Origin: Cupriavidus nantongensis
GTDB taxonomy: Bacteria > Pseudomonadota > Gammaproteobacteria > Burkholderiales > Burkholderiaceae
Length of the DNA: 64,000 nucleotides
Assembly: GCF_001598055.1 (NCBI RefSeq)
Contig: NZ_CP014844.1
Coordinates: forward strand, 434,001 to 498,000
Direction of reading: 5' to 3'
In this document: piece after piece, positions 1 to 64,000 of the stretch
Position numbering within the stretch: the first letter of the stretch is position 1
How the letters are laid out: each line of letters begins with the position of its first letter
Notes under the pieces: model-generated
The model's input: only the letters and a program-made list of their open reading frames with translations
What the model was told of the DNA's origin: nothing
Databases searched by the model: none
Translations under genes and position numbers: made by a program

Positions 1-303
1 ATGTCGGGCGAAGTCTGGTACACCGTGCGTCCGCACGACATCTTTCCCGAGACCTTCCGCACCTTCCTGCTGGGCGATCCGCGCGTAGGCGCGGCGTTCC
101 TGCGGCACCATGCGGATTTTTTTGACCCTGCCATGTGGCAGAGCCACAAGGACCGGCTGCTGGCCGGACATGTCCATGACTTTTTTGCCTATCACGCTTC
201 AGAGCGATTCATCCACCGCTACGGCGCCGAGCCGTCCGTCGACCAACCCGGCCCACCGCCCCACCCACAGCCCGCTGCCGGCCCTGCAAGGAGAGTCGCA
301 TGA
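1..303 (+). CDS. aceK: Isocitrate dehydrogenase kinase/phosphatase, C-terminal end (partial)
   Basis: This is the last 100 residues of AceK, the cytoplasmic enzyme that phosphorylates and dephosphorylates isocitrate dehydrogenase to switch flux between the TCA cycle and the glyoxylate shunt. The reading frame is open from base 1, so the 5' end lies outside the window and the first ATG is probably internal. Recognition rests on the tail typical of the family: [14 protein letters not shown], then a HADFFDP stretch and [10 protein letters not shown]. After the conserved part there is a short Pro/Ala-rich end. Its stop codon overlaps the start of the carbonic anhydrase gene by 4 bases, so the two are probably co-transcribed. 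The kinase active site is not visible here. Confidence 0.85.
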
Positions 304-971
304 ATGACGCCATTGCCCAGCTGTTCCGCAACAACCGCGAGTGGGTCGACCGCGTCAATGCGGAAGATCCGGCCTTCTTCACCCGCCTGGCCAACCAGCA
401 GGCGCCGGAGTACCTGTGGATCGGCTGCTCCGATTCGCGCGTGCCGGCCAACCAGATCCTGGGGCTGGCCCCGGGCGAGGTGTTCGTCCACCGCAATATC
501 GCCAACGTGATCGCGCACAGCGACCTGAACGCGCTGTCGGTGATCCAGTTCGCGGTCGAAGTGCTCAAGGTGCGCCATATCACCGTGGTCGGCCACTATG
601 GCTGCGGCGGCGTCAAGGTCGCGCTCAAGCGCGAGCGCATCGGCCTGGCCGACAACTGGCTGCGCCATGTGCGCGACGTGGCCGACAAGCATGAGTCCTA
701 CCTCGGCACCATCCTGCGCGAGGAAGACGCGCATACCAGGCTGTGCGAGCTCAACGTGATCGAGCAGGTCAACAACGTCTGCCAGACCACCGTGATCCAG
801 GACGCCTGGGCCCGCGGCCAGGAGATCACCGTGCACGGCTGGATCTACGGCGTGTCCGACGGCCTGCTGCGCGACCTCGGCATGGCCGCCAGCAACAACG
901 ACGAGCTGCACGAGCAGCTGGCCGCGGCCTACCGCCAGTACGGCGAGCCGCCGCAGGCGTCGATCCGCTGA
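300..971 (+). CDS. can: Beta-class carbonic anhydrase
   Basis: This cytoplasmic zinc enzyme interconverts CO2 and bicarbonate, supplying bicarbonate for carboxylases such as the biotin-dependent carboxylase encoded downstream. The 223-residue length matches the E. coli Can class. The zinc ligands and catalytic dyad of beta-carbonic anhydrases are all visible: Cys43, Asp45 and Arg47 in CSDSR, and His99 and Cys102 in HYGCGG. The ATG overlaps the aceK stop (ATGA), with a GGAGAG ribosome-binding site just upstream inside aceK. The family call is firm. The physiological role as the main housekeeping enzyme is inferred. Confidence 0.95.
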
Positions 972-1022
972 AGCTTTACCCGACACCACTGAACGCCTAG
1001 CTACCGATCCAGGAGACCCGAC

Positions 1023-2201
1023 ATGGAAGAGATCGTCATCGTTTCAGCCGCCCGCACGCCGATGGCTGCGTTCCAGGGCGAATTCGCCAACGTCACCGCG
1101 CCGCAGCTCGGCGCCGTGGCCATCCGCGCCGCGGTCGAGCGCGGCGGGCTCAAGCCCGAGCAGGTAGAGGAAGTGGTGTTCGGCTGCGTGCTGCCCGCCG
1201 GCCAGGGCCAGGCCCCGGCACGGCAGGCCGCGCTCGGCGCGGGCCTGCCGCTGGGCACGGGCTGCACCACGGTCAACAAGATGTGCGGCTCGGGCATGCG
1301 CGCGGCCATGACCGTCTATGACGGCCTGGTCGCCGGTTCGTTCGACATTGCCGTCGCCGGCGGCATGGAGAGCATGACCAATGCGCCGTACCTGATCCCG
1401 AAGGGCCGCGGCGGCTACCGCATCGGCCACGGCATGATCTACGACCACATGATGCTGGACGGCCTGGAAGACGCATACGACAAGGGCCGCGCCATGGGCA
1501 CCTTCGGCGAGGACTGCGCGGCCAAGTACGGCTTCACGCGCCAGCAGCAGGACGAGTTCGCGATCGAAAGCGTGCGCCGCGCGCAGCAGGCCACCGAGAA
1601 CGGCGACTTCCGCTGGGAGATCGCGCCGGTGACGGTGTCGGGCAAGGGCGGCGACACCGTGATCGACACCGACGAAGGCCCGCGCCGCATCAAGCTCGAC
1701 AAGATCCCGTCGCTCAAGCCGGCGTTTGCCAAGGACGGCACCATCACCGCGGCCTCGTCGTCGTCGATCAACGACGGCGCCGCGGCGCTGGTGATGATGC
1801 GCGCCTCGACCGCGAAGGCGCTGGGCCTGCAGCCGATCGCGCGCATGCTGGGCCACACCACCCATGCGCAGGCACCGGGCTGGTTCACCACCGCGCCGGT
1901 CGAGGCCATCGCCAAGCTGTACCGCAAGCTCGACTGGAACACCGACAGCGTCGACCTGTTCGAGATCAACGAGGCCTTCGCCGTGGTGCCGATGGCGGCG
2001 ATGAACGACCTCAAGATCCCGCGCGACAAGGTCAATATCCACGGCGGCGCCTGCGCGCTGGGCCACCCGATCGGCGCCTCGGGCGCACGCATCATGACCA
2101 CGCTGATCGGCGCGCTGCGCAAGACCGGCGGCAAGCGGGGCGTGGCAAGCCTGTGTATCGGCGGCGGCGAGGCGACGGCGGTGGGGATCGAGATCCTGTA
2201 A
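1023..2201 (+). CDS. Acetyl-CoA C-acetyltransferase (thiolase)
   Basis: The 392-residue protein is a degradative or biosynthetic type thiolase that condenses two acetyl-CoA to acetoacetyl-CoA or cleaves the product. The catalytic triad aligns almost residue for residue with the Zoogloea enzyme: nucleophile Cys88 in NKMCGSG, His348 in GHPIGASG and Cys378 in CIGGGEA. An AGGAG ribosome-binding site precedes the ATG. The position ahead of acyl-CoA dehydrogenase, methylcrotonyl-CoA carboxylase and HMG-CoA lyase genes suggests a role in disposing of acetoacetyl-CoA from leucine or fatty-acid breakdown. Sequence alone does not show whether it also serves polyhydroxybutyrate synthesis. It does not sit with phaC or phaB here, so I do not call it phaA. 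Confidence 0.93.
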   Translation: MEEIVIVSAARTPMAAFQGEFANVTAPQLGAVAIRAAVERGGLKPEQVEEVVFGCVLPAGQGQAPARQAALGAGLPLGTGCTTVNKMCGSGMRAAMTVYDGLVAGSFDIAVAGGMESMTNAPYLIPKGRGGYRIGHGMIYDHMMLDGLEDAYDKGRAMGTFGEDCAAKYGFTRQQQDEFAIESVRRAQQATENGDFRWEIAPVTVSGKGGDTVIDTDEGPRRIKLDKIPSLKPAFAKDGTITAASSSSINDGAAALVMMRASTAKALGLQPIARMLGHTTHAQAPGWFTTAPVEAIAKLYRKLDWNTDSVDLFEINEAFAVVPMAAMNDLKIPRDKVNIHGGACALGHPIGASGARIMTTLIGALRKTGGKRGVASLCIGGGEATAVGIEIL

Positions 2202-2221
2202 CGCGACCCGTTCCCGCTTTG

Positions 2222-2252
2222 TTTGCTCGCCTCTCCCATAAATGGGAGAGGG
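2222..2252. repeat. REP-like palindrome, single copy
   Basis: A 10-bp perfect stem, CCTCTCCCAT with ATGGGAGAGG around a 2-base loop, follows the thiolase stop. It carries the same TTTGCT lead-in as the hairpins near 10173, 10270 and 22632, so it belongs to a dispersed palindrome family rather than being a simple terminator. No T-tract follows. Confidence 0.7.
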
Positions 2253-2280
2253 AAGCGAAACCAGAAAAAGGAGGCCCACC

Positions 2281-2961
2281 TTGCCAACCGCCCTCATCCT
2301 CGGTGCCTCGCGCGGCATCGGCCTTGAATTCGTGCGCCAGTACCGTGCCGACGGCTGGCGCGTCATCGCGGCGGCGCGCACGCCCGAAGGCGTCGGTGCG
2401 CTGGAGGCGCTCGGCGCCGAGGCGCACCAGGCCGACCTGTCCGATGCCGGCGCGGTCGCGGGCCTGGGCTGGAAGCTCGATGGCGAGGCGCTCGACGTGG
2501 CGGTCTACAACGCCGGCGTGATGGGGCCGCGCACCGAGAGCGCGCAGCCGGTCACGCCGCCGGAGTTCGACCGTGTCATGCATGTCAACGTGCTGGGCCC
2601 GATGATGGCGCTGCCGTTGCTGCTGCCCTATGTCGAGGCCGGGCAGTCCGGCCATGGCGGCGTGCTGGCGGTGCTGTCGTCGCGCATGGGCAGCATCGGC
2701 GCGATGGAGCACAGCACCAGCTGGCTGTACCGCGTCAGCAAGGCGGGCGCCAACGCGGCGCTGCGCGCGGTGGCGCTGGATGCGCGCCATGCCACCTGCG
2801 TCGCGCTGCATCCGGGCTGGGTCAAGACCGACATGGGCGGCCAGGAAGCCGACCTGACCGTGCAGCAGAGCGTCAAGGGCATGCGCCAGGTGCTGGCCAG
2901 CGTCAAGCGCCGCGACAACGGCACCTTCCACAACTACGACGGCACGCCCATCCCCTGGTAA
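2281..2961 (+). CDS. Short-chain dehydrogenase/reductase
   Basis: This is a 226-residue Rossmann-fold oxidoreductase of the classical SDR family; its substrate is unknown. The nucleotide-binding motif GASRGIG lies at the N-terminus, YNAG is in the middle, and the catalytic YxxxK is seen as YRVSK. I chose the TTG at 2281 because an AAGGAGG ribosome-binding site sits 6 bases upstream and the protein then begins right at the first beta strand. The upstream in-frame ATG at 2242 would lie within the REP hairpin and translate the ribosome-binding site. Location between a thiolase and an acyl-CoA dehydrogenase hints at an acyl-CoA or ketone substrate, but this is only context. Related C-factor-like SDRs are poorly characterised. 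Confidence 0.88.
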   Translation: MPTALILGASRGIGLEFVRQYRADGWRVIAAARTPEGVGALEALGAEAHQADLSDAGAVAGLGWKLDGEALDVAVYNAGVMGPRTESAQPVTPPEFDRVMHVNVLGPMMALPLLLPYVEAGQSGHGGVLAVLSSRMGSIGAMEHSTSWLYRVSKAGANAALRAVALDARHATCVALHPGWVKTDMGGQEADLTVQQSVKGMRQVLASVKRRDNGTFHNYDGTPIPW

Positions 2962-2993
2962 GGGCGCCCGCGCACTTCTATCACCGAACCGAC

Positions 2994-4124
2994 ATGCTGC
3001 TGACCCCCGAACAGGAAATGATCCGCGACGCCGTGCGCCAGTTCGCGCAGGAAGTGATCGCGCCGCAGGCCGCGCAGTGGGACCGCGACAAGACCTTCCC
3101 CAAGGATGTGCATCGCGAGCTGGCGGCGCTGGGCGCGTATGGCGTGGCGGTGCCGGAGCAGTATGGCGGCGCCGGCCTCGATTACCTGTCGCTGGCGCTG
3201 ATCCTGGAAGAGATTGCGGCCGGCGACGGCGGCACTTCCACCGTCATCAGCGTCAACAACTGCCCGGTGTGCAGCATGCTGATGTCGTTCGCGAGCGAGG
3301 CGCAGAAGCAGCAGTGGCTGGTGCCGCTGGCGCGCGGCGAGATGCTGGGCGCGTTCTGCCTGACCGAGCCGCACGTCGGTTCCGATGCCTCGGCGCTGCG
3401 CACCACGGCGGTCCGCGACGGCGACCATTACGTGCTCAACGGCGTCAAGCAGTTCATCACCAGCGGGCAGAACGCCGACGTCGCGATCGTGCTGGCGGTA
3501 ACCGACAAGGCCGCCGGCAAGCGCGGCATCAGCGCCTTCATCGTGCCGACCTCGACCCCGGGCTACGTGGTGGCGCGGCTCGAGGACAAGCTCGGCCAGC
3601 ATTCGTCGGACACCGCGCAGATCCTGTTCGAGGACTGCCGCGTGCCGGCCGCCAACCTGCTCGGCGACGAGGGCGGCGGCTACAAGATGGCGCTGTCGGG
3701 GCTGGAGGGAGGCCGCATCGGCATTGCCTCGCAGAGCATCGGCATGGCGCGCGCCGCGTTTGAAGCGGCGCTTGCGTATGCGAAGGAACGCGAGAGTTTC
3801 GGCCAGCCGCTGTTCCAGCACCAGGCGGTGCAGTTCCGCCTGGCCGAGATGGCCACGCGCATCGACGTCGCGCGCCAGATGGTGTGGCACGCCGCCGCGC
3901 TGCGCGATGCCGGGCGCCCGTGCCTGAAGGAGGCGGCGATGGCCAAGCTGTTCGCCAGCGAGATGGCCGAGCGCGTCTGTTCCGATGCGATCCAGGTGTT
4001 CGGCGGCTACGGCTACGTCAGCGACTTCCCGGTCGAGCGCATCTACCGCGACGTGCGCGTGTGCCAGATCTACGAGGGCACCAGCGACATCCAGAAGATC
4101 CTGATCGCGCGCGCGCTGGCCTAG
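2994..4124 (+). CDS. Acyl-CoA dehydrogenase (short-chain type)
   Basis: This 376-residue FAD flavoprotein introduces the alpha-beta double bond into an acyl-CoA and passes electrons to ETF. Family landmarks are the N-terminal helical domain, [13 protein letters not shown] in the middle and the C-terminal VFGGYGYV followed by [10 protein letters not shown]. The catalytic base is Glu361 in that last motif, the arrangement of short-chain, medium-chain and butyryl-CoA dehydrogenases. Isovaleryl-CoA dehydrogenase instead places its base on an earlier helix and has a non-Glu residue here. Despite the leucine-degradation neighbours I therefore do not call it liuA. A butyryl- or 2-methyl-branched acyl-CoA substrate is likely but unproven. 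The gene starts 32 bases after the SDR and is probably in the same operon. Confidence 0.92.
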
Positions 4125-4234
4125 CGCCGCCATTTGCGCGTACGATGAGCGGGCGTGCCGCGCCGGCGTCACGTCTTTGTGCAACCCACGTCTTCCGCAA
4201 CCGGACCTGCAACCACAAGAATAGGGCCCCCGAC

Positions 4235-4891
4235 ATGACCGCAGCGATCGACTTCTACTTCGATTTCTCTTCGCCGTACGGCTATTTCGCCAGCACCCGT
4301 ATCGACGACCTGGCGCAGAAGTACGGGCGCAACGTCGCCTGGCATCCGATCCTGCTGGGGGTGGTGTTCAAGACCACCGGCGCGTCGCCGCTGCCGCAGC
4401 TGCCGCTCAAGGGCGACTACAGCTGGCGCGACTTCGAGCGCACCGCGCGCTTCCACGGCATCGAATACAAGCGCCCCACGCATTTCCCGCTGCCGACCAC
4501 GCATGCCGCGCGCGCCATGCTGTGGCTGCAGAACCATCACGGCGACGACCTGGCCGCGGCCTTCGCCCGCTCGGTGTATCGCGCGCTGTTCGTCGACGAC
4601 ATCAACATTGCCGAACCGGCCGAGATCATGAAGCTGGCCGAGCCGCTGGGCGTGGACGTGCAGGCGCTCGACGCCGGAGCCACCAGCTACCAGATCAAGG
4701 ACCAGCTCAAGGCCGAGATCGAGGTGGCGATGGCCAAGGGCGTGTTCGGCTCGCCCTTCGTCATCGTCGACGGCGAGCCGTTCTGGGGCTTCGACCGCTT
4801 CGACCAGATCGAGGCCCACCTGAAGAGCCGCCGCCAGACCGAACTCAGGGCCGTGCCAAACCCCGACACCAAGGAAAAGAAACCCGCATGA
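4235..4891 (+). CDS. 2-hydroxychromene-2-carboxylate isomerase family (DsbA-like, GST kappa-like)
   Basis: A 218-residue thioredoxin-fold protein of the HCCA isomerase/kappa-GST family. Characterised members isomerise 2-hydroxychromene-2-carboxylate with glutathione during naphthalene catabolism. The N-terminal DFYFDFSSPYGYF carries the serine that replaces the redox cysteine (Ser12), and the cis-proline loop region appears as GVFGSPFVIVDGEPFWG. No aromatic-catabolic genes are nearby, so the real substrate is unknown and a general glutathione-dependent detoxification role is equally likely. The ATG at 4235 was chosen because the upstream in-frame region overlaps the preceding gene in another frame. 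The stop overlaps the next start by 4 bases. Confidence 0.85.
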   Translation: MTAAIDFYFDFSSPYGYFASTRIDDLAQKYGRNVAWHPILLGVVFKTTGASPLPQLPLKGDYSWRDFERTARFHGIEYKRPTHFPLPTTHAARAMLWLQNHHGDDLAAAFARSVYRALFVDDINIAEPAEIMKLAEPLGVDVQALDAGATSYQIKDQLKAEIEVAMAKGVFGSPFVIVDGEPFWGFDRFDQIEAHLKSRRQTELRAVPNPDTKEKKPA

Positions 4892-5574
4892 CTGCAGCAA
4901 CCCCTGGCCATTCCGGCCGCTTCGATTGTGTGATCTTCGATTGCGACGGCGTGCTCGTCGACAGCGAGCCCATCGTCAACCGCGTGCTCAACCAGATGCT
5001 GAACGAGCTCGGCATCGAGATCTCGCTGGAAGACTCGACGCGCCTGTTCCTGGGCCGCGCGGTGCGCGAAGAACTGGACATGATCGAACGCATGCGCGGC
5101 GCGCCGCTGCCCGAGAACTGGCTGTCGACGTGGCTGGCGCGCCGCAATGCGGTGCTGGAAGAAGAGGTCGCGGCGGTGGCGCATGTGCGCGACGCCATCC
5201 GCGCGGTCGCCGCCACCGGCATGCCGGTGTGCGTGGCGTCGGGCGCGGACCGTGTCAAGGTCAAGCTGCAGCTGACCAAGACCGGGCTGGTCGAGCTGTT
5301 CCAGCAGGATGAACGCGAACATATCTTCTCGGCCACCGAAGTGGCGCGCAGCAAGCCGGCGCCGGACGTGTACCTGCTGGCCGCGCGCACCATGGGCGTC
5401 GAGCCCGCGCGCTGCGCCGTGGTCGAAGACAGCCCGACCGGCGTGACCGCGGGCGTGGCGGCCGGCATGACGGTGTTCGGCTACGCCGCGCGCAACGATG
5501 CCGCGCAGCTGCGCGAGGCCGGTGCGCGCATCATCTTCACCGATATGCGCGAGCTGCCGGAGCTGGTGGGATGA
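4888..5574 (+). CDS. HAD-superfamily hydrolase (beta-phosphoglucomutase/GPH-like)
   Basis: A 228-residue phosphatase of HAD subfamily IA. Motif I is FDCDGVLVDSEP with the nucleophile and acid aspartates, motif II is VASGA, the motif III lysine lies in RSKPAPDVY, and motif IV is VVEDSPTGVTAG. The SKPAPDVY block and small helical cap resemble phosphoglycolate phosphatase, beta-phosphoglucomutase and YieH-type sugar-phosphate phosphatases, so the substrate cannot be fixed. The gene overlaps both its neighbours by 4 bases (4888-4891 and 5571-5574), implying translational coupling in a run of four small cytoplasmic enzymes. Confidence 0.88.
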   Translation: MTAATPGHSGRFDCVIFDCDGVLVDSEPIVNRVLNQMLNELGIEISLEDSTRLFLGRAVREELDMIERMRGAPLPENWLSTWLARRNAVLEEEVAAVAHVRDAIRAVAATGMPVCVASGADRVKVKLQLTKTGLVELFQQDEREHIFSATEVARSKPAPDVYLLAARTMGVEPARCAVVEDSPTGVTAGVAAGMTVFGYAARNDAAQLREAGARIIFTDMRELPELVG

Positions 5575-6020
5575 CGGGCGCAAGGGCGGCCAAGGCCCCG
5601 CAGCGCCTGCCCAAGGCCGGCCCGGTGCCGTGCCCTTGCGGCAGCGCTGACTATGACGCCTGCTGCGGCCGCTTTCACCGCGGCGAGGCGCTGCCGCCCA
5701 ATGCCGAGGCGCTGATGCGCTCGCGCTACAGCGCCTATGTGCTGAACGACATCGACTGGCTGCGCCAGACCTGGCATGCGTCCACCTGCCCGGCCGACCT
5801 GGTACCCGACACCGCAACGCGCTGGCTCGGCCTGGCGGTCAAGGCGCATGCACAGCAGGACGACACGCATGCCGAAGTGGAATTCGTGGCGCGCTACAAG
5901 GTAGGCGGGCGCGCCTGGCGGCTGCATGAGCGCAGCCGCTTTGTCTGCGAGGCGCGCGCCCCGGGCGAGGCGCCGCGCTGGCTTTATGTGGATGGCGACA
6001 TCATCGGGGAGACACCATGA
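5571..6020 (+). CDS. YchJ-like SEC-C motif protein (UPF0225)
   Basis: This 149-residue protein has an N-terminal SEC-C zinc-binding motif, CPCGSADYDACCGRFH, followed by MRSRYSAYVLND and an NTF2-like fold typical of the YchJ/UPF0225 family. The biochemical function of the family is not established; the metal motif resembles that at the end of SecA. It is embedded by 4-base overlaps between a HAD phosphatase and a GST, which argues for co-translation with them but does not reveal a role. Length agrees with the family (about 130-160 residues). Confidence 0.88.
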   Translation: MTGARAAKAPQRLPKAGPVPCPCGSADYDACCGRFHRGEALPPNAEALMRSRYSAYVLNDIDWLRQTWHASTCPADLVPDTATRWLGLAVKAHAQQDDTHAEVEFVARYKVGGRAWRLHERSRFVCEARAPGEAPRWLYVDGDIIGETP

Positions 6021-6694
6021 GCACCGACAAGCAGAACGAGCCCGAGTACCTGCTGTATTGCTTTGCCCAGTCCGGCAACGCCTACAAGGTGGCGCAGCTG
6101 CTGGAAACCGTCGGCGTGCAGCGCGGCCAGCAGTTGTGGCGGGCCCGCTTTGTCGATTTCTTCAACGGCGAGACCCGCACCCCGGAATACCGCGCGATCA
6201 ACGTGATGGGCGAGGTGCCGGTGCTGGAGTTCGGCGGCCAGCGCCTGTCGCAGTCCGGCGCCATCCTCGAGACGCTGGCCGCGCGCCTGGATGCGTACGG
6301 CCCGCGCAACGAAGCCGAGCGCGCCGAGGTGCTGCGCTGGCTGCTGTTCGACAACCACAAGTTCACCTCGTACACCGCCACCTACCGCTTCATGCGCACC
6401 TTCGCCAGGTCGCCCGATCCGGCCGTGCTGGAGTTCTTCCGCGCGCGCTGCGAAGGTGCGTGGAACGTGCTCAACGCACACCTGGCCGGACGCGACTTCG
6501 TGCTGGGCGAGCGCGCCACCATCGCCGACTTCTCGCTGGCGGGCTACGTCTTCTTCGATGACGAGATCGGCGTGCACTGGCGCAAGGAATATCCGCATAT
6601 CCACGCGTGGACCGAGCGCTTCCGCGCCTTGCCGGGCTGGAAGCATCCCTACGAGCTGATGCCCGGGCATCCGTTGCCGAAGGCAGCCGGCTGA
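6017..6694 (+). CDS. Glutathione S-transferase family protein
   Basis: A 225-residue cytosolic GST-fold protein. The N-terminal thioredoxin-like half includes [15 protein letters not shown] and the cis-proline region [19 protein letters not shown], where the Gln-Ser pair contacts the gamma-glutamyl group of glutathione. The helical C-terminal half includes [17 protein letters not shown], the capping box of the family. Its class and electrophilic substrate are unknown. Start ATGA overlaps the YchJ-like gene, and a 64-base gap then separates it from the carboxylase beta gene. Confidence 0.88.
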
Positions 6695-6758
6695 GTCCGG
6701 CCGCCACGGCACGGCATCAGGCGGCCCCCAACCTTATCTGCCAGCAAGAGACTCCCAG

Positions 6759-8366
6759 ATGCCCACGCTCGAAACCAGACTGAACGCCCGCTCCGAATCC
6801 TTCAAGGCCAATGCCGAGGCCATGCGCGCGCTGGTGGCCGACCTGAAGGCCAAGATCGCCAGACTGGCCGAAGGCGGCGGCGCCGACGCGCGCGCCAAGC
6901 ATTTGTCGCGCGGCAAGCTGCTGCCGCGCGAGCGCGTGCAGCAGCTGCTCGATCCCGGCACGCCGTTCCTGGAGCTGTCGCAGCTGGCCGCGTACGGCAT
7001 GTACGACGATGCCGCGCCCGGCGCCGGCATCATCACCGGCATCGGCCGCGTCGCCGGGCAGGAATGCGTGATCGTCTGCAACGACGCCACCGTCAAGGGC
7101 GGCACGTATTACCCGATGACGGTCAAGAAGCATGTGCGCGCGCAGGAGATCGCCGAGGAGAACCACCTGCCGTGCATCTACCTGGTCGACTCGGGCGGCG
7201 CCAACCTGCCCAACCAGGACGAGGTCTTCCCCGACCGCGACCACTTCGGCCGCATCTTCTACAACCAGGCCAACCTGTCCAAGCGCGGCATCCCGCAGAT
7301 CGCGGTGGTGATGGGCTCGTGCACCGCGGGCGGCGCCTACGTGCCGGCGATGAGCGACGAGTCGATCATCGTCAAGAACCAGGGCACCATCTTCCTGGGC
7401 GGCCCGCCGCTGGTGAAGGCCGCCACCGGCGAGGAAGTCAGCGCGGAAGACCTGGGCGGCGCCGATGTGCATACGCGCCTGTCCGGCGTGGCCGACTACT
7501 TCGCGCAGAACGACCACCATGCGCTGAGCCTGGCGCGCAATATCGTGCAGCACCTGAACCGGCGCAAGCCGGACCAGATCCGGCTGCACGAGCCGGTCGA
7601 GCCGCTGTACCCGGTGGAAGAACTGTATGGCGTGATCCCGACCGACACGCGCAAGCCGTACGACGTGCGCGAGGTCATCGCACGCCTGGTCGACGGCTCC
7701 GAGTTCGACGAGTTCAAGGCGCGCTACGGCACCACGCTGGTCTGCGGCTTCGCGCGCATCTGGGGCTATCCGGTCGGCATCGTCGCCAACAACGGCATCC
7801 TGTTCTCGGAGTCGGCGCTGAAGGGCGCGCACTTTATCGAGCTGTGCTGCCAGCGCAAGATCCCGCTGGTGTTCCTGCAGAACATCACCGGCTTCATGGT
7901 CGGGCGCAAGTACGAGAACGAGGGCATCGCGCGCAACGGCGCCAAGATGGTGACGGCGGTGGCGACCGCGCAGGTGCCGAAGTTCACGGTGATCATCGGC
8001 GGCTCGTTCGGCGCGGGCAACTACGGCATGTGCGGGCGCGCGTATTCGCCGCGCTTCCTGTGGATGTGGCCGAACGCGCGCATCTCGGTGATGGGCGGCG
8101 AGCAGGCCGCGAGCGTGCTGGCGACGGTGCGCCGCGATGGCATCGAAGCGAAGGGCGGCCAGTGGAGCGCGCAGGAAGAGGATGCCTTCAAGCAGCCGAT
8201 CCGCGACCAGTACGAGCACCAGGGCCACCCGTACTACGCCAGCGCGCGGCTGTGGGACGACGGCGTGATCGACCCCGCGCAGACGCGCACGGTGCTGGGG
8301 CTGGGCCTGTCGGCCAGCCTCAACGCGCCGATCGACGAGATGAAGTTCGGCGTGTTCCGCATGTAA
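6759..8366 (+). CDS. liuB: Methylcrotonyl-CoA carboxylase beta (carboxyltransferase) subunit
   Basis: The 535-residue subunit transfers CO2 from carboxybiotin to 3-methylcrotonyl-CoA, giving 3-methylglutaconyl-CoA in leucine and isovalerate degradation. It has two crotonase-like carboxyltransferase domains. The stretch [20 protein letters not shown] is characteristic of MCC beta as opposed to propionyl-CoA carboxylase beta, and oxyanion-type glycines appear in [13 protein letters not shown] and [15 protein letters not shown]. The partner biotin subunit is encoded at 15066, separated by four biotin-biosynthesis genes. The enzyme is a cytoplasmic alpha6beta6 complex in characterised bacteria. 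The 3-methylcrotonyl over geranyl-CoA preference is inferred from the neighbouring HMG-CoA lyase gene. Confidence 0.93.
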
Positions 8367-8406
8367 GCATGTCAATCTGCGCCGACCTGATACTGCCTGA
8401 CCGCTG

Positions 8407-9303
8407 ATGCGCCGCACCGCCCGCCTGATTCGCCGCCTTGCCCTGGCCACGGTGCTTGCCGTGCTGGCACCGCTGTGCGGCCATGCGCAGATGGCGGACG
8501 GCAACGGCCAGTCGGCCGCGCGCGTGCGCTTCCAGGAGCAGGTGGTGATGCTGCCCAAGGCCGCGATCCCGTCGCGCATCGACCTGGAGGCGACGGTGTT
8601 CAAGCCGGCCGGCGCCGGGCCGTTCCCGCTGGTGGTGATCAACCACGGCAAGGCGCCGGGCCGGCCAGGCATGCAGGGCCGTGCGCGCTTTCCGGCGCAG
8701 AGCGTGGAGTTCCTGCGCCGCGGCTACGTGGTGGTGCTGCCGATGCGGCAGGGCTTCGCGCGCTCGGGCGGCGCCTATATCGGCGGCAGCTGCGACATCG
8801 AGACCAACGGCATGATGCAGGCCGATGACGTCGTCGCCACGCTCGACTACATGGCCACGCAGCCCTATGTCGACATGGACCGCATCGTCGTGATCGGCCA
8901 GTCGCACGGCGGGCTGACCACCATGGCGTTCAGCACCATCTCCTATCCCGGCGTGCGCGGCGTGGTCAACTTTGCCGGCGGGCTGCGCAACCTGAACTGC
9001 CCCGACTGGGAGGAGCGCCTGGTCGATGCCTTCGCCGCCTACGGCAGCGTGGCGCGCTACCCCTCGCTGTGGTTCTATGGCGAGAACGACAGCTACTGGC
9101 CGGTGCCGTTGCCCGGCCGCATGTTCAACGCCTTCAAGGCGCGCGCCAGCGGGCCGGCGGCGCAGGCCCGGCTGGTCGACGTGGGCGAGTTCGGCGCCGA
9201 CTCGCACCGCCTGTTCAGCGCGCGCGAAGGCATTCCGGTGTGGCTGCCGGAGGTGGGCGAGTTCTTCCGCTCGCTGGGGCTGCCCTTCGATCCGGGCACC
9301 TGA
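8407..9303 (+). CDS. Exported dienelactone-hydrolase-like alpha/beta hydrolase
   Basis: A 298-residue alpha/beta-hydrolase with an apparent Sec signal peptide (twin basic start, hydrophobic LALATVLAVLAPL, cleavage near GHAQ, residue 28). The predicted catalytic triad is Ser166 in GQSHGG, Asp228 in YGENDSYWP and His267 in GADSHRLF. It resembles dienelactone-hydrolase-type and dipeptidyl-esterase-type periplasmic hydrolases; no substrate can be assigned. Its presence between liuB and the hydratase gene, with a 40-base gap on the 5' side, suggests co-transcription, although an exported hydrolase has no obvious step in cytoplasmic leucine breakdown. Confidence 0.82.
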   Translation: MRRTARLIRRLALATVLAVLAPLCGHAQMADGNGQSAARVRFQEQVVMLPKAAIPSRIDLEATVFKPAGAGPFPLVVINHGKAPGRPGMQGRARFPAQSVEFLRRGYVVVLPMRQGFARSGGAYIGGSCDIETNGMMQADDVVATLDYMATQPYVDMDRIVVIGQSHGGLTTMAFSTISYPGVRGVVNFAGGLRNLNCPDWEERLVDAFAAYGSVARYPSLWFYGENDSYWPVPLPGRMFNAFKARASGPAAQARLVDVGEFGADSHRLFSAREGIPVWLPEVGEFFRSLGLPFDPGT

Positions 9304-9354
9304 ACCGCATCATCCTATCCCTTATTTCCGCCATATCCGCCAACGGAGCGAACC

Positions 9355-10143
9355 ATGGAATTCACTGCCCTGACCGTCAATATCGCCAACCACGTCGCCA
9401 CCGTCACGCTGAACCGGCCCGACGTGCGCAACGCCTTCAACGAGACCGTGATCGCCGAGCTGACCGGCGCCTTCCGCGCGCTGGGCGACATGGACGAGGT
9501 GCGCGCCATCGTGCTGGCCGGCAACGGCCCGGCCTTCTGCGCCGGCGCCGACCTGAACTGGATGAAGAAGATGGCGGGCTACTCCGACGACCAGAACCGA
9601 GCCGATGCGCTGACGCTGGCGCAGATGCTGCACACGATCTGGTCATGCCCGCGCCCGGTGATCGCGCGCATCCAGGGCGACACTTATGCCGGTGGCATGG
9701 GCCTGGTGGCCGCGTGCGATATCGCGGTCGCGGCCGAGCATGCGCATTTCTGCCTGTCCGAGGCACGCCTGGGGCTGCTGCCCGCCACCATCAGCCCGTA
9801 CGTGATCCGCGCCATGGGCGAGCAGGCCGCGCGCCGCTACTTCATCACCGCCGAGCGCTTCGACGCGGCCGAGGCGCTGCGACTGGGCCTGCTGCATGCG
9901 GTGGTGCCGGCCGAGGCGCTCGACGCCAAGGTCGCCGAACTGACCGCTGCGCTGGTCGCCAACAGCCCCAACGCCGTGCGCGAGAGCAAGCGGCTGGTGC
10001 AGGACATCGCCGGACGCGCGATCGACAACGACCTGCTGGCCGATACGGCCGACCGCATCGCCAAGATCCGCGCGTCGGAAGAGGGGCGGGAAGGGGTGAA
10101 GTCGTTCCTGGAGAAGCGCACGCCGTCGTGGCGCCCGGCTTGA
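9355..10143 (+). CDS. liuC: Enoyl-CoA hydratase, probable methylglutaconyl-CoA hydratase
   Basis: A 262-residue crotonase-fold enzyme expected to hydrate 3-methylglutaconyl-CoA to HMG-CoA, the step between methylcrotonyl-CoA carboxylase and HMG-CoA lyase. The first oxyanion-hole region is FCAGADLNWMKKM, the second is YAGGMGLVAACDIAVA, and the likely catalytic glutamate is Glu136 in CLSEARLGLLPATISPYV. The ADLNWMK and LGLLPATI signatures resemble LiuC/AUH-type hydratases rather than FadB-type. The symbol rests on both sequence features and gene context. A GGAGCG ribosome-binding site precedes the ATG. Confidence 0.87.
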   Translation: MEFTALTVNIANHVATVTLNRPDVRNAFNETVIAELTGAFRALGDMDEVRAIVLAGNGPAFCAGADLNWMKKMAGYSDDQNRADALTLAQMLHTIWSCPRPVIARIQGDTYAGGMGLVAACDIAVAAEHAHFCLSEARLGLLPATISPYVIRAMGEQAARRYFITAERFDAAEALRLGLLHAVVPAEALDAKVAELTAALVANSPNAVRESKRLVQDIAGRAIDNDLLADTADRIAKIRASEEGREGVKSFLEKRTPSWRPA

Positions 10144-10582
10144 TCGTGGCTCATCAGCTGCGCTGGTTTGCTCCCCTCTCCCGCGCGCGGGAGAGGGGCC
10201 GGGGGTGAGGGCCGGCGCGTGCAATAGCGACGGCCTTCACTTCGTTGAGGCTCAGGGCCCTCACCCCAACCCTCTCCCGCAAGCGGGAGAGGGAGTACAC
10301 AAGCGGGAGTTTGGAACGCTCGCGGCATGCGAGAGCGCGACGCATGAAATAAAGACTGGGCGCGACTGCGTGGAGATGGCAGCACGCTAGCCACAAGCGC
10401 AGGGCTTCTTGCATGCAACGTTCGGTAATTCCCGCCAAAGCTCTGCTAACGGGAAAAATCCAGCGACATTGCCAAGCCGCGGAAGTCCTCCCTACCATGA
10501 CCCTCCCAATCCGTCCGCCACCATCGCGCCGACCGGTCCCGCCGGCGGCGCCAGCGCGGACGGCCAACCAAGGAGGGCTATC
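10144..10582. other. Intergenic region liuC-bioA
   Basis: This 439-base gap holds an inverted pair of REP-like palindromes in its first third and the leader of bioA in the rest. I see no convincing additional gene: an open frame continues upstream from bioA, but its composition lacks coding character and it contains the bioA ribosome-binding site. No clear BirA-type operator (TTGTAAACC-like dyad) was recognised. The bioA promoter should lie between about 10300 and 10560. Confidence 0.6.
10166..10293. repeat. Inverted pair of REP-like palindromes (REPIN-like)
   Basis: Two GC-rich palindromes face each other. The first, 10173-10198, is a 26-bp perfect palindrome built on CCCCTCTCCCG and is followed by GGGGGTGAGGGCC. 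The second, 10270-10293, has an 11-bp stem CCCTCTCCCGC and is preceded by GGGCCCTCACCCC, the reverse complement of the tail of the first. The two share both core and tail in opposite orientation, the arrangement described for REPINs. Related single copies occur near 2230 and 22632. Confidence 0.8.
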
Positions 10583-11983
10583 TTGGACCACCTGTCCCTA
10601 TCCCCAGGCGGCGCTGCACCTGGCCTCGGCCAGCGCAGCCGCGCCGCCGTCTGGCATCCGTGCACGCGCCTGCGTCCGGACGATGACGCCGTGCCGCTGG
10701 CGATCGTGCGCGGCGAAGGCCCGTGGCTGCACGATGCCGACGGCCAGCGCTACTTCGACGCCGCCAGTTCCTGGTGGGTCAACCTGTTCGGCCATGCCAA
10801 CCCGCGCATCAATGCCGCGCTGGCGCGCCAGATGGAGACGCTCGAGCACGTGATGCTGGCGGGCTGCACGCACGCGCCCGCGGTCGAGCTGGCCGAGCGG
10901 CTGTCGGTGCTGACCGGCGGCGCGCTCGGCAATGTCTTCTACGCCTCGGACGGCGCCTCGGCGGTCGAGATCGCGCTGAAGATGAGCTTCCACTACTGGC
11001 GCAACACCGGCCTGCCGGCCAAGCGCGAGTTCGTCTGCCTGCGCCACGGCTACCACGGCGAAACCGTGGGCGCGCTCGCCGTCACCGACGTGGAGATCTT
11101 CCGCGATGCCTACGATGCGCTGATCCGCCGCGCCCATGTGGTGATGTCGCCCGATGCGCGGCAGGCCCGGCGCGGCGAGTCCGCCGCCGGCGTGGCCGCG
11201 CGCGCGCTGGCGGAACTGGAGGCGCTGCTGCGCGAGCGCGCCGGCGCCATTGCCGCGCTGATCGTCGAGCCGCTGGTGCAGGGCGCCGCCGGCATGGCAA
11301 TGCATGACCCGTCTTACCTCGACGGCGTGCGCGCGCTGTGCGACCGCTACCGCGTGCACCTGATCGCCGACGAGATCGCGGTGGGATGCGGGCGCACCGG
11401 CACCTTCTTCGCGTGGGAACAGTCGCGCGGCACCGAGGCGCCGTTGCCGGCGCATGACTGGCCCGATTTCCTGTGCCTGTCCAAGGGCATCAGCGGCGGC
11501 TACCTGCCGCTGTCGCTGGTGCTGTCGCGCCCGGAAATCCAGCGCGCCTTTGTCGCCGACGAGCTCGCGCGCAGCTTCCTGCATTCGCATTCGTACACCG
11601 GCAACCCGCTCGCCTGCCGCGCGGCGCTGGCGACGCTGGACCTGTTCGAGCAGGACGATGTGCTGGCGCGCAACCGCGAGCGCGCGCAATGGCTGGCCGA
11701 CGGCATGGCCGCTCTTGCCGCTGACACGCGCGTGCAGCACGTGCGCCAGCGTGGCCTGATCTGGGCCGCGGACGTGCGCGACGACGTTGCCGGCGTCGAC
11801 TTCGCCGCGCGTTTCCACTATGCCGCGCGCGCGCGCGAGCTGCTGGTGCGCCCGATCGGCAATACGCTCTACGTGATGCCGCCCTACGTCTTCGACGCCG
11901 CACAGGCGCGCTGGCTGGGCCAACGGATGCTGGCCACGCTCGATGATGTGACCGCAGGCAAGGAGGTGCGCGATGCTGCTTGA
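10583..11983 (+). CDS. bioA: Adenosylmethionine-8-amino-7-oxononanoate aminotransferase
   Basis: BioA transfers the amino group of SAM to KAPA to give 7,8-diaminopelargonic acid in biotin synthesis. With a TTG start at 10583 the protein has 466 residues. The TTG was chosen because AAGGAGGG lies 5 bases upstream and family alignment begins soon after (VWHPCTRL). Class-III aminotransferase landmarks are [13 protein letters not shown], the cofactor aspartate Asp263 in [13 protein letters not shown] and the PLP lysine Lys301 in [12 protein letters not shown]. It heads a tight operon: the stop overlaps the bioF start by 11 bases. Upstream in-frame codons exist but translate non-conserved sequence. 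Confidence 0.94.
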
Positions 11984-13187
11984 ACAACTGAAGCAGGCCA
12001 CCGAACAGCGCCACGCGCTGGCGCTGACGCGCCGCCGCCGCACCGCGCACACCGCGTGCGCGCCGCACCAGGCCGTGGGCGAGGACGGTAGCGAGGCGGC
12101 ATCGCTGCTGACCTTCTGCAGCAACGACTACCTCGGGCTGGCCAACCATCCGCAAGTGATCGCCGCGCTGGTCGAAGGCGCGCAGCGCTATGGCGCCGGC
12201 AGCGGTGCCTCGCACCTGGTCAGCGGCCATTCGCTCGCGCACGCGCGGCTGGAAGCCGAACTGGCACGCTGGTTCGCGCCGTATATCGCGCAGGCGCGCA
12301 CGCTGTACTTCTGCACCGGCTACATGGCCAACATGGCCGTGCTGACCGCGCTCGGCACCGCCGGCGCGACGCTGTTCTGCGAGTCGCTCAACCATGCCTC
12401 ACTGATCGACGGTGCGCGGCTGGCGCGTGCCGAGGTGCAGCGCTACCCGCATTGCGACACCGCGGCGCTGGAAGCGCTGCTCGCGGCCAGCACCAGCGCG
12501 CGCAAGCTGATCGTCACCGACAGCGTGTTCAGCATGGACGGCAACGTCGCGCCGCTGCGCCAGCTGCTGGCGCTGGCCGAGCGCCATGAGGCGTGGATCG
12601 TCGTCGACGATGCCCATGGCTTCGGCGTGCTCGGCGAGCATGGGCACGGGGTGCTGGAAGCGCTTGGACTGTCGTCCGAACGCTTGATCTATATCGGCAC
12701 GCTCGGCAAGGCGGCCGGCGTCGCGGGTGCCTTCGTCGCCGCGCACGCGACCATCGTCGAGCATCTGGTCAACACCGCGCGGCCGTATATCTACACCACG
12801 GCCGCGCCGCCTGCGGTCGCGCATGCGCTGCTGGCAAGCCTGGCCATCATCGAAGGTGAAGAGGGCAGGCAGCGCCGCGCACAACTGGCGCGCTGCATCG
12901 CGCTGCTGCGCGAAGGCCTGGCCCGGCTGGCCGCGATCGCGGGCTGGATCCTGGGCGACAGCCAGACCGCGGTGCAGCCGCTGATCGTCGGTGACAACGG
13001 CGCCGCGCTGGCGCTGTCGGCCACGCTGGAGGCCAATGGCATCCGCGTCGGCGCGATCCGTCCGCCGACCGTGCCTGAAGGCACGGCAAGGCTGCGCATC
13101 ACGCTGTCGGCGGCGCACACCGAGGCCGATGTGCGCCGCCTGCTCGATGCGCTGGGCGCCGCGGTGGCGCAGCGGGAGGCCGCATGA
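11973..13187 (+). CDS. bioF: 8-amino-7-oxononanoate synthase
   Basis: BioF is the PLP enzyme that condenses pimeloyl-ACP (or -CoA) with alanine to form KAPA. The 404-residue protein shows the alpha-oxoamine synthase pattern: [18 protein letters not shown], the cofactor-contacting [10 protein letters not shown] (Asp212 and His215) and the PLP lysine Lys246 in [12 protein letters not shown]. The ribosome-binding site AGGAGGTG lies inside the end of bioA, and the ORF overlaps bioA by 11 bases and bioD by 4, so expression is translationally coupled. No bioC or bioH homologue is present in the window, so pimelate precursor synthesis must be encoded elsewhere. Confidence 0.95.
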
Positions 13188-13939
13188 ACGCGTACGCTTC
13201 CGCCTCTCTCGCGGCTCCCTTTGCCTGCTTCGTCACCGGCACCGATACCGGCATCGGCAAGACCCACGCCAGCGCCACGCTGCTGCATGCGCTCCATGGC
13301 GCCGGCTACCGCACCGCGGGCATGAAGCCGGTGGCCAGCGGCAGCGAATGGCGCGACGGCCACTGGCACAACGACGACGTGGCGCAGTTGCGCGCCGCCA
13401 GTTCGGTCGCGGTGCCGCTGGGCCAGACCTGCCCGTTCCTGCTGCGCACGCCGTGCTCGCCGCACCTGGCGGCTGCTCAGGAAGGCGTGCGTATCACGCG
13501 CGCGCCGATCCGCGCTGCCTTCGACGCGCTGCGCCGCCAGGCCGATGCCGTGGTGGTCGAGGGCGTGGGCGGCTTCAACGTGCCACTCGACGCCGGTGCG
13601 GTGCGCTGGAACACCGCCGACCTTGCCGTGATGCTTAGCGTGCCGGTGGTGATGGTGGTCGGCATCCGGCTCGGCTGCCTGAACCACGCCGTGCTGACCG
13701 CCGAAGCCATCCGCGCGCGCGGCCTGCCGCTGGCCGGCTGGATCGCCAACCGGGTCGACCCGGACATGCTGCTGGCCGACGAGAACATCGCCACGCTGCA
13801 CGCATCGCTCGACGCGCCGTGCCTGGGCGAGCTGCCCTGGCAGCTGGCGCCCGCCGCCGCCGCCGGCCGGCTCGAGCTTGCGCCGCTGCTGGCCGCCGCC
13901 ACCCGCTACCAGGCCGAGGCCGCCGGCCTGGCTGCCTGA
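13184..13939 (+). CDS. bioD: Dethiobiotin synthetase
   Basis: BioD closes the ureido ring of dethiobiotin from diaminopelargonate, CO2 and ATP. The 251-residue protein begins with the P-loop-type motif [12 protein letters not shown] and carries the conserved GMKPVASG and [10 protein letters not shown] segments that bind substrate and magnesium. The start overlaps bioF (ATGA) and 22 bases separate it from bioB. Length is slightly greater than E. coli BioD (about 225) because of an N-terminal and a C-terminal Ala-rich extension. Confidence 0.94.
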
Positions 13940-13961
13940 CAACAACAAGATCTCATTGACC

Positions 13962-14984
13962 ATGACCCAAGCCCATACCGTTACCACCATCTCCGCCGAA
14001 TCGCTGCGCCAGACCGCGCGCCAGCATGCCTTGCCCGACGATGCCAAATGGCGCGTCGATGACGTCGCCGCGCTGTTCGCGCTGCCGTTCAACGACCTGC
14101 TGTTCCGCGCCCAGCAGGTGCACCGCGAACACTTCGATGCCAACACCGTGCAGCTGTCGACGCTGCTGTCGATCAAGACCGGCGGCTGCGAGGAGGACTG
14201 CGGCTACTGCCCGCAGAGCGCGCACCACGACGCCGGCGTCAAGGCCGAGAAGCTGATGGCGCTGGACGAAGTGCTGGACGCCGCGCGCGCGGCCAAGGCC
14301 AATGGCGCTACGCGCTTCTGCATGGGCGCCGCCTGGCGCAGCCCCAAGGACCGCCACCTCGAGCCGGTGATGGACATGGTGCGCGAAGTCAAGGCGATGG
14401 GGCTGGAGACCTGCGTCACGCTGGGCATGCTCAAGGCCGAGCAGGCGCAGCAACTGAAGGAAGCAGGCCTGGACTATTACAACCATAACCTCGACACCTC
14501 GCCTGAGTTCTACGGCAAGATCATCACCACGCGCACCTACCAGGACCGGCTCGACACCATCGGCCACGTGCGCGACGCCGGCATCAACGTGTGCTGCGGC
14601 GGCATCGTCGGCATGGGCGAGTCGCGCGAGGCGCGCGCGGGCCTGATCGCGCAGCTGGCCAATATGGACCCGTACCCGGAGTCGGTGCCCATCAACAACC
14701 TGGTCCAGGTCGAGGGCACGCCGCTGGCCGGCACCGAGGCGCTGGACCCGTTCGAGTTCGTCCGCACCATCGCGGTGGCGCGCATCACCATGCCGCAAGC
14801 GATGGTGCGGCTGTCGGCCGGCCGCGAGGCCATGGATGAAGCGCTGCAGGCGCTGTGCTTCATGGCCGGCGCCAATTCGATCTTCTACGGCGAAAAGCTG
14901 CTGACCACCGGCAACCCGCAGGCCGACCGCGACCGCGCGCTGCTGGCCCGCCTCGACATCCGCGCCGAGGGCTACGCGGGGTAA
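13962..14984 (+). CDS. bioB: Biotin synthase (radical SAM)
   Basis: BioB inserts sulfur into dethiobiotin using a radical-SAM 4Fe-4S cluster and an auxiliary 2Fe-2S cluster. With the ATG at 13962 the protein has 340 residues. The radical-SAM cysteines Cys76, Cys80 and Cys83 lie in [16 protein letters not shown]. The family motifs [13 protein letters not shown] and GGIVGMGE follow, and a late RLSAGRE supplies the arginine associated with the auxiliary cluster. It is the last gene of the bioAFDB operon and is followed 81 bases later by the biotin-dependent MCC alpha gene. Confidence 0.95.
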
Positions 14985-15065
14985 CCCGGATCAACGCCGC
15001 AGGAAAGTGCCCGCTGGACCGCGCGCCGCCGTAATATCCCGGTTAGGGGATAACAAGGAGGGCGC

Positions 15066-17084
15066 ATGTTCAACAAGATCCTGATCGCCAACCGCGGTGA
15101 AATCGCCTGCCGCGTGGCCGCCACCTGCCGCCGGCTGGGCATCCGCACCGTCGCGGTGTATTCCGACGCCGACGCCGAGGCGCGCCACGTTGCCTTCTGC
15201 GACGAGGCCGTGCATATCGGCGGTGCCGCCGCGCGCGACAGCTACCTGCGCGCCGACCATATCATCGAGATGGCGAAGGAGACCGGCGCCCAGGCGATCC
15301 ACCCGGGCTACGGCTTCCTGTCCGAGAACGAAGCCTTTGCCGAGGCCTGCGCCGCGGCCGGGCTGGTCTTTATCGGCCCGCCGGCGTCGGCGATCCACGC
15401 GATGGGCAGCAAGAGCGCGGCCAAGCAGCTGATGGAAAAGGCGTCGGTGCCGCTGGTGCCGGGCTACCACGGCGAGGACCAGGACCCGGCGCTGCTGCGG
15501 CGCGAGGCCGACCGCATCGGCTATCCGGTGTTGCTGAAGGCCAGCGCGGGCGGCGGCGGCAAGGGCATGCGCGTGGTCGAGTCCGGCGACGGTTTCGAGG
15601 CCGCGCTGGCATCGGTCAAGCGCGAGGCCAGCGCCAGCTTCGGCGACGACAAGGTGCTGGTCGAGAAGTACCTGACGCGTCCGCGCCATATCGAGATCCA
15701 GGTGTTTGCCGACACCCACGGCAACTGCGTCTACCTGTTCGAGCGCGACTGCTCGGTGCAGCGCCGGCACCAGAAGGTGCTCGAGGAAGCGCCGGCGCCC
15801 GGCATGACCGAGGAACGCCGCCGCGCCATGGGCGAGGCGGCAGTGGCCGCGGCAAAAGCCGTCGGCTACGTGGGCGCCGGCACGGTCGAGTTCATCGCCA
15901 ATCAAGACGGCTCGTTCTACTTCATGGAGATGAACACGCGCCTGCAAGTCGAACATCCGGTGACCGAGATGATCACCGGTCAGGACCTGGTCGAATGGCA
16001 GCTGCGCGTCGCCGCCGGCGAGCCGCTGCCGCTGACGCAGCAGCAGCTGCGCATCGACGGCCATGCGCTGGAGGCGCGCATCTACGCCGAGAACCCCGAC
16101 AAGCAGTTCCTGCCGTCCACCGGCACGCTGCGCTTCCTGCGCACGCCGCCGGCGGTGCAGTTCATGCGCGGCGAGGATTCCCATGGCCCGGCCGGCGTGC
16201 GCATCGATGCCGGCGTGCGCGAAGGCGACACCATCAGCCCGTTCTACGACCCGATGATCGCCAAGCTGATCGTCTGGGGCAAGGACCGCGACGAGGCGCT
16301 GGCGCGCATGCGCCAGGCGCTGGCGGCGTACCACGTGGTGGGGTTGTCGACCAACGTGGCCTTCCTGCAGCGGCTGGTGAAGTCCGAGGCGTTCCGCACC
16401 GCCGATCTCGACACCGGGCTGATCGAGCGCAACGAGGCGGTCCTGTTTCCGCCGCCCGCGCCGGTCGGCATGGAGCTGATCGCGCTGGCGGTGGCGGCGC
16501 TGCTGGATCGCGAGGCGCGCGAACTGCGCATCGATGCCGCCGATCCGCACTCGCCGTGGACCCACGCCGGGGCCTGGCGGCTGAACGGCGGCGTGTCGCG
16601 CACGCTTCGCTTCGGCTACGGCGAGCAGGTGCTCGACGTAAAGCTGGACCGCAATGCGCGCGGCGCCACGCTGATCTACGCCGACCAGGCCGCGCCGTTT
16701 GCCTATACCTGCCAGGCCGACGATCTCCGCGTCAACCTCGGCACGCGGCGCACCCACGGACAGGTGCATGCCGATGGCGATACCTTCCACGTCTTCTATG
16801 CCGGGCGGCATGTGAGCCTGGCGTGGCTCGACCCGCTCGCCCACGCGGGAGAAACCGAGGGCGAAGGCGGCAAGCTGACCGCGCCGATGCCGGGCAAGGT
16901 CATCGCCGTAATGGTCGAAGCCGGCAGCACGGTCACGCGCGGCACGCCGCTGCTGGTCATGGAGGCGATGAAGATGGAGCACACCATCAGCGCACCGGCC
17001 GATGGCGTGGTCAGCGAAATCCTGTACGGCGTGGGCGAACAGGTGGCGGAAGGCGCGCAGCTGCTGGCATTTGCGGGGAAATAG
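15066..17084 (+). CDS. liuD: Methylcrotonyl-CoA carboxylase alpha (biotin carboxylase/carrier) subunit
   Basis: The 672-residue subunit carboxylates its own biotin with bicarbonate and ATP and hands the carboxyl group to the beta subunit encoded at 6759. It contains the N-terminal biotin carboxylase domain (MFNKILIANRGEIACR, the ATP-grasp loop GGGGKGMR, EMNTRLQVEHPVTE), a linking region of about 150 residues, and a C-terminal biotinyl domain with biotinylated Lys636 in EAMKMEHT. An AAGGAGG ribosome-binding site lies ahead of the ATG. Location right after bioB puts cofactor synthesis and apo-enzyme in one neighbourhood. The choice of MCC over acetyl- or propionyl-CoA carboxylase rests on the nearby beta subunit and HMG-CoA lyase. 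Confidence 0.92.
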   Translation: MFNKILIANRGEIACRVAATCRRLGIRTVAVYSDADAEARHVAFCDEAVHIGGAAARDSYLRADHIIEMAKETGAQAIHPGYGFLSENEAFAEACAAAGLVFIGPPASAIHAMGSKSAAKQLMEKASVPLVPGYHGEDQDPALLRREADRIGYPVLLKASAGGGGKGMRVVESGDGFEAALASVKREASASFGDDKVLVEKYLTRPRHIEIQVFADTHGNCVYLFERDCSVQRRHQKVLEEAPAPGMTEERRRAMGEAAVAAAKAVGYVGAGTVEFIANQDGSFYFMEMNTRLQVEHPVTEMITGQDLVEWQLRVAAGEPLPLTQQQLRIDGHALEARIYAENPDKQFLPSTGTLRFLRTPPAVQFMRGEDSHGPAGVRIDAGVREGDTISPFYDPMIAKLIVWGKDRDEALARMRQALAAYHVVGLSTNVAFLQRLVKSEAFRTADLDTGLIERNEAVLFPPPAPVGMELIALAVAALLDREARELRIDAADPHSPWTHAGAWRLNGGVSRTLRFGYGEQVLDVKLDRNARGATLIYADQAAPFAYTCQADDLRVNLGTRRTHGQVHADGDTFHVFYAGRHVSLAWLDPLAHAGETEGEGGKLTAPMPGKVIAVMVEAGSTVTRGTPLLVMEAMKMEHTISAPADGVVSEILYGVGEQVAEGAQLLAFAGK

Positions 17085-17100
17085 GGCGACGGCTACGGGA

Positions 17101-17120
17101 CCCGGCGCCATGGCGCCGGG
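17101..17120. terminator. Perfect 20-bp palindrome after liuD
   Basis: CCCGGCGCC followed by AT and GGCGCCGGG forms a very stable hairpin 17 bases after the carboxylase stop. No T-run follows, so it would be an imperfect intrinsic terminator, a pause site, or an mRNA 3' stabiliser. Confidence 0.45.
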
Positions 17121-17252
17121 CCCGTAAGCGGCGGAGCGTGCGAGGGATCGCGGGTATGACGTTTCCTGCGGAGATCGGGATACGTCCTACGCTGGCGCTT
17201 GACGCGTCGTGACTAGAATGGCGGACCTTCAGCCTGTCACGCCGACTTCCCC

Positions 17253-18236
17253 ATGCTACGCACGCTTTGCCGGATCCTCCTCTGGACCTTGCTGACTACT
17301 GGCATCGCTGGCACCGCTGGCACCGCCGGAGCCGCGTGTACCGGCACCGGCGTCAGTTCGACCATGGCGTTGCCGGCCGGCCTTACCATTGCGCGGGACC
17401 AGCCCGACGGCAGCATCCTGTTCGACACCGGCTGGGTCGGCACCAATTCCGCGTACGTCACATGCGACCCCCTCGAAACATGGAGCTATGGCTACGCCCT
17501 GCCGATGACGCCGGCGGCCGGCGTGGGTGTCTATGAAACCGGCGTCGCCGGCATCGGCATCCGGACCGCGTGGTCGAACACGCTCAGCGTGCAGCCGGCC
17601 GACATCACCCAGGCCATGGTGCAGAACTGGCCGCGTGCGCAGCAGACGCTGCCGAACTTCCGCGGCGCCTATCTCCCACCGGCGCTGTATCGCGTCCAGC
17701 TGATCAAGACCGGACCGATTGCGCCGGGCGTGATCGCGTTCCAGAATCCCACCGCAACCTCCATGTACGGCGGCATCGTCGCCACCTCGACCAACTTCAC
17801 CAGTACGCAGGTCAATATCCGGACCGCAGGTTGCCGCGTCACCAACAGCAATATCATCGTCGAGCTGCCGACCACCAGCCTGCAGAGCTTCAGTGCCGTC
17901 GGTTCGACGCAAGGGGCGACCCAGTTCAGCATTCCGCTGGTCTGCGATGCCGGCATCAGCATTGCCTACGAGCTGGACGGGACGGCCGACGCATCGAATG
18001 CCCCCGGCGTGCTGGCAAACCAGGCCGGCAGCGGCATGGCCACCGGCGTCGGGGTACAGGTGCTGCAAGGCAAGACGCCGGTAACGCTGAATGCGGTGTC
18101 GTCTCCGTACGTGCGGACCACCAGCGACAACGAGGCCGTCAGCATTCCGATGACCGCACGGTATTTCAAGACCAGCCCGGTCGTGACCAGCGGCCGCGTA
18201 AGTGCCATCGCCACGCTAAACATGAACTACCAGTAG
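17253..18236 (+). CDS. Orphan fimbrial adhesin/pilin-like protein
   Basis: A 327-residue exported protein. It has a signal peptide (RILLWTLLTTGIAGTAG, cleavage near the AGA at 27-29). An N-terminal domain of about 170 residues has little similarity to anything I recognise. The C-terminal pilin-like domain starts near IVATSTNF, contains GCRVTNSN and PLVCDAG, whose two cysteines could form the usual disulfide, and ends in ATLNMNYQ with the penultimate tyrosine of chaperone-usher pilins. This two-domain layout resembles FimH-type tip adhesins. No chaperone, usher or major pilin gene is nearby, so it either serves a distant fimbrial system or is a remnant. The signal peptide contains short Gly-Thr-Ala repeats encoded by a near-tandem 9-base repeat. 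Confidence 0.7.
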   Translation: MLRTLCRILLWTLLTTGIAGTAGTAGAACTGTGVSSTMALPAGLTIARDQPDGSILFDTGWVGTNSAYVTCDPLETWSYGYALPMTPAAGVGVYETGVAGIGIRTAWSNTLSVQPADITQAMVQNWPRAQQTLPNFRGAYLPPALYRVQLIKTGPIAPGVIAFQNPTATSMYGGIVATSTNFTSTQVNIRTAGCRVTNSNIIVELPTTSLQSFSAVGSTQGATQFSIPLVCDAGISIAYELDGTADASNAPGVLANQAGSGMATGVGVQVLQGKTPVTLNAVSSPYVRTTSDNEAVSIPMTARYFKTSPVVTSGRVSAIATLNMNYQ

Positions 18237-18408
18237 CGCCCCGCGCGCCGCCTGGCGCGCCTCACAAGCCCGCGCGAGCCGCGGGAACGAAGGAAATGCC
18301 CTGCCAGCCGCGGGGCTTTTTCCATTGGCGGCGCGCCCGCCATCCGCCCCCGCGGCGCATTCCTCTGCCAAAATAGCCCTTTGAACCACCAGAGTCGCTG
18401 GAGACATC

Positions 18409-19350
18409 ATGAAGTTGCAGTTGTACGTTCCGGATGGCCGTTACGAGCCCTGGATCGAAGGTTTCGCCCAGGCGCTGCCGGAAGCCACCTGCGTGACCTG
18501 GGACGACAGCCGCGGCCAGGCCGTCGATTACGCCGTGGTGTGGCGCCCGCCGGTCGAGATGCTGCGTGGCCGCACCGACCTGAAGGCGGTGTTCAACCTC
18601 GGTGCCGGCGTCGACGGCATCCTGCGCCTGCGCGACGAAGATCCGCAGGCACTGCCGGCCGGCGTGCCGATCGTGCGGCTCGACGACGCCGGCATGGCGG
18701 CGCAGATGGCCGAATACGTCACCTCGGCCGTGCTGCGCTATTTCCGCCGGCTGGACGATTACGCCGCCCAGGCGCAGGCGGGCAAGTGGAAATTCCTCAA
18801 GCCGCACCGCCGCGAGGACTTCACCATCGGCGTGATGGGCATCGGCACGCTGGGCACGCATATCGCGCGCACGCTGGCCGGCTTCGGCTTCCCGGTGCGT
18901 GGCTGGAGCCGCACCGCGCGCGCGGTCGAGGGCGTGGTGGGATTCCACGGCGATGCCGGCCGCACGCCGTTCCTGGACGGCCTGCGCGTGCTGGTCAATG
19001 TGCTGCCGCTGACGCCGCAGACCGAGAACATCCTGAACGGCGAACTGTTCGGCAAGCTGGCGCAGGGCGCCTACGTGATCAATGTCGCGCGCGGCCAGCA
19101 CCTGGTCGAAGCCGACCTGCTCGCGGCGGTGCAGGCCGGCCAGGTCGCGGGCGCGACGCTTGACGTGTTCCGCACCGAGCCGCTGCCGGCGGATCACCCG
19201 TTCTGGCAGGAGCCGCGCATCACCATTACCCCGCATATCTCGGCGCTGACGCTGCGCGAGGACAGCATCGCCCAGATCGCCGGCAAGATCCGCGCACTGC
19301 GCGCCGGCCAGCCGATCGCGGGCGTGGTCGACCTGCAGCGCGGCTATTGA
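18409..19350 (+). CDS. ghrA: Glyoxylate/hydroxypyruvate reductase A
   Basis: A 313-residue D-2-hydroxyacid dehydrogenase that reduces glyoxylate and hydroxypyruvate with NADPH. The Rossmann motif GVMGIGTLGTHIA starts near residue 143. The catalytic Arg is in INVARGQHLVE, the Glu lies in the RTEPLP region and the His in ITPHISALT. The opening MKLQLYVPDGRYEPWIEGF and the motif FNLGAGVDGIL match the GhrA branch rather than GhrB. The gene has its own ATG after a moderate ribosome-binding site (GGAGAC) and a 172-base gap. A possible terminator stem with T5 at about 18317-18321 ends the preceding adhesin transcript. Confidence 0.9.
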   Translation: MKLQLYVPDGRYEPWIEGFAQALPEATCVTWDDSRGQAVDYAVVWRPPVEMLRGRTDLKAVFNLGAGVDGILRLRDEDPQALPAGVPIVRLDDAGMAAQMAEYVTSAVLRYFRRLDDYAAQAQAGKWKFLKPHRREDFTIGVMGIGTLGTHIARTLAGFGFPVRGWSRTARAVEGVVGFHGDAGRTPFLDGLRVLVNVLPLTPQTENILNGELFGKLAQGAYVINVARGQHLVEADLLAAVQAGQVAGATLDVFRTEPLPADHPFWQEPRITITPHISALTLREDSIAQIAGKIRALRAGQPIAGVVDLQRGY

Positions 19351-19401
19351 TTACCGAACGAGCCAACCAAATCCCCACCGAATAAACGACAGGAGACAGC
19401 C

Positions 19402-20337
19402 ATGACCATGCCGAACTACGTGAAGATCGTTGAAGTGGGCCCGCGCGACGGCCTGCAGAACGAGAAGGCGATGGTGCCCACCGACGTGAAGGTCGCGCTG
19501 ATCAACCAGCTTACCGACGCCGGCTTCGTCAATATCGAGGCCGCCTCGTTCGTGTCGCCCAAATGGGTGCCGCAGATGGCCGACGGCGCCGACGTGATGG
19601 CGCGCATCCAGCGCCGCGCGGGCACGCTGTATTCGGCGCTGACGCCCAACATGAAGGGCTTCGAGGGCGCGATCGCGGCCGGGGCCGACGAGGTGGTGAT
19701 CTTCGGCGCGGCCAGCGAGGCGTTCTCGCAGAAGAACATCAACTGCTCGATCGCCGAGTCGATCGAGCGCTTCGCGCCGGTGGCGGCCGCGGCCAAGGAG
19801 CAGGGCGTGCGCCTGCGCGGCAGCATCTCGTGCGCGCTCGGCTGCCCGTACCAGGGCGAGGTGCCGGTCAGCTCGGTGGTCGACGTGGTGCGCCGCATGC
19901 GCGAGCTGGGCTGCGACGAGATCGACATCGCCGACACCATCGGCGTGGGTACGCCGGTGCGCGTGCAGCAAGTGATGCGCGCCGCGGCGGCGGAGTTTGC
20001 GCTGGACCGGCTCTCCGGCCATTTCCACGACACCTACGGCCAGGCCCTGTCCAACATCCTGGCCAGCCTGGAAGTGGGCATCGCGATCTTCCATGCCTCG
20101 GTCGCGGGCCTGGGCGGCTGCCCCTATGCCAAGGGCGCCACCGGCAACGTCGCCACCGAAGACGTGCTGTACATGCTGCACGGCATGGGCATCCACACCG
20201 GCATCGACCTGGAAGCAGTGGTGCGCGCCGGCGACTACATCTCGCAGGCGATCGGCCGCGCCAACAGTTCGCGCGTGGGCCGCGCCCTGCTGACCAAATG
20301 GGCCGCCGCCAGCGACGCGGCGCCGGCCTGCGTGTAA
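19402..20337 (+). CDS. mvaB: Hydroxymethylglutaryl-CoA lyase
   Basis: This 311-residue TIM-barrel enzyme cleaves HMG-CoA into acetoacetate and acetyl-CoA, the last step of leucine degradation (also called liuE). It has the DRE-TIM signature VGPRDGLQNEK with the catalytic arginine and metal aspartate, the metal ligands in GHFHDTYGQ, and the mobile active-site loop SVAGLGGCPYAKGATGNVATED with its conserved cysteine. AGGAG precedes the ATG at 19402; a second ATG at 19408 is also possible. Together with liuB, liuC and liuD it makes the lower leucine route nearly complete in this window. A CoA-transferase for acetoacetate is not seen. Confidence 0.94.
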   Translation: MTMPNYVKIVEVGPRDGLQNEKAMVPTDVKVALINQLTDAGFVNIEAASFVSPKWVPQMADGADVMARIQRRAGTLYSALTPNMKGFEGAIAAGADEVVIFGAASEAFSQKNINCSIAESIERFAPVAAAAKEQGVRLRGSISCALGCPYQGEVPVSSVVDVVRRMRELGCDEIDIADTIGVGTPVRVQQVMRAAAAEFALDRLSGHFHDTYGQALSNILASLEVGIAIFHASVAGLGGCPYAKGATGNVATEDVLYMLHGMGIHTGIDLEAVVRAGDYISQAIGRANSSRVGRALLTKWAAASDAAPACV

Positions 20338-20371
20338 GGCGCGGCCAATACAAGAGAACGCAGGAGAACGC

Positions 20372-20911
20372 ATGACAATGCCTGACGAAGCGCTGCCCGA
20401 GTCCGCGCTGCCCGAGTCCGCGCAGCGCGTGGCCGACCTGCTGGCCGGCCTCGGCCACGACCGGCCCGTGGTGATGCTGCCCGCGACCGGCAAGACCTCG
20501 GCCGAGGCTGCCGCCGGGCTCGGCTGCAGCGTGGCCGAGATCGCCAAGTCCATCATCTTTCGCCGCGTCGCCGACGATGCGCCGGTGCTGGTGATCGCCA
20601 GCGGCAGCAACCGCGTCGACGAGGCCAAGGTGGCGGCGCGCGTGGGCGCGCTGGGCAAGGCCGACGCGCGCTTCGTGCGCGAGAAGACCGGCTATGCCAT
20701 CGGCGGCGTCTGCCCGATCGGCCATGCGGTGGCGCCGGTGATGCTGCTGGACCAGGACCTGTTCCGCTATGACAGCCTGTGGGCCGCGGCCGGCCATCCG
20801 CACGCGGTGTTCAACCTGACCCCGCACCAGCTGCAGCAGATGACCGGGGCCGAAGTCGCCGATGTCGCGATCGCGGCCGCTCCCGGAGCCGCTTCCGGAG
20901 CCGCGGCATGA
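20372..20911 (+). CDS. YbaK/EbsC family aminoacyl-tRNA deacylase-like protein
   Basis: A 179-residue protein of the YbaK/ProX superfamily, which hydrolyses mischarged tRNAs such as Cys-tRNA(Pro) or Ala-tRNA(Pro). Family features include the pattern AEIAKSIIFR, VLVIASGSNRVDEAKVAA, and the central GYAIGGVCPIGH. The last corresponds to the GGxxP-type region of Cys-tRNA(Pro) deacylases, though this is the shorter YbaK-like branch and the specificity is uncertain. The N-terminus has a short imperfect repeat (EALPESALPES). The stop overlaps the next gene by 4 bases. Confidence 0.85.
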   Translation: MTMPDEALPESALPESAQRVADLLAGLGHDRPVVMLPATGKTSAEAAAGLGCSVAEIAKSIIFRRVADDAPVLVIASGSNRVDEAKVAARVGALGKADARFVREKTGYAIGGVCPIGHAVAPVMLLDQDLFRYDSLWAAAGHPHAVFNLTPHQLQQMTGAEVADVAIAAAPGAASGAAA

Positions 20912-21336
20912 GCCCGGACCTGCGCCCCGGCCTGGCCTTCACCTGGCAATACACGGTGCCGCCCAAGGCCACGGTGCCGCGCCTGTATGACGATATCCCG
21001 GGCTGCGCCGAGATGCCCGACGTGCTGGCCACCGGCTACCTGGTCGGCATCATGGAGTGCGCCTGCCTGCAGATGCTGCGCGAGCACCTGGACTGGCCGC
21101 GCGAGCAATCGCTCGGCACGCTGGTCAGCTTCTCGCACCTGGCGCCGACGCCGCCGGGCATGACCGTGACGGTCAGGGGCGAGCTGGTCGAGGTCGACGG
21201 GCGCCGCCTGCGCTTCCAGCTGAGCGCATGGGACGGCGAGGACAAGATCTCGGAGGGTGTGCACGAGCGCCACCTGATCGACGCCGGCCGCTTCAACCAG
21301 AAGGTCGCGGCCAAGGCCGCGCGCGCGGCGGGCTGA
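20908..21336 (+). CDS. FlK-like hotdog-fold acyl-CoA thioesterase
   Basis: A 142-residue hotdog protein. Over much of its length it resembles FlK, the fluoroacetyl-CoA thioesterase of Streptomyces cattleya: FTWQYTVPPKATV, AEMPDVLATGYLVGIMECAC, then LGTLVSFSHLAPTPPGMTVTV. From memory of FlK, its catalytic residues Thr42, Glu50 and His76 correspond to Thr42, Glu50 and His77 here. The lid residue Phe36 of FlK, tied to fluoroacetyl selectivity, is Met36 here. It is therefore more likely a general short-acyl-CoA thioesterase than a dedicated resistance enzyme. The ATG overlaps the ybaK-like stop and the next gene follows without a gap. Confidence 0.82.
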   Translation: MSPDLRPGLAFTWQYTVPPKATVPRLYDDIPGCAEMPDVLATGYLVGIMECACLQMLREHLDWPREQSLGTLVSFSHLAPTPPGMTVTVRGELVEVDGRRLRFQLSAWDGEDKISEGVHERHLIDAGRFNQKVAAKAARAAG

Positions 21337-21648
21337 GTGGCGAGCGCGCGCAACGCCATGGCTACGATGCCGCCTTCGCCGCCTTCGCCGCCTTCGCCTA
21401 CCTTGCCCGCCTCGCTCGCCGCGGAACTGGCCAGCCAGGCCGACGCCGCGCTGCACGCCACGCCGGTGCCCTCGCCGTGCCGCAACGTCTGCCGCATGGA
21501 CCCGTCGAGCGGCTATTGCGAGGGCTGCCTGCGCACCATCGAAGAGATTGCCGGCTGGTCGTCGGCCGGCGACGAAGACAAGCGCCGCATCTGGGCGCAA
21601 CTGCCGCGGCGCGCCGCAGGGCTGGCGGGCGGGGAGACATCGTCGTGA
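21337..21648 (+). CDS. DUF1289 small cysteine-rich protein
   Basis: A 103-residue protein beginning with GTG directly after the preceding stop. The C-terminal half is a DUF1289 domain with four conserved cysteines, C-x3-C and C-x2-C, in PCRNVCRMDPSSGYCEGCLRT, which probably bind an Fe-S cluster or zinc, followed by the EEIAGW motif. The N-terminal half is low complexity, with PPSPPSPPSP encoded by a 9-base tandem repeat at about 21369-21400. In other bacteria DUF1289 genes also sit beside fatty-acid or thioesterase genes. The function is unknown. Confidence 0.78.
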   Translation: MASARNAMATMPPSPPSPPSPTLPASLAAELASQADAALHATPVPSPCRNVCRMDPSSGYCEGCLRTIEEIAGWSSAGDEDKRRIWAQLPRRAAGLAGGETSS

Positions 21649-22574
21649 GCGAAAACACCGTGCCGCGCTTGCCGGCCACCATGCGCGTGTTCGAGCGCGG
21701 CTGGCTGTCGGCCAACAACATCCTGTTCGACGACGGCGACGATACCGCGCTGGTCGACACCGGCTACGTCACCCACGCGCCGCAGACGCTGGCGCTGGTG
21801 GCGTCCGCGCTGCAGGGCCGGCCGCTGGCGCGCGTGATCAACACCCATCTGCACTCCGACCACTGCGGCGGCAATGCCGCGCTGCAGGCACGCTGGCAGC
21901 CGCGCACCGCGATCCCCGCGGCCGAGGCCGAGGCCGTGGCGGCGTGGGATACCGATGCGCTCAGCTACAAGGCCACCGGCCAGCAGTGCGACCGCTTTAC
22001 CTTCGACAGCGTGCTGAACGACGGCGACACGCTGCGCCTGGGCGGCATCGACTGGCAGGTGGTGGCAGCCCCCGGTCACGATCCGCACGCGGTGATGCTG
22101 TTCGCGCCCGCGGAGCGCATCCTGATATCCGGGGATGCGCTGTGGCAGAACGGCTTCGGCGTGATCTTTCCCGAGCTGGAGGGCGAGAGCGGCTTCGCCG
22201 AACAGGCGGCAGTGCTGGCGCGCATCGCGCAACTCGATGTGCGCGTGGTGATCCCCGGCCACGGCAGCGTGTTCACCGACGTCGCCGCGGCGGTCGAGCG
22301 CGCGCAGGGACGCCTGGCGTACCTGAGCGCCGACCCGGCGCGCAATGCCGCGCATGCGGTCAAGGTGCTGGTGAAATTCAAGCTGCTCGAGGCGCAGCGG
22401 ATGACGCTGGCGGCATTGGCCGCGTGGATGGAGGCGGCGCCGCTGATGGCCCACATGCGCGAGCGCTTTATGCCGGGGCAGCAGATGGCTGAGCTCTGCG
22501 CGCAGACGGTGGGGGCGCTGGCGCGGGTGGGGGCGGCGCAGGTCGAGGGGGAGTGGGTGGTGAATCGGGATTGA
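21645..22574 (+). CDS. Metallo-beta-lactamase-fold hydrolase
   Basis: A 309-residue MBL-superfamily protein. Zinc ligands are visible in HLHSDHCGGN (HxHxDH), in APGHDPHAVM, in the ISGDALW aspartate and in IPGHGSVF. A C-terminal helical domain (residues about 230-309) resembles that of LACTB2/GloB2-like hydrolases. The substrate is unknown; a thioester, lactone or RNA cannot be told apart here. The start is a GTG at 21645 with GGGGAG 8 bases upstream, overlapping the DUF1289 stop by 4 bases. It closes the run of overlapping genes that starts at ybaK. Confidence 0.86.
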   Translation: MSENTVPRLPATMRVFERGWLSANNILFDDGDDTALVDTGYVTHAPQTLALVASALQGRPLARVINTHLHSDHCGGNAALQARWQPRTAIPAAEAEAVAAWDTDALSYKATGQQCDRFTFDSVLNDGDTLRLGGIDWQVVAAPGHDPHAVMLFAPAERILISGDALWQNGFGVIFPELEGESGFAEQAAVLARIAQLDVRVVIPGHGSVFTDVAAAVERAQGRLAYLSADPARNAAHAVKVLVKFKLLEAQRMTLAALAAWMEAAPLMAHMRERFMPGQQMAELCAQTVGALARVGAAQVEGEWVVNRD

Positions 22575-22620
22575 TTCCGCGCCGAGGCCGCGCCTCATAG
22601 CGAGGGATCCGTCGCTCCTG

Positions 22621-22655
22621 CTGGTTTGCTACCCTCTCCCGCAAGCGGGAGAGGG
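22621..22655. repeat. REP-like palindrome between convergent genes
   Basis: An 11-bp stem, CCCTCTCCCGC with GCGGGAGAGGG around AA, lies between the convergent ends of the MBL-fold and TonB-receptor genes. It is preceded by CTGGTTTGCT, exactly as in the copy near 10163. It may double as a transcription stop but has no T-run. Confidence 0.75.
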
Positions 22656-22693
22656 AGCACACAATCGGGATGCGCGGCCTTGCGGCAGGCCGA

Positions 22694-24880
22694 TCAGAAC
22701 GACGTCCTGAACCCCACCTTCACACTCCTGCCCGCCATCGGCGCGATATCCCGCAGGATCGAGCCCGCGTTGCGCGCGTCCTGGTTGGTCAGGTTGTCGC
22801 CGCGCAGGTACACCAGGGTTTGCGTGCCCGCCACCTTGAACTTGTAGGTCAGCGCCAGGCTCAGCAGCGTGTAGGCATCGGTCGGTGTGTCGTTGGTCGG
22901 CACGCGCGTCTGCCTGGCCGCGTAGGTGACATCGACGCGTGCGCCCCAGGGCCCGGCGCCATACACCAGCGCGCCGCCCAGGCGCAGCGGCGCCAGCCGC
23001 GGCAGCGGCTCGCCGGTGTCGCGGTTTTCGCCGCGCACGTAGTCGGCGCGCGCCTCGAAGTCGAGCGTGTCGCTGCTGGTCAGCATCTTCTGCAGCAGGC
23101 GCGTCTTGCCTTCGACCTCGAAGCCGTACAGCGTCGCCGGCACGCCCAGGTACTGGAACTCGGGCAGCGCGTCCGGGCTGCCGGGCGCGACCACGTCGCC
23201 GGCCTCGTCGCGGGCGCGGCCGGTGGCGCTGAGCGCGAGGTAGTTGGCGAAGCGGCTGTAGTAGCCCGACACGCCGGCGCTGTGCGCGCCTGACTTGAAG
23301 CGCACGCCCAGGTCGATCGAGGTGGCGCGCTCCTTGTTGGCATTGGGATCGCCGACTTCCCAGGCGCCGGTGGCGACGTGGGGACCGTTGGCGTACAGCT
23401 CGTAGAAGGTCGGCGCGCGTTCGGTGTAGGACAGGTTGCTGGTCAGCGACCACGCCGGGTTCATCTTGTAAAGCAGGCCGGCCGAGGCGCTGGTGGCGTT
23501 GAAGCTGCGGTTGGCGTCGGCGAAGCGGTCGTTGCCGTTGGCGCTGGCCTTGACGCTGCTGTGGTCGAGCCGGCCGCCGAAGTTCAGCTTCAGGTCGCCG
23601 CCGGCGGTCAAAGGCAGTTCCTCGAACAGGAACAGCGCGGCGTTGTCGGTGTTGGTGCTGGGCACGAACGCCTCTTCGCCCAGCGCCGAGAAGTTGGTGT
23701 GGCCGAACTGCGTGCCGATCACGCCGGTCAGGTTGCCGATCTTCGCGTGGCGGGCCTCGAAGCGCGCATCCCAGCCGCGGTTCTTGAAGATGGTGCCGGT
23801 CTCGCCGTCCTCGATTTCGCGGTGCTCGTAGTCGGTGAAGCTGACCTTGCCCTTGACCGACTCGAACCAGCCGCCGGTGTTGCCGGCGAGGTTGCGTGCC
23901 TCGCCTTCCAGCGCGAAGCGGTCCTGCTTCATTTTCAGCCGCACCGCGTCTTCGGCGGGCGTGCCGTAGTCGTTGCGGTAGGCGCTGTAGTTGGCGCCGA
24001 GGAAGCCATCGGCCCAAGTGTAGGAGCCGCCCAGCGAGCCGCCCTGCTGGTCGGCGCTGGTATTGGGCAGGCGGCCGTAGGGTTCGGCCTCGCCGTCGGG
24101 CAGCGGCTCGGCGTTGCGCAGGCGGTCGCTGCGCGCGTAGCCGGGGATGCGCAGGTCGCTGGTCTTGCGCGCGAAGGCATCGGCGTGGACCGCAAACTTG
24201 CCGTTGCCGGCCTCGATCAGCGCGCTGGCGTTGCGCGCCTGGTCGCCGCCGGCGGTGGCGCTGGCATCGATCGCGCCGCCGACGCCTTCGATCGGCTCCT
24301 TCGGGATGCGGTTGTCGATCACGTTGACCACGCCGCCGATGGCATTGCCGCCGTACATCAGCGCCGCCGGCCCGCGCACGACTTCGATGCGCTCGGCCAC
24401 CAGCGGATCGACCGGCACGGCATGGTCGTAGGACAGCGTCGAGGCGTCGACCGTGGTGCCGCCGTTCTGCAGCACCTTGATGCGGTCGCCGTCCAGGCCG
24501 CGGATCACCGGCCGGCTGGCGTTGGGGCCGAAGTAGGTCGACGAGACCCCGGGCAGCTTGTCGAGGGTCTCGCCCAGCGTGCTGGCCTGGCGCACGGCCA
24601 GCGCGTCGCCGCCCAGCGTCGAGACCGGCGCCACCATGTCGTTCAGGTCGCTGCCCAGCGGGTTGGCGGTGACCACGACTTCGCGCAGCGTGGCGCCAGC
24701 GGCAGGCGTGGCCGGTGCAGTGTCTGCGGCGGGCGCGGTGGCGGTCTGCGCCAGCGCTGCGGGCGCCACCAGGGCGGTGGCCAGCGTGGCGGTCAGGGAG
24801 GCGGCAAGTGCCGCCAGCGGGGTCAGGCGCGGGGCGGCAGGCTGGGGGTAACGGCGGGCGGTATAACGGTTCTTCGACAT
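22694..24880 (-). CDS. TonB-dependent outer-membrane receptor, probable zinc uptake (ZnuD-like)
   Basis: A 728-residue outer-membrane transporter. The start chosen (MSKNRYTARR) gives a signal peptide with hydrophobic core ending near ALAQ; a longer upstream frame lacks signal character. The plug domain follows from REVVVTANPLG, with PVIRGLDGDRIKVLQNGG. The 22-strand barrel ends in SVKVGFRTSF with the terminal phenylalanine needed for BAM insertion. It is encoded downstream of DUF2946, CobW, DksA and Zur genes on the same strand, which suggests zinc-limited expression and a zinc or zincophore substrate, as for ZnuD. Copper or siderophore uptake remains possible. A weak third match to the candidate Zur box (24891-24903) lies just upstream of the start. 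Confidence 0.83.
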   Translation of the reverse strand: MSKNRYTARRYPQPAAPRLTPLAALAASLTATLATALVAPAALAQTATAPAADTAPATPAAGATLREVVVTANPLGSDLNDMVAPVSTLGGDALAVRQASTLGETLDKLPGVSSTYFGPNASRPVIRGLDGDRIKVLQNGGTTVDASTLSYDHAVPVDPLVAERIEVVRGPAALMYGGNAIGGVVNVIDNRIPKEPIEGVGGAIDASATAGGDQARNASALIEAGNGKFAVHADAFARKTSDLRIPGYARSDRLRNAEPLPDGEAEPYGRLPNTSADQQGGSLGGSYTWADGFLGANYSAYRNDYGTPAEDAVRLKMKQDRFALEGEARNLAGNTGGWFESVKGKVSFTDYEHREIEDGETGTIFKNRGWDARFEARHAKIGNLTGVIGTQFGHTNFSALGEEAFVPSTNTDNAALFLFEELPLTAGGDLKLNFGGRLDHSSVKASANGNDRFADANRSFNATSASAGLLYKMNPAWSLTSNLSYTERAPTFYELYANGPHVATGAWEVGDPNANKERATSIDLGVRFKSGAHSAGVSGYYSRFANYLALSATGRARDEAGDVVAPGSPDALPEFQYLGVPATLYGFEVEGKTRLLQKMLTSSDTLDFEARADYVRGENRDTGEPLPRLAPLRLGGALVYGAGPWGARVDVTYAARQTRVPTNDTPTDAYTLLSLALTYKFKVAGTQTLVYLRGDNLTNQDARNAGSILRDIAPMAGRSVKVGFRTSF

Positions 24881-25039
24881 GGCGCGCGGAGCAATGCAGT
24901 GGCAATCGGCCCGGCTGGCACGGCGGCATCCGGCCAGGCGCGGCACGCCAGCAAAGGGCATGGCGGCGCGGCCGGCAGGGCGCGTGTTCAGCTCGGAATG
25001 CGTAAGACGGCGGGTGCGCGGCGCTGGCCGCGTCCCGGA

Positions 25040-25438
25040 TCAGGCGAGGGCGATGGCCGGCGCCGGCGGGGCGCGCGACTGGAAGGGCTGGGATGAGGGC
25101 AGGTCGGGCCAGCGCCAGGCCAGGCTGGCGGGCTTGACCGGCTTGCCGTAGGCAAGCTGCAGCGGCGGCAGCTTGCCGCAATGGGTGTCGGCGACGGTGG
25201 CACCATCGAACAGCACGCACGAGTGACCGCTGAAGGCCTGCGACAGCGGGTGCGGATCACTGTCGGACGCGGCGACCTTGGCTGCGGACGGGGCACTGGC
25301 CGGTGCCAGCAGGCCGCCGTGGACGATGCGGTGGGTCAGCCCGGCATGCTGCGCCAGCAGCAGGCACAGCGCCAGCCACAGCGCGGACCAGAGGCCCGGG
25401 CCGTGCGCGCGCAGGCGGGCGAACCAGTCAGTGCGCAT
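25040..25438 (-). CDS. DUF2946-like small membrane/exported protein
   Basis: A 132-residue protein with one strong N-terminal hydrophobic segment (LWSALWLALCLLLAQ). It is followed by HAGLTHRIVHGG, an alanine-rich spacer, then HPLSQAFSGHSCVLFDGATVADTHC with paired cysteines and several histidines. That layout matches DUF2946 proteins, often found beside TonB receptors and metal-transport genes. The function is unknown; a periplasmic metal-binding role would fit the histidine/cysteine pattern. Its start overlaps the CobW gene end by 11 bases, implying coupling. The 160-base gap before the TonB receptor gene leaves room for another promoter. Confidence 0.72.
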   Translation of the reverse strand: MRTDWFARLRAHGPGLWSALWLALCLLLAQHAGLTHRIVHGGLLAPASAPSAAKVAASDSDPHPLSQAFSGHSCVLFDGATVADTHCGKLPPLQLAYGKPVKPASLAWRWPDLPSSQPFQSRAPPAPAIALA

Positions 25439-26711
25439 GGGGATTGCGGCCCTGGTGACCGTGATCGTGGCCGGGATCGCCGCAATCGCAGTCATCGCCA
25501 TGGCTGTGATCGTGGCCATGGTCGTGGTCGTCGTCGAAGTCATCGACCCAGGCGGGGAACGGGTCCGGATACGCGGCCCAGGCCTCCACGCCGGCGGCCA
25601 TCTCGGCATCGCTCAGCAGGCAGGCGTCGAGACGGGCCTGCAGCGCGGCGTGGTCGAGGTCCAGGCCGATCAGCACCAGTTCCTGGCGGCGGTCGCCGAA
25701 CGGCGCCGGGGCGCCGGCGTCTTGCATGTCGGCTTCCACCTCCGCACGCTCGGCGGCATCTACCGGCCATTCGGCCGGGTCCAGCGCCGCCCACCAGGCA
25801 CCGGCGCCGCCATGGCGGCAGACGCCGCCGGACTGGTTCCAGTCGCCCGCGGTTTCCATGCGGCTTGCCAGCCAGAACAGGCCTTTGGAGCGCAGCACGC
25901 TGCCATGCTCGCGCAGCCATTCGGTATGGATCAGGTCGGCGAAGCGTTGCGGGTGGAACGGGCGGCGGCGGCGGTAGACCAGCGTGGACACGCCGCTGGC
26001 GGCATCCGCCGCGGGCGCCTCGCCACGCAGCGCGGCGAGCCAGCCGGCGCCTTCGGCGGCGGCTTCGAAATCAAAGCGGCCGGTGCCCTGCACGCGGCCG
26101 GGCGGCACCTTGCCGAAGCTGGCCGCGACGATGTCGGCGCGCGGGTTCAGCGCCTGCAGCGCCGCGCGCAGCCGCGCCAGCTCGGCGGCGCCGACGAGGT
26201 CGGCCTTGTTCAGCACGATCACGTCGCAGCCTTCGATCTGCGCCACCAGCACTTCGGCCACGGTGCGGTCGTCGTCCTGGTCCTGCGCCAGGCCGCGGTC
26301 GGCGAGGAACTCGGCTTCGTTGAGGTCGCGCAGCACGGTAGCGGCATCGACCACGGTCACCAGCGTATCGGGCTGCACGGCCGCGTCGGGCCCCGCGCCA
26401 TGCTCGGCCTCGAACAGGAAGCCTTCGGCAATCGCCAGCGGCTCGTCCAGGCCGTCGGCCTCGACCAGCAGCGCGTCGAAACGGTCCGTGGCGGCCAGCC
26501 TGGCGGCTTCGGCGAGCAGCGGCTCGCCCGACGGCAGCAGCGTGGCCTCGCAACCGGGCGGCAGCGCAGCCAGCGCTTGCCCGTGCTGCGCGCCGCAGAC
26601 CAGCACGCCGACCCGCCCGCCGGCGCCATGCGCGAGCAGGTGGTTCAGCAGCGTAGTCTTGCCGGCGCCGGGCAAACCGGACAGCACGGTGACGGGCAGG
26701 CGATCAGCCAT
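25428..26711 (-). CDS. CobW/COG0523 G3E GTPase lacking the CxCC motif
   Basis: A 427-residue GTPase of the COG0523 metallochaperone family. The Walker A motif is GLPGAGKTT (residues 12-20), the G3E glutamate lies in VEADGLDEP, and the G4 motif is NKADL. The C-terminal CobW domain includes RRRPFHPQRFADLI and ends in a His/Asp-rich tail (DDHDHGHDHSHG and onwards). The nearly invariant CxCC metal site after switch I is absent: the equivalent stretch reads ALPPGCEATLLPSG with only one cysteine. Zinc delivery, if any, would have to use other ligands such as the His-rich tail. It is first in an operon with DUF2946 and probably the TonB receptor, behind a candidate Zur operator. Confidence 0.88.
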   Translation of the reverse strand: MADRLPVTVLSGLPGAGKTTLLNHLLAHGAGGRVGVLVCGAQHGQALAALPPGCEATLLPSGEPLLAEAARLAATDRFDALLVEADGLDEPLAIAEGFLFEAEHGAGPDAAVQPDTLVTVVDAATVLRDLNEAEFLADRGLAQDQDDDRTVAEVLVAQIEGCDVIVLNKADLVGAAELARLRAALQALNPRADIVAASFGKVPPGRVQGTGRFDFEAAAEGAGWLAALRGEAPAADAASGVSTLVYRRRRPFHPQRFADLIHTEWLREHGSVLRSKGLFWLASRMETAGDWNQSGGVCRHGGAGAWWAALDPAEWPVDAAERAEVEADMQDAGAPAPFGDRRQELVLIGLDLDHAALQARLDACLLSDAEMAAGVEAWAAYPDPFPAWVDDFDDDHDHGHDHSHGDDCDCGDPGHDHGHQGRNPHAH

Positions 26712-26765
26712 GGCAGCAGCAGGGAATGTGGAGAGGGCAACGCAGCGCGCATAGCCGCGGCGCGC

Positions 26766-26783
26766 TGTTGCAACAAGGTTGCG
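26766..26783 (-). promoter_or_regulatory. Candidate Zur operator upstream of the CxCC-less cobW
   Basis: TGTTGCAACAAGGTTGCG contains a perfect inverted repeat GCAAC-AAG-GTTGC. It shares 14 of 18 positions with the site upstream of zur at 29634. On the minus strand it overlaps a plausible -35 TTGTTG spaced 17 bases from TATGCG, 55-72 bases ahead of the cobW start. Assignment to Zur is an inference from the genes it precedes. Confidence 0.55.
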
Positions 26784-26870
26784 AATTTACCAGAAAGGCG
26801 GCGGCGGCAACAGCCGGATGATTCTCAATGTCGGGCCGTGGCCCTGGCGCGACAAGGGCGGGTGTGGGCC

Positions 26871-26902
26871 TCAAAAACAAACGGCCCGGGTACCCGGGCC
26901 GT
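26871..26902 (-). terminator. Intrinsic terminator of dksA
   Basis: A 22-bp perfect palindrome (ACGGCCCGGGT and its complement, 26881-26902) is followed in the minus-strand direction by TTTGTTTTTG. It lies 39 bases after the dksA stop. Confidence 0.88.
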
Positions 26903-26941
26903 TGTTGCGCAGGCTGCGCCGGCGGGCCGGCGCGCCGTGCT

Positions 26942-27628
26942 TCAGTCGCCGAACAGCTTCTGGCGCAGTTCGCGGCGTTGCTGCGCTTCCAGCGACAGCG
27001 TCGCGGTGGGGCGCGCCAGCAGGCGCGGCACGCCGATCGGCTCGCCGGTTTCTTCGCACCAGCCGTAGTCGCCGGACTCGATGCGCTGCAGCGACTGTTC
27101 GACCTTCTTCAGCAGCTTGCGCTCGCGGTCGCGCGTGCGCAGTTCCAGCGCGTGTTCTTCCTCGATGGTGGCGCGGTCGGCCGGATCCGGCACGATCACG
27201 GTTTCGCGCAGGTGTTCCGTGGTCTGGTCAGCGTTCTTCAGGATTTCGTCGCGCAGCTGTTCAAGGCGGTGCTTGAAGAAAGCGAGCTGCGCTTCGTTCA
27301 TGTAATCCTTGTCGCTCATCTTCAGGATTTCAGCTTCAGTCAGAAGTTTGTTGCTGCTCATGGTTGCTGCTGATTCTCTTGTTGATGCGGCCGGCGGCGT
27401 CTCAGTCCGCGCGGGTGCGCTGTCCGCGCGCTTGCGCGCCACGGTTGTTTCACTCTGGCTGGCTGCAGTCTTGCTGCTTCGCGGGCCTCCCTTCCTTGCG
27501 CCCGCTTCGGCGTTCGCCGTACTGCCGCGGGGAGCGGACGCGGCCTTCACAGGCTGCGTCTTGAGCGTCTCTGCCGCTGCACTACCAGTCTTGCTGCGGC
27601 TTTCTTTGGTCTTCGTTGCGGCTGTCAT
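26942..27628 (-). CDS. dksA: DksA-type transcription factor with degenerate zinc finger
   Basis: DksA binds the RNA polymerase secondary channel and, with ppGpp, adjusts rRNA and amino-acid promoters. The conserved core, from MSSNKLLTEAEILKMSD, includes the coiled coil with the acidic tip (VIVPDPADRATIEEEHALELRTRDRERKLL region) and the C-terminal GDYGWCEETGEPIG. The four-cysteine zinc finger has decayed to C, T, S and A (CEET and LSLEA), so folding should not need zinc, as in DksA2 and many alpha/beta-proteobacterial DksAs. With the ATG at 27628 (good AGAGAGG ribosome-binding site) there is an extra N-terminal region of about 89 residues rich in Lys, Ala, Ser and Thr. An internal ATG at 27361 would give the usual length of about 139 residues. 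Confidence 0.9.
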   Translation of the reverse strand: MTAATKTKESRSKTGSAAAETLKTQPVKAASAPRGSTANAEAGARKGGPRSSKTAASQSETTVARKRADSAPARTETPPAASTRESAATMSSNKLLTEAEILKMSDKDYMNEAQLAFFKHRLEQLRDEILKNADQTTEHLRETVIVPDPADRATIEEEHALELRTRDRERKLLKKVEQSLQRIESGDYGWCEETGEPIGVPRLLARPTATLSLEAQQRRELRQKLFGD

Positions 27629-27971
27629 GGGGACACCTCTCTCTCGCGTCAGTCAGTGACGGCGCGCGTCGGGGTACCCCAAGCGGAACAGGCGGTCTCC
27701 GCACGAAGCACTGCGACCGCACCTGCTGGCGGCCTGCCTCATGCTGACGACAACCGCCGCCCTGCAAGTCCACCGGCAAGCGGTGGACCGGACACCGGCG
27801 GCGGGAAAAAGGTGCGCCACCGGTATCAAATCCGGCCTATTGTACTTGAACAAATTTTTCGGAGATATGGGGAAAACCGGCTGGCGCTTCGGTATTTCCC
27901 CGGTACCCCGAACGGGGGGCAGCCGCGCGGCGGTGTCGGAAGGGATGCCGCCCATAGGACGGCAGGCGCAC
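27629..27971. other. Intergenic region cobW-dksA
   Basis: The 343-base gap separates the second cobW from dksA, both on the minus strand. I see a minus-strand TACAAT at 27839-27844 as a possible -10 for dksA, which would leave a leader of about 200 bases. Within that leader is a hairpin with 8-bp arms GTCCACCG/CGGTGGAC at 27768-27788. No copy of the candidate Zur box and no credible gene were found here. Confidence 0.5.
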
Positions 27972-29057
27972 TCAGGCCAGGCAGTTTTCCAGGCCCTTGA
28001 GGATGGCGTCGCGGGGCAGGTCCACGCCGATGAACACCATGCGCGTGCCCGGGGTCTCGTCTTCCCACTTGGCACCGATGTCGCTGCCCATCAGCTGGTG
28101 AACGCCCTGGAACACCACTTTGCGGTCCACCCCCTCCATATATAGTACGCCCTTGTAGCGCAACAGTTTTTCCCCGTAGACAGCCAGGATGCCGGACAGG
28201 AATTCTTCCAGCTTGCCGTAGTGGAACGGCTTGTCGCTGCGGAAGACGAACGACGCGATGCGGTCGGTATGGTGGTGGTGGTGATGGTGATCATGCACGT
28301 GGCCGTGGCCATGATCGTGATCGTGGCCGCAGTCGGCGCCGCAATGGTCGCCGTGCTCATGGTCGTGATCGTGCGCGTGATCGTGGTCGTGTTCCTCGGC
28401 GCGCAGGAATTCCGGGTCGATCTCGAGCTTGGCGTTCAGGTTGAAGCCGCGCAGGTCGAAGATGCTGTCGATCGGGGCCTCGCCGAAATTGACCAGGCGG
28501 ATCGGCGCGCGCGGGTTCATATGCAGCAGGCGGTGGCGCAGCTCGGCCACGTCGGCTTCGCCGACCAGGTCGGACTTGGTGATGAAGATGGCGTCGGCAA
28601 AGCCGACCTGGCGCTGCGCCTCTTCCTGCTTGTCGAGCTGCAGGTGGGCGTGCTTGGCGTCGACCAGCGTGATCACCGCATCGAGCAGGTAGCGCGAGGC
28701 GATCTCTTCATCCATGAAGAAGGTCTGCGCCACCGGGCCCGGGTTGGCCACGCCGGTGGTCTCGATCACCACGCGGTCGAACCCGATCTCGCCGGCGTCG
28801 CGGCGCGTCAGCAGCGTCGACAGCGCCTGCACCAGGTCGCCGCGGATGGTGCAGCAGATGCAGCCGTTGCTCATCTGCACGATCTGCTCGCGGCCGTCCT
28901 GCACCAGGATCTCGTTGTCGATGTTCTCTTCGCCGAACTCGTTCTCGATCACGGCGATCTTCATGCCGTGCTGCTCGTTCAGGATGCGCTTGAGCAGGGT
29001 GGTCTTGCCGCTGCCGAGGAAGCCGGTCAGGATCGTGACCGGAATCAGTTTGGACAT
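27972..29057 (-). CDS. CobW/COG0523 G3E GTPase with CxCC and histidine-rich insert
   Basis: A 361-residue putative zinc metallochaperone. It has the P-loop GFLGSGKTT, the metal-binding CICC at residues 66-69 (NGCICC), the G3E segment IETTGVANP, and ITKSDL as G4. A histidine-rich stretch at about 223-263, with some 20 histidines and two cysteines, lies between the GTPase domain and the CobW C-terminal domain (RYKGVLYMEGVDRKVVFQGVH). This is the classical metal-handling paralog, in contrast to the CxCC-less one at 25428. It starts 28 bases after the zur stop, so the two form a zur-cobW operon. COG0523 members in zinc regulons deliver zinc to client enzymes under limitation. Confidence 0.92.
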   Translation of the reverse strand: MSKLIPVTILTGFLGSGKTTLLKRILNEQHGMKIAVIENEFGEENIDNEILVQDGREQIVQMSNGCICCTIRGDLVQALSTLLTRRDAGEIGFDRVVIETTGVANPGPVAQTFFMDEEIASRYLLDAVITLVDAKHAHLQLDKQEEAQRQVGFADAIFITKSDLVGEADVAELRHRLLHMNPRAPIRLVNFGEAPIDSIFDLRGFNLNAKLEIDPEFLRAEEHDHDHAHDHDHEHGDHCGADCGHDHDHGHGHVHDHHHHHHHTDRIASFVFRSDKPFHYGKLEEFLSGILAVYGEKLLRYKGVLYMEGVDRKVVFQGVHQLMGSDIGAKWEDETPGTRMVFIGVDLPRDAILKGLENCLA

Positions 29058-29085
29058 TGTTGGTTCTCCGGGAAATGAGTGCCGG

Positions 29086-29607
29086 TCAGTGGGCGGCGCG
29101 CGTACGCTTGCCGCATTCGGCGCAGACGCCGTTCACGGTCAGTTCGACATGTTCGATGGCAAAGCCGCTGGGCACGCGCGGCGCGGCCGGCTGCGCCGGG
29201 GCGGCGGCATCGTCCAGGCAGAAGGTGCGGTCGCAGCGGGTGCAGTGGAAATGGCTGTGCTGGCGATGCTCCTGCGCGCGCGCGGCCTCGTGCTCGACCA
29301 GGCTAAAGCGGAACACGCGGTCGTTGCCGGCGCGCTTCTGCGCCACACCCTGGTCCACCAGCCAGTCCAGCACGCGGTAGACGGTGACGCGGTCGATGGT
29401 CTCGCCGGCCTGCGGCAGCCGGTCGATCACGGCCTGGTGCGTCAGCGCCGCGTCGCTGCCGATCAGGCAGGCCAGGATGCACAGCCGCGGCTGGGTCACG
29501 CGCGCGCCCAGCCGGCGCAGGCGTTCATGGGCGGCCTCCAGGGCCGCCGGGGTCGGGATTGCCGGTTCCGGCGCCAGGGCCGGCCGGTCCGGACTGGGAC
29601 GGGTCAT
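29086..29607 (-). CDS. zur: Fur-family zinc uptake regulator
   Basis: A 173-residue Fur-family repressor. The winged-helix part includes ARVTQPRLCILACLIGS and the recognition region RVTVYRVLDWLVDQGV. The dimerisation domain has HSHFHCTRCDRTFCLDD and ends with NGVCAECGKRTRAAH; the CxxC pairs form the structural zinc site. Co-transcription with a His-rich COG0523 gene, plus nearby CobW, zinc-independent DksA and a TonB receptor, makes Zur far more likely than Fur or PerR. The candidate operator at 29634-29651 lies just upstream of its own start, suggesting autoregulation. Confidence 0.88.
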   Translation of the reverse strand: MTRPSPDRPALAPEPAIPTPAALEAAHERLRRLGARVTQPRLCILACLIGSDAALTHQAVIDRLPQAGETIDRVTVYRVLDWLVDQGVAQKRAGNDRVFRFSLVEHEAARAQEHRQHSHFHCTRCDRTFCLDDAAAPAQPAAPRVPSGFAIEHVELTVNGVCAECGKRTRAAH

Positions 29608-29633
29608 GGCCGGATTTAACCATAGCCCTCTGG

Positions 29634-29651
29634 TTGTTGCAATTCAGTTGC
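29634..29651 (-). promoter_or_regulatory. Candidate Zur operator upstream of zur
   Basis: TGTTGCAATTCAGTTGCG carries the dyad GCAAT-TCA-GTTGC, closely matching the site at 26766. On the minus strand it overlaps a -35-like TTGCAA spaced exactly 17 bases from TTAAAT, 27-44 bases ahead of the zur ATG. Binding here would block the zur-cobW promoter and might also affect the divergent hydrolase gene at 29739. Confidence 0.58.
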
Positions 29652-29738
29652 GTCAGCCGGGGCGACGGATTGCGCCTATGATCGGCACAGGAGCACGTGA
29701 CAAGACCACCTGACAAGACCACCTGAGCGGAGACCCCC

Positions 29739-30638
29739 ATGCTGAACGACGCGAGCGCGCTGCTGTTCCCGAATTTCGAACCGTTCCGGCAGCAGGTCGG
29801 CGAGGTCGAGATCGCCGGGGTGCGGGGCGGCTCGGGGCCGCCGCTGCTGCTGTTGCACGGCCACCCGCAAAGCCACCTGATCTGGCACCGGGTGGCGCCC
29901 GCGCTGGCCGACCACTTCACCGTGATCGCCACCGACCTGCGCGGCTACGGCAGCAGCGCCGCGCCGCCCGGCAATGCCGGCCACGAGCGCTACAGCAAGC
30001 GCACCATGGCGCAGGACCAGGTGGCGCTGATGGCGGCGCTCGGATTCCAGCGCTTTGCGCTGTGCGGCCACGACCGCGGCGCGCGCGTCTCGCACCGGCT
30101 CTGCCTGGACCATCCCGACGCGGTCAGCCGCGCCATGCTGCTCGACATCGCGCCGACGCTGGCCATGTACGAGCGCACCAGCATGGCCTTTGCCGCCGCC
30201 TACTGGCACTGGTTCTTCCTGATCCAGCCGGCGCCGTTCCCAGAGACGCTGATCAACGCCGAGCCGGATTTCTACATCCAGAAGCTGATGGGGCTGCGCC
30301 ACGCCGGCCTGTCTGCGTTCGCGCCCGACGCCATGGCCGCCTACACCGCGGCGATGCGCGACCCGGCGCGCGTGCACGCCATGTGCGAGGACTACCGCGC
30401 CGCCGCCACCATCGACCTCGAGCACGACCGCGCCGAGCGCGACGCCGGGCGCCGCCTGGCGCTGCCGCTGCGTGTGCTGTGGGGCGAGCACGGCGTGGTG
30501 GCGCGCTGCTTCGAGCCGCTGGCGCTGTGGCAGGAAGTAGCCGCCGACGTGAGCGGTCGCGCGCTGCCCTGCGGCCATTACATCCCAGAGGAAGCCCCCG
30601 AGCCGCTGCTCGAGGAAATGCTCGGTTTCTTCCGCTAG
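29739..30638 (+). CDS. Alpha/beta hydrolase of the fluoroacetate/haloacetate dehalogenase type
   Basis: A 299-residue alpha/beta hydrolase. Its key residues coincide with those of the structurally studied Rhodopseudomonas fluoroacetate dehalogenase as I recall them: nucleophile Asp112 with Arg113 and Arg116 (GHDRGAR, carboxylate binding), acid Asp136 (LLDIAPT), the halide-binding His157 and Trp158 (AYWHWF) and Tyr219 (EDYRA), and base His280 (GHYIPEEAP). An Asp nucleophile separates it from serine esterases, and the HW-Y set is the usual mark of defluorinating enzymes versus epoxide hydrolases. Natural substrates may be other haloacids. It is transcribed away from zur from a 131-base shared region. 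No transporter or regulator specific for haloacids is adjacent. Confidence 0.85.
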   Translation: MLNDASALLFPNFEPFRQQVGEVEIAGVRGGSGPPLLLLHGHPQSHLIWHRVAPALADHFTVIATDLRGYGSSAAPPGNAGHERYSKRTMAQDQVALMAALGFQRFALCGHDRGARVSHRLCLDHPDAVSRAMLLDIAPTLAMYERTSMAFAAAYWHWFFLIQPAPFPETLINAEPDFYIQKLMGLRHAGLSAFAPDAMAAYTAAMRDPARVHAMCEDYRAAATIDLEHDRAERDAGRRLALPLRVLWGEHGVVARCFEPLALWQEVAADVSGRALPCGHYIPEEAPEPLLEEMLGFFR

Positions 30639-30926
30639 CCGGCGGCGGCTGTCGCGAAACGCGGAGTTTGTGGTCGATTGCTGCCAGTTCTTCTCGCTTT
30701 CTCGCCATATGCCGCGGATTGCAGGCGGGTTAGCCCCTATACCTGCCTATTGTCTGCTGTTGTTAACATCAAGCCCCGCCCTTGCCGTTTACGGTGGGCA
30801 GCGAAGCCAGCCGGCATGGTCCAAGCGCGGCCAGAGAGACCGCGCCAGTGCGCCCGCCCCACGCGGACGCCGGGCTGGCGGCAACGCATTGCAGACGGGT
30901 ATTACCGGGAACCAGGAGAAGAGAGC

Positions 30927-31913
30927 ATGAAACGAGTGGCAAAGATGGTCGCGGCCGCTATGGCAGTCAGCGCGATGGGTGTGTCGACGGGCGCGTACGC
31001 CCAGGAATATCCCGGCAGCAAGCCGGTGACGGCGGTGGTGCCGTTTGCCGCGGGCGGCCCGACCGACAAGGTCTCGCGCGAACTGACCATGATCATGTCC
31101 AAGCACCTGGGCGCGACCATCGTGATCGAGAACCTCGGCGGTGCCGGCGGCACCATCGGCGCCAAGAAGGTGGTCCAGGCCAAAAACGATGGCCACACCG
31201 TGCTGATCCACCATATCGGCATGTCCACGGCCCCGGCGCTGTATCGCAACCTCGGCTTCGATCCGCTCAAGGACTTTGAAATGGTCGGCGAGATCGCCGA
31301 CGTGCCGATGGTGCTGGTGGGCAACAAGTCGCTGCCGCCCAACACCTTCAAGGAGCTGCTGCCGTATATCAAGGCCAACGCCAGCAAGCTGTCGCTGGCC
31401 AATGCCGGCATCAGCTCGGCCTCGCACCTGTGCGGCCTGCTGTTCCAGAGCGCGATCCAGACCGAGCTGACCACGGTGCCGTACAAGGGCACCGCGCCGG
31501 CGCTGACCGACATCCTGGGTGGCCAGGTCAACCTGATGTGCGACCAGACCACCAATATCGCCGGCCAGCTCAAGGCGGGCGCGCTCAAGCCGTATGCGGC
31601 CATGCAGTCGCGCCGCGTGGAAGCCTTCAAGGACATCCCGACCGCCGCCGAGCAGGGCCTGCCGGGCGTCGAAGTCAAGATCTGGCACGCCATGTACGCG
31701 CCCAAGGGCACGCCCAAGCCGGTGATCGACAAGCTGTCGGCCGCGCTGCAGAAGTCGGTGGCCGACCCGGCCTTCCGCGCCAAGATGGCCGAGCTGGGCG
31801 CCGAGGCCGTGCCCGCGCAGCGCGCCACGCCGGATTCGCTGCGTACCTTCCTGGGCGCCGAGATCAACAAGTGGACCCCGGTGATCAGGAAGGCCGGCGT
31901 TTATGCGGACTGA
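30927..31913 (+). CDS. Tripartite tricarboxylate transporter (Bug/TctC) substrate-binding protein
   Basis: A 328-residue periplasmic binding protein. A signal peptide ([21 protein letters not shown]) precedes [26 protein letters not shown], the typical Bug opening, and GAPGG-like features appear as [14 protein letters not shown]. The second lobe has [24 protein letters not shown], common to TctC/Bug proteins. The ligand is unknown (di/tricarboxylates or aromatic acids are typical). Like most bug genes in this lineage it is unlinked to tctA/tctB. ATG at 30927 has AGGAGAAGAG upstream; a 288-base leader separates it from the hydrolase gene. The stop codon falls inside a 13-bp tandem repeat. Confidence 0.92.
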
Positions 31914-31955
31914 TCGATCGGACTGATCGATCGGACAGGTCGATCGGACTGAGCC
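31907..31955. repeat. 13-bp tandem repeat overlapping the bug stop codon
   Basis: The unit GGACTGATCGATC occurs at 31907 and 31920, a degenerate copy (GGACAGGTCGATC) at 31933, and a partial copy at 31946. The first unit contains the TGA stop. A separate 24-bp perfect palindrome, CGCGCCGGCCAG with its complement, follows at 31975-31998. Confidence 0.75.
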
Positions 31956-32006
31956 GATGGAGTGATTCATGCGGCGCGCCGGCCAGCTGGCCGGCGCGTC
32001 GTGCCG

Positions 32007-32036
32007 AAGGGCCATGCATTGCGCATGGCCTTTTTT
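32007..32036 (+). terminator. Intrinsic terminator after the bug gene
   Basis: The stem GGCCATGC (32010-32017) with GCATGGCC (32023-32030), a 5-base loop, is followed by T6. It separates the binding-protein gene from hslVU. Confidence 0.92.
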
Positions 32037-32118
32037 GTTTGCGGCTCGGCCCGACCGGCGCTGGCCGGCATCCTATATTGGTCAGACTGCCGCCGCGCCG
32101 CCAAGGTGCGCGGCAGGC

Positions 32119-32148
32119 CTTGAAACCGCGCGGGGGCGTCGCCAACTA
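32119..32148 (+). promoter_or_regulatory. Candidate sigma-32 (heat-shock) promoter of hslVU
   Basis: CTTGAAA (32119-32125) and CGCCAACTA (32140-32148) are separated by 14 bases. They fit the RpoH pattern CTTGAAA-N(11-15)-CCCCATNTA with two mismatches in the -10. The ATG of hslV is 28 bases downstream. A TATATT at 32074-32079 could be part of an additional housekeeping promoter. Confidence 0.6.
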
Positions 32149-32176
32149 CGGTCCTGACATATTCACGGAAGCCACC

Positions 32177-32713
32177 ATGGAACAGTATCACGGCACTACC
32201 ATCGTCAGCGTCCGCCGCGGCAATCAGGTCGCGCTGGGCGGTGATGGTCAGGTCACGCTCGGCAATATCGTGATGAAGGGCACCGCGCGCAAGGTGCGCC
32301 GCATCTACAACGGCAAGGTGCTGGTCGGGTTTGCCGGCAGCACCGCCGACGCCTTCTCGCTGCTGGACCGCTTCGAGGCCAAGCTGGAGAAATACCAGGG
32401 CAACCTGACCCGCGCCGCGGTCGACCTCGCCAAGGACTGGCGTTCTGACCGCGCGCTGCGCCGGCTGGAGGCCATGCTGATCACCGCCGACCGCGACACC
32501 ACGCTGGTCATCACCGGCAACGGCGACGTGCTCGATCCCGAAGGCGGCATCGCCGCGATCGGGTCGGGCGGCGCGTATGCGCAGTCGGCGGCCAAGGCGC
32601 TGATGGAGAACACCGAGATGGCGCCGAAGGACGTGGTCGAGAAGGCGCTGACCATCGCCGGCGAGCTCTGCATCTACACCAACACCAATTTCGTCATCGA
32701 GACGCTGGAATAA
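32177..32713 (+). CDS. hslV: HslV peptidase subunit of the HslUV protease
   Basis: HslV is the proteasome-like threonine peptidase that works with HslU as an ATP-dependent cytoplasmic protease for misfolded and regulatory proteins. The 178-residue sequence begins [14 protein letters not shown]. By comparison with E. coli (MTTIVSVR), Thr7 would be the catalytic N-terminal threonine after removal of a six-residue leader. [10 protein letters not shown] and [14 protein letters not shown] are family landmarks. hslU follows 34 bases later, and the pair sits behind a sigma-32-like promoter. Confidence 0.96.
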
Positions 32714-32747
32714 GCCGCTGGCACCGCGCCCCAACTGAACGGATACC

Positions 32748-34079
32748 ATGTCGCATACCATGACCCCGTCGGAAATCGTTTCCGAACTCGACAAGCACAT
32801 CATCGGCCAGAACAAGGCCAAGAAGGCCGTGGCGGTGGCGCTGCGCAACCGCTGGCGCCGCCAGCAGGTGGCCGAGCCGCTGCGCCAGGAAATCACCCCC
32901 AAGAACATCCTGATGATCGGGCCGACCGGCGTCGGCAAGACCGAGATCGCGCGCCGCCTGGCCAAGCTGGCCGACGCGCCCTTCATCAAGATCGAGGCGA
33001 CCAAGTTCACCGAGGTGGGCTATGTCGGCCGCGACGTCGACACCATCGTGCGCGACCTCGCCGAGATGGCGATCAAGCAGACGCGCGAATCCGAGATGAA
33101 GAAGGTGCGCACCAAGGCCGAGGACGCCGCCGAGGACCGGCTGCTCGACGTGCTGCTGCCGCCGCCGCGCGATATCGGCTTCTCGCAGCCGGAAGAGAAG
33201 GACTCCAACACGCGCCAGGTGTTCCGCAAGAAGCTGCGCGAAGGCCAGCTCGACGACAAGGACATCGAGCTCGAGGTCTCCGCCGGCATGCCGAGCATGG
33301 ACATCATGGGCCCGCCGGGCATGGAAGACATGACCGAGCAGATCCGCTCGATGTTCGCCGGCCTGGGCCAGGGCAAGAAGGCGCGCCGCAAGATGAAGGT
33401 CAAGGAAGCGTTCAAGCTGCTGATCGACGAAGAGGCCGCCAAGCTGGTCAACGACGAGGAACTCAAGCACAAGGCCATCGCCAACGTCGAGCAGAACGGC
33501 ATCGTGTTCCTGGACGAGATCGACAAGATCGCCAGCCGCAGCGATATCGGCGGCGGCGAGGTGTCGCGCCAGGGCGTGCAGCGCGACCTGCTGCCGCTGG
33601 TCGAGGGCACCACGGTGAACACCAAGTACGGCATGATCAAGACCGACCATATCCTGTTCATTGCCTCGGGCGCGTTCCACCTGTCCAAGCCGAGCGACCT
33701 GATCCCCGAGCTGCAGGGCCGCTTCCCGATCCGCGTCGAACTGGAATCGCTGTCGGTGCAGGACTTCGAGGCCATCCTGACGCAGACCGATGCCAGCCTG
33801 ACCAAGCAGTACCAGGCGCTGCTGAACACCGAAGAGGTCAACCTGGTGTTCGCGCCGGACGGCATCCGCCGGCTCGCCGAGATCGCGTTCTCGGTCAACG
33901 AGAAGGTCGAGAACATCGGCGCGCGCCGGCTTTATACGGTGATGGAGCGGCTGCTGGAAGACCTGTCGTTCCACGCCACCAAGTCGTCCGGCGAGACCGT
34001 GACGATCGATGCGGCGTATGTCGAGGAACGCCTGGGCGACCTCGCCGGCAACGAGGACCTGTCGCGCTACGTGCTGTAA
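32748..34079 (+). CDS. hslU: HslU ATPase/unfoldase subunit
   Basis: A 443-residue AAA+ Clp/HSP100-family ATPase that unfolds substrates and feeds them to HslV. Visible features are the Walker A motif GPTGVGKTE (near residue 60), the pore-loop GYVGRD and the Walker [10 protein letters not shown]. The intermediate (I) domain between these carries a long charged segment, sensor features follow, and the C-terminal helix ends in LSRYVL, whose tail inserts into HslV. Length matches E. coli HslU (443). A strong terminator follows directly. Confidence 0.97.
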
Positions 34080-34100
34080 AGCCCGCAGCCGTCCCAACGA

Positions 34101-34125
34101 AGGCGCACCGCGGTGCGCCTTTTTT
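34101..34125 (+). terminator. Intrinsic terminator after hslU
   Basis: A 20-bp perfect palindrome, AGGCGCACCG and its complement, ends in T6 (34120-34125), 21 bases after the hslU stop. Confidence 0.95.
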
Positions 34126-34289
34126 CATGTCCGTGCGTTTCCACCTGCCACATCCCGGTAAGGCTCGTAAGCATTGGTAAGCCCGCTGGCCGGCGTTGCC
34201 GGGCGATGCGACCCTTGCGCACCTTGACGGTCGATTGACCGGTGCGGGAGCCACCGCATCCCCCTCAACCCACTGGCAGGAGAAATCAC

Positions 34290-34583
34290 ATGGTCCATTA
34301 CAAGACTCGCCGGGTCGTGCTCGCCACCGGCGGCCTGCTGGCCGCGCTGGCCGCCGCCACGGCCTTCCTTTGCATCCGTCCGGCGATGCCGGCGGCCGAA
34401 GCCGCGCAATCGGGCACCCTGGGCGCGGCCGCCGCCGCGGCGGCGACGCTGGCACTGGATTCGGGCGCGCTGTTCACGCTGGCGGACCGCCATGCCGGCG
34501 ATGCCATGCGCATCGCCGACAGCGGCACGCCTCCGGACGGCGCCGACGGGCTGGACTGGGACTACGTCCAGCTGCGCCTGTAA
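34290..34583 (+). CDS. Small hypothetical exported or membrane-anchored protein
   Basis: I do not recognise this 97-residue protein. It starts with an ATG preceded by GGCAGGAGA. A basic N-terminus (HYKTRR) leads into a hydrophobic stretch (VVLATGGLLAALAAATAFLC), so it has a signal peptide or membrane anchor. A poly-alanine region and an acidic end, DGLDWDYVQLRL, follow. Own ribosome-binding site and a perfect bidirectional terminator right after the stop support a real gene. The gene lies between hslU and the RegA gene, transcribed toward regA. Confidence 0.6.
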   Translation: MVHYKTRRVVLATGGLLAALAAATAFLCIRPAMPAAEAAQSGTLGAAAAAAATLALDSGALFTLADRHAGDAMRIADSGTPPDGADGLDWDYVQLRL

Positions 34584-34602
34584 GGCGGCGTCATGCCACG
34601 CC

Positions 34603-34638
34603 ATGCAAAAGGCCGCGCACGTGCGCGGCCTTTTGCAT
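34603..34638. terminator. Bidirectional intrinsic terminator
   Basis: A 36-bp perfect palindrome, ATGCAAAAGGCCGCGCAC and its complement, carries A4 before and T4 after the GC stem. It can end transcripts from the small ORF (+) and from regA (-). Confidence 0.93.
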
Positions 34639-34666
34639 TGGGGGGGCCGTTCAGCGCCTGCCGCCT

Positions 34667-35278
34667 TCAGCGTGATACCGGCCGCTTGCCCAGCTTGCGC
34701 TGCAAGGTGCGCCGGTGCATGTTCAGCGCGCGCGCGGTCGCGGAGATATTGCCGCCGTGCTCGGCCAGCACGCGCTGGATATGCTCCCACTCGAGCCGCG
34801 CCACCGACAGCGGCACCGGTTCTTCCAGCGCGGCCTGCGCCGCGTCTTCCGACACGCCCGCCATCAGCGCGGTCAGGATCGAGTCGACATTGGCCGGCTT
34901 GGCCAGGTATTCGTCGGCGCCCTGCTTGACCGCCGCCACCGCGGTGGCGATGCTGGCGTAGCCGGTCAGGATCAGGATGCGCGCGTCGGGCAGGGCCTGC
35001 CGCAGCGGCGCCACAAGTTGCAGCCCGGACTCGGCGGGCGCGGTGCTGCCGGCTGCGGGCGGCGGCTCCAGGTGCAGGTCCAGCGTGACGTAGGCAAAGT
35101 CGGTGCGCGCCGCCAGCGCCAGCGCGGTGCGGCCATCGTGCGCCACTGCCACGGCATAGCCGCGGCGCGTCAGCGCGCGCGCCAGCGTGCCGGCAAAGAC
35201 TTCGTCGTCGTCGATCACCAGGAAGGGCGTGCCGGCCGGTGCGGTGGCTTCGGGTACCGGGGTAAGGGGTTCGGTCAT
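34667..35278 (-). CDS. regA: RegA/PrrA/ActR-type response regulator
   Basis: A 203-residue two-component regulator of redox-responsive genes. The receiver domain has acidic residues Asp23-Asp25 (VIDDDEV), the phospho-acceptor Asp67 (YVTLDLHL), Thr105 (LTGYAS) and Lys127 (AKPAN). The output is the short Fis-type helix-turn-helix of the RegA family, EWEHIQRVLAEHGGNISATA and RALNMHRRTLQRKLGK. The receiver carries about nine extra residues (EPPPAAGSTAPAE) right after the phosphorylation-site strand that I do not expect in the family. It overlaps the sensor kinase gene by 4 bases. Confidence 0.9.
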   Translation of the reverse strand: MTEPLTPVPEATAPAGTPFLVIDDDEVFAGTLARALTRRGYAVAVAHDGRTALALAARTDFAYVTLDLHLEPPPAAGSTAPAESGLQLVAPLRQALPDARILILTGYASIATAVAAVKQGADEYLAKPANVDSILTALMAGVSEDAAQAALEEPVPLSVARLEWEHIQRVLAEHGGNISATARALNMHRRTLQRKLGKRPVSR

Positions 35279-36669
35279 AAGGCAGAGGGCACGGTGGCGG
35301 CGGCAGCCGCCGAGGTGGAAAGCGTGGAGAGCGCGGGCAGGCGCAGTTCGGCGACGGTGCCGCCTCCGGGGCGGTCATGCCAGGCGAGTTCGCCGCCCAT
35401 CTGCCGGGCGGCGCTTTGCGCCAGGTACAGCCCGATGCCCTGGCCGCCGTGCTGGCTGGCTACCGGGGTCTCGCCGAGCTGGCCGCGCAGCGCTTCGGGA
35501 ATGCCGTCGCCGTGGTCGGCGACGCGGAACGACAGCCACGGCGCGGTGTTGCCCGGCGCCATGGCGATCTGCAGCTGCAGCGGCTGCGCGCCGCGGCCGG
35601 CGGCCTGCTGGCTGCGCGCGGCGTTGTCGAGCAGGATGGTCAGGATCTGGCCCACGCGCGCGGTTTCCACCGACTGCGCGCCGGCGCCCGGCGTGGCCAC
35701 GGCCTGCAGGCTGGCATTGGGATGGCGCAGCTGCCAGCGCTCGGCAAAGGCCGGCAGCCAGCCGTCGATGCGCTGCGGCGCCAGCGTGGCCGGGTCTTCG
35801 CGCAGCCGCGCCAGGGTCGAACGGCACAGCGCCAGCTGCTGCTCCATGGTCTGCAGGTCGGCCAGGTAGCCGCTGATCGCGGCGGCGCCGCGGCCGGCGT
35901 CGGAGGCATCGGCGCGCAGCTCGCCGGCAATCACCGCCAGCGTCGCCAGCGGCGTGCCGATTTCATGCGCGACCGCGGCGGCCTGGCCGTTCAGGTCTTC
36001 GACGCGCGCTTCGCGCAGCAGCTGTTCGCGCGCCAGGTTCAGCTGCGCCTCGCGCTGGCGCAGCACGCCCGACAGGCGCGCGACGAACAGCGCGATCATC
36101 ACCGCGCTGGCGACAAAGTTCAGCCACATGCCGGCCAGGTGGTAGGTCACCGCGTTGTCCGGGTTGTGCAGGTCCAGCGGCACGTATTCGATCAGCAGCA
36201 CCGTGTAGCAGGCCAGCGCGTACAGCGCCAGCGCAATCACCTGGCGCCACGGCAGGATGGCCGCGGCGATGGCCAGCCCCGGCAGGTAAAACGAGACGAA
36301 CGGGTTGGTGGCGCCGCCGGTGTAGAACAGGATCGCCGACAGCGCGGTCAGGTCGACCAGCAGCTGGCCCATCAGCTCGGCCTCGCCGGGCGCACTGTTG
36401 CGCCGCGTGTGCTGGCGCAGCCGCAGGCCGGTGAGCAGGTTGAACAGCGCCTGCAGCCCCAGCACCACCAGCAGCGGCGTGTAGGGCAGGCGGATGCCGG
36501 CGATCGGCTCGCACACCAGCACGGTCAGCGCCTGTCCGCCCAGCAGCGCCCAGCGCAGCCAGAACAGGCGGCGCAGCGTCACCTGGCCATGGCGTGCCGA
36601 ACTGCCGGCCGGCAGGGGCGACAGGAACGGGAAGTCAGGCAGGCGGGTCATGGCTGGGGCGGGGCGCAT
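35275..36669 (-). CDS. regB: RegB/PrrB-type redox sensor histidine kinase
   Basis: A 464-residue inner-membrane histidine kinase with about six N-terminal transmembrane segments. It retains the quinone-associated GGxxNPF motif of RegB as GGATNPF (residues 118-124), just after a membrane helix. The H-box is AAAVAHEIGTPLATL with His235, the N-box is ILLDNAARSQ, and the G-boxes are VADHGDGIPE and GQGIGLYLAQ. Cys282 in LALCRSTL sits where RegB places its redox-active cysteine. It likely autophosphorylates when the respiratory chain is reduced and passes phosphate to the RegA encoded in overlap. An alternative start at residue 7 is possible. Confidence 0.9.
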   Translation of the reverse strand: MRPAPAMTRLPDFPFLSPLPAGSSARHGQVTLRRLFWLRWALLGGQALTVLVCEPIAGIRLPYTPLLVVLGLQALFNLLTGLRLRQHTRRNSAPGEAELMGQLLVDLTALSAILFYTGGATNPFVSFYLPGLAIAAAILPWRQVIALALYALACYTVLLIEYVPLDLHNPDNAVTYHLAGMWLNFVASAVMIALFVARLSGVLRQREAQLNLAREQLLREARVEDLNGQAAAVAHEIGTPLATLAVIAGELRADASDAGRGAAAISGYLADLQTMEQQLALCRSTLARLREDPATLAPQRIDGWLPAFAERWQLRHPNASLQAVATPGAGAQSVETARVGQILTILLDNAARSQQAAGRGAQPLQLQIAMAPGNTAPWLSFRVADHGDGIPEALRGQLGETPVASQHGGQGIGLYLAQSAARQMGGELAWHDRPGGGTVAELRLPALSTLSTSAAAAATVPSAL

Positions 36670-36819
36670 GGCGCGAGTGTATCAATGCCGCCGCGGGGCG
36701 CCGGCGCGTGCGACACCTTGCCGCATTGGCGCGCGGCCGCCGCGGCTGCCAGACTGGCTGGTTGCGCAGGCGGGGCGGTCCTCGCCATGGTCTAATGTCT
36801 GCTTTCAGGAGAGCCTTTG

Positions 36820-37308
36820 ATGCAAGCCAAATTCCGCCCGGCCACGCTGGCCGCTTCCTTCGCCCTGGCCGCCACGCTGGCATCGGGCGCCGCGCTGGCC
36901 CAGGTCGATGTCAGCAACGCCTGGGTGCGCGGCACGGTGCCGACTCAGACCGCTTCCGGCGCTTTCATGGTGCTGCACGCGCACCAGGACGCGAAGCTGG
37001 TCGGCGTGTCGTCGCCGGTGGCGGCGGCCGAGCTGCACGAGATGAAGATGGAAGGCAACGTGATGCGCATGCGCCAGATCAAGTCGCTGGACCTGCCGAA
37101 AATGCAGAACGTCGAACTGAAGCCGGGCGGCTACCACGTGATGCTGATGGACCTGAAGGCCCAGCTCAAGCCCGGCGATACCGTGCCTATCACGCTGAAG
37201 ATCGAGCAGGGCGGCAAGGTGATCGAGCAGAAGCTCACGGCCGAAGTGCGCAGCATGGTGCCGGCCGCCGCCGGCGGTCATGCCGGCCACGGCGACCACA
37301 AGCACTGA
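36820..37308 (+). CDS. PCuAC-type periplasmic copper chaperone
   Basis: A 162-residue exported protein with a signal peptide ending near ALAQ. The mature part has the PCuAC copper(I) motif: a His/Met site in ELHEMKMEGNVMRM and a downstream HVM in GGYHVMLMDLK, matching the H-M-x10-M-x21-H-x-M pattern. Family members deliver copper to the CuA centre of cytochrome oxidase. A His-rich C-terminus (GGHAGHGDHKH) adds metal affinity. The ATG at 36820 follows AGGAGA by 6 bases; a TTG one codon earlier is less likely. It is transcribed divergently from regB, consistent with respiratory-chain function. Confidence 0.9.
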   Translation: MQAKFRPATLAASFALAATLASGAALAQVDVSNAWVRGTVPTQTASGAFMVLHAHQDAKLVGVSSPVAAAELHEMKMEGNVMRMRQIKSLDLPKMQNVELKPGGYHVMLMDLKAQLKPGDTVPITLKIEQGGKVIEQKLTAEVRSMVPAAAGGHAGHGDHKH

Positions 37309-37348
37309 ACAACAGCTGATACGCGGCCGCGATGCCGGCGCCGCGCCG

Positions 37349-38284
37349 TCAGCCGCGCAGGCTGATCGGCTCGTCTGCTTCCGGGCTCGATGCCGCCGCC
37401 AGCACGCGCTCGCGCAGCCAGGCGTGGGCGGGGTCGGCCTCGGTGCGTTCATGCCAGATCATGCTGAAGGTGAAGTCTTCCAGCGCGAACGGCGGCGCGA
37501 ACACGGCGTAGCGCGGGTCGTCCTCGAGCGCGGCCAGGCTGCGCCGCGCGGTGGTCAGCACCAGGTTGGTCCCGGCGATCAGCGCCGGCGCCACGCTCCA
37601 GTGCGGCACCACGCAGGCGATCTTGCGCCGGCCCCCCAGCCTGGCCACTGCCGTGTCGATCGCATCCATGCGTTCGCTGTGGGTGGCGACCAGCACGTGC
37701 GAGCGCGCCAGGTAGGCCACTTGGTCGAGCCGGCCGGTATCGCGCACGGTGGCGGCATCGACCGCGCAGGCATAGCTTTCGCGGAACAGCTCGGCCGATT
37801 GCACGCCTTCGGGCTGGTGGCTGAACACCCCCAGCGCCATGTCGATCTCGCCATCGGCCACCTGCGCGGTCATGCCCTCGCGGCTGGCCTGCGACACCAC
37901 CAGGTCGATATTGGGCGCGGCCTTGCGCACCGCGCGCAGCAGCCGCGGCAGCACCACCAGCGCGCCGTAGTCGGACATCGCCAGCCGGAAGCTGCGCCGC
38001 GCGGTGGCCGGCTGGAAGCCGCTCGGCCCCAGCAGGATGCGCACCTGTGCCAGCGCCTCGGCCAGCGGGCCCGACAGCTCGTGCGCGCGCGCGCTCAGCA
38101 CCAGCCCGCCCTTGCCGCGCACCAGGATCGGGTCATCCAGCAGCTGCCGCAGCCGCCCGAGCGCATGGCTGACCGCCGGCTGGCTCAGGTGCAGCCGCAG
38201 CGCGGCGCGGGAGATATGGCGCTCCGCCAGCAGCGCTTCCAGCACCACCAGCAGGTTGAGGTCGATTCCGCGTAGGCTATTCAT
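37349..38284 (-). CDS. LysR-type transcriptional regulator
   Basis: A 311-residue LTTR. The N-terminal helix-turn-helix reads LNLLVVLEALLAERHISRAA, then LHLSQPAVSHALGRLRQLLDDPILVRG. The substrate-binding domain follows from about residue 95. The ATG at 38284 gives the canonical length; a longer frame adds 19 uncharacteristic residues. It is divergent from the YdcZ-family transporter gene across 93 bases, so that gene is its most likely target. The inducer is unknown. Confidence 0.9.
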   Translation of the reverse strand: MNSLRGIDLNLLVVLEALLAERHISRAALRLHLSQPAVSHALGRLRQLLDDPILVRGKGGLVLSARAHELSGPLAEALAQVRILLGPSGFQPATARRSFRLAMSDYGALVVLPRLLRAVRKAAPNIDLVVSQASREGMTAQVADGEIDMALGVFSHQPEGVQSAELFRESYACAVDAATVRDTGRLDQVAYLARSHVLVATHSERMDAIDTAVARLGGRRKIACVVPHWSVAPALIAGTNLVLTTARRSLAALEDDPRYAVFAPPFALEDFTFSMIWHERTEADPAHAWLRERVLAAASSPEADEPISLRG

Positions 38285-38377
38285 TCGGCGAATATTAAAC
38301 GTACGAAAGCAGAATTGGAAATTCGCAAAGCGATATTTCAATCTGCTGGCATCGCATCTTGCCCTATGGAGCGCGCC

Positions 38378-38932
38378 ATGTCAGGCACCCAGCTGTCGTT
38401 TTCTATCCCGTCGTCGCTCTGGCTGCCGCTAGGCACCGCCGTGCTGGCCGGTGCCGCGATCCCGTTCCAGGCCGGCGCCAACGCCACGCTCGGTCGCATG
38501 CTCGGCCATCCGCTGTCGGCCACGCTGGTGTCGCTGCTGGTCAGTCTGGTGGCGCTGCTGCCGGTGCTGTGGCTGATGCGGGTGCCGCTGCCGTCCCCGG
38601 CGGCGCTGGCGCAGGCGCCGGCCTGGCTGTGGAGCGGCGGGGTGCTGGGAGTGTTCTATATCTCGGCCGCGCTGATCATGGCGCCCAGGCTGGGTGCCGC
38701 CGGCTTTATCGCCGCGGTGGTGGCCGGGCAGGTGCTGGCCGCGCTGCTGGTGGACCAGTTCGGCCTGGCCGGGTTTGCGGTGCGGGCACTGACGCCGGCG
38801 CGGCTGGCCGGCGCCGCGCTGATCGTGGCCGGGATGCTGGCGATGCAGTGGGACAGCGGCGCGGCGGCCGCGCCGGCGCGTCAGCCGCCCGCTGGATCGG
38901 GTATCGAATCGGGTTCGGAATCCGGCGCCTGA
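38378..38932 (+). CDS. YdcZ/DUF606 family membrane transporter
   Basis: A 184-residue inner-membrane protein of the DMT superfamily DUF606 (YdcZ) group, with about five transmembrane helices. Family features are FQAGANATLGRMLGHPLSATLVS and WLWSGGVLGVFYISAALIMAPRLGAA. The ATG at 38378 has GGAG 6 bases upstream. Its substrate is unknown; some homologues influence drug or fluoride phenotypes. A hydrophilic tail (APARQPPAGSGIESGSESGA) is encoded where the gene overlaps the convergent cysteine-rich gene by 52 bases. Confidence 0.87.
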   Translation: MSGTQLSFSIPSSLWLPLGTAVLAGAAIPFQAGANATLGRMLGHPLSATLVSLLVSLVALLPVLWLMRVPLPSPAALAQAPAWLWSGGVLGVFYISAALIMAPRLGAAGFIAAVVAGQVLAALLVDQFGLAGFAVRALTPARLAGAALIVAGMLAMQWDSGAAAAPARQPPAGSGIESGSESGA

Positions 38933-39135
38933 CCCGCCTGTCTCCGGTCCGCCAGGCAGGCCGGGCACAGGCAGTGCTGGCCCGGCACGATCTGCCGCGC
39001 CGGCAGCAGCGGCTGGCTGGCGCACCAGCACTCGGGCAAGCCCGCGACGTAGCCGCAGACGAAGCCGGCGCCGCAGCGGCTGCAATGTTCGACCGGGCGC
39101 AGCTGGCCGGTCAGCACTGCGGTGGCGTCGCTCAT
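38881..39135 (-). CDS. Cysteine-rich CWC family protein
   Basis: An 84-residue protein with eight cysteines in CSRCGAGFVCG, ECWCA and CLCPACL, the pattern of the Cys-rich CWC family. Members probably bind zinc or an Fe-S cluster; the function is unknown. The ATG at 39135 begins MSDATAVL just ahead of the first cysteines. The 3' end runs antisense into the YdcZ gene (52-base overlap), so the C-terminal SEPDSIPDPAGG tail mirrors the transporter's tail codons. Confidence 0.75.
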   Translation of the reverse strand: MSDATAVLTGQLRPVEHCSRCGAGFVCGYVAGLPECWCASQPLLPARQIVPGQHCLCPACLADRRQAGQAPDSEPDSIPDPAGG

Positions 39136-40399
<1,264 letters not shown>

Positions 40400-40407
40400 G
40401 CGGAGCC

Positions 40408-40441
40408 CCGGAGCGGCGCCGGCCCCCGCCGGCCGCTCCGG
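40408..40441 (+). terminator. GC-rich hairpin after argB
   Basis: CCGGAGCGG followed by CCGGC pairs with GCCGGCCGCTCCGG across a C-rich loop, with a 2-base bulge. No T-run follows, so the terminator function is uncertain. Confidence 0.45.
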
Positions 40442-40471
40442 CATATCCCACCACCTTCCGAGTTGCCCGGC

Positions 40472-41422
40472 GTGTCTTCCAGTCTTCCCTCACCGCGCCG
40501 TGTCCGCGCTCGCCTCCGCCGCCGCCCCGCGGGCGATACCTCGGGCGGCACGGTCTGGCTGTTCGATCTCGACAACACCCTGCACGACGCCTCGCACGCG
40601 ATCTTCCCGGCGATCAACCGGCTGATGACCGCCTACGTGGCGCGCGTGCTCGGCTGCGACGAGGCCACCGCCAGCCGCGTGCGCGTGGACTACTGGCAGC
40701 GCTATGGGGCCACGCTGCTCGGCATGATCCGGCACCATGGTGTCGACCCGGCGGATTTCCTGCGCGCCGCGCATGAATTCCCGGCGCTGGCCGAGATGGT
40801 GCGGGTGCGGCGCGGCCTGGCTGCGCACCTGCGGCGCCTGCCCGGGCGCAAGATCCTGGTCACCAACGCGCCGCAGGACTATGCGCGCGCGGTGCTGGAG
40901 ATCGCCGGCATCCGGCACTGCTTCGAGCGCGTGGTGGCGATCGAGCAGATGTGGGTGCACGGCCACCTGCGGCCCAAGCCGGACCGCCGCATGCTGCGCC
41001 GGCTGCTGGCGCAGGCGCGCATCGCGCCGCATCGGGCGGTGCTGGTCGAGGACACCGTGTCGCACCTGAAGCGCTACGCCGGCACCGGCATCCGCACCGC
41101 CTGGGTGACCGGCTACCTGCGCACGGTCGCGCCGTCGCGACCGCACGTGGTGCCCGCCGCGCCCGCCGCCGTGCATGACGACGGCAGCCGCCGCGACGCC
41201 GCGGTGCGCTCGACGCTCGCGGCCGAGGATCGCCGCCGCGCCGGCCACGCGGTGCAGGAGCGCTCGGTGACGCTGGTGGCCGCCGAGACCCAGGCGCCGC
41301 AGGCGCAGCCGGACAACGTGCCGCGCGTGCGCGCGCGCGTGCCGAACCGGCCGGCCTATGTGGACATAAAAGTACAATCGATGCATCAACTCCAACGACG
41401 AATGCGGAGAACCGGGTCATGA
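40472..41422 (+). CDS. HAD phosphatase, pyrimidine 5'-nucleotidase-like
   Basis: A HAD-superfamily IA hydrolase of about 316 residues. Motif I is WLFDLDNTLHDAS, motif II is ILVTNAP, the motif III lysine is in RPKPDRRML and motif IV is VLVEDTVSHLK. The DLDNTLHDAS motif and cap region are those of the Sdt1/PpnN-like pyrimidine 5'-nucleotidases. The catalytic fold ends near residue 225; about 90 further residues form a low-complexity Ala/Arg/Val tail up to the slmA overlap. The start is uncertain (GTG 40472 or TTG 40463). It overlaps slmA by 4 bases, a pairing often seen in Burkholderiales. Confidence 0.82.
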   Translation: MSSSLPSPRRVRARLRRRPAGDTSGGTVWLFDLDNTLHDASHAIFPAINRLMTAYVARVLGCDEATASRVRVDYWQRYGATLLGMIRHHGVDPADFLRAAHEFPALAEMVRVRRGLAAHLRRLPGRKILVTNAPQDYARAVLEIAGIRHCFERVVAIEQMWVHGHLRPKPDRRMLRRLLAQARIAPHRAVLVEDTVSHLKRYAGTGIRTAWVTGYLRTVAPSRPHVVPAAPAAVHDDGSRRDAAVRSTLAAEDRRRAGHAVQERSVTLVAAETQAPQAQPDNVPRVRARVPNRPAYVDIKVQSMHQLQRRMRRTGS

Positions 41423-42105
41423 CGCAAAGCAACGGGCGCGAACCAGAGGCGGTCATCACGGGCAGCGCGCAGGGCAGCATGCAGGGTAGCGAAGCGGACG
41501 CCGACCAGCAGCCTGCGCTGCCGGCGCGCAAGCGTCCGCGCCCCGGCGAGCGCCGCGTGCAGATCCTGCAGACGCTGGCCACCATGCTGGAGCACCCGCG
41601 CGGGGAGAAGATCACCACCGCGGCGCTGGCCGCGCGCCTGAGCGTGTCCGAGGCGGCGCTGTACCGGCATTTCGCCAGCAAGGCGCAGATGTACGAGGGG
41701 CTGATCGGCTTTATCGAGCAGACCGTGTTCGGCCTGATCAACCAGATCACCGACAAGGAAGAGCACGGCCTGCGCCAGGCGCATGCGATCGTGCGCATGC
41801 TGCTGTCGTTCGCGGAAAAGAACCCGGGCATGACGCGCGTGCTGACCGGCGAGGCGCTGGTGGGCGAGCACGAACGGCTGCAGGAGCGCATCAACCAGGT
41901 GGTGGATCGCATCGAGGCTTCGCTGCGCCAGTGCCTGAAGGTGGCGGTGACCCAGGCCGCGTTCCCGGCGGATGCCGATATTCCCGCGCGCGCCGCGCTG
42001 ATCATGGCGGCGGTGCAGGGCCAGTGGCACCGCTATGCCAAGAGCGGTTTCCGCAAGTCGCCGTCGGACCATGCCGAGGCGCATCTGCGCGTGCTGCTGG
42101 GCTGA
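41419..42105 (+). CDS. slmA: Nucleoid occlusion factor SlmA (TetR-like)
   Basis: A 228-residue TetR-fold DNA-binding protein that protects the nucleoid by inhibiting FtsZ assembly over DNA. The helix-turn-helix is in KITTAALAARLSVSEAALYR, followed by HFASKAQMYEGLIGFIEQTVF, the SlmA signature. The C-terminal regulatory domain includes LLSFAEKNPGMTRVLTGEALVGE. About 40 extra residues at the N-terminus (Gln/Ser/Gly-rich) precede the conserved RPRPGERRVQILQ. Co-translated with the HAD gene. Confidence 0.9.
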   Translation: MTQSNGREPEAVITGSAQGSMQGSEADADQQPALPARKRPRPGERRVQILQTLATMLEHPRGEKITTAALAARLSVSEAALYRHFASKAQMYEGLIGFIEQTVFGLINQITDKEEHGLRQAHAIVRMLLSFAEKNPGMTRVLTGEALVGEHERLQERINQVVDRIEASLRQCLKVAVTQAAFPADADIPARAALIMAAVQGQWHRYAKSGFRKSPSDHAEAHLRVLLG

Positions 42106-42130
42106 ATGCAACCTGCCGGGCCGATTGCTC

Positions 42131-42136
42131 TATAAT
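42131..42136 (+). promoter_or_regulatory. -10 element of the metX leader
   Basis: A consensus TATAAT lies 25 bases after the slmA stop and 13 bases before the riboswitch aptamer, placing the transcript start at the foot of P1. The -35 region (near 42107-42113, TGCAACC) is weak. The same -10 and the same 13-base offset occur ahead of metK. Confidence 0.78.
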
Positions 42137-42143
42137 TGCCCGG

Positions 42144-42230
42144 TCGCGCCGATTTGATGACTGGCTTGCGGGCGCGCGGCAGCCACGGACAGGGTCCGAT
42201 GGCTCGCCACTATAAATGCGGCTAAAGAGG
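42144..42230 (+). promoter_or_regulatory. SAM-II (SAM-alpha) riboswitch upstream of metX
   Basis: The conserved SAM-II elements appear in order. TCGCGCCGATTTGA opens P1, CTTGCGGGCGCG closes it (CGCGCC 42145-42150 with GGCGCG 42171-42176), and TATAAATGCGGCTAAAGAGG (42211-42230) supplies the pseudoknot strand and SAM-contacting AAAUG and GCUAAA segments. Between P1 and the last element is an extra hairpin, AGCCA-CGGAC with GTCCG-A-TGGCT (42181-42204). SAM-II aptamers sense S-adenosylmethionine and repress methionine-synthesis genes. The recognition is from consensus memory, not a covariance search. Confidence 0.87.
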
Positions 42231-42304
42231 TTGGGTCGGCGCCCCATGCCACCACGGCAGTGGATGGCGCCGGCACGCGGAATCCCGCAAGGAATCCAGC
42301 GAAT

Positions 42305-42353
42305 CCCGACTTGGCTGCGACGCTTGATACGCAAATGCCGGTCGGGTTTTTTT
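42305..42353 (+). terminator. Intrinsic terminator in the metX leader (riboswitch platform)
   Basis: CCCGAC (42305-42310) pairs with GTCGGG (42341-42346), and GGC with GCC inside it, followed by T7. It sits between the SAM-II aptamer and the metX start, so it can act as a conditional terminator. Another strong hairpin at 42238-42271 (GGCGCC...GGCGCC) lies between aptamer and terminator. Confidence 0.82.
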
Positions 42354-42380
42354 ATGCCCGTTCGCCACGGGCCGGATTCC

Positions 42381-43562
42381 ATGACTGATGTCGCCCTGCC
42401 GACCGCCGCGCCTGCCGCGCTCGACCTGCCGCCGGATTCGGTCGGCGTGGTCGCGCCGCAGCGCATGCACTTTGCCGAGCCGCTGAAGCTGCGCAACGGC
42501 TCGTCCATCGCCGGCTACGACCTGATGGTCGAGACCTACGGCACGCTCAACGCGGACCGCTCCAACGCGGTGCTGGTCTGCCACGCGCTGAACGCCTCGC
42601 ACCATGTCGCCGGCGTCTATGCCGACGCCCCGCGCGACGTGGGCTGGTGGGACAACATGGTCGGTCCCGGCAAGCCGCTCGATACCAACCGCTTCTTCGT
42701 CATCGGCGTCAACAACCTGGGCTCGTGCTTCGGCTCGACCGGGCCGATGAGCCTGAACCCGGCCACCGGCGCGCCCTATGGCGCGGCGTTCCCGGTGGTC
42801 ACGGTCGAAGACTGGGTCAATGCGCAGGCGCGCGTGGCCGACGCCTTCGGCATCACGCAGTTTGCCGCGGTGATGGGCGGCAGCCTGGGCGGCATGCAGG
42901 CAGTGGCCTGGAGCCTGATGTACCCGGAGCGCCTGCGCCACTGCATCGTGATCGCGTCCACGCCCAAGCTGTCGGCGCAGAACATCGCCTTCAACGAGGT
43001 GGCGCGCAGCGCGATCCTGTCGGATCCGGACTTCCATGGCGGCAACTACTACGCGCATGGCGTCAAGCCCAAGCGCGGCCTGCGCGTGGCGCGCATGATC
43101 GGCCATATCACCTACCTGTCGGACGAGGACATGGCCGAGAAATTCGGCCGCGAACTGAAGAGCGAGGACATCCGCTTCTCGTTCGACGTCGAGTTCCAGG
43201 TGGAAAGCTACCTGCGCTACCAGGGCGACAAGTTCGCCGAGTACTTCGACGCCAACACCTACCTGCTGATCACACGCGCGCTCGACTACTTCGATCCCGC
43301 GCTGGCGCACGGCGGCGACCTGACGCGCGCGATGGCGCAGACCAGGGCCAGCTTCCTGGTAGCCAGCTTCGGCACCGACTGGCGCTTCGCCCCCAGCCGC
43401 AGCCGCGAGCTGGTCAAGGCGCTGCTGGACAACAAGCGCCCGGTCTCGTACGCCGAGATCGACGCCCCCCACGGCCACGATGCCTTCCTGCTCGACGACC
43501 CGCGCTATCACAACCTGATGCGCGCCTACTACGACCGCATCGCTGAGGAGATCGGCGCATGA
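42381..43562 (+). CDS. metX: Homoserine O-acyltransferase
   Basis: A 393-residue alpha/beta-hydrolase-fold enzyme that acylates homoserine for methionine synthesis. Landmarks are [14 protein letters not shown], nucleophile Ser168 in MGGSLGGMQ, the acid Asp region at DYFDPAL and the catalytic histidine in [12 protein letters not shown]. Some proteobacterial MetX proteins use succinyl-CoA rather than acetyl-CoA; I cannot tell which applies. The ATG at 42381 was chosen because upstream in-frame codons lie within the leader terminator and its T-run. It is controlled by the SAM-II leader and overlaps metW by 4 bases. Confidence 0.95.
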
Positions 43563-44170
43563 ACGCCCTGGCCAATCCCAATATCCTGGCGCTGCGCCCC
43601 GACTTCCGCGCGATCGCGCGCTGGATCGAACCCAACTCCACCGTGCTCGACCTGGGCTGCGGCGACGGCAGCCTGCTGCGCGTGCTGCAGGACGAGCTCG
43701 AGGTGCAGGCCTATGGCATCGAGATCCGGGACGAAGGCGTGCTGGCCTGCGCGCAGAAGGGCGTGCATGTGATCCAGCAGAACCTGGAAGGCGGGCTCGC
43801 GCTGTTCGAGGACAAGAGCTTCGACACGGTGATCCTGTCGCAGACGCTGCAGACCATCCACAACACCGCGCAGGTGCTGCGCGACACGTTGCGGGTCGGG
43901 CGCGAGTGCATCGTCTCGTTCCCCAACTTCGGCTACTGGCCGCACCGGCTGTCGGTGTTCCGCGGCCGCATGCCGGTGTCGGAATCGCTGCCTTACCAGT
44001 GGTACAACACGCCCAACGTGCGCGTGCTGACCATCAGCGACTTCGAGGCGCTGGCGCCCAAGGTCGGCCTGCGCGTGATCGACCGCGTCGTGATGCACGA
44101 GGGCGTGACCGTCAGCTGGGGCGTCAACTGGCGCGGCAGCCTGGCGGTGTACCGGGTCTGCGCGGCCTGA
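43559..44170 (+). CDS. metW: Methionine biosynthesis protein MetW
   Basis: A 203-residue SAM-methyltransferase-fold protein that accompanies MetX in many beta- and gamma-proteobacteria and is needed for, or boosts, homoserine acylation. The glycine motif is [11 protein letters not shown], followed by [13 protein letters not shown] and LSQTLQTIH, all MetW signatures. The start overlaps metX (ATGA), which makes co-translation, and control by the SAM-II leader, likely. Its own catalytic role, if any, is unclear. Confidence 0.95.
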
Positions 44171-44183
44171 ACGCGTTCTCCTG

Positions 44184-44612
44184 CTAGCCCGGCAGCGCGC
44201 CGGCCTGGTACTGCGCCGCGAATTCCGCCGACGGCGGGATCGGCTTGATGATGTCGATCAGCACGCCGTTGGGATCGGCGGTAATGAAATGGCGCTGGCC
44301 GAAGGCCTCGTCGCGCAGCGGCAGCAGGATCGGCAGCCCGGCTGCGCGCAGGCGCTCATGGACGGCGTCCGGGTCTTCCACCTCGAAGTTCAGCAGCAGC
44401 CCCTGCGCGCGCTGGCCGCGGGCCGGCGCAGGTATGGTCTCGTGGCTGCCGTCGAGCACGGCGAGGTTGACCGCAGGGTCGTCCGCCAGTTGCAGGTGCA
44501 CGTACCAGTCGCTGGCGAACAGGGCCGTGAAGCCGAAATGCTGTTGATAGAACGCGGCCGTGCCGGCCACGTCGGCGGTCATGATGACCGGGTAATAGCT
44601 GGTGACTTTCAT
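44184..44612 (-). CDS. VOC-family (glyoxalase/bleomycin-resistance) protein
   Basis: A 142-residue vicinal-oxygen-chelate protein. It has paired beta-alpha-beta-beta-beta modules: [18 protein letters not shown], then [39 protein letters not shown] with candidate metal ligands. The function is unknown. It faces the TetR gene across a 15-bp inverted repeat and is the likely target of that repressor. It converges with metW. Confidence 0.85.
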
Positions 44613-44630
44613 GATGGCTCCTCGTTAAAT

Positions 44631-44676
44631 ACATGCAGCCTGTATGTAAATCGATATTAAGATACAGGCTGCATGT
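44631..44676. promoter_or_regulatory. Large inverted-repeat operator between the VOC and TetR genes
   Basis: ACATGCAGCCTGTAT (44631-44645) and ATACAGGCTGCATGT (44662-44676) are perfect 15-bp inverted arms separated by 16 AT-rich bases (TAAATCGATATTAAG region). Each arm also contains a partial internal dyad, ACA...TGT. The placement between divergent genes is typical for a self-regulating TetR repressor. Confidence 0.8.
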
Positions 44677-44693
44677 TTGCAAGGAACCAGCAC

Positions 44694-45260
44694 GTGGCCC
44701 GCACCAACCGCGAACGCACCGAAACCACCCGCCAGGCGCTGACCGAGGCTGCCCGTGCCCTGTTCGTCAGCCGCGGCTACGCCGAAACCTCGACGCCTGA
44801 CGTCTGCGCCGCCGCCGGCATCACGCGCGGTGCGCTGTATCACCACTTTGCCGACAAGCGCGACCTGTTCCGCCACGTGCTGGCCGAGGAAGCCGCGGCC
44901 GTCGCCGCCGATATCGAAGCCGCCACGCCGCCGGAACAGAATCCTGCCGAGGCGCTGCTCAACGGGGCGCAAGCCTACCTGCAGGCGATGACGGTGCCCG
45001 GGCGCACCCGGCTGCTGCTGGTGGAAGGGCCGGCGGTGCTGGGATTGCGCGAGATGCTGGCGCTCGACGAGGCCAACGCGGCCCGGACCTTGCGCGAGGG
45101 GCTGGCGGCGGCGGGCGTGGACGCCGCCGGCGTGGCGCCGCTGCTGTCGGCCGCGTTCGACCGCGCCGCGCTGGAGATCGAGGCCGGCGCTGATGCCGGC
45201 CGGGTGCGCGAGGCGATGCTATGGCTGCTGCGACGCGTGCTGGGGCAGGGCGGGCGCTAG
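44694..45260 (+). CDS. TetR-family transcriptional repressor
   Basis: A 188-residue TetR protein. The DNA-binding part reads TRQALTEAARALFVSRGYAE, then CAAAGITRGALYHHFADKRDLF. The C-terminal domain is of the TetR_C type seen with YLQAMTVPGRTRLLLVEGPAVLG. I chose GTG 44694 because AAGGA lies 8 bases upstream, whereas the earlier ATG at 44673 falls inside the operator arm with no ribosome-binding site. It probably represses itself and the divergent VOC gene; the inducer is unknown. Confidence 0.88.
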   Translation: MARTNRERTETTRQALTEAARALFVSRGYAETSTPDVCAAAGITRGALYHHFADKRDLFRHVLAEEAAAVAADIEAATPPEQNPAEALLNGAQAYLQAMTVPGRTRLLLVEGPAVLGLREMLALDEANAARTLREGLAAAGVDAAGVAPLLSAAFDRAALEIEAGADAGRVREAMLWLLRRVLGQGGR

Positions 45261-45281
45261 GCCCAACCACCTCACGAATCC

Positions 45282-46196
45282 TCAACGCGGTGCGTCGCCG
45301 GCGCTGGCTGCCAGATGATCGACAAAGGCCCGCACCTTGGGCGGCACGTGCCGCGTCGGCGTGTACACCGCGTATGCCGTGCCGATGTAGGGTTCCAGGA
45401 TGTCCCAGTCGCCCAGCACGGTGACGACGCGCCCCCGTTCCAGCGCATCGCCCAGCGAGAAATCCGGCACCAGCCCGATGCCGGCATCGCGCTCGACCAT
45501 GCTCATGATCGCCAGGCTGTTGTTCAGCGTCAGCCGCGGCGGGATGCGGACCTCGACCTTGTCGCCGCCGGCGTGGTGGCGCAGCGTCCAGCGCTCGCCA
45601 AAATTGCCGTAGCCGAGGTACAGGCAGCGTGCGGCCGGCAGTTCGGCCGGCGTTGCCGGCGCGCCATGGCGCTCCAGGTAGCCGGGCGAGGCCACCAACC
45701 GGTAGCGCACCTCGCGCAGCGGCCGCGCCGCCAGGCCGGGGGCCAGTTCGCGCGCGATGCGCACGGCCACGTCCAGGCCTTCTTCGACCAGGTCGACCAT
45801 GCGGTCGGCCAGCGTCAGCTGCAGGTCCAGCCCCGGGTACTTCGCCAGCAACGGCGGCAGCCGCGGCGCCAGCCAGGCTTGCCCGAACGAGACCGGCGCG
45901 CTCACGCGCAGCACGCCGTGCGGCGCGCCGCCGTGTTCGCCGGCGAGCGCGGTGACCTCGCGCGCGGCGGCGGTCATGCGCGCGCAGGCGGCGTAGACCG
46001 ACTGGCCCAGCTCGGTCAGCGCGAACGCGCGCGTGGTCCGCTGCAGCAGGCTCGCGCCGAGCCGGGCCTCGAGCCGGGAGACATGGCGGCTGACCGCCGA
46101 CGGCGTCATGCCGAGGTCTTGCGCGGCGGCCGAGAAGCTGCCGCACTCGACCACGCGTGCAAACACCGCCATCGCATTGAGTGGCGCATCGAGCAT
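45282..46196 (-). CDS. LysR-type transcriptional regulator
   Basis: A 304-residue LTTR of the CrgA/DntR-like branch. Its helix-turn-helix is AVFARVVECGSFSAAAQDLG and MTPSAVSRHVSRLEARLGAS, followed by LLQRTTRAFALTELGQSVY. The ligand domain contains ISAPVSFG-like VSAPVSFGQAWLAPRLPP. It is divergent from the EamA transporter gene across about 110 bases and likely regulates it. It ends convergent with tetR, 21 bases apart. Confidence 0.9.
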   Translation of the reverse strand: MLDAPLNAMAVFARVVECGSFSAAAQDLGMTPSAVSRHVSRLEARLGASLLQRTTRAFALTELGQSVYAACARMTAAAREVTALAGEHGGAPHGVLRVSAPVSFGQAWLAPRLPPLLAKYPGLDLQLTLADRMVDLVEEGLDVAVRIARELAPGLAARPLREVRYRLVASPGYLERHGAPATPAELPAARCLYLGYGNFGERWTLRHHAGGDKVEVRIPPRLTLNNSLAIMSMVERDAGIGLVPDFSLGDALERGRVVTVLGDWDILEPYIGTAYAVYTPTRHVPPKVRAFVDHLAASAGDAPR

Positions 46197-46307
46197 GCAA
46201 AATCCCCTGTCTTTGACCTGTCGTCAAATACTAATTGAGTTGCCGCCACATTGTTGACTTCTGTGGCGAGTGGAACAATGCGGCCATTGGCTAAACCGGA
46301 GTTCCTC

Positions 46308-47195
46308 ATGCCTTCGCAACAACCCCAGCCGGGCGGCGCCTGGCGCATGGTCGCAGCCATGGTGCTGTCGGGGACCATCGGCTGGTTCGTGGTCACCAGC
46401 GGACAGCCGCCGCTGGATGTGGTGTTCTTCCGCTGCCTGTTCGGCGGCGCCGCGCTGCTGGGCGTGCTGACCTTGCAGCGCGGCTGGGTGCGCATGACCC
46501 GCGCCCAGGCCGGCTGGCTGGTGCTGGGCGGCGTCACGCTGGTGCTCAACTGGCTGGCGCTGTTTTCGGCGTACGCGTACAGCGGCATTGCCATCGCCAC
46601 GGTGGTCTACCATACCCAGCCGTTCTTCCTGCTGCTGCTGACTTCCGTGCTGCAGCGCGAGCCGTTCCCGTTCGCGCGGCTGCCATGGCTGGTGCTGGCC
46701 TTTGCCGGCGTCATGCTGATCACCGGGCTGGAGCACGGCGCCGGCGGCGCTTCGATGCTGGCCGGCATCGGCCAGGGCCTGCTGGCGGCACTGCTGTACG
46801 CCGTGACCACGCTGGCCACGCGGCGGCTGCAGGCGATCCCGCCGGGACAGATCGCCGGACTGCAGATGGTGCTGGGCGTGCTGATGCTGGCGCCGCTGGC
46901 GCATCCGGCGGCGGGCAGCTATGGCGGCGGCACCTGGGGCGCGCTGCTGGCGCTCGGGCTGGTGCATACCGGGGTGATGTACACGCTGCTGTACGGCGCC
47001 TTCCAGCGGCTGTCGGTGGTGTCGATCGCCACGCTGTCGTTTATCTACCCGCTGGTGGCGATCGTCATCGACGTGATGGTGTTCGGCGTGGTGCTGGGGC
47101 CGCTGCAGGTGGCCGGCATGGCGCTGGTGTTGCTGGGCGTGGTTGCCAACCAGCTTGGCTGGGCGCTGCCGTTGCGGCGGCGGGCGCGGGGATGA
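46308..47195 (+). CDS. EamA/DMT-superfamily transporter
   Basis: A 295-residue inner-membrane permease with ten predicted helices in two EamA repeats, beginning MVLSGTIGWFVVTSGQPPLDVVFFRCLFGG. The second repeat includes GLVHTGVMYTLLYGAFQRLSVVSIATLSFIYPLVAIV. It likely exports amino acids or other small metabolites; the substrate is unknown. The ATG at 46308 has CCGGAG upstream with good spacing; codons further upstream are outside the conserved start. Confidence 0.9.
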   Translation: MPSQQPQPGGAWRMVAAMVLSGTIGWFVVTSGQPPLDVVFFRCLFGGAALLGVLTLQRGWVRMTRAQAGWLVLGGVTLVLNWLALFSAYAYSGIAIATVVYHTQPFFLLLLTSVLQREPFPFARLPWLVLAFAGVMLITGLEHGAGGASMLAGIGQGLLAALLYAVTTLATRRLQAIPPGQIAGLQMVLGVLMLAPLAHPAAGSYGGGTWGALLALGLVHTGVMYTLLYGAFQRLSVVSIATLSFIYPLVAIVIDVMVFGVVLGPLQVAGMALVLLGVVANQLGWALPLRRRARG

Positions 47196-47276
47196 AGCGA
47201 GGCATGGCCGGGCGCGGCCGGTCACATGGCCACGCTTGACCGGAATGCTGACTACGGTTAGTGTAGGCAGCTAGCG

Positions 47277-47288
47277 AACGATCGTTCT
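47277..47288. promoter_or_regulatory. Palindromic operator candidate upstream of the thioesterase gene
   Basis: GAACGATCGTTC is a 12-bp perfect palindrome 28 bases before the thioesterase start. It lies just downstream of a possible promoter (TTGACC at 47236, 17-base spacer, TAGTGT). Such dyads are typical TetR-family targets; the cognate regulator is not adjacent. Confidence 0.5.
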
Positions 47289-47316
47289 ATTCCAACGAGA
47301 CAACCCTGCTTCCGCC

Positions 47317-48165
47317 ATGTCCTCTGCGCCCCAGATCCAAGCCGCCGCTGCCGCCAGCCCGCTCCATCCCTTCGACGACGCGCTGGCGCTGGTGCCGGCC
47401 GGCGAACACCGCTTCCGGGGCCGCACCACGCCTGCGTACTGGAACATGATCGGACCGTTTGGCGGCATCACCGCCGCCACGCTGCTGCAGGCGGCGATGG
47501 ACCATCCGCAGCGCCTGGGCGAGCCGGTCTCGCTGACCGTCAACTTTGCCGGGCCGATCGCCGAGGGCCCGTTCGAGATCGAGGCGCGTCCGGTTCGCAC
47601 CAACCGCTCGACCCAGCACTGGACCCTGGAATTGCGCCAGAGCGATGCCGTTGCCACCACCGCCACCGCGATGTTCGCGGTGCGGCGCGACACCTGGGCC
47701 TGCGGCGAAGCGGTGATGCCGGACGTGCCGGCCGCCGACGCGCTGCCGGCGATGGGCGGGTTTGCGCCGGTGCGCTGGCTCAAGGCCTACGACATGCGGC
47801 CGGTGCGCGGCGCCAAGCCGATCGCCGAGGCCGGCACCGAGCACCCGGACAGCCTGACCCAGTTCTGGCTGCGCGATGCGCCGGCGCGCACGCCGGACTT
47901 CGCCGCGGTGGCGGCGTGGGCCGACAGCTTCTACCCGCGCATCTTCCTCAAGCGCGCTGGCTTCGTGCCGGCCGGCACGGTGTCGATGACCACGTATTTC
48001 CATGCCGATGCGGCCACGCTGGCCGCGCTGGGCCACAGCCATGTGCTGGCCAGCGCGCAGGCGCAGGTGTTCCGCCAGGGATTCTTCGACCAGCGCGCGC
48101 AGCTGTGGAGCGCCGCGGGCGAGCTGATCGCCAGCTCGCACCAGATCGTCTACTACAAGGAATAA
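47317..48165 (+). CDS. Double-hotdog acyl-CoA thioesterase family protein
   Basis: A 282-residue protein with two tandem hotdog folds like the TesB/Thioesterase-like superfamily. The first half includes AYWNMIGPFGGITAATLLQAAMDHPQ, with the helix that normally packs into the partner hotdog, and LTVNFAGPI. The second includes PAGTVSMTTYFHADAATLAALG and ASAQAQVFRQGFFDQRAQLW. The glutamine and aspartate near FFDQRAQLWSAAG fit the TesB-like active-site area. The acyl chain is unknown. It converges with ampG, leaving a 13-base gap. Confidence 0.83.
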   Translation: MSSAPQIQAAAAASPLHPFDDALALVPAGEHRFRGRTTPAYWNMIGPFGGITAATLLQAAMDHPQRLGEPVSLTVNFAGPIAEGPFEIEARPVRTNRSTQHWTLELRQSDAVATTATAMFAVRRDTWACGEAVMPDVPAADALPAMGGFAPVRWLKAYDMRPVRGAKPIAEAGTEHPDSLTQFWLRDAPARTPDFAAVAAWADSFYPRIFLKRAGFVPAGTVSMTTYFHADAATLAALGHSHVLASAQAQVFRQGFFDQRAQLWSAAGELIASSHQIVYYKE

Positions 48166-48178
48166 GCCGGCCGGCGGC

Positions 48179-49438
48179 TCAGGCCACCGCTTCGCGCGCC
48201 TGGGCCTCGTAGCGGTGCACGGTGTGGCGCATCGCCCAGAGCAGCATCACGCCGGGCAGCGCCACGACTACGGTGCCGAGATAGAACGGCGCCCAGCCCC
48301 AGGCCTCGACCATATAGCCCGAGGTCGGTCCCACATAGACCCGGCCCACCGACGCCAGCGCGGACAGCAGTGCGTACTGCGTGGCCGAGAACGAGCGGTT
48401 GCACAGCGTCATCAGCAGCGCGACGAAGGCCGCCGTGCCCATGCCGCCGCACAGGTTCTCGACCGCAATCGTCGCGCCCATGGTCCACAGGTGCGGCGGC
48501 GTCACCGCCAGGATCCAGTAGCCCAGGTTCGACACCGCCTGCAGCACGCCGAACAGCATCAGCGAGCGGTACAGGCCCAGCCGCACCATCAGCGTGCCGC
48601 CGAACAGCGCGCCAACGATGGTCGCGGCCAGCCCCAGGGTCTTGTTGACGATGCCGACCTCGCCCGCCGAGAAGCCGGCGCCGCGGATCAGGAAGGTGGT
48701 CGACAGGCTGCCGGCAAAGGCGTCGCCGAGCTTGTACAGCACGATCAGCAGCAGCAGCCACCATGCCCCCGGGCGCGCGAAGAAGTCGCGCAGCGGGCCC
48801 ACCACCGCCTCTTCCAGCGAGCGCGGCGCGCGCGCGGGCACATCCGGCTCAGGCGCCCAAAGCAAGGTAATGATGCCCACGCCCATCAGCGCTGCCATCA
48901 GCAGGTAGGTCTGCTGCCAGCCCAGCACGCGGTCCGCCAGCCACAGCGCCAGCCCGCCCGAGACCAGCATCGCCAGCCGGTAGCCCAGCACCTTGACCGC
49001 CGCGCCGGCGCCGCGCTCGGCCGGGCGCAGCACGTCGGTGCTGTAGGCGTCGAAGACGATGTCCTGCGACGCCGACAGGAACGCCACCAGCGTGGCCAGC
49101 GCCGCCAGCATCCACAGCGCCTGCTGCGGCGGGCAGAACGCCATGCCGGCGATGCCCAGCACCAGCCCGACCTGGGTCAGCAGCAGCCAGCCGCGCCGGC
49201 GCCCCATCAGCGGCGGCGTGTAGCGGTCCATCAACGGCGCCCACAGGAACTTGAAGATATAGGCCTGGCCCACCAGCGAGAAAAAGCCGATGGTCTTGAT
49301 GTCCAGCCCTTCGACCGTCATCCACGCCTGCAGGGTGCCGGAGGTCAGCGCCAGCGGCAGGCCGGAGGCAAAGCCCAGCATCAGCATGGCGCCGATGCGG
49401 CGGTTGCGGAAGATATCGAGATAGGTCTGGAAATTCAT
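48179..49438 (-). CDS. ampG: AmpG-type muropeptide permease (MFS)
   Basis: A 419-residue major-facilitator permease that imports GlcNAc-anhydro-muropeptides for cell-wall recycling and beta-lactamase induction signalling. Features include LMLGFASGLPLALTSGTLQAWM, KFLWAPLMDRYTPP with MGRRRGWLL in the first cytoplasmic loop, and ASQDIVFDAYSTDVL in helix 4, all AmpG hallmarks. About 12 helices are expected. The divergent M48 protease gene starts 99 bases away. Confidence 0.88.
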   Translation of the reverse strand: MNFQTYLDIFRNRRIGAMLMLGFASGLPLALTSGTLQAWMTVEGLDIKTIGFFSLVGQAYIFKFLWAPLMDRYTPPLMGRRRGWLLLTQVGLVLGIAGMAFCPPQQALWMLAALATLVAFLSASQDIVFDAYSTDVLRPAERGAGAAVKVLGYRLAMLVSGGLALWLADRVLGWQQTYLLMAALMGVGIITLLWAPEPDVPARAPRSLEEAVVGPLRDFFARPGAWWLLLLIVLYKLGDAFAGSLSTTFLIRGAGFSAGEVGIVNKTLGLAATIVGALFGGTLMVRLGLYRSLMLFGVLQAVSNLGYWILAVTPPHLWTMGATIAVENLCGGMGTAAFVALLMTLCNRSFSATQYALLSALASVGRVYVGPTSGYMVEAWGWAPFYLGTVVVALPGVMLLWAMRHTVHRYEAQAREAVA

Positions 49439-49537
49439 GGATGGGGCGGCCGGGTGCCGCCCGCGCGGCTGCGCGGGCGCCGTGTATTATTGCACCACCT
49501 GTTTGCCTACTCTCCGATTGCGCCCAAGGAATCTCCC

Positions 49538-50524
49538 ATGCGTCGCCGCCTGCAAGGTGTTCAGCGTCCCTATCGACAGCGTCGACTGCGGCTCGCCCGT
49601 GCGCTGGCGCTGGCCGCGGCCGTGCTGCCGCTCGGCTGGAGCCTTCCGGCGCCGGCGCAGCCGCAGGACGGCAGTGCCGGCGGTGCCGGTGGGATACGGC
49701 TGAACCCCGGCGGTTCGGCGGTGCGCAACATCGTGCCGGCCGAGGTGATCGAGCAGCAGGCGGTGCAGGAATACGAGCAGCTCAAGCAGGAAGCCATCGC
49801 CAAGCGAGCGCTGGCGCCCGACAACCACCCGCAGCTGGTGCGCCTGCGCGCCATCGGCAAGCGGCTGCTGCCGCAGACCGCACGGTGGAACGAACGCGCG
49901 CGGCAGTGGCAGTGGGAAATCAACCTGATCGGCTCGAAGCAGGTCAATGCCTTCTGCATGCCGGGCGGCAAGATCGCCGTCTATACCGGGCTGCTCGACC
50001 AGCTCAAGCTGACCGACGACGAAGTCGCCATGGTGATGGGGCACGAGATCGCGCACGCGCTGCAGGAGCATGCGCGCGAGCGCGCCGCCAAGTCCGAGAT
50101 CACCAACCTGGGCGCCAACGTGATCTCGCAGCTGTTCGGCTTCGGCAACCTCGGCAATATGGCGCTGGGCACCGGCGCGCACCTGCTGACGCTGCGTTTT
50201 TCCCGCTCGGACGAGTCCGAGGCCGACCTGATCGGCATGGATGTGGCCGCGCGCGCCGGCTACGATCCGCGCGCGGCGGTGTCGCTGTGGCAGAAGATGG
50301 GCAAGGTCTCGCAGTCCGGCGCCGAGTTCCTGTCGACCCATCCGTCCGGGCGCAGCCGCATCGCCGACCTGGAAAAGCACATGCCCGAGGTGCTGCCGCT
50401 GTACGCGCGCGCGATCAACACCGCGGTCGACAAGCTGCCGCCCTACCGCCCCAATATGGCGGGGCTGGGCGCCGCGCCGGTCGATGCCGGCGACGAGGAC
50501 CGGCAAAAGCCGCTGAAGCGCTGA
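49538..50524 (+). CDS. M48-family zinc metalloprotease, exported
   Basis: A 328-residue periplasmic or outer-membrane-associated peptidase of the M48 (BepA/LoiP-like) family. A signal peptide (LARALALAAAVLPLGWSLP, cleavage near APAQ) is followed by the protease domain. The zinc motif is HEIAH, His169, Glu170 and His173, with the third ligand glutamate in RSDESEADLIGMD. Substrates are probably misfolded outer-membrane proteins. ATG 49538 has AAGGA with 7-base spacing. A much longer open frame extends upstream but is antisense to ampG and is not coding. No TPR domain follows, unlike BepA. Confidence 0.9.
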   Translation: MRRRLQGVQRPYRQRRLRLARALALAAAVLPLGWSLPAPAQPQDGSAGGAGGIRLNPGGSAVRNIVPAEVIEQQAVQEYEQLKQEAIAKRALAPDNHPQLVRLRAIGKRLLPQTARWNERARQWQWEINLIGSKQVNAFCMPGGKIAVYTGLLDQLKLTDDEVAMVMGHEIAHALQEHARERAAKSEITNLGANVISQLFGFGNLGNMALGTGAHLLTLRFSRSDESEADLIGMDVAARAGYDPRAAVSLWQKMGKVSQSGAEFLSTHPSGRSRIADLEKHMPEVLPLYARAINTAVDKLPPYRPNMAGLGAAPVDAGDEDRQKPLKR

Positions 50525-50626
50525 AACACTGAACGGCGCCGCGGCCAGCCGCGCCGCCTGCCGCGCAGCGCCTCGATGGCCTGCGTCCGGCGCCAGGGAC
50601 AATGCGACAACCGCAGGGGGACCCGC

Positions 50627-52705
50627 ATGAGCCTGAACCGCATGAGCCCGTCGGAACGGCGGGCCGCGTATATGCTGATCTTCGCCGGCTGCGAGGCCGA
50701 GCCCGACCGCTTCACCAGCGACCTGCCGGTCAGCTCCGAAGTCTGGCTGCTGTATGCGTCCGGCGAATCGTTCGAGGTGCCGCGCGGCCTGCTGCTGACG
50801 CCGCACCACGGCGCCGGCATCGCCGCGCTGCGCGCCGCGGTGCTGCGGCGCCTGCCGGCGCTGGCCGGTCCGGCAGCGGACGATGCCGGTCCGCGCTTCC
50901 TTGCCGCCAATGAATCGCACCTGCTGGCGCAGATCGATTTCTTCGACATGCTGCGCCTGCTGCCGCTGACCGCCTGGTGGCAGCGCGAGGTGCGCGTGCC
51001 GATGGCCGGCATCAGGTGGACGCCCGCCGCGCGCAGCGCGCTGGCGCTAAGCCTGACCGGCGATGCGCTAGTGCGCTGGCTGGGCGAGTCGGTGCTGGCC
51101 CATGTCGGCAGCGAGGCGGCGCTGGCGCGCTTCAAGGACATCGGCTACAACGCGGCGCGTACGCGCTTCGGCGGCCTCGCCGCGCCGGCCGGGCAGGCGC
51201 TGGGGCGGCTGGTCAATGTCGCCGCGCAGTACGTCGCGCTGACGCTGCTGGGCCTGCATGACGACAGCTTCCCGCCCGGCGGGCTGACGCGGCGCGTCAC
51301 GCAGGAAAGCCGCAAGGTGCTGGAGACGCTGTGGGACTGCCTGCGGGAGGATCATGTGGAGGCCGCCGTGCCGGTAGCGGCAATGACTGCCGGCATGACT
51401 GCCGGCGAAGTCGCCGCCGCCGCCGCCATTTCGCCGCTATGGCGCATCTCCGTCAACCGGCCGGCCGAGCACGCCGTGTTCGCCTCGCGCAAGACCGTCA
51501 AGGCCGATGCGGCCATCCGCGTGTTCGATACCGGCGGACAGGGCGTGCGCTGGGCGGTGATCGATTCCGGCATCGATGCGCGCCATCCGGCCTTCTTCGA
51601 TCCGCTCAAGTTCGACGGGCCGCTGCCGGTGCGCGACGGGCTGGTCGCGCCGCGCCTGTCGCGCGTGGTCAGGACGCTTGACTTCACGCGCCTGTCGGCG
51701 ATCACCAGCGGGCGCCTGCCGCCAATGCCCAAGGGCAAGCGCGGGCCCGGCGAGGCCGAGCTGCGGCAGCGCATCGCCGCGATCGCCGACGACCTGGCGC
51801 ATGGCCGCATCATCGACTGGTCGGTGATCGAGCCGCTGCTCGAAATCAGTCACGACGATCCGGCGCAGTATGTGGCCCCCGGCGACAGCCACGGCACGCA
51901 CGTGGCGGGCATCATCGGCGCGGGCTGGCCGGCGTCGGCCTACCTGGCGCGGCCGGACCCGCTGCCGCTGCCGCCCGAGCTGGCGGAAGCCGGCGAGGTC
52001 AGCGGCATCTGCCCGCGCATCGAGCTGCTCGACCTGCGCATTTTCGACGCGCAGGGCAGGGGCGACGAATTCGGCATCCTGGGCGCGCTGCAGTACGTGC
52101 GCTGGCTCAACCAGAGCCGCGACCGGCAGTCGGTGCACGGCATCAACCTGAGCGTGGCGCTGCGCCACGACGTGCGCAGCTACGCCTGCGGCAGCACGCC
52201 GGTATGCGTCGAGTGCGACCGCCTGGTGGCCAGCGGCGTGATCGTGGTGGCGGCGGCGGGCAACTACGGCTATGACGAGGCCTTCGCCGCCGAACACATG
52301 GGCGCCGGCTTCCGCGGCCAGACCATTACCGATCCCGGCAATGCGCGCGCCGTGATCACGGTGGGCGCGACCCACCGCACCGATCCCTACCGCTACGGCA
52401 TCTCCTACTTTTCCAGCCACGGTCCCACCGGCGACGGCCGCATCAAGCCCGACCTGGTCGCGCCCGGGGAGAAGATCACCTCGACCGTGCCCGGCGGCAC
52501 GCTGGCGTCGATGGACGGCACCAGCATGGCGGCACCGCATGTGTCGGGGGTCGCGGCGTTGCTGCTGTCGCGCAACAATGAACTGATGGGCCAGCCCGAG
52601 ACCGTCAAGACCATCCTGTGCGCCGCGGCCACCGACCTGGGGCGCGAGCGCGCCTTCCAGGGCGCCGGGCTGGTCGACGCGCTGCGCGCGCTGCAGCGCG
52701 TGTAG
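50627..52705 (+). CDS. Subtilisin-like serine protease with unassigned N-terminal domain
   Basis: A 692-residue S8 peptidase. The catalytic residues are Asp313 (VIDSGIDARHP), His422 (GDSHGTHVAG), oxyanion Asn546 (AAAGNYG) and Ser633 (DGTSMAAPHVSG). About 100 residues between Asp and His include a basic loop (PPMPKGKRGPGE). Residues 1-300 form a separate region that I do not recognise: an opening MSPSERRAAYMLIFAGCEAE, Leu/Ala/Arg-rich helices and no signal peptide or membrane segment. The protease may thus act in the cytoplasm or be exported by a non-Sec route. ATG 50627 follows AGGGGG by 6 bases. The gene is alone, ended by a strong bidirectional terminator. Confidence 0.85.
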   Translation: MSLNRMSPSERRAAYMLIFAGCEAEPDRFTSDLPVSSEVWLLYASGESFEVPRGLLLTPHHGAGIAALRAAVLRRLPALAGPAADDAGPRFLAANESHLLAQIDFFDMLRLLPLTAWWQREVRVPMAGIRWTPAARSALALSLTGDALVRWLGESVLAHVGSEAALARFKDIGYNAARTRFGGLAAPAGQALGRLVNVAAQYVALTLLGLHDDSFPPGGLTRRVTQESRKVLETLWDCLREDHVEAAVPVAAMTAGMTAGEVAAAAAISPLWRISVNRPAEHAVFASRKTVKADAAIRVFDTGGQGVRWAVIDSGIDARHPAFFDPLKFDGPLPVRDGLVAPRLSRVVRTLDFTRLSAITSGRLPPMPKGKRGPGEAELRQRIAAIADDLAHGRIIDWSVIEPLLEISHDDPAQYVAPGDSHGTHVAGIIGAGWPASAYLARPDPLPLPPELAEAGEVSGICPRIELLDLRIFDAQGRGDEFGILGALQYVRWLNQSRDRQSVHGINLSVALRHDVRSYACGSTPVCVECDRLVASGVIVVAAAGNYGYDEAFAAEHMGAGFRGQTITDPGNARAVITVGATHRTDPYRYGISYFSSHGPTGDGRIKPDLVAPGEKITSTVPGGTLASMDGTSMAAPHVSGVAALLLSRNNELMGQPETVKTILCAAATDLGRERAFQGAGLVDALRALQRV

Positions 52706-52725
52706 CCGCGGCTGCGTGATCCAAC

Positions 52726-52754
52726 AAAAAAAGCCGGCAGTGCCGGCTTTTTTT
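52726..52754. terminator. Bidirectional intrinsic terminator
   Basis: A7 - GCCGGC - AGT - GCCGGC - T7 lies between the convergent ends of the subtilase and argC genes and can stop both. Confidence 0.95.
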
Positions 52755-52778
52755 ATTAGTGCGGGAACGGCAGGCTTC

Positions 52779-53726
52779 TCAGGCGCGCAGTCCGCTGGCC
52801 TCGTCGGCGCCCACATGCACGTTCATGCATTGCACCGCCGCGCCGGCCGCGCCCTTGCCCAGGTTGTCCAGGCGCGCCACCAGGTTCAGGCGCTCGGCAT
52901 TGCCGAACACGAACAGGTCGACGCGATTGGTGTCGTTGTTGGCCTGCACATCGAAGAAACCGCCGTCGAGGTTGTCGGCGCTGTTGTACGGCATCACGCG
53001 CACGAACTGCTCGCCTTCATAGTGCTGGCGATAGATCTCGACGATCTGCTCGGGGCTGACCTTGCGCGCCAGCCGCTCGGCGAACACCGGCACCGTCACC
53101 GCCAGGCCCTTCAGGAAATTGCCGACGATGGGATTGAAGATCGGCGCCTGCGCCAGGCCCGCCTGCACGCGCATTTCCGGCAGGTGCTTGTGCTCCAGGC
53201 CCAGCGCATAAGGGCGCGGGCTGTTCAGCTTCGGGTTACCGCCGGCTTCGAACTCGGCAATCATCGACTTGCCGCCGCCGCTGTAGCCGGTCAGCGAGAA
53301 CGCCGTCATCGGGTAGTCGGCCGGCAGCACGCCGGCATCCACCAGCGGGCGCACCGCCAGCACGAAGGCGCTGGCATGGCAGCCCGGCACCGCGATGCGC
53401 TTGCTGGCGCGGATCTTGTCGCGCTGGCCGCGCGCCAGTTCGGGCAGGCCGTAGGCCCAGTTGTCGGCGGTGCGGAACGCCGTGCTGGCGTCGATCACGC
53501 AGGTGTCCGGGTTGTTCACCAGCGACACCGCCTCGCGCGAGGCCACGTCGGGCAGGCACAGGAAGGCGACGTCGGCGGCGTTCAGGAAGCGTGCTCGTTC
53601 GGCCGGATCCTTGCGCTTGTCTTCGGCAATGCGCAGCAGTTCCACGTCGGCACGACCGGAAAGATAGTCAAGCAGCCGGAGACCGGTGGTGCCTTCCTGA
53701 CCATCGACGAACACTTTGAAAACCAT
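52779..53726 (-). CDS. argC: N-acetyl-gamma-glutamyl-phosphate reductase (type 2)
   Basis: ArgC reduces acetylglutamyl phosphate with NADPH in arginine synthesis. The 315-residue protein is of the short type-2 class: it opens [18 protein letters not shown], has the active-site cysteine Cys116 in [10 protein letters not shown], then [15 protein letters not shown] and a late [13 protein letters not shown]. Type-1 ArgC (about 345 residues) differs at these motifs. The ATG at 53726 begins the Rossmann strand directly. It is unlinked to argB (39473). Confidence 0.95.
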
Positions 53727-53875
53727 GGCTGACTCGCTCTTTGAAATGCGGGAATGCGAAACCTCTCCTGCCGGGCGCAGGGGCGAACCCGCATTGTAGC
53801 GGGGATGGGGGCCTGTCGCAGGGGTTTGTACCGATTGGAGTCCTGCGCTTTGGCACAGTTCGCGGGTTGCGGGAT

Positions 53876-53892
53876 TTAACCTAGTAGGTTAA
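53876..53892. promoter_or_regulatory. MqsA operator palindrome upstream of mqsRA
   Basis: TTAACCTAGTAGGTTAA is a 17-base dyad with 7-bp arms and a 3-base centre. It matches the AACCT-N3-AGGTT sequence bound by E. coli MqsA. It lies 5 bases before the mqsR start, so antitoxin binding would block transcription or initiation. Confidence 0.88.
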
Positions 53893-53897
53893 TTTAC

Positions 53898-54194
53898 ATG
53901 GAGAAGGGGACGGCGCATTACAAGCTGCGGGATGTGAAGGTCCTGTTGCTGGCGGGCAAGATGGAAATGACGTATGCCGCGTATTCCCATGCGGCGATGA
54001 TGGGCCTGGGCAGGAGCGGGGTGCGCGACATCCTGGCCCGCCTCCAGCCAGCGGACTTCTACAAGAGCATGACAACGTACGAAGACCATCGGATCTGGCA
54101 GGACGTCTACCGGCCCGTCACGCCGCATGGTGCGCTGTATGTGAAGCTCACCGTTGCCAACGAGGTACTGGTCGTTTCCTTCAAGCCAAGGTAA
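53898..54194 (+). CDS. mqsR: MqsR mRNA-interferase toxin
   Basis: A 98-residue RelE-fold endoribonuclease that cleaves mRNA preferentially at GCU-type sites. Residues reported as catalytic in E. coli MqsR, Lys56, Gln68 and Tyr81, fall at the same numbers here (FYKSM, IWQDVY, LYVKL). The N-terminal EKGTAHYKLRDVK is also typical. The antitoxin gene follows after 32 bases, a toxin-first order usual for this family. The ATG closely follows the operator, leaving little room for a ribosome-binding site, so toxin translation may be weak. Confidence 0.93.
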   Translation: MEKGTAHYKLRDVKVLLLAGKMEMTYAAYSHAAMMGLGRSGVRDILARLQPADFYKSMTTYEDHRIWQDVYRPVTPHGALYVKLTVANEVLVVSFKPR

Positions 54195-54226
54195 CAGTAC
54201 CGAGGCGAGCAGCCGGAGAAAGCAAG

Positions 54227-54625
54227 ATGAAATGTCCCGAGTGCGGTGGCGCGGAACTGGTGGCGGGAACGCGCGACGTGCCCTATACGTACCGCGGTGA
54301 GACCACGGTGATCCCGAATGTGCCCGGCCAATGGTGCCCCAAGTGCGGCGAGGGCGTGCTGCCCCGTGATAGCGACTGGGTCAGCGAGGCGATGCTGGCC
54401 TTCAACCGGCAAGTCAATGCCGCCCTGGTCGACCCGGCCTATATCACCGAAGTCCGCAAAAAGCTGCGCCTCGACCAGCGCGAGGCGGCCGAAATCTTCG
54501 GCGGTGGCGTCAATGCGTTCTCGCGGTACGAAACCGGCCGGACCAAGCCGCCACTGGCGCTGGTGAAGCTGTTGCGGCTGCTGGACCGCCACCCAGAACT
54601 CCTCGACGAAGTCCGGGCGGCGTGA
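54227..54625 (+). CDS. mqsA: MqsA antitoxin/transcriptional repressor
   Basis: A 132-residue two-domain antitoxin. The N-terminal zinc domain has Cys3, Cys6, Cys37 and Cys40 (MKCPECGG and WCPKCGEG), identical in spacing to E. coli MqsA, and neutralises MqsR. The C-terminal HTH_XRE-type domain (LRLDQREAAEIFGGGVNAFS, RYETGRTKPP) binds the palindrome upstream of mqsR. A GGAGAAAG ribosome-binding site precedes the ATG. It converges with xthA 11 bases later. Confidence 0.94.
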   Translation: MKCPECGGAELVAGTRDVPYTYRGETTVIPNVPGQWCPKCGEGVLPRDSDWVSEAMLAFNRQVNAALVDPAYITEVRKKLRLDQREAAEIFGGGVNAFSRYETGRTKPPLALVKLLRLLDRHPELLDEVRAA

Positions 54626-54636
54626 CCGCCAAGCGC

Positions 54637-55413
54637 TCAGAGCGGAAAGTTATAGTCGATCGACAGCGGCGCGTGGTCGCTGAACTTCTCGTCCTTGTAG
54701 ATCGAGCACAGCTGCGCGGTGTCGGCGATCTTCGGCGTGGCCAGGTGGTAGTCGATGCGCCAGCCCACGTTCTTGGCATAGGCCTGGCCGCGGTTGCTCC
54801 ACCAGGTGTACTGATCGGGGCGCGGGTCCAGCTTGCGGAACACGTCGACATAGCCGTGCACGTCGAACAGCTCGCCGATCCAGGCGCGCTCTTCCGGCAG
54901 GAAGCCCGAGTTCTTCAGGTTGCCCTTCCAGTTCTTGATGTCGATTTCCTTGTGCGCGATGTTGACGTCGCCGCACAGCACGATTTCGCGCCCGCTGGCC
55001 TTGAGCTGCAGCAGGTGCGGCAGGAAGGCCTCCATGAAGCGGAACTTGGCCAGCTGGCGTTCCTCGCCGCTCGAACCGGACGGCACGTACACCGAAATCA
55101 CTGCCAGGTGCGGGTACTGCACTTCCACATAGCGGCCCTCGCTGTCGAACTCAGCGTTGCCGAAACCGGTGATGACCCGCTCGGGCTTGTGGCGCGTGTA
55201 GAGCCCGACGCCGCTGTAGCCCTTCTTTTCGGCGTAATGGAAATAACCGTGGTAACCGTGTGGCGCCAGGAACGCTTCCGTCATGTCGGCGGCCTGCGCC
55301 TTCAGTTCCTGCACACAGACCATGTCTGCGTCCTGCTTGCCCATCCAGTCGAAAAAGCCCTTCTTCGACGCGGAGCGGATGCCGTTGAGGTTGGCGCTGA
55401 TAATCCGTAACAT
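54637..55413 (-). CDS. xthA: Exodeoxyribonuclease III
   Basis: A 258-residue AP endonuclease/3'-exonuclease of base-excision repair. It begins MLRIISANLNGIRSA. Metal and catalytic residues are Glu36 (CVQELKAQ), Asp and Asn in CGDVNIAH, the tyrosine loop YSGVGLY and the C-terminal SDHAPLSIDY histidine. Length and motifs match the ExoIII branch rather than Nfo. It is divergent from pyrE with only 27 bases between the start codons. Confidence 0.95.
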   Translation of the reverse strand: MLRIISANLNGIRSASKKGFFDWMGKQDADMVCVQELKAQAADMTEAFLAPHGYHGYFHYAEKKGYSGVGLYTRHKPERVITGFGNAEFDSEGRYVEVQYPHLAVISVYVPSGSSGEERQLAKFRFMEAFLPHLLQLKASGREIVLCGDVNIAHKEIDIKNWKGNLKNSGFLPEERAWIGELFDVHGYVDVFRKLDPRPDQYTWWSNRGQAYAKNVGWRIDYHLATPKIADTAQLCSIYKDEKFSDHAPLSIDYNFPL

Positions 55414-55440
55414 TCGGGGAAATTTTGAATTCAGAGAGAA

Positions 55441-56145
55441 ATGATGACGCAGCAGAATCCGGCCGCCCCGAGTGCAGATAACGCGGGGAATGACCTCAGC
55501 CAGACCTTTATCCGCTTTGCGCTCGACGCGGGCGTGCTGTCATTCGGCGAGTTCGTCACCAAGGCCGGCCGCAAGTCGCCTTACTTCTTCAATGCCGGCC
55601 TGTTCAACCAGGGCGGCATGCTGGGCCAGGTGGCGCAATTCTATGCGAAAACCCTGCTGGCCTCGGGCGTGCAGTTCGACGTGCTGTTCGGGCCGGCGTA
55701 CAAGGGCATCACGCTGGCGTCGGCGACAGCGGTGGCGCTGGCGGGCATGGGACGTGATGTCGGCTTCGCCTACAACCGCAAGGAAGCCAAGGACCACGGC
55801 GAAGGCGGCACGCTGGTCGGGGCCAGGCTGCAGGGCAAGGTGGTGATCGTCGACGACGTGATCTCCGCCGGCACCTCGGTGCGCGAGTCGGTCAACCTGA
55901 TCCGCGCGGCCGGCGCCGAGCCCGCCGCGGTGCTGATCGCGCTGGACCGCATGGAAAAGAGCGGCACCGCCGAGCAGGTCGGCACCCATTCGGCGGTGCA
56001 GGACGTGCAGCGCGAATTCGGCATCCCGGTGATCGCCATCGCCAGCCTGAAGGACCTGCTGGCCTATCTCGATGCCTCGCAGGATCCGGCGCTGGGCGCG
56101 TCGCGCGAGGCCGTGGCGGCCTATCGTCAGCGCTACGGCGTCTGA
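55441..56145 (+). CDS. pyrE: Orotate phosphoribosyltransferase
   Basis: PyrE makes OMP from orotate and PRPP in pyrimidine synthesis. The roughly 234-residue protein has the PRPP-binding motif [16 protein letters not shown], the substrate loop [11 protein letters not shown] (flexible catalytic loop) and [11 protein letters not shown]. Two adjacent ATGs are possible (55441, 55444); the AGAGAG ribosome-binding site fits the second better. The N-terminus has about 15 extra residues. Its promoter must overlap the start of xthA because the intergenic space is so small. Confidence 0.94.
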
Positions 56146-56235
56146 AACCGTTGCAGAGACGGGGCGCTGGCAACCAGCGCCCGGAGCGTGGCCGGTAGGC
56201 ACACGGCTGACTTTCGGACTGGGAGGGAGCGCGGC

Positions 56236-57543
56236 GTGGCGGCAAAGGAGCGGCAGGAACGGGCAGTGCGGCAGGCGGCAACGCCGTCCCCAACGGCGGA
56301 GTCCGCCGGCAACGGCGAGTCGCTGGCCGAGCGCGGCGCCCAAGTGCGGCCGCGCAAGCCGGTGCGCAAGGCGGCCAAGGCGCCCGACCGGCCCGCGCAC
56401 GAGGCCTACTCGGTGCGCGCGCTGGTGTTGCAGGGCGGCGGCGCGCTCGGCGCCTACCAGGCCGGCGTGTACCAGGGCCTGGCCGAAGGGGGCATCTTCC
56501 CCAACTGGGTCGCCGGCATTTCGATCGGCGCGTTGAACGCGGCCATCATCGCCGGCAATCCGCCGCAGCGCCGGGTCGAGCAGCTGCGGGCGTTCTGGGA
56601 ACACATCTGCGCGCAGCCGTGGCTGCCCAGCCTGTCCTACACCTGGTTTGCCGATGAAGCGGCAAGCTGGCCCGAGCCGATGCGGATCTGGTTCGACGGC
56701 CTGCACGCAGCGCGCGCCATGCTGGAGGGCCAGCGCGGCTTCTTCCAGCCGCGCAGCTGGCCGGCGCTGATGTCGCGCTACTCGGACCCGACCCATGCCA
56801 GCTTCTACGACACCAGGCCGCTGAAGGCCACGCTGGAGCGCTTTGCCGACTTCGACCTGATCAACCATCGCCCCGACCTGATGCGGGTCTCGGTGGGCGC
56901 GGTCAATGTGCGCACCGGCAACTTCGCCTACTTCGACAATACCCGCGACAAGCTCTGCGCCGAGCATTTCATGGCCTCGGGCGCGCTGCCGCCGGGCTTT
57001 CCGGCGGTGGAGATCGATGGCGAATACTACTGGGACGGCGGGCTGGTCTCGAACACGCCGCTGGCCGAGGTGCTGACCGCACAGCCGCGGCGCGACGCGC
57101 TGATCTTCCAGGTCGACCTGTGGAGCGCGCGCGGCAAGCTGCCGCACGACCTGATCGACGTGGCCGAGCGCCAGAAGGACATCCAGTATTCCAGCCGCAC
57201 CCGCGCCATCACCGACTATATGCGCGAGCAGCAGAACCTGCGCCGCATGCTCAACGAGGTGATGGCGCTGGTGCCGCAGTCGAAGCGCGACAACGAGTGG
57301 TACCGGCGCGCGGCCGAGCAGTCGTGCGATGCGCGCCGTAACGTGATCCAGCTGATCTACCGCGACAAGTCGTTCGAGAACCTGGCCAAGGACTACCAGT
57401 TCGGCCCGCTGACCATGCACGAGCACTGGACCAGCGGGCTCGAGGATATCCGCCAGACCCTGCGCCATCCGCAATGGCTGGCCATGCCCAGCCGCGAGCA
57501 GCCCTTCGTCACGCACGACGTGCATCGCGGCAACGGCGGGTGA
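56236..57543 (+). CDS. Patatin-like phospholipase with DUF3734-type C-terminus
   Basis: A 435-residue patatin-family acyl hydrolase. The oxyanion motif is LQGGGALGAYQAGVYQ, the nucleophile is Ser96 in GISIGALNA, and the dyad aspartate is in YYWDGGLVSNTPL. The C-terminal about 120 residues (HDLIDVAERQKDIQYSSRTR and so on) match the DUF3734 type often linked to polyhydroxybutyrate metabolism. A basic 55-residue N-terminal extension precedes the domain. I chose GTG 56236 because GGGAGGGAG lies 7 bases upstream; a GTG at 56188 lacks this. No transmembrane segment is evident. Confidence 0.86.
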   Translation: MAAKERQERAVRQAATPSPTAESAGNGESLAERGAQVRPRKPVRKAAKAPDRPAHEAYSVRALVLQGGGALGAYQAGVYQGLAEGGIFPNWVAGISIGALNAAIIAGNPPQRRVEQLRAFWEHICAQPWLPSLSYTWFADEAASWPEPMRIWFDGLHAARAMLEGQRGFFQPRSWPALMSRYSDPTHASFYDTRPLKATLERFADFDLINHRPDLMRVSVGAVNVRTGNFAYFDNTRDKLCAEHFMASGALPPGFPAVEIDGEYYWDGGLVSNTPLAEVLTAQPRRDALIFQVDLWSARGKLPHDLIDVAERQKDIQYSSRTRAITDYMREQQNLRRMLNEVMALVPQSKRDNEWYRRAAEQSCDARRNVIQLIYRDKSFENLAKDYQFGPLTMHEHWTSGLEDIRQTLRHPQWLAMPSREQPFVTHDVHRGNGG

Positions 57544-57562
57544 GCCCGGCCGGCGCGCCGGC

Positions 57563-58372
57563 TCAGTCGACCTTGATCCCGGCCAGTTCCGGACGCGCCG
57601 GCGGATAAGCCGGCTTCAGGTCCTCGAAGACTTTGGTCATGATCTCCGCCACCATCAGGTTGCGGTGCGTCTTGGAATCGGCCGGCACCACATACCAGGG
57701 GCACTCGGGCGTGCTGGTGGCCATGATCGCGGCCTCGTAGGCGTCCATGTAGGCCTTCCAGTGCTTGCGCTCGGCCAGGTCCTTGGTGTCGAACTTCCAG
57801 TGCTTGTCCGGGTCCGCCAGCCGCGCCTCGAGCCGCGACTTCTGCTCGTCGCGCGAAATATGCAGGAAGCACTTGACGATGGTGGTGCCGGTCTCGGTCA
57901 GCATCGACTCGAATTCGCGGATCTGGCGGAAGCGCCGCTCGCATTCGGCGGCGTCGATCCAGTGGTGCACGCGCGTGATCAGCACGTCTTCGTAGTGGCT
58001 GCGGTTGAACACCACGATCTCGCCCGACTTCGGCACCTGCAGGTGCACGCGCCACAGGAAATCGCGCGCCTGCTCCTCGGGCGACGGCGCCTTGAAGCCC
58101 ACCACGCGGATGCCCAGCGGATCGAAGCTGCGGAACACGCCGCGCACGGTGCCGTCCTTGCCGCTGGTGTCCATGCCCTGCAGCACCACCAGCAGCTTGC
58201 GGCGGTGCTCGGCATAGAAGATGTCCTGCTGCGCGTCGAGCGCGTTGCTCAGCTCGATGATGCGGGCCAGGTCTTCCTCTTTCTTGCCGCATGACAGCGG
58301 CTTGCTGCCCGGGTCGAAGTCGGCAAGGCGGAATCGCTTGCCCGAGGTGATGCGGAAATCGTCCAGCGGCAT
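57563..58372 (-). CDS. Polyphosphate kinase 2 family protein
   Basis: A 269-residue PPK2-fold kinase that uses polyphosphate to phosphorylate nucleotides. The Walker A motif is QGMDTSGKDGT (residues about 65-75), followed by FDPLGIRVVGFKAPS and the lid/Walker B region VFNRSHYEDVLI. The short single-domain form and these motifs fit the PPK2 class that phosphorylates NMP and NDP (class III) or NDP (class I); the class is not certain from sight. It converges with the patatin gene over a GC-rich hairpin in a 19-base gap and follows dapF on the same strand. Confidence 0.9.
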   Translation of the reverse strand: MPLDDFRITSGKRFRLADFDPGSKPLSCGKKEEDLARIIELSNALDAQQDIFYAEHRRKLLVVLQGMDTSGKDGTVRGVFRSFDPLGIRVVGFKAPSPEEQARDFLWRVHLQVPKSGEIVVFNRSHYEDVLITRVHHWIDAAECERRFRQIREFESMLTETGTTIVKCFLHISRDEQKSRLEARLADPDKHWKFDTKDLAERKHWKAYMDAYEAAIMATSTPECPWYVVPADSKTHRNLMVAEIMTKVFEDLKPAYPPARPELAGIKVD

Positions 58373-58468
58373 GGGCGCTCCATTCGCGATGATCTGCGGG
58401 ATCAGGGAATCGGGCGCCCCGGAAACTGCGCTGCAGGGAGGGGAACAAGGGGCGCGCAGCCCCTATGG

Positions 58469-59335
58469 TCAGGCCGGCAGGGCCGCCAGGTCAATGCTGC
58501 CTTCGAACACGGTGGTGGCCGGGCCGGTCATGCGCACCGGCTCGGCGCCGCCGTCCCAGGCAATGGTCAGCTCGCCGCCATGGGTGTGGACCCGCACCGG
58601 CGAATCCAGCAGGCCGCGCCGGATGCCGGCGACCACCGCCGCGCAGGCGCCAGTGCCGCAGGCCAGGGTCTCGCCGGCGCCGCGCTCGTAGACGCGCAGG
58701 CGGATGGCGTGGCGGTCAACTACCTGCATGAAGCCGGCGTTGACGCGGTTCGGGAAGGCCGGGTGGTGCTCGATCACCGGGCCGTCCTGCAGCACCGGGA
58801 AGTTCTCGACATCGTCCACCACCTGCACCGCGTGCGGGTTGCCCATCGACACCGCCGAGATCCATTCGGTGCGGCCGTTGACCTCGAGCCCGTACAGCGT
58901 ATCGGCCCCTTCGGCATGGGTGGGCAGGCCCTGGGCGAGGAACGGCACGCGCGCCGGTTCCAGCTCGGGCGCGCCCATGTCGACCGTGACCTGGCCATCG
59001 TCCTGCAGCGTCAGCGTGATCACGCCGTTCATCACCTCGACGCGCACCGAACGCTTGTCGGTCATGCCCTGTTCGGTGACAAAGCGCACGAAGCAGCGCG
59101 CGCCATTGCCGCAGTGCTCTACCTCGCTGCCGTCGGCATTGACGATGCGGTAGCGGAAATCGACGTCGGGGCGCGTCGGCTTCTCGACGATCAGGATCTG
59201 GTCCGCGCCCACGCCGAAATGCCGGCTGGCCAGCGCGCGCCACTGGGCCGGGGTCAGGTCGATCTGCTGGTGGATGCCGTCGAGCACGACAAAGTCGTTG
59301 CCGGCGCCATGCATCTTGGTGAACTTGAGTTTCAT
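58469..59335 (-). CDS. dapF: Diaminopimelate epimerase
   Basis: DapF converts LL- to meso-diaminopimelate for lysine and peptidoglycan. The 288-residue protein has the two catalytic cysteines: Cys75 in [12 protein letters not shown] and Cys226 in [11 protein letters not shown]. It begins [15 protein letters not shown]. The ATG at 59335 was chosen on this signature; the frame upstream is not conserved. It lies 62 bases after the LpxL-like genes, which are often its neighbours in betaproteobacteria. A small GGGGC-GCCCC hairpin at 58449-58463 may end its transcript. Confidence 0.95.
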
Positions 59336-59397
59336 GGTGACGATTGTAGCGGCGCGGCGCAGGTCGTGCCGGTGCGCTCGGCAGTGCTCAGTAACGC

Positions 59398-60291
59398 TCA
59401 GTAGATCTCGGGCTCGCCCGGCAGGCGGTGCTTGAAGCGCTTGTGGACCCAATAATACTCAGGCACGCGCGGGCGGATGCAGTCTTCGAAGAAGGCGTTC
59501 ATGCGGCGCGTGTCGTCGGTCACGCTGGCGCCGGGGTAGTCCTCCCACGCCGGCAGCACGCGCAGCACGTAGCCCTGGTAGTCGGGCAGCATCTCGGTGT
59601 AGATCGGCACCACCCTGGCGCCGGTCAGGCGCGCCAGCCGCGAGACCGAGGTCAGCGTCAGCGCCTGCACGCCGAAGAACGGCACGAATTCCGAATCGCG
59701 CTCGCCGAAGTCCATGTCGGCGATCAGCTGCAGCGCCTCGCCCTTCTTCAGGCAGCGCAGGATGTCGCGCGCGCTGTCGTTGCGCGAGATCATGTTGGCG
59801 CCGAAGCGCCCGCGCGCCTGCTTGAGGAAGCCGTCGAACAGCGCATTCTTCTGCTTGGTATAGAGCGAGGCGCCGGAGCGGCCGACATGCTCGCGCAGGT
59901 GGATGGTGAGCCGGATCGCGCCGGCTTCCACGCCCGACAGGTGCAGCGTCACAAGGATATGCGGCGTGCCATCGAGTTCGACCAGGCCGGCCTGGTCGTC
60001 GATCTGCACCCAGCGGCGCATCTGCGCCTCGCTGCCGGTCCAGAAGATGCCGCGCTCGGCAAAGCTGCGGAACAGCAGGCGGAAGCTCTGGCGCGACAGC
60101 GCGTCGATCTCGGCCTCGGTTCGGTCCGGAAAGCACAGGCGCAGGTTGGCCTGCACCACCCGGCGCCGCTCGCTGGGGATGCGGTACAGCAGGCTGCCCA
60201 GCGCCTCGCCGAAGCGGGCGACGAAGGGATAGGGCAGTTTGCCCAGCACGGTCAGCAGGCCGATGCCGAGCCACGTGAACACACGGCTCAT
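59398..60291 (-). CDS. Lipid A acyltransferase, LpxL/HtrB family (downstream copy)
   Basis: A 297-residue inner-membrane acyltransferase that adds a secondary acyl chain to Kdo2-lipid A precursor. It has an N-terminal hydrophobic anchor ([19 protein letters not shown]) and the HX4(D/E) catalytic motif, His117 and Glu122 in [12 protein letters not shown]. Landmarks [38 protein letters not shown] are family-typical. The gene overlaps the next acyltransferase by 4 bases. Whether it is the laurate, myristate or another transferase cannot be read from sequence. Confidence 0.9.
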
Positions 60292-61202
60292 GAAGTCGAT
60301 CGATCAGTCGCCGGCTCGGAATCCGTGCCCTCGGTAGCCGGCGTGTCCGGGGTGCCGGGGGTGCCCGCTCCGGCGGGTTGCTTGTAGCGGTTGTAGCCCC
60401 ACAGGTATTGCGTCGGGCACAGGCTCACCAGTGCTTCGATGGTGCGGTTGATGACGGCGGCCGCAGCGGCGGGATCGTCCGGCAGCATGCCGCCGTCCTC
60501 GATCACGCGCAGATGGCCGCGGTAGCCGGCGCCGCGCGGCAGCCGCTCGGCGAAGATCGCCACCACCGGCGCGCCGGTCAGCTGCTGCAGCCGGTGCACC
60601 AGCGCCATGGTGTAGGCGGGCTTGCCGAAGAACGGCGCCCAGTTGCCTTCGCCGCCGCTGGGCACCTGGTCGGGCAGGATGCCTACCGCCTGGCCGCGCT
60701 TGAGCGCTTTCACCAGCATGCGCACGCCGCGCGGCGTGGCCGGCGCCATATGCATGTTGGGCCGGGTGCGCATCTTCTCGATCCAGTCGCGCAGCCACGG
60801 CTGGTGCGGCGGCTTGAACAGTGCGGTCACCGGGCGGTGCAGCGCGTGGGATTGCGGCAGCACCTCGAAGCAGCCCAGGTGCGGGGTCAGGATGATGATG
60901 CCCTTGCCGCGCGCCTGCAGCCTGGCGAGTTCGGGCCACAGGTGGTCGTCGAAGCCGTACAGCTTCGCGCCGATGCGCGGGCGGCTCCAGAAGTAGGGCA
61001 TCTCGATGATCATGCGGCCGGCCGAGCGGGCGGCCTCGTCGATCATCGCCTCGGTGGCGTCGGGAAAGGCAAGCCGGAAGTTCTCGCGCAGGCGCTGGCC
61101 ATAGCGGCCCGGCAGACGCGCGATCAGCAGGCCCAGCGCGCCGCCCGCGGCCTGCAGCAGCCGCAGCGGAAAACGGGAGATCAGCCAGAATAAAAAAGTC
61201 AT
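60288..61202 (-). CDS. Lipid A acyltransferase, LpxL/LpxM family (upstream copy)
   Basis: A 304-residue paralogue with an N-terminal anchor (MTFLFWLISRFPLRLL) and HX4E motif, His108 and Glu113 in ILTPHLGCFEV. It also has LVKALKRGQAVGILPDQVPSGGEGNWAPFFGKPA, which contains the catalytic-domain DQxPxxG feature. A low-complexity tail (GTPGTPDTPATEGTDSEPAT) ends the protein. It is first in the minus-strand run lpxL-lpxL-dapF and is divergent from metK, sharing the 278-base region that also carries the metK riboswitch. Confidence 0.9.
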   Translation of the reverse strand: MTFLFWLISRFPLRLLQAAGGALGLLIARLPGRYGQRLRENFRLAFPDATEAMIDEAARSAGRMIIEMPYFWSRPRIGAKLYGFDDHLWPELARLQARGKGIIILTPHLGCFEVLPQSHALHRPVTALFKPPHQPWLRDWIEKMRTRPNMHMAPATPRGVRMLVKALKRGQAVGILPDQVPSGGEGNWAPFFGKPAYTMALVHRLQQLTGAPVVAIFAERLPRGAGYRGHLRVIEDGGMLPDDPAAAAAVINRTIEALVSLCPTQYLWGYNRYKQPAGAGTPGTPDTPATEGTDSEPATDRSTS

Positions 61203-61340
61203 CAGGCGCGGAAAAAGGGTCCAGGCAAGTCCGCCGCCGGGTCTGTGCCGGGATCAGACGGGCAGGCAGGCGTGGGTCCGGCATGCCGGCAAGGTGTCGT
61301 ACCGCACGCCTGTGGCGCTGCAACGACGCCTGCAGGCGCG

Positions 61341-61346
61341 TATAAT
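61341..61346 (+). promoter_or_regulatory. -10 element of the metK leader
   Basis: TATAAT lies 13 bases ahead of the aptamer P1, the same offset as at metX. The transcript would start at about 61352. Confidence 0.75.
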
Positions 61347-61353
61347 AGCGTGT

Positions 61354-61425
61354 ATCGCCGAGTTAACTGACAACTTGCGGGGCGATGCGGCTCTAACCGG
61401 GCTGCCTGAAATACCGCTAAAGCGT
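61354..61425 (+). promoter_or_regulatory. SAM-II (SAM-alpha) riboswitch upstream of metK
   Basis: P1 strands ATCGCC (61354-61359) and GGCGAT (61381-61386) flank AGTTAACTGACAACTTGCGG. The conserved CTTGCGG is shared with the metX aptamer. GAAATACCGCTAAAGCG (61408-61424) provides the AAAU and GCUAAA elements. An additional small hairpin, GCGGC with GCTGC (61387-61405), fills the space seen in the metX copy. No intrinsic terminator follows, so the platform is probably translational. It is less canonical than the metX copy. Confidence 0.72.
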
Positions 61426-61480
61426 CGCCGCCATGAACCGAACAGGCTGGCACGCAATAGCCAACCTGGAGAATAAGTTC

Positions 61481-62644
61481 GTGGCAAACGACTTCCTTTT
61501 TACTTCGGAATCCGTCTCCGAAGGCCATCCCGACAAGGTCGCCGACCAGATTTCCGACGCCGTCCTGGACGCCATCCTGGCGCAGGACAAGTATGCGCGT
61601 GTGGCAGCTGAGACGCTTTGCAACACCGGTCTGGTGGTGCTGGCCGGGGAAATCACCACGACCGCCAATGTCGATTACATCCAGATCGCGCGCGACACCA
61701 TCAAGCGCATCGGTTACGACAACACCGATTACGGCATCGACTACAAGGGCTGCGCGGTACTGGTGGCCTATGACAAGCAGTCGCCCGACATCGCCCAGGG
61801 CGTCGACCGTGCGTCCGATGACTACCTGAACCAGGGCGCCGGCGACCAGGGCCTGATGTTCGGCTACGCCTGCGACGAGACCCCGGAACTGATGCCGTTC
61901 CCGATCTACTACGCGCACCGCCTGGTCGAGCGCCAGTCGCTGCTGCGCCGCGACGGCCGCCTGCCCTGGCTGCGCCCGGACGCCAAGTCGCAGGTCACGG
62001 TGCGCTATGTCGACGGCAAGCCGCACAGCGTGGACACCGTGGTGCTGTCGACCCAGCATTCGCCCGACATCACCCAGGCGCAGATCCGCGAGGCAGTGAT
62101 CGAGGAAATCATCAAGCCGGTGCTGCCGGCCGAGATGCTCAAGGAAACCAAGTACCTGGTGAACCCGACCGGGCGCTTCGTGATCGGCGGGCCGCAGGGC
62201 GACTGCGGCCTGACCGGGCGCAAGATCATCGTCGACACCTACGGCGGCGCCTCGCCGCACGGCGGCGGCGCGTTCTCGGGCAAGGACCCGTCCAAGGTCG
62301 ACCGCTCCGCCGCCTACGCGGCGCGCTACGTGGCCAAGAACGTGGTGGCGTCGGGCCTGGCGCGGCAGTGCCAGGTGCAGGTCAGCTATGCCATCGGCGT
62401 GGCGCGGCCGATCAACGTGACGGTCTACACCGAAGGCACCGGCAAGATTCCGGACGCCAAGATCGCCGAGCTGGTGCAGGAGCATTTCGACCTGCGCCCG
62501 AAGGGCATCGTGCAGATGCTGGATCTGTTGCGGCCGATCTACGAGAAGACCGCGGCCTACGGCCACTTCGGCCGCGAAGAGCCGGAATTCTCGTGGGAAG
62601 CGACCGACAAGGCGGCTGCGCTGCGCGCCGCGGCGGGCCTGTAA
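61481..62644 (+). CDS. metK: S-adenosylmethionine synthetase
   Basis: MetK forms SAM from methionine and ATP. The GTG at 61481 gives a 387-residue protein beginning (M)[19 protein letters not shown], with the methionine-loop [32 protein letters not shown] and the P-loop-like [22 protein letters not shown] lies 8 bases upstream of the GTG. An in-frame ATG at 61433, right after the riboswitch, would add 16 residues ([12 protein letters not shown] and on); I regard it as a possible leader start. A strong terminator follows. It is divergent from the lipid A acyltransferases. Confidence 0.95.
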
Positions 62645-62678
62645 GCGCCGCACTCGCGCTGGCAGTCCTGACGGCAAG

Positions 62679-62712
62679 CCCCGCCGGCCCGCAAGGGCCC
62701 GCGGGGTTTTTT
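62679..62712 (+). terminator. Intrinsic terminator after metK
   Basis: CCCCGC-CGGCCC pairs with GGGCCC-GCGGGG across a GCAA tetraloop, followed by T6. Confidence 0.93.
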
Positions 62713-62845
62713 GCGCGGGTTTGATCCTGATCCAGCTGCCGCGTGGCGCCGGCGCCACGGCGGGCGCACGGAGTAAAATTCCGCCACGCCCTGCCGCCGC
62801 CACGGCGGCCACCCCAAACACGGGTAACCGTTCCCAGAGGATGCC

Positions 62846-63787
62846 ATGTCCGAAGCGCCTGTCCTTGCCCCGTCGCCCGCCGCCCGGCCGCCTGCCGCCG
62901 GCAAGCTCGACCTGATCCGTCCGCAGCCCTATACCGAGTGGGCGCCCCAGGTCACCCCCGAAGCGCGCGCCACGCTGCGCCGCGAACTGGAGCAAGGCGC
63001 GGTACTTTACTTCCCCAACCTGAAGTTCCAGTTCCAGCCGGGCGAAGAGCGCTTCCTCGACAGCCGCTATTCCGACGGCAAGTCCAAGAACATCAACCTG
63101 CGCGCCGACGACACCGCAGTGCGCGGCGCGCAGGGCAGCGCGCAGGACCTGGCCGACCTGTACACGCTGATCCGCCGCTACGCCGACAACAGCGAGTCGC
63201 TCATCCGCACGCTGTTCCCGGAATACATCCCGCACATGACCCGCGCCGGCACCTCGCTGCGGCCCAGCGAGATCGCCGGGCGCCCGGTCAGCTGGCGCAA
63301 GGACGACACCCGCCTGCACGTCGATTCATTCCCGTCCAACCCGATGCTGGGCAAGCGCCTGTTGCGCGTGTTCCACAATATCGACCCGGCCGCGCCGCGC
63401 GTGTGGCGCGTGGGCGAGCCGTTCGGCGACTTTGCGCAGAAGTTCGTGCCCAGGACCCACGGCATGTGGCCGGGGCAGGCGGCGCTGATGAAGCTGCTCC
63501 ACATCACCAAGCGCAAACGCTCGGAATACGACCACCGCATGCTGCAGCTGCATGACCTGGCCAAGGCCGACCTGGACTACCAGGCCAACGTGCCGCAGCA
63601 GGAATTCCACTTCCCGCCGGGTGCGACCTGGATCGTCTTCAGCGACCAGCTGCTGCACGCCGCCATGCGCGGGCGCGCGATGATGGAGCAGACCATCTAC
63701 CTGGCGCCGCAGGCGATTTCGGACCACACCCATTCGCCCGAGGCGGTGCTGTCGCGCATGCTCGGGCGGCCGATGCTGGTGTCGTGA
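62846..63787 (+). CDS. kdoO: Kdo 3-hydroxylase (Fe(II)/2-oxoglutarate dioxygenase)
   Basis: A 313-residue non-haem iron dioxygenase that hydroxylates the Kdo sugar of the LPS inner core to Ko, as shown for Burkholderia/Yersinia KdoO. The 2-His-1-carboxylate triad is His158 and Asp160 in RLHVDSFPSNP with His271 in SDQLLHAAMRG. The conserved KSKNINLRADDTAVRG, SWRKDDTRLHVD and RVFHNIDP segments are those of the KdoO family. The enzyme acts on Kdo-lipid A at the inner membrane, consistent with two LpxL-type genes across metK. The N-terminus has a Pro/Ala-rich stretch of about 20 residues. Confidence 0.88.
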   Translation: MSEAPVLAPSPAARPPAAGKLDLIRPQPYTEWAPQVTPEARATLRRELEQGAVLYFPNLKFQFQPGEERFLDSRYSDGKSKNINLRADDTAVRGAQGSAQDLADLYTLIRRYADNSESLIRTLFPEYIPHMTRAGTSLRPSEIAGRPVSWRKDDTRLHVDSFPSNPMLGKRLLRVFHNIDPAAPRVWRVGEPFGDFAQKFVPRTHGMWPGQAALMKLLHITKRKRSEYDHRMLQLHDLAKADLDYQANVPQQEFHFPPGATWIVFSDQLLHAAMRGRAMMEQTIYLAPQAISDHTHSPEAVLSRMLGRPMLVS

Positions 63788-63802
63788 GCGCGCGGCCTGC
63801 TG

Positions 63803-64000
63803 CTAACGCAGCAGCAGGCGCAGCATGGTGTCGAAGGTCTTGCCGTAAGGCGGCTTGAGCAGGCCGGCGCCGTTCAGGCTGGCCTGGTGGAACACCGGCT
63901 TCACCTTCGAAAACGTGTCGAAGCCCGCCTGCCCGTGGTACGCGCCCATGCCGCTGGCGCCGACGCCGCCGAACGGCAGGCCGTCCTGGGCGATATGGAA
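63803..64000 (-). CDS. ALDH3-type aldehyde dehydrogenase (coniferyl-aldehyde-type), C-terminal end (partial)
   Basis: The last 65 residues of an aldehyde dehydrogenase run off the window's right edge. The sequence contains LPFGGVGASGMGAYHGQAGF, the C-terminal motif of class-3-like ALDHs, then DTFSKVKPVFHQASLNGAGLLKPPYG. This resembles coniferyl-aldehyde and fatty-aldehyde dehydrogenases of Burkholderiales. The catalytic cysteine and NAD-binding domain are outside the window. The stop (TAG) lies in a short CTGCTGC/GCAGCAG hairpin. It is convergent with kdoO. Confidence 0.82.
   Translation of the reverse strand, partial: FHIAQDGLPFGGVGASGMGAYHGQAGFDTFSKVKPVFHQASLNGAGLLKPPYGKTFDTMLRLLLR

Follow-up and report, generated by a model that had tools for sequence, protein, structure and literature searches.

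SAM-II riboswitches (RF00521, SAM_alpha) are connected with intrinsic termination in the earlier literature. According to the available text of Corbino 2005 (PMC1273637) a putative intrinsic terminator is present in many SAM-II RNAs, and the alignment legend there includes Bordetella bronchiseptica; the link with terminators is also found in Barrick and Breaker 2007, together with the point that variable stem-loop insertions are tolerated by many riboswitches. The presence of SAM-II in beta-proteobacteria and its association with terminators are therefore already known. A precedent for function is the metZ SAM-II of S. meliloti, which has a predicted terminator and for which the accessible part of the report (PMC9373788) describes a short RNA that goes up at high SAM. 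A further RNA, metXZ, described with six conserved sequence regions, was presented as novel by Leyn 2014 (PMC4239095), the available portions of which report SAM_alpha solely in Rhizobiales and Rhodobacterales, place metXZ in all 6 Ralstonia and all 8 Burkholderia genomes of Table 1 and propose that its GC-rich regions 3 and 4 pair with the terminator stem. Within the open-licence PMC literature, covered in part by a weak search, no paper equating metXZ with SAM-II was found. The family RF02424 (Bp2_287, "Burkholderia sRNA") is filed as an sRNA gene, while in the available text of PMC3521395 its authors suggested a cis element of methionine genes.

The DNA analysed here (the window) is a stretch of 64,000 nucleotides from Cupriavidus nantongensis, and on its forward strand a SAM-II-type aptamer spanning 42145-42233 lies upstream of metX (42381-43562; homoserine O-succinyltransferase, NF047916 688.5 bits) and metW (43559-44170; TIGR02081 279.7 bits). 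The closest named metX, among the best 80 of at least 586 relatives, is that of Cupriavidus necator at 97% identity. A TATAAT −10 box (42131-42136) stands 8 nt upstream of P1, and TATAAT is found no more than 25 nt from the aptamer in 19 of 19 readable leaders of Cupriavidus, Ralstonia and MAGs. The 5' strand of P1 (42145-42150) has its partner at 42171-42176, the outer pair covarying across the order, although in the lowest-energy fold this 3' strand is paired with 42318-42324 instead. Enclosed by P1 is L1 (42151-42170; GATTTG...CTTGCG, with CTTGCGG at 42165-42171), which is also the 5' strand of P2 and whose part 42158-42170 is in addition a partner of the terminator 3' arm. By analogy to the SAM-II structure we take L1 to be the SAM-pocket strand. 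L3 (ACTATAAATGCG, 42209-42220) contains ATAAATG at 42212-42218, and its C42219 is the counterpart of the covarying pseudoknot partner of G42170. The GCTAAA segment (42221-42226) is placed by the RF00521 alignment and by conservation in the genus, and the core strand GCGGCTAA (42218-42225) is complementary to the terminator 5' arm at 42311-42318. The P2b 3' strand (GGTTG, 42229-42233) can pair with TGACT at 42158-42162, weakly so in the window given G-U wobbles in three of the five pairs.

Between P1 and L3 sits an inserted hairpin, P3, of 31 nt and −19.2 kcal/mol; the initial annotation had rightly seen such an insertion but drew it too short, at 42181-42204 rather than 42178-42208. Its reading of a SAM-II core directed at metX was sound, P1, CTTGCGG, ATAAATG and GCTAAA all being present, and the large GC hairpin described downstream of it exists too, as the GC-rich P4 in the region between aptamer and terminator, with an extent of 42235-42274 in place of 42238-42271. 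The transcription terminator with a T7 run is likewise there, comprising a hairpin at 42305-42346 (−18.8 kcal/mol, 10-nt loop; 5' arm 42305-42319, 3' arm 42330-42346) and, directly 3' of it, the U7 tract 42347-42353. The hairpin begins about 71 nt 3' of the aptamer, near as had been proposed if not at the suggested 75 or so. Within its 3' arm, 42330-42344 is complementary to L1 over 13 pairs (CGCAA, a 2-nt bulge, then GCCGGTCG). A simple consensus scan of the leader returned no −35/−10 pair, no −35 match and no terminator; the 10-nt terminator loop exceeds the 3-8 nt limit of the scan.

At gathering cut-offs no Rfam family matched across the 64-kb window, and the suggested RF00521 check gave only two sub-threshold pieces in E-value mode. 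These were 19.8 bits at 42145-42176 (P1 and L1), below the cut-off of 36 bits that the window copy does not reach, and 12.2 bits at 42189-42246 (the 3' half, starting inside P3); they flank P3 and keep the conserved segments of both halves. Up to E 10 only four Rfam matches were obtained in 41900-42500, with SAM-II long loops (RF01726) and SAM-V not among them, and matches to RF02836 (14.1 bits) and RF02424 (10.7 bits) in the leader were set aside as far under their cut-offs. As regards membership of SAM-II, the locus has P1 around an L1 with GATTTG and CTTGC, a P2 pseudoknot of L1 with the strand after GCTAAA, seen as covarying pairs in the wider set, and a methionine/SAM gene downstream in metX-metW. 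The compact form, in which L3 directly follows P1, is absent owing to the 31-nt P3, and the element is filed as a SAM-II variant and not as a standard member because P3 separates P1 and L3.

How RF00521 performs on relatives was surveyed in three sets of loci from the order. The cut-off was passed by 7 of 11 compact forms and by none of 9 with a hairpin in the first (20 loci, L039 being counted as compact and duplicating L038 in aptamer type), by 7 of 20 compact forms in the second and by 0 of 20 hairpin forms in the third (L061 also being in the first), for totals of 14/31 compact and 0/28 hairpin; metX is downstream of 10 of the 14 compact loci that pass. The P3-type hairpin lowers the RF00521 score, though more than half of the compact forms (17/31) fail too. 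The proposal that lack of a significant covariance-model match would refute a SAM-II is hence too strict, since hairpin-bearing close relatives that keep the core fail the cut-off in all 28 cases tested.

By DNA search a match was found in 56 of 60 relatives, and in each genome outside the genus the best match falls in the metX portion of the query. With a core pattern the aptamer is recovered in all 30 fetched loci of the genus, and in the 21 of these chosen for alignment (the left-out L029 differs at one L1 base) P1, L1, L3 and GCTAAA are nearly invariant, whereas the hairpin differs among loci in both sequence and length. A pattern search of 274 genomes of the class found the window alone, being too strict with the taxonomy too broad, and covariance models were used instead. 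Model R1, built from the 21 genus loci, matches at least 154 of 349 genomes of the order and at least 151 of 200 of the family, lower bounds obtained with 11 or 20 candidates scored per genome. From these 152 loci with distinct aptamers were kept, about a quarter of them from the genus of the window. Lengths of the P1-GCTAAA linker are bimodal in this collection (46 compact, 105 hairpin, one intermediate) and range from 22 to 113 nt across hairpin forms; among 80 named Burkholderiaceae metX loci, one on a contig that ends before the leader, an insert of at least 15 nt is present in 79 of 79 readable leaders. An R1 match of 15.8 bits at 56954-57041 falls inside a 451-aa open frame and was treated as chance, although it is included, along with four tandem second elements, in the alignment (A2) underlying model R2. 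Across the phylum R2 matched 75 of 348 genomes, and 3 of the 22 newly fetched best loci (L252, L256 and L257, SAM-II-like and within the class but outside the order) carry a hairpin at the site equivalent to P3.

The gene downstream is metX in 108 of the 152 distinct loci; when 20 of the 44 others were scanned, metZ was found in ten, metH in seven, a cystathionine gamma-synthase family member in one and neither in two. The SAM-II elements before metH belong to other families of the order (L054, L115, L117, L124, L127, L134, L165). Hairpin forms with long hairpins also precede DUF885 proteins, which are not known methionine genes, at L129 and L131.

An outer stem forms for P3 more often than expected by chance, closing in 53 of the 58 non-redundant inserts and in 308 of 1160 dinucleotide shuffles. 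For P1 and P3 together 176 cells changed on both sides against 54.9 in shuffles, with none of 500 as high, in an alignment that was fitted to the structure and includes five doubtful or second-type rows. On a MAFFT alignment of the genus P3 shows 8 double-change cells against 2.6 shuffled, where a control slid by one column gives 9, so that support for P3 there is modest; P1 is invariant on that alignment, and the covariation comes from more distant relatives because P1 and the core are invariant within the genus. The pseudoknot was sought by scanning all 442 position pairs in 47 representatives of 151. The top pair joins the base after TTGC to the second base before GCTAAA (paired in 47/47 against 44.1 expected, a signal that rests on one A-U and one C-G variant), and the second is a P2b pair homologous to 42161-42230 (41/47 against 27.9), its neighbouring P2b pair being weaker at z 2.3. 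The third-ranked pair (28 against 20.0 expected, z 3.8) fits no SAM-II pairing. Judged from these alignments, covariation in the wider set of relatives extends to the predicted pseudoknot and to the stems.

The initial annotation regarded a terminator platform as uncommon for SAM-II, which is not borne out either by the reports of Corbino 2005 cited above or by our own heuristic (five T plus a hairpin of −9 kcal/mol), since the latter finds a terminator in 119 of the 152 distinct loci. These 119 were reduced to 109 by an energy and distance filter and thinned to 43 representatives for duplex tests; the representatives share ancestry, and the swap tests leave kinship in. The duplex of L1 with the terminator 3' arm has an own mean of −12.93, against −10.92 for swapped and −8.14 for shuffled arms, with none of 2000 swaps as low, and in the window it comes to −19.3 (−18.2 with slightly different segments). 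For L1 and the 5' arm the own value (−6.51) is weaker than the swapped one (−6.88). For the 5' arm it is the core around GCTAAA that is locus-specific (own −7.60, swapped −6.82, 0/2000, shuffled −5.61), in a test made after TTAGC had been noticed in several 5' arms; the core with the 3' arm beats shuffled arms but is not specific (313/2000). The bases after GCTAAA (the P2b tail) have zero specificity for either arm across the 43 representatives. L1 is thus specifically complementary to the terminator 3' arm across the 43 loci, and by a strict pattern the terminator arms and aptamer strands are kept in 29 of 30 genus loci.

When the leader (42143-42353) is folded freely, −97.7 kcal/mol is obtained and 42158-42170 is paired with 42330-42334 and 42337-42344 (13 pairs), whilst the terminator 5' arm region is engaged by 42171-42174 with 42321-42324, 42175-42180 with 42314-42319 and 42228-42234 with 42306-42312. 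The core helix of 42218-42225 with 42311-42318, a duplex of −12.2 kcal/mol, is absent from this fold and when forced costs 3.1 kcal/mol (−94.6); forcing P1 and the terminator gives −92.7. The transcript to 42325 folds differently (free −90.4, core helix −85.5, P1 −86.0), and therefore the order of events is not settled by these energies, which ignore pseudoknot, ligand and kinetics.

On the sequence evidence it is very probable that the leader is a SAM-II riboswitch carrying P3 as an additional hairpin where P1 meets L3, and that it turns metXW off by transcription termination. Without SAM, L1 (42158-42170) would pair with the terminator 3' arm (42330-42344) and polymerase would read through. 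Other aptamer strands may hold the 5' arm at the same time, a pairing less certain than that of L1. In the lowest-energy fold the holders would be 42171-42180, comprising the 3' strand of P1 and the beginning of P3, and 42228-42234 of P2b, whereas the cross-locus comparison points to the GCGGCUAA core (42218-42225); as the main holder in the window the latter finds no backing in the free fold, and it is retained as one of two options. Binding of SAM would contribute the stability missing from the pseudoknot and so draw L1 and the other strands off the terminator. Once SAM closes the pseudoknot the terminator should fold, because the closed aptamer either uses or encloses each of these strands, and the RNA would end near 42350. 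We regard P3 as a peripheral stem whose presence does not disturb the pocket.

A different expression platform seems to operate in Paraburkholderia-type genera. By the heuristic a terminator is present in 18 of 19 readable leaders of Cupriavidus, Ralstonia and one related assembly, and in none of 60 leaders (L278-L337) of Paraburkholderia/Burkholderia, Trinickia, Caballeronia and Pandoraea. Twenty-seven of the 60, though 0 of 12 from Pandoraea, have TTTAGCCGYC, complementary to the aptamer core GCGGCTAAA, followed by GGCGGA before the start codon; the count in mononucleotide shuffles is 0.0, for a motif spotted by reading before it was counted and in leaders that are closely related. This suggests that Paraburkholderia-type leaders may control the ribosome site. 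In Leyn 2014, as far as its available text goes, terminators are "consistently present", in contrast to their absence by the heuristic from these 60 leaders.

Such terminator-less relatives with the same aptamer are also what would be expected if the terminator in the window were constitutive or uncontrolled and the aptamer acted solely on translation or RNA stability. That reading is very unlikely, given the locus-specific complementarity of L1 to the 3' arm and the upkeep of arms and aptamer strands together in nearly all genus loci. Similarly improbable is a role of the inserted hairpin as a functional second sensor or protein site instead of a spacer; a hairpin-sized insert is indeed kept in every readable named Burkholderiaceae leader, but its sequence and length vary widely, as the spread in linker lengths makes plain, and compact relatives do without it.

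The nature of the signal is a separate issue, as the leader could share the SAM-II fold and yet respond to a protein or to a ligand other than SAM, such as SAH or homocysteine. Specificity is unreadable from sequence, and close aptamer variants in another class are reported to sense spermidine (PMC10853860), although the available text of that paper concerns variants of SAM-I and the spermidine riboswitch was not adopted as a parallel. Against a change of ligand, both RF00521 halves retain their conserved segments, and in the same order most of the compact relatives that pass the RF00521 cut-off precede metX. We consider another ligand unlikely and continue with SAM-dependent termination as the preferred account of the metX leader.

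The genome contains further elements of this kind. R2 finds eight places up to E 10, three of them with E below 1e-5, namely the metX leader (81.8 bits), an element at metZ (39.9) and one at metK (37.9), the last score not being independent because the R2 alignment already held four metK-type second elements. The metK-type element lies in the window on the forward strand at 61353-61431 (R2 match 61352-61434), directly before metK (61481-62644, methionine adenosyltransferase, TIGR01034 601.3 bits), and has P1 at 61354-61359/61381-61386, a variable hairpin at 61388-61404 and GCTAAA at 61416-61421. No Rfam family matches it at cut-off, nor does RF00521 up to E 5 in L170. Covariation in the metK type amounts to 19 cells changed on both sides against 4.8 shuffled (0/500). 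Model R3 matches 168 of 300 genomes of the order, a figure not to be read as the number of metK-type elements, some places being metX-type elements already found with R1; metK is downstream in 20 of the 30 best R3 loci, the window's own included, and among 23 R3 loci parsed by pattern the element is located upstream of metK in 13 and downstream of a SAM-II, in tandem with it, in 8. Tandems of a compact SAM-II with terminator and then a metK-type element are seen at L057, L059, L135, L137, L141, L144 and L152. The frame after the tandem begins MFDCL in L057, L135, L137 and L144; a Pfam scan of it in L057 and L144 gave no match, and a MATE transporter comes next in L057.

The metZ element (L169:1501-1573, reverse strand) lies between purF and metZ, and on its opposite strand RF02424 scores 47 bits, under the cut-off of 70; sub-cut-off RF02424 matches likewise fall on the opposite strand of eight other SAM-II loci. 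On this evidence RF02424 seems to be a SAM-II element read in the antisense direction.

A wider proposal, which we hold with slightly more doubt than belief, is that the hairpin-bearing metX switch is one branch of a larger beta-proteobacterial SAM-II superfamily which tolerates a hairpin at one fixed site, whose aptamer strands switch terminators in Cupriavidus/Ralstonia or the ribosome site in Paraburkholderia-type genera, and of which a second, uncatalogued metK branch (61353-61431) may constitute a distinct SAM-responsive class. If so, the metK branch would be SAM feedback on its own synthesis.

Set against known systems, the metX leader resembles SAM-II as described in the available text of PMC1273637 in its P1, its L1 with GATTTG/CTTGC, its GCTAAA, its P2 pseudoknot and its methionine genes, and also in the promoter just before P1 and the terminator downstream. 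It is unlike RF00521 in having P3 at the P1/L3 junction and a split, sub-threshold score, and the Rfam model fails on the tested hairpin forms from Burkholderiaceae metX leaders. SAM-II long loops (RF01726) and SAM-V are SAM-II-related or -like aptamers according to the accessible parts of PMC2864571, PMC2704228 and PMC9481103, and gave no model match up to E 10 in the leader region. The tandem arrangement parallels the tandem SAM-II riboswitches in the available text of PMC9481103, where a terminator-type first copy is followed by a second near the start codon; in contrast, it is metK-type elements that form the second copies here, of which four score 16.8-20.7 bits with R1.

The leader also matches metXZ. 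Compared by way of the text description available (PMC4239095), the genes and taxa are the same, as are the pseudoknot of conserved regions, the terminator and the poly-U, and the proposed pairing of regions 3 and 4 resembles that of 42171-42180 in the free fold of the window; a metXW leader in beta-proteobacteria with a pseudoknot and then a terminator is what is found, with Cupriavidus as the nearest named relatives. The element in the metX leader can thus be equated with metXZ as described in Leyn 2014, an RNA already known, though in that description not as SAM-II. An orphan regulatory RNA is in this way tied to a ligand-binding riboswitch class, making the ligand question directly testable, and a strand-level model is provided in which sister genera couple one aptamer to different expression platforms. 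What is new relative to these systems is the placing of the metXZ-type leader as a SAM-II variant, with its fixed hairpin site, an L1 antiterminator examined with controls, and a metK-type sibling.
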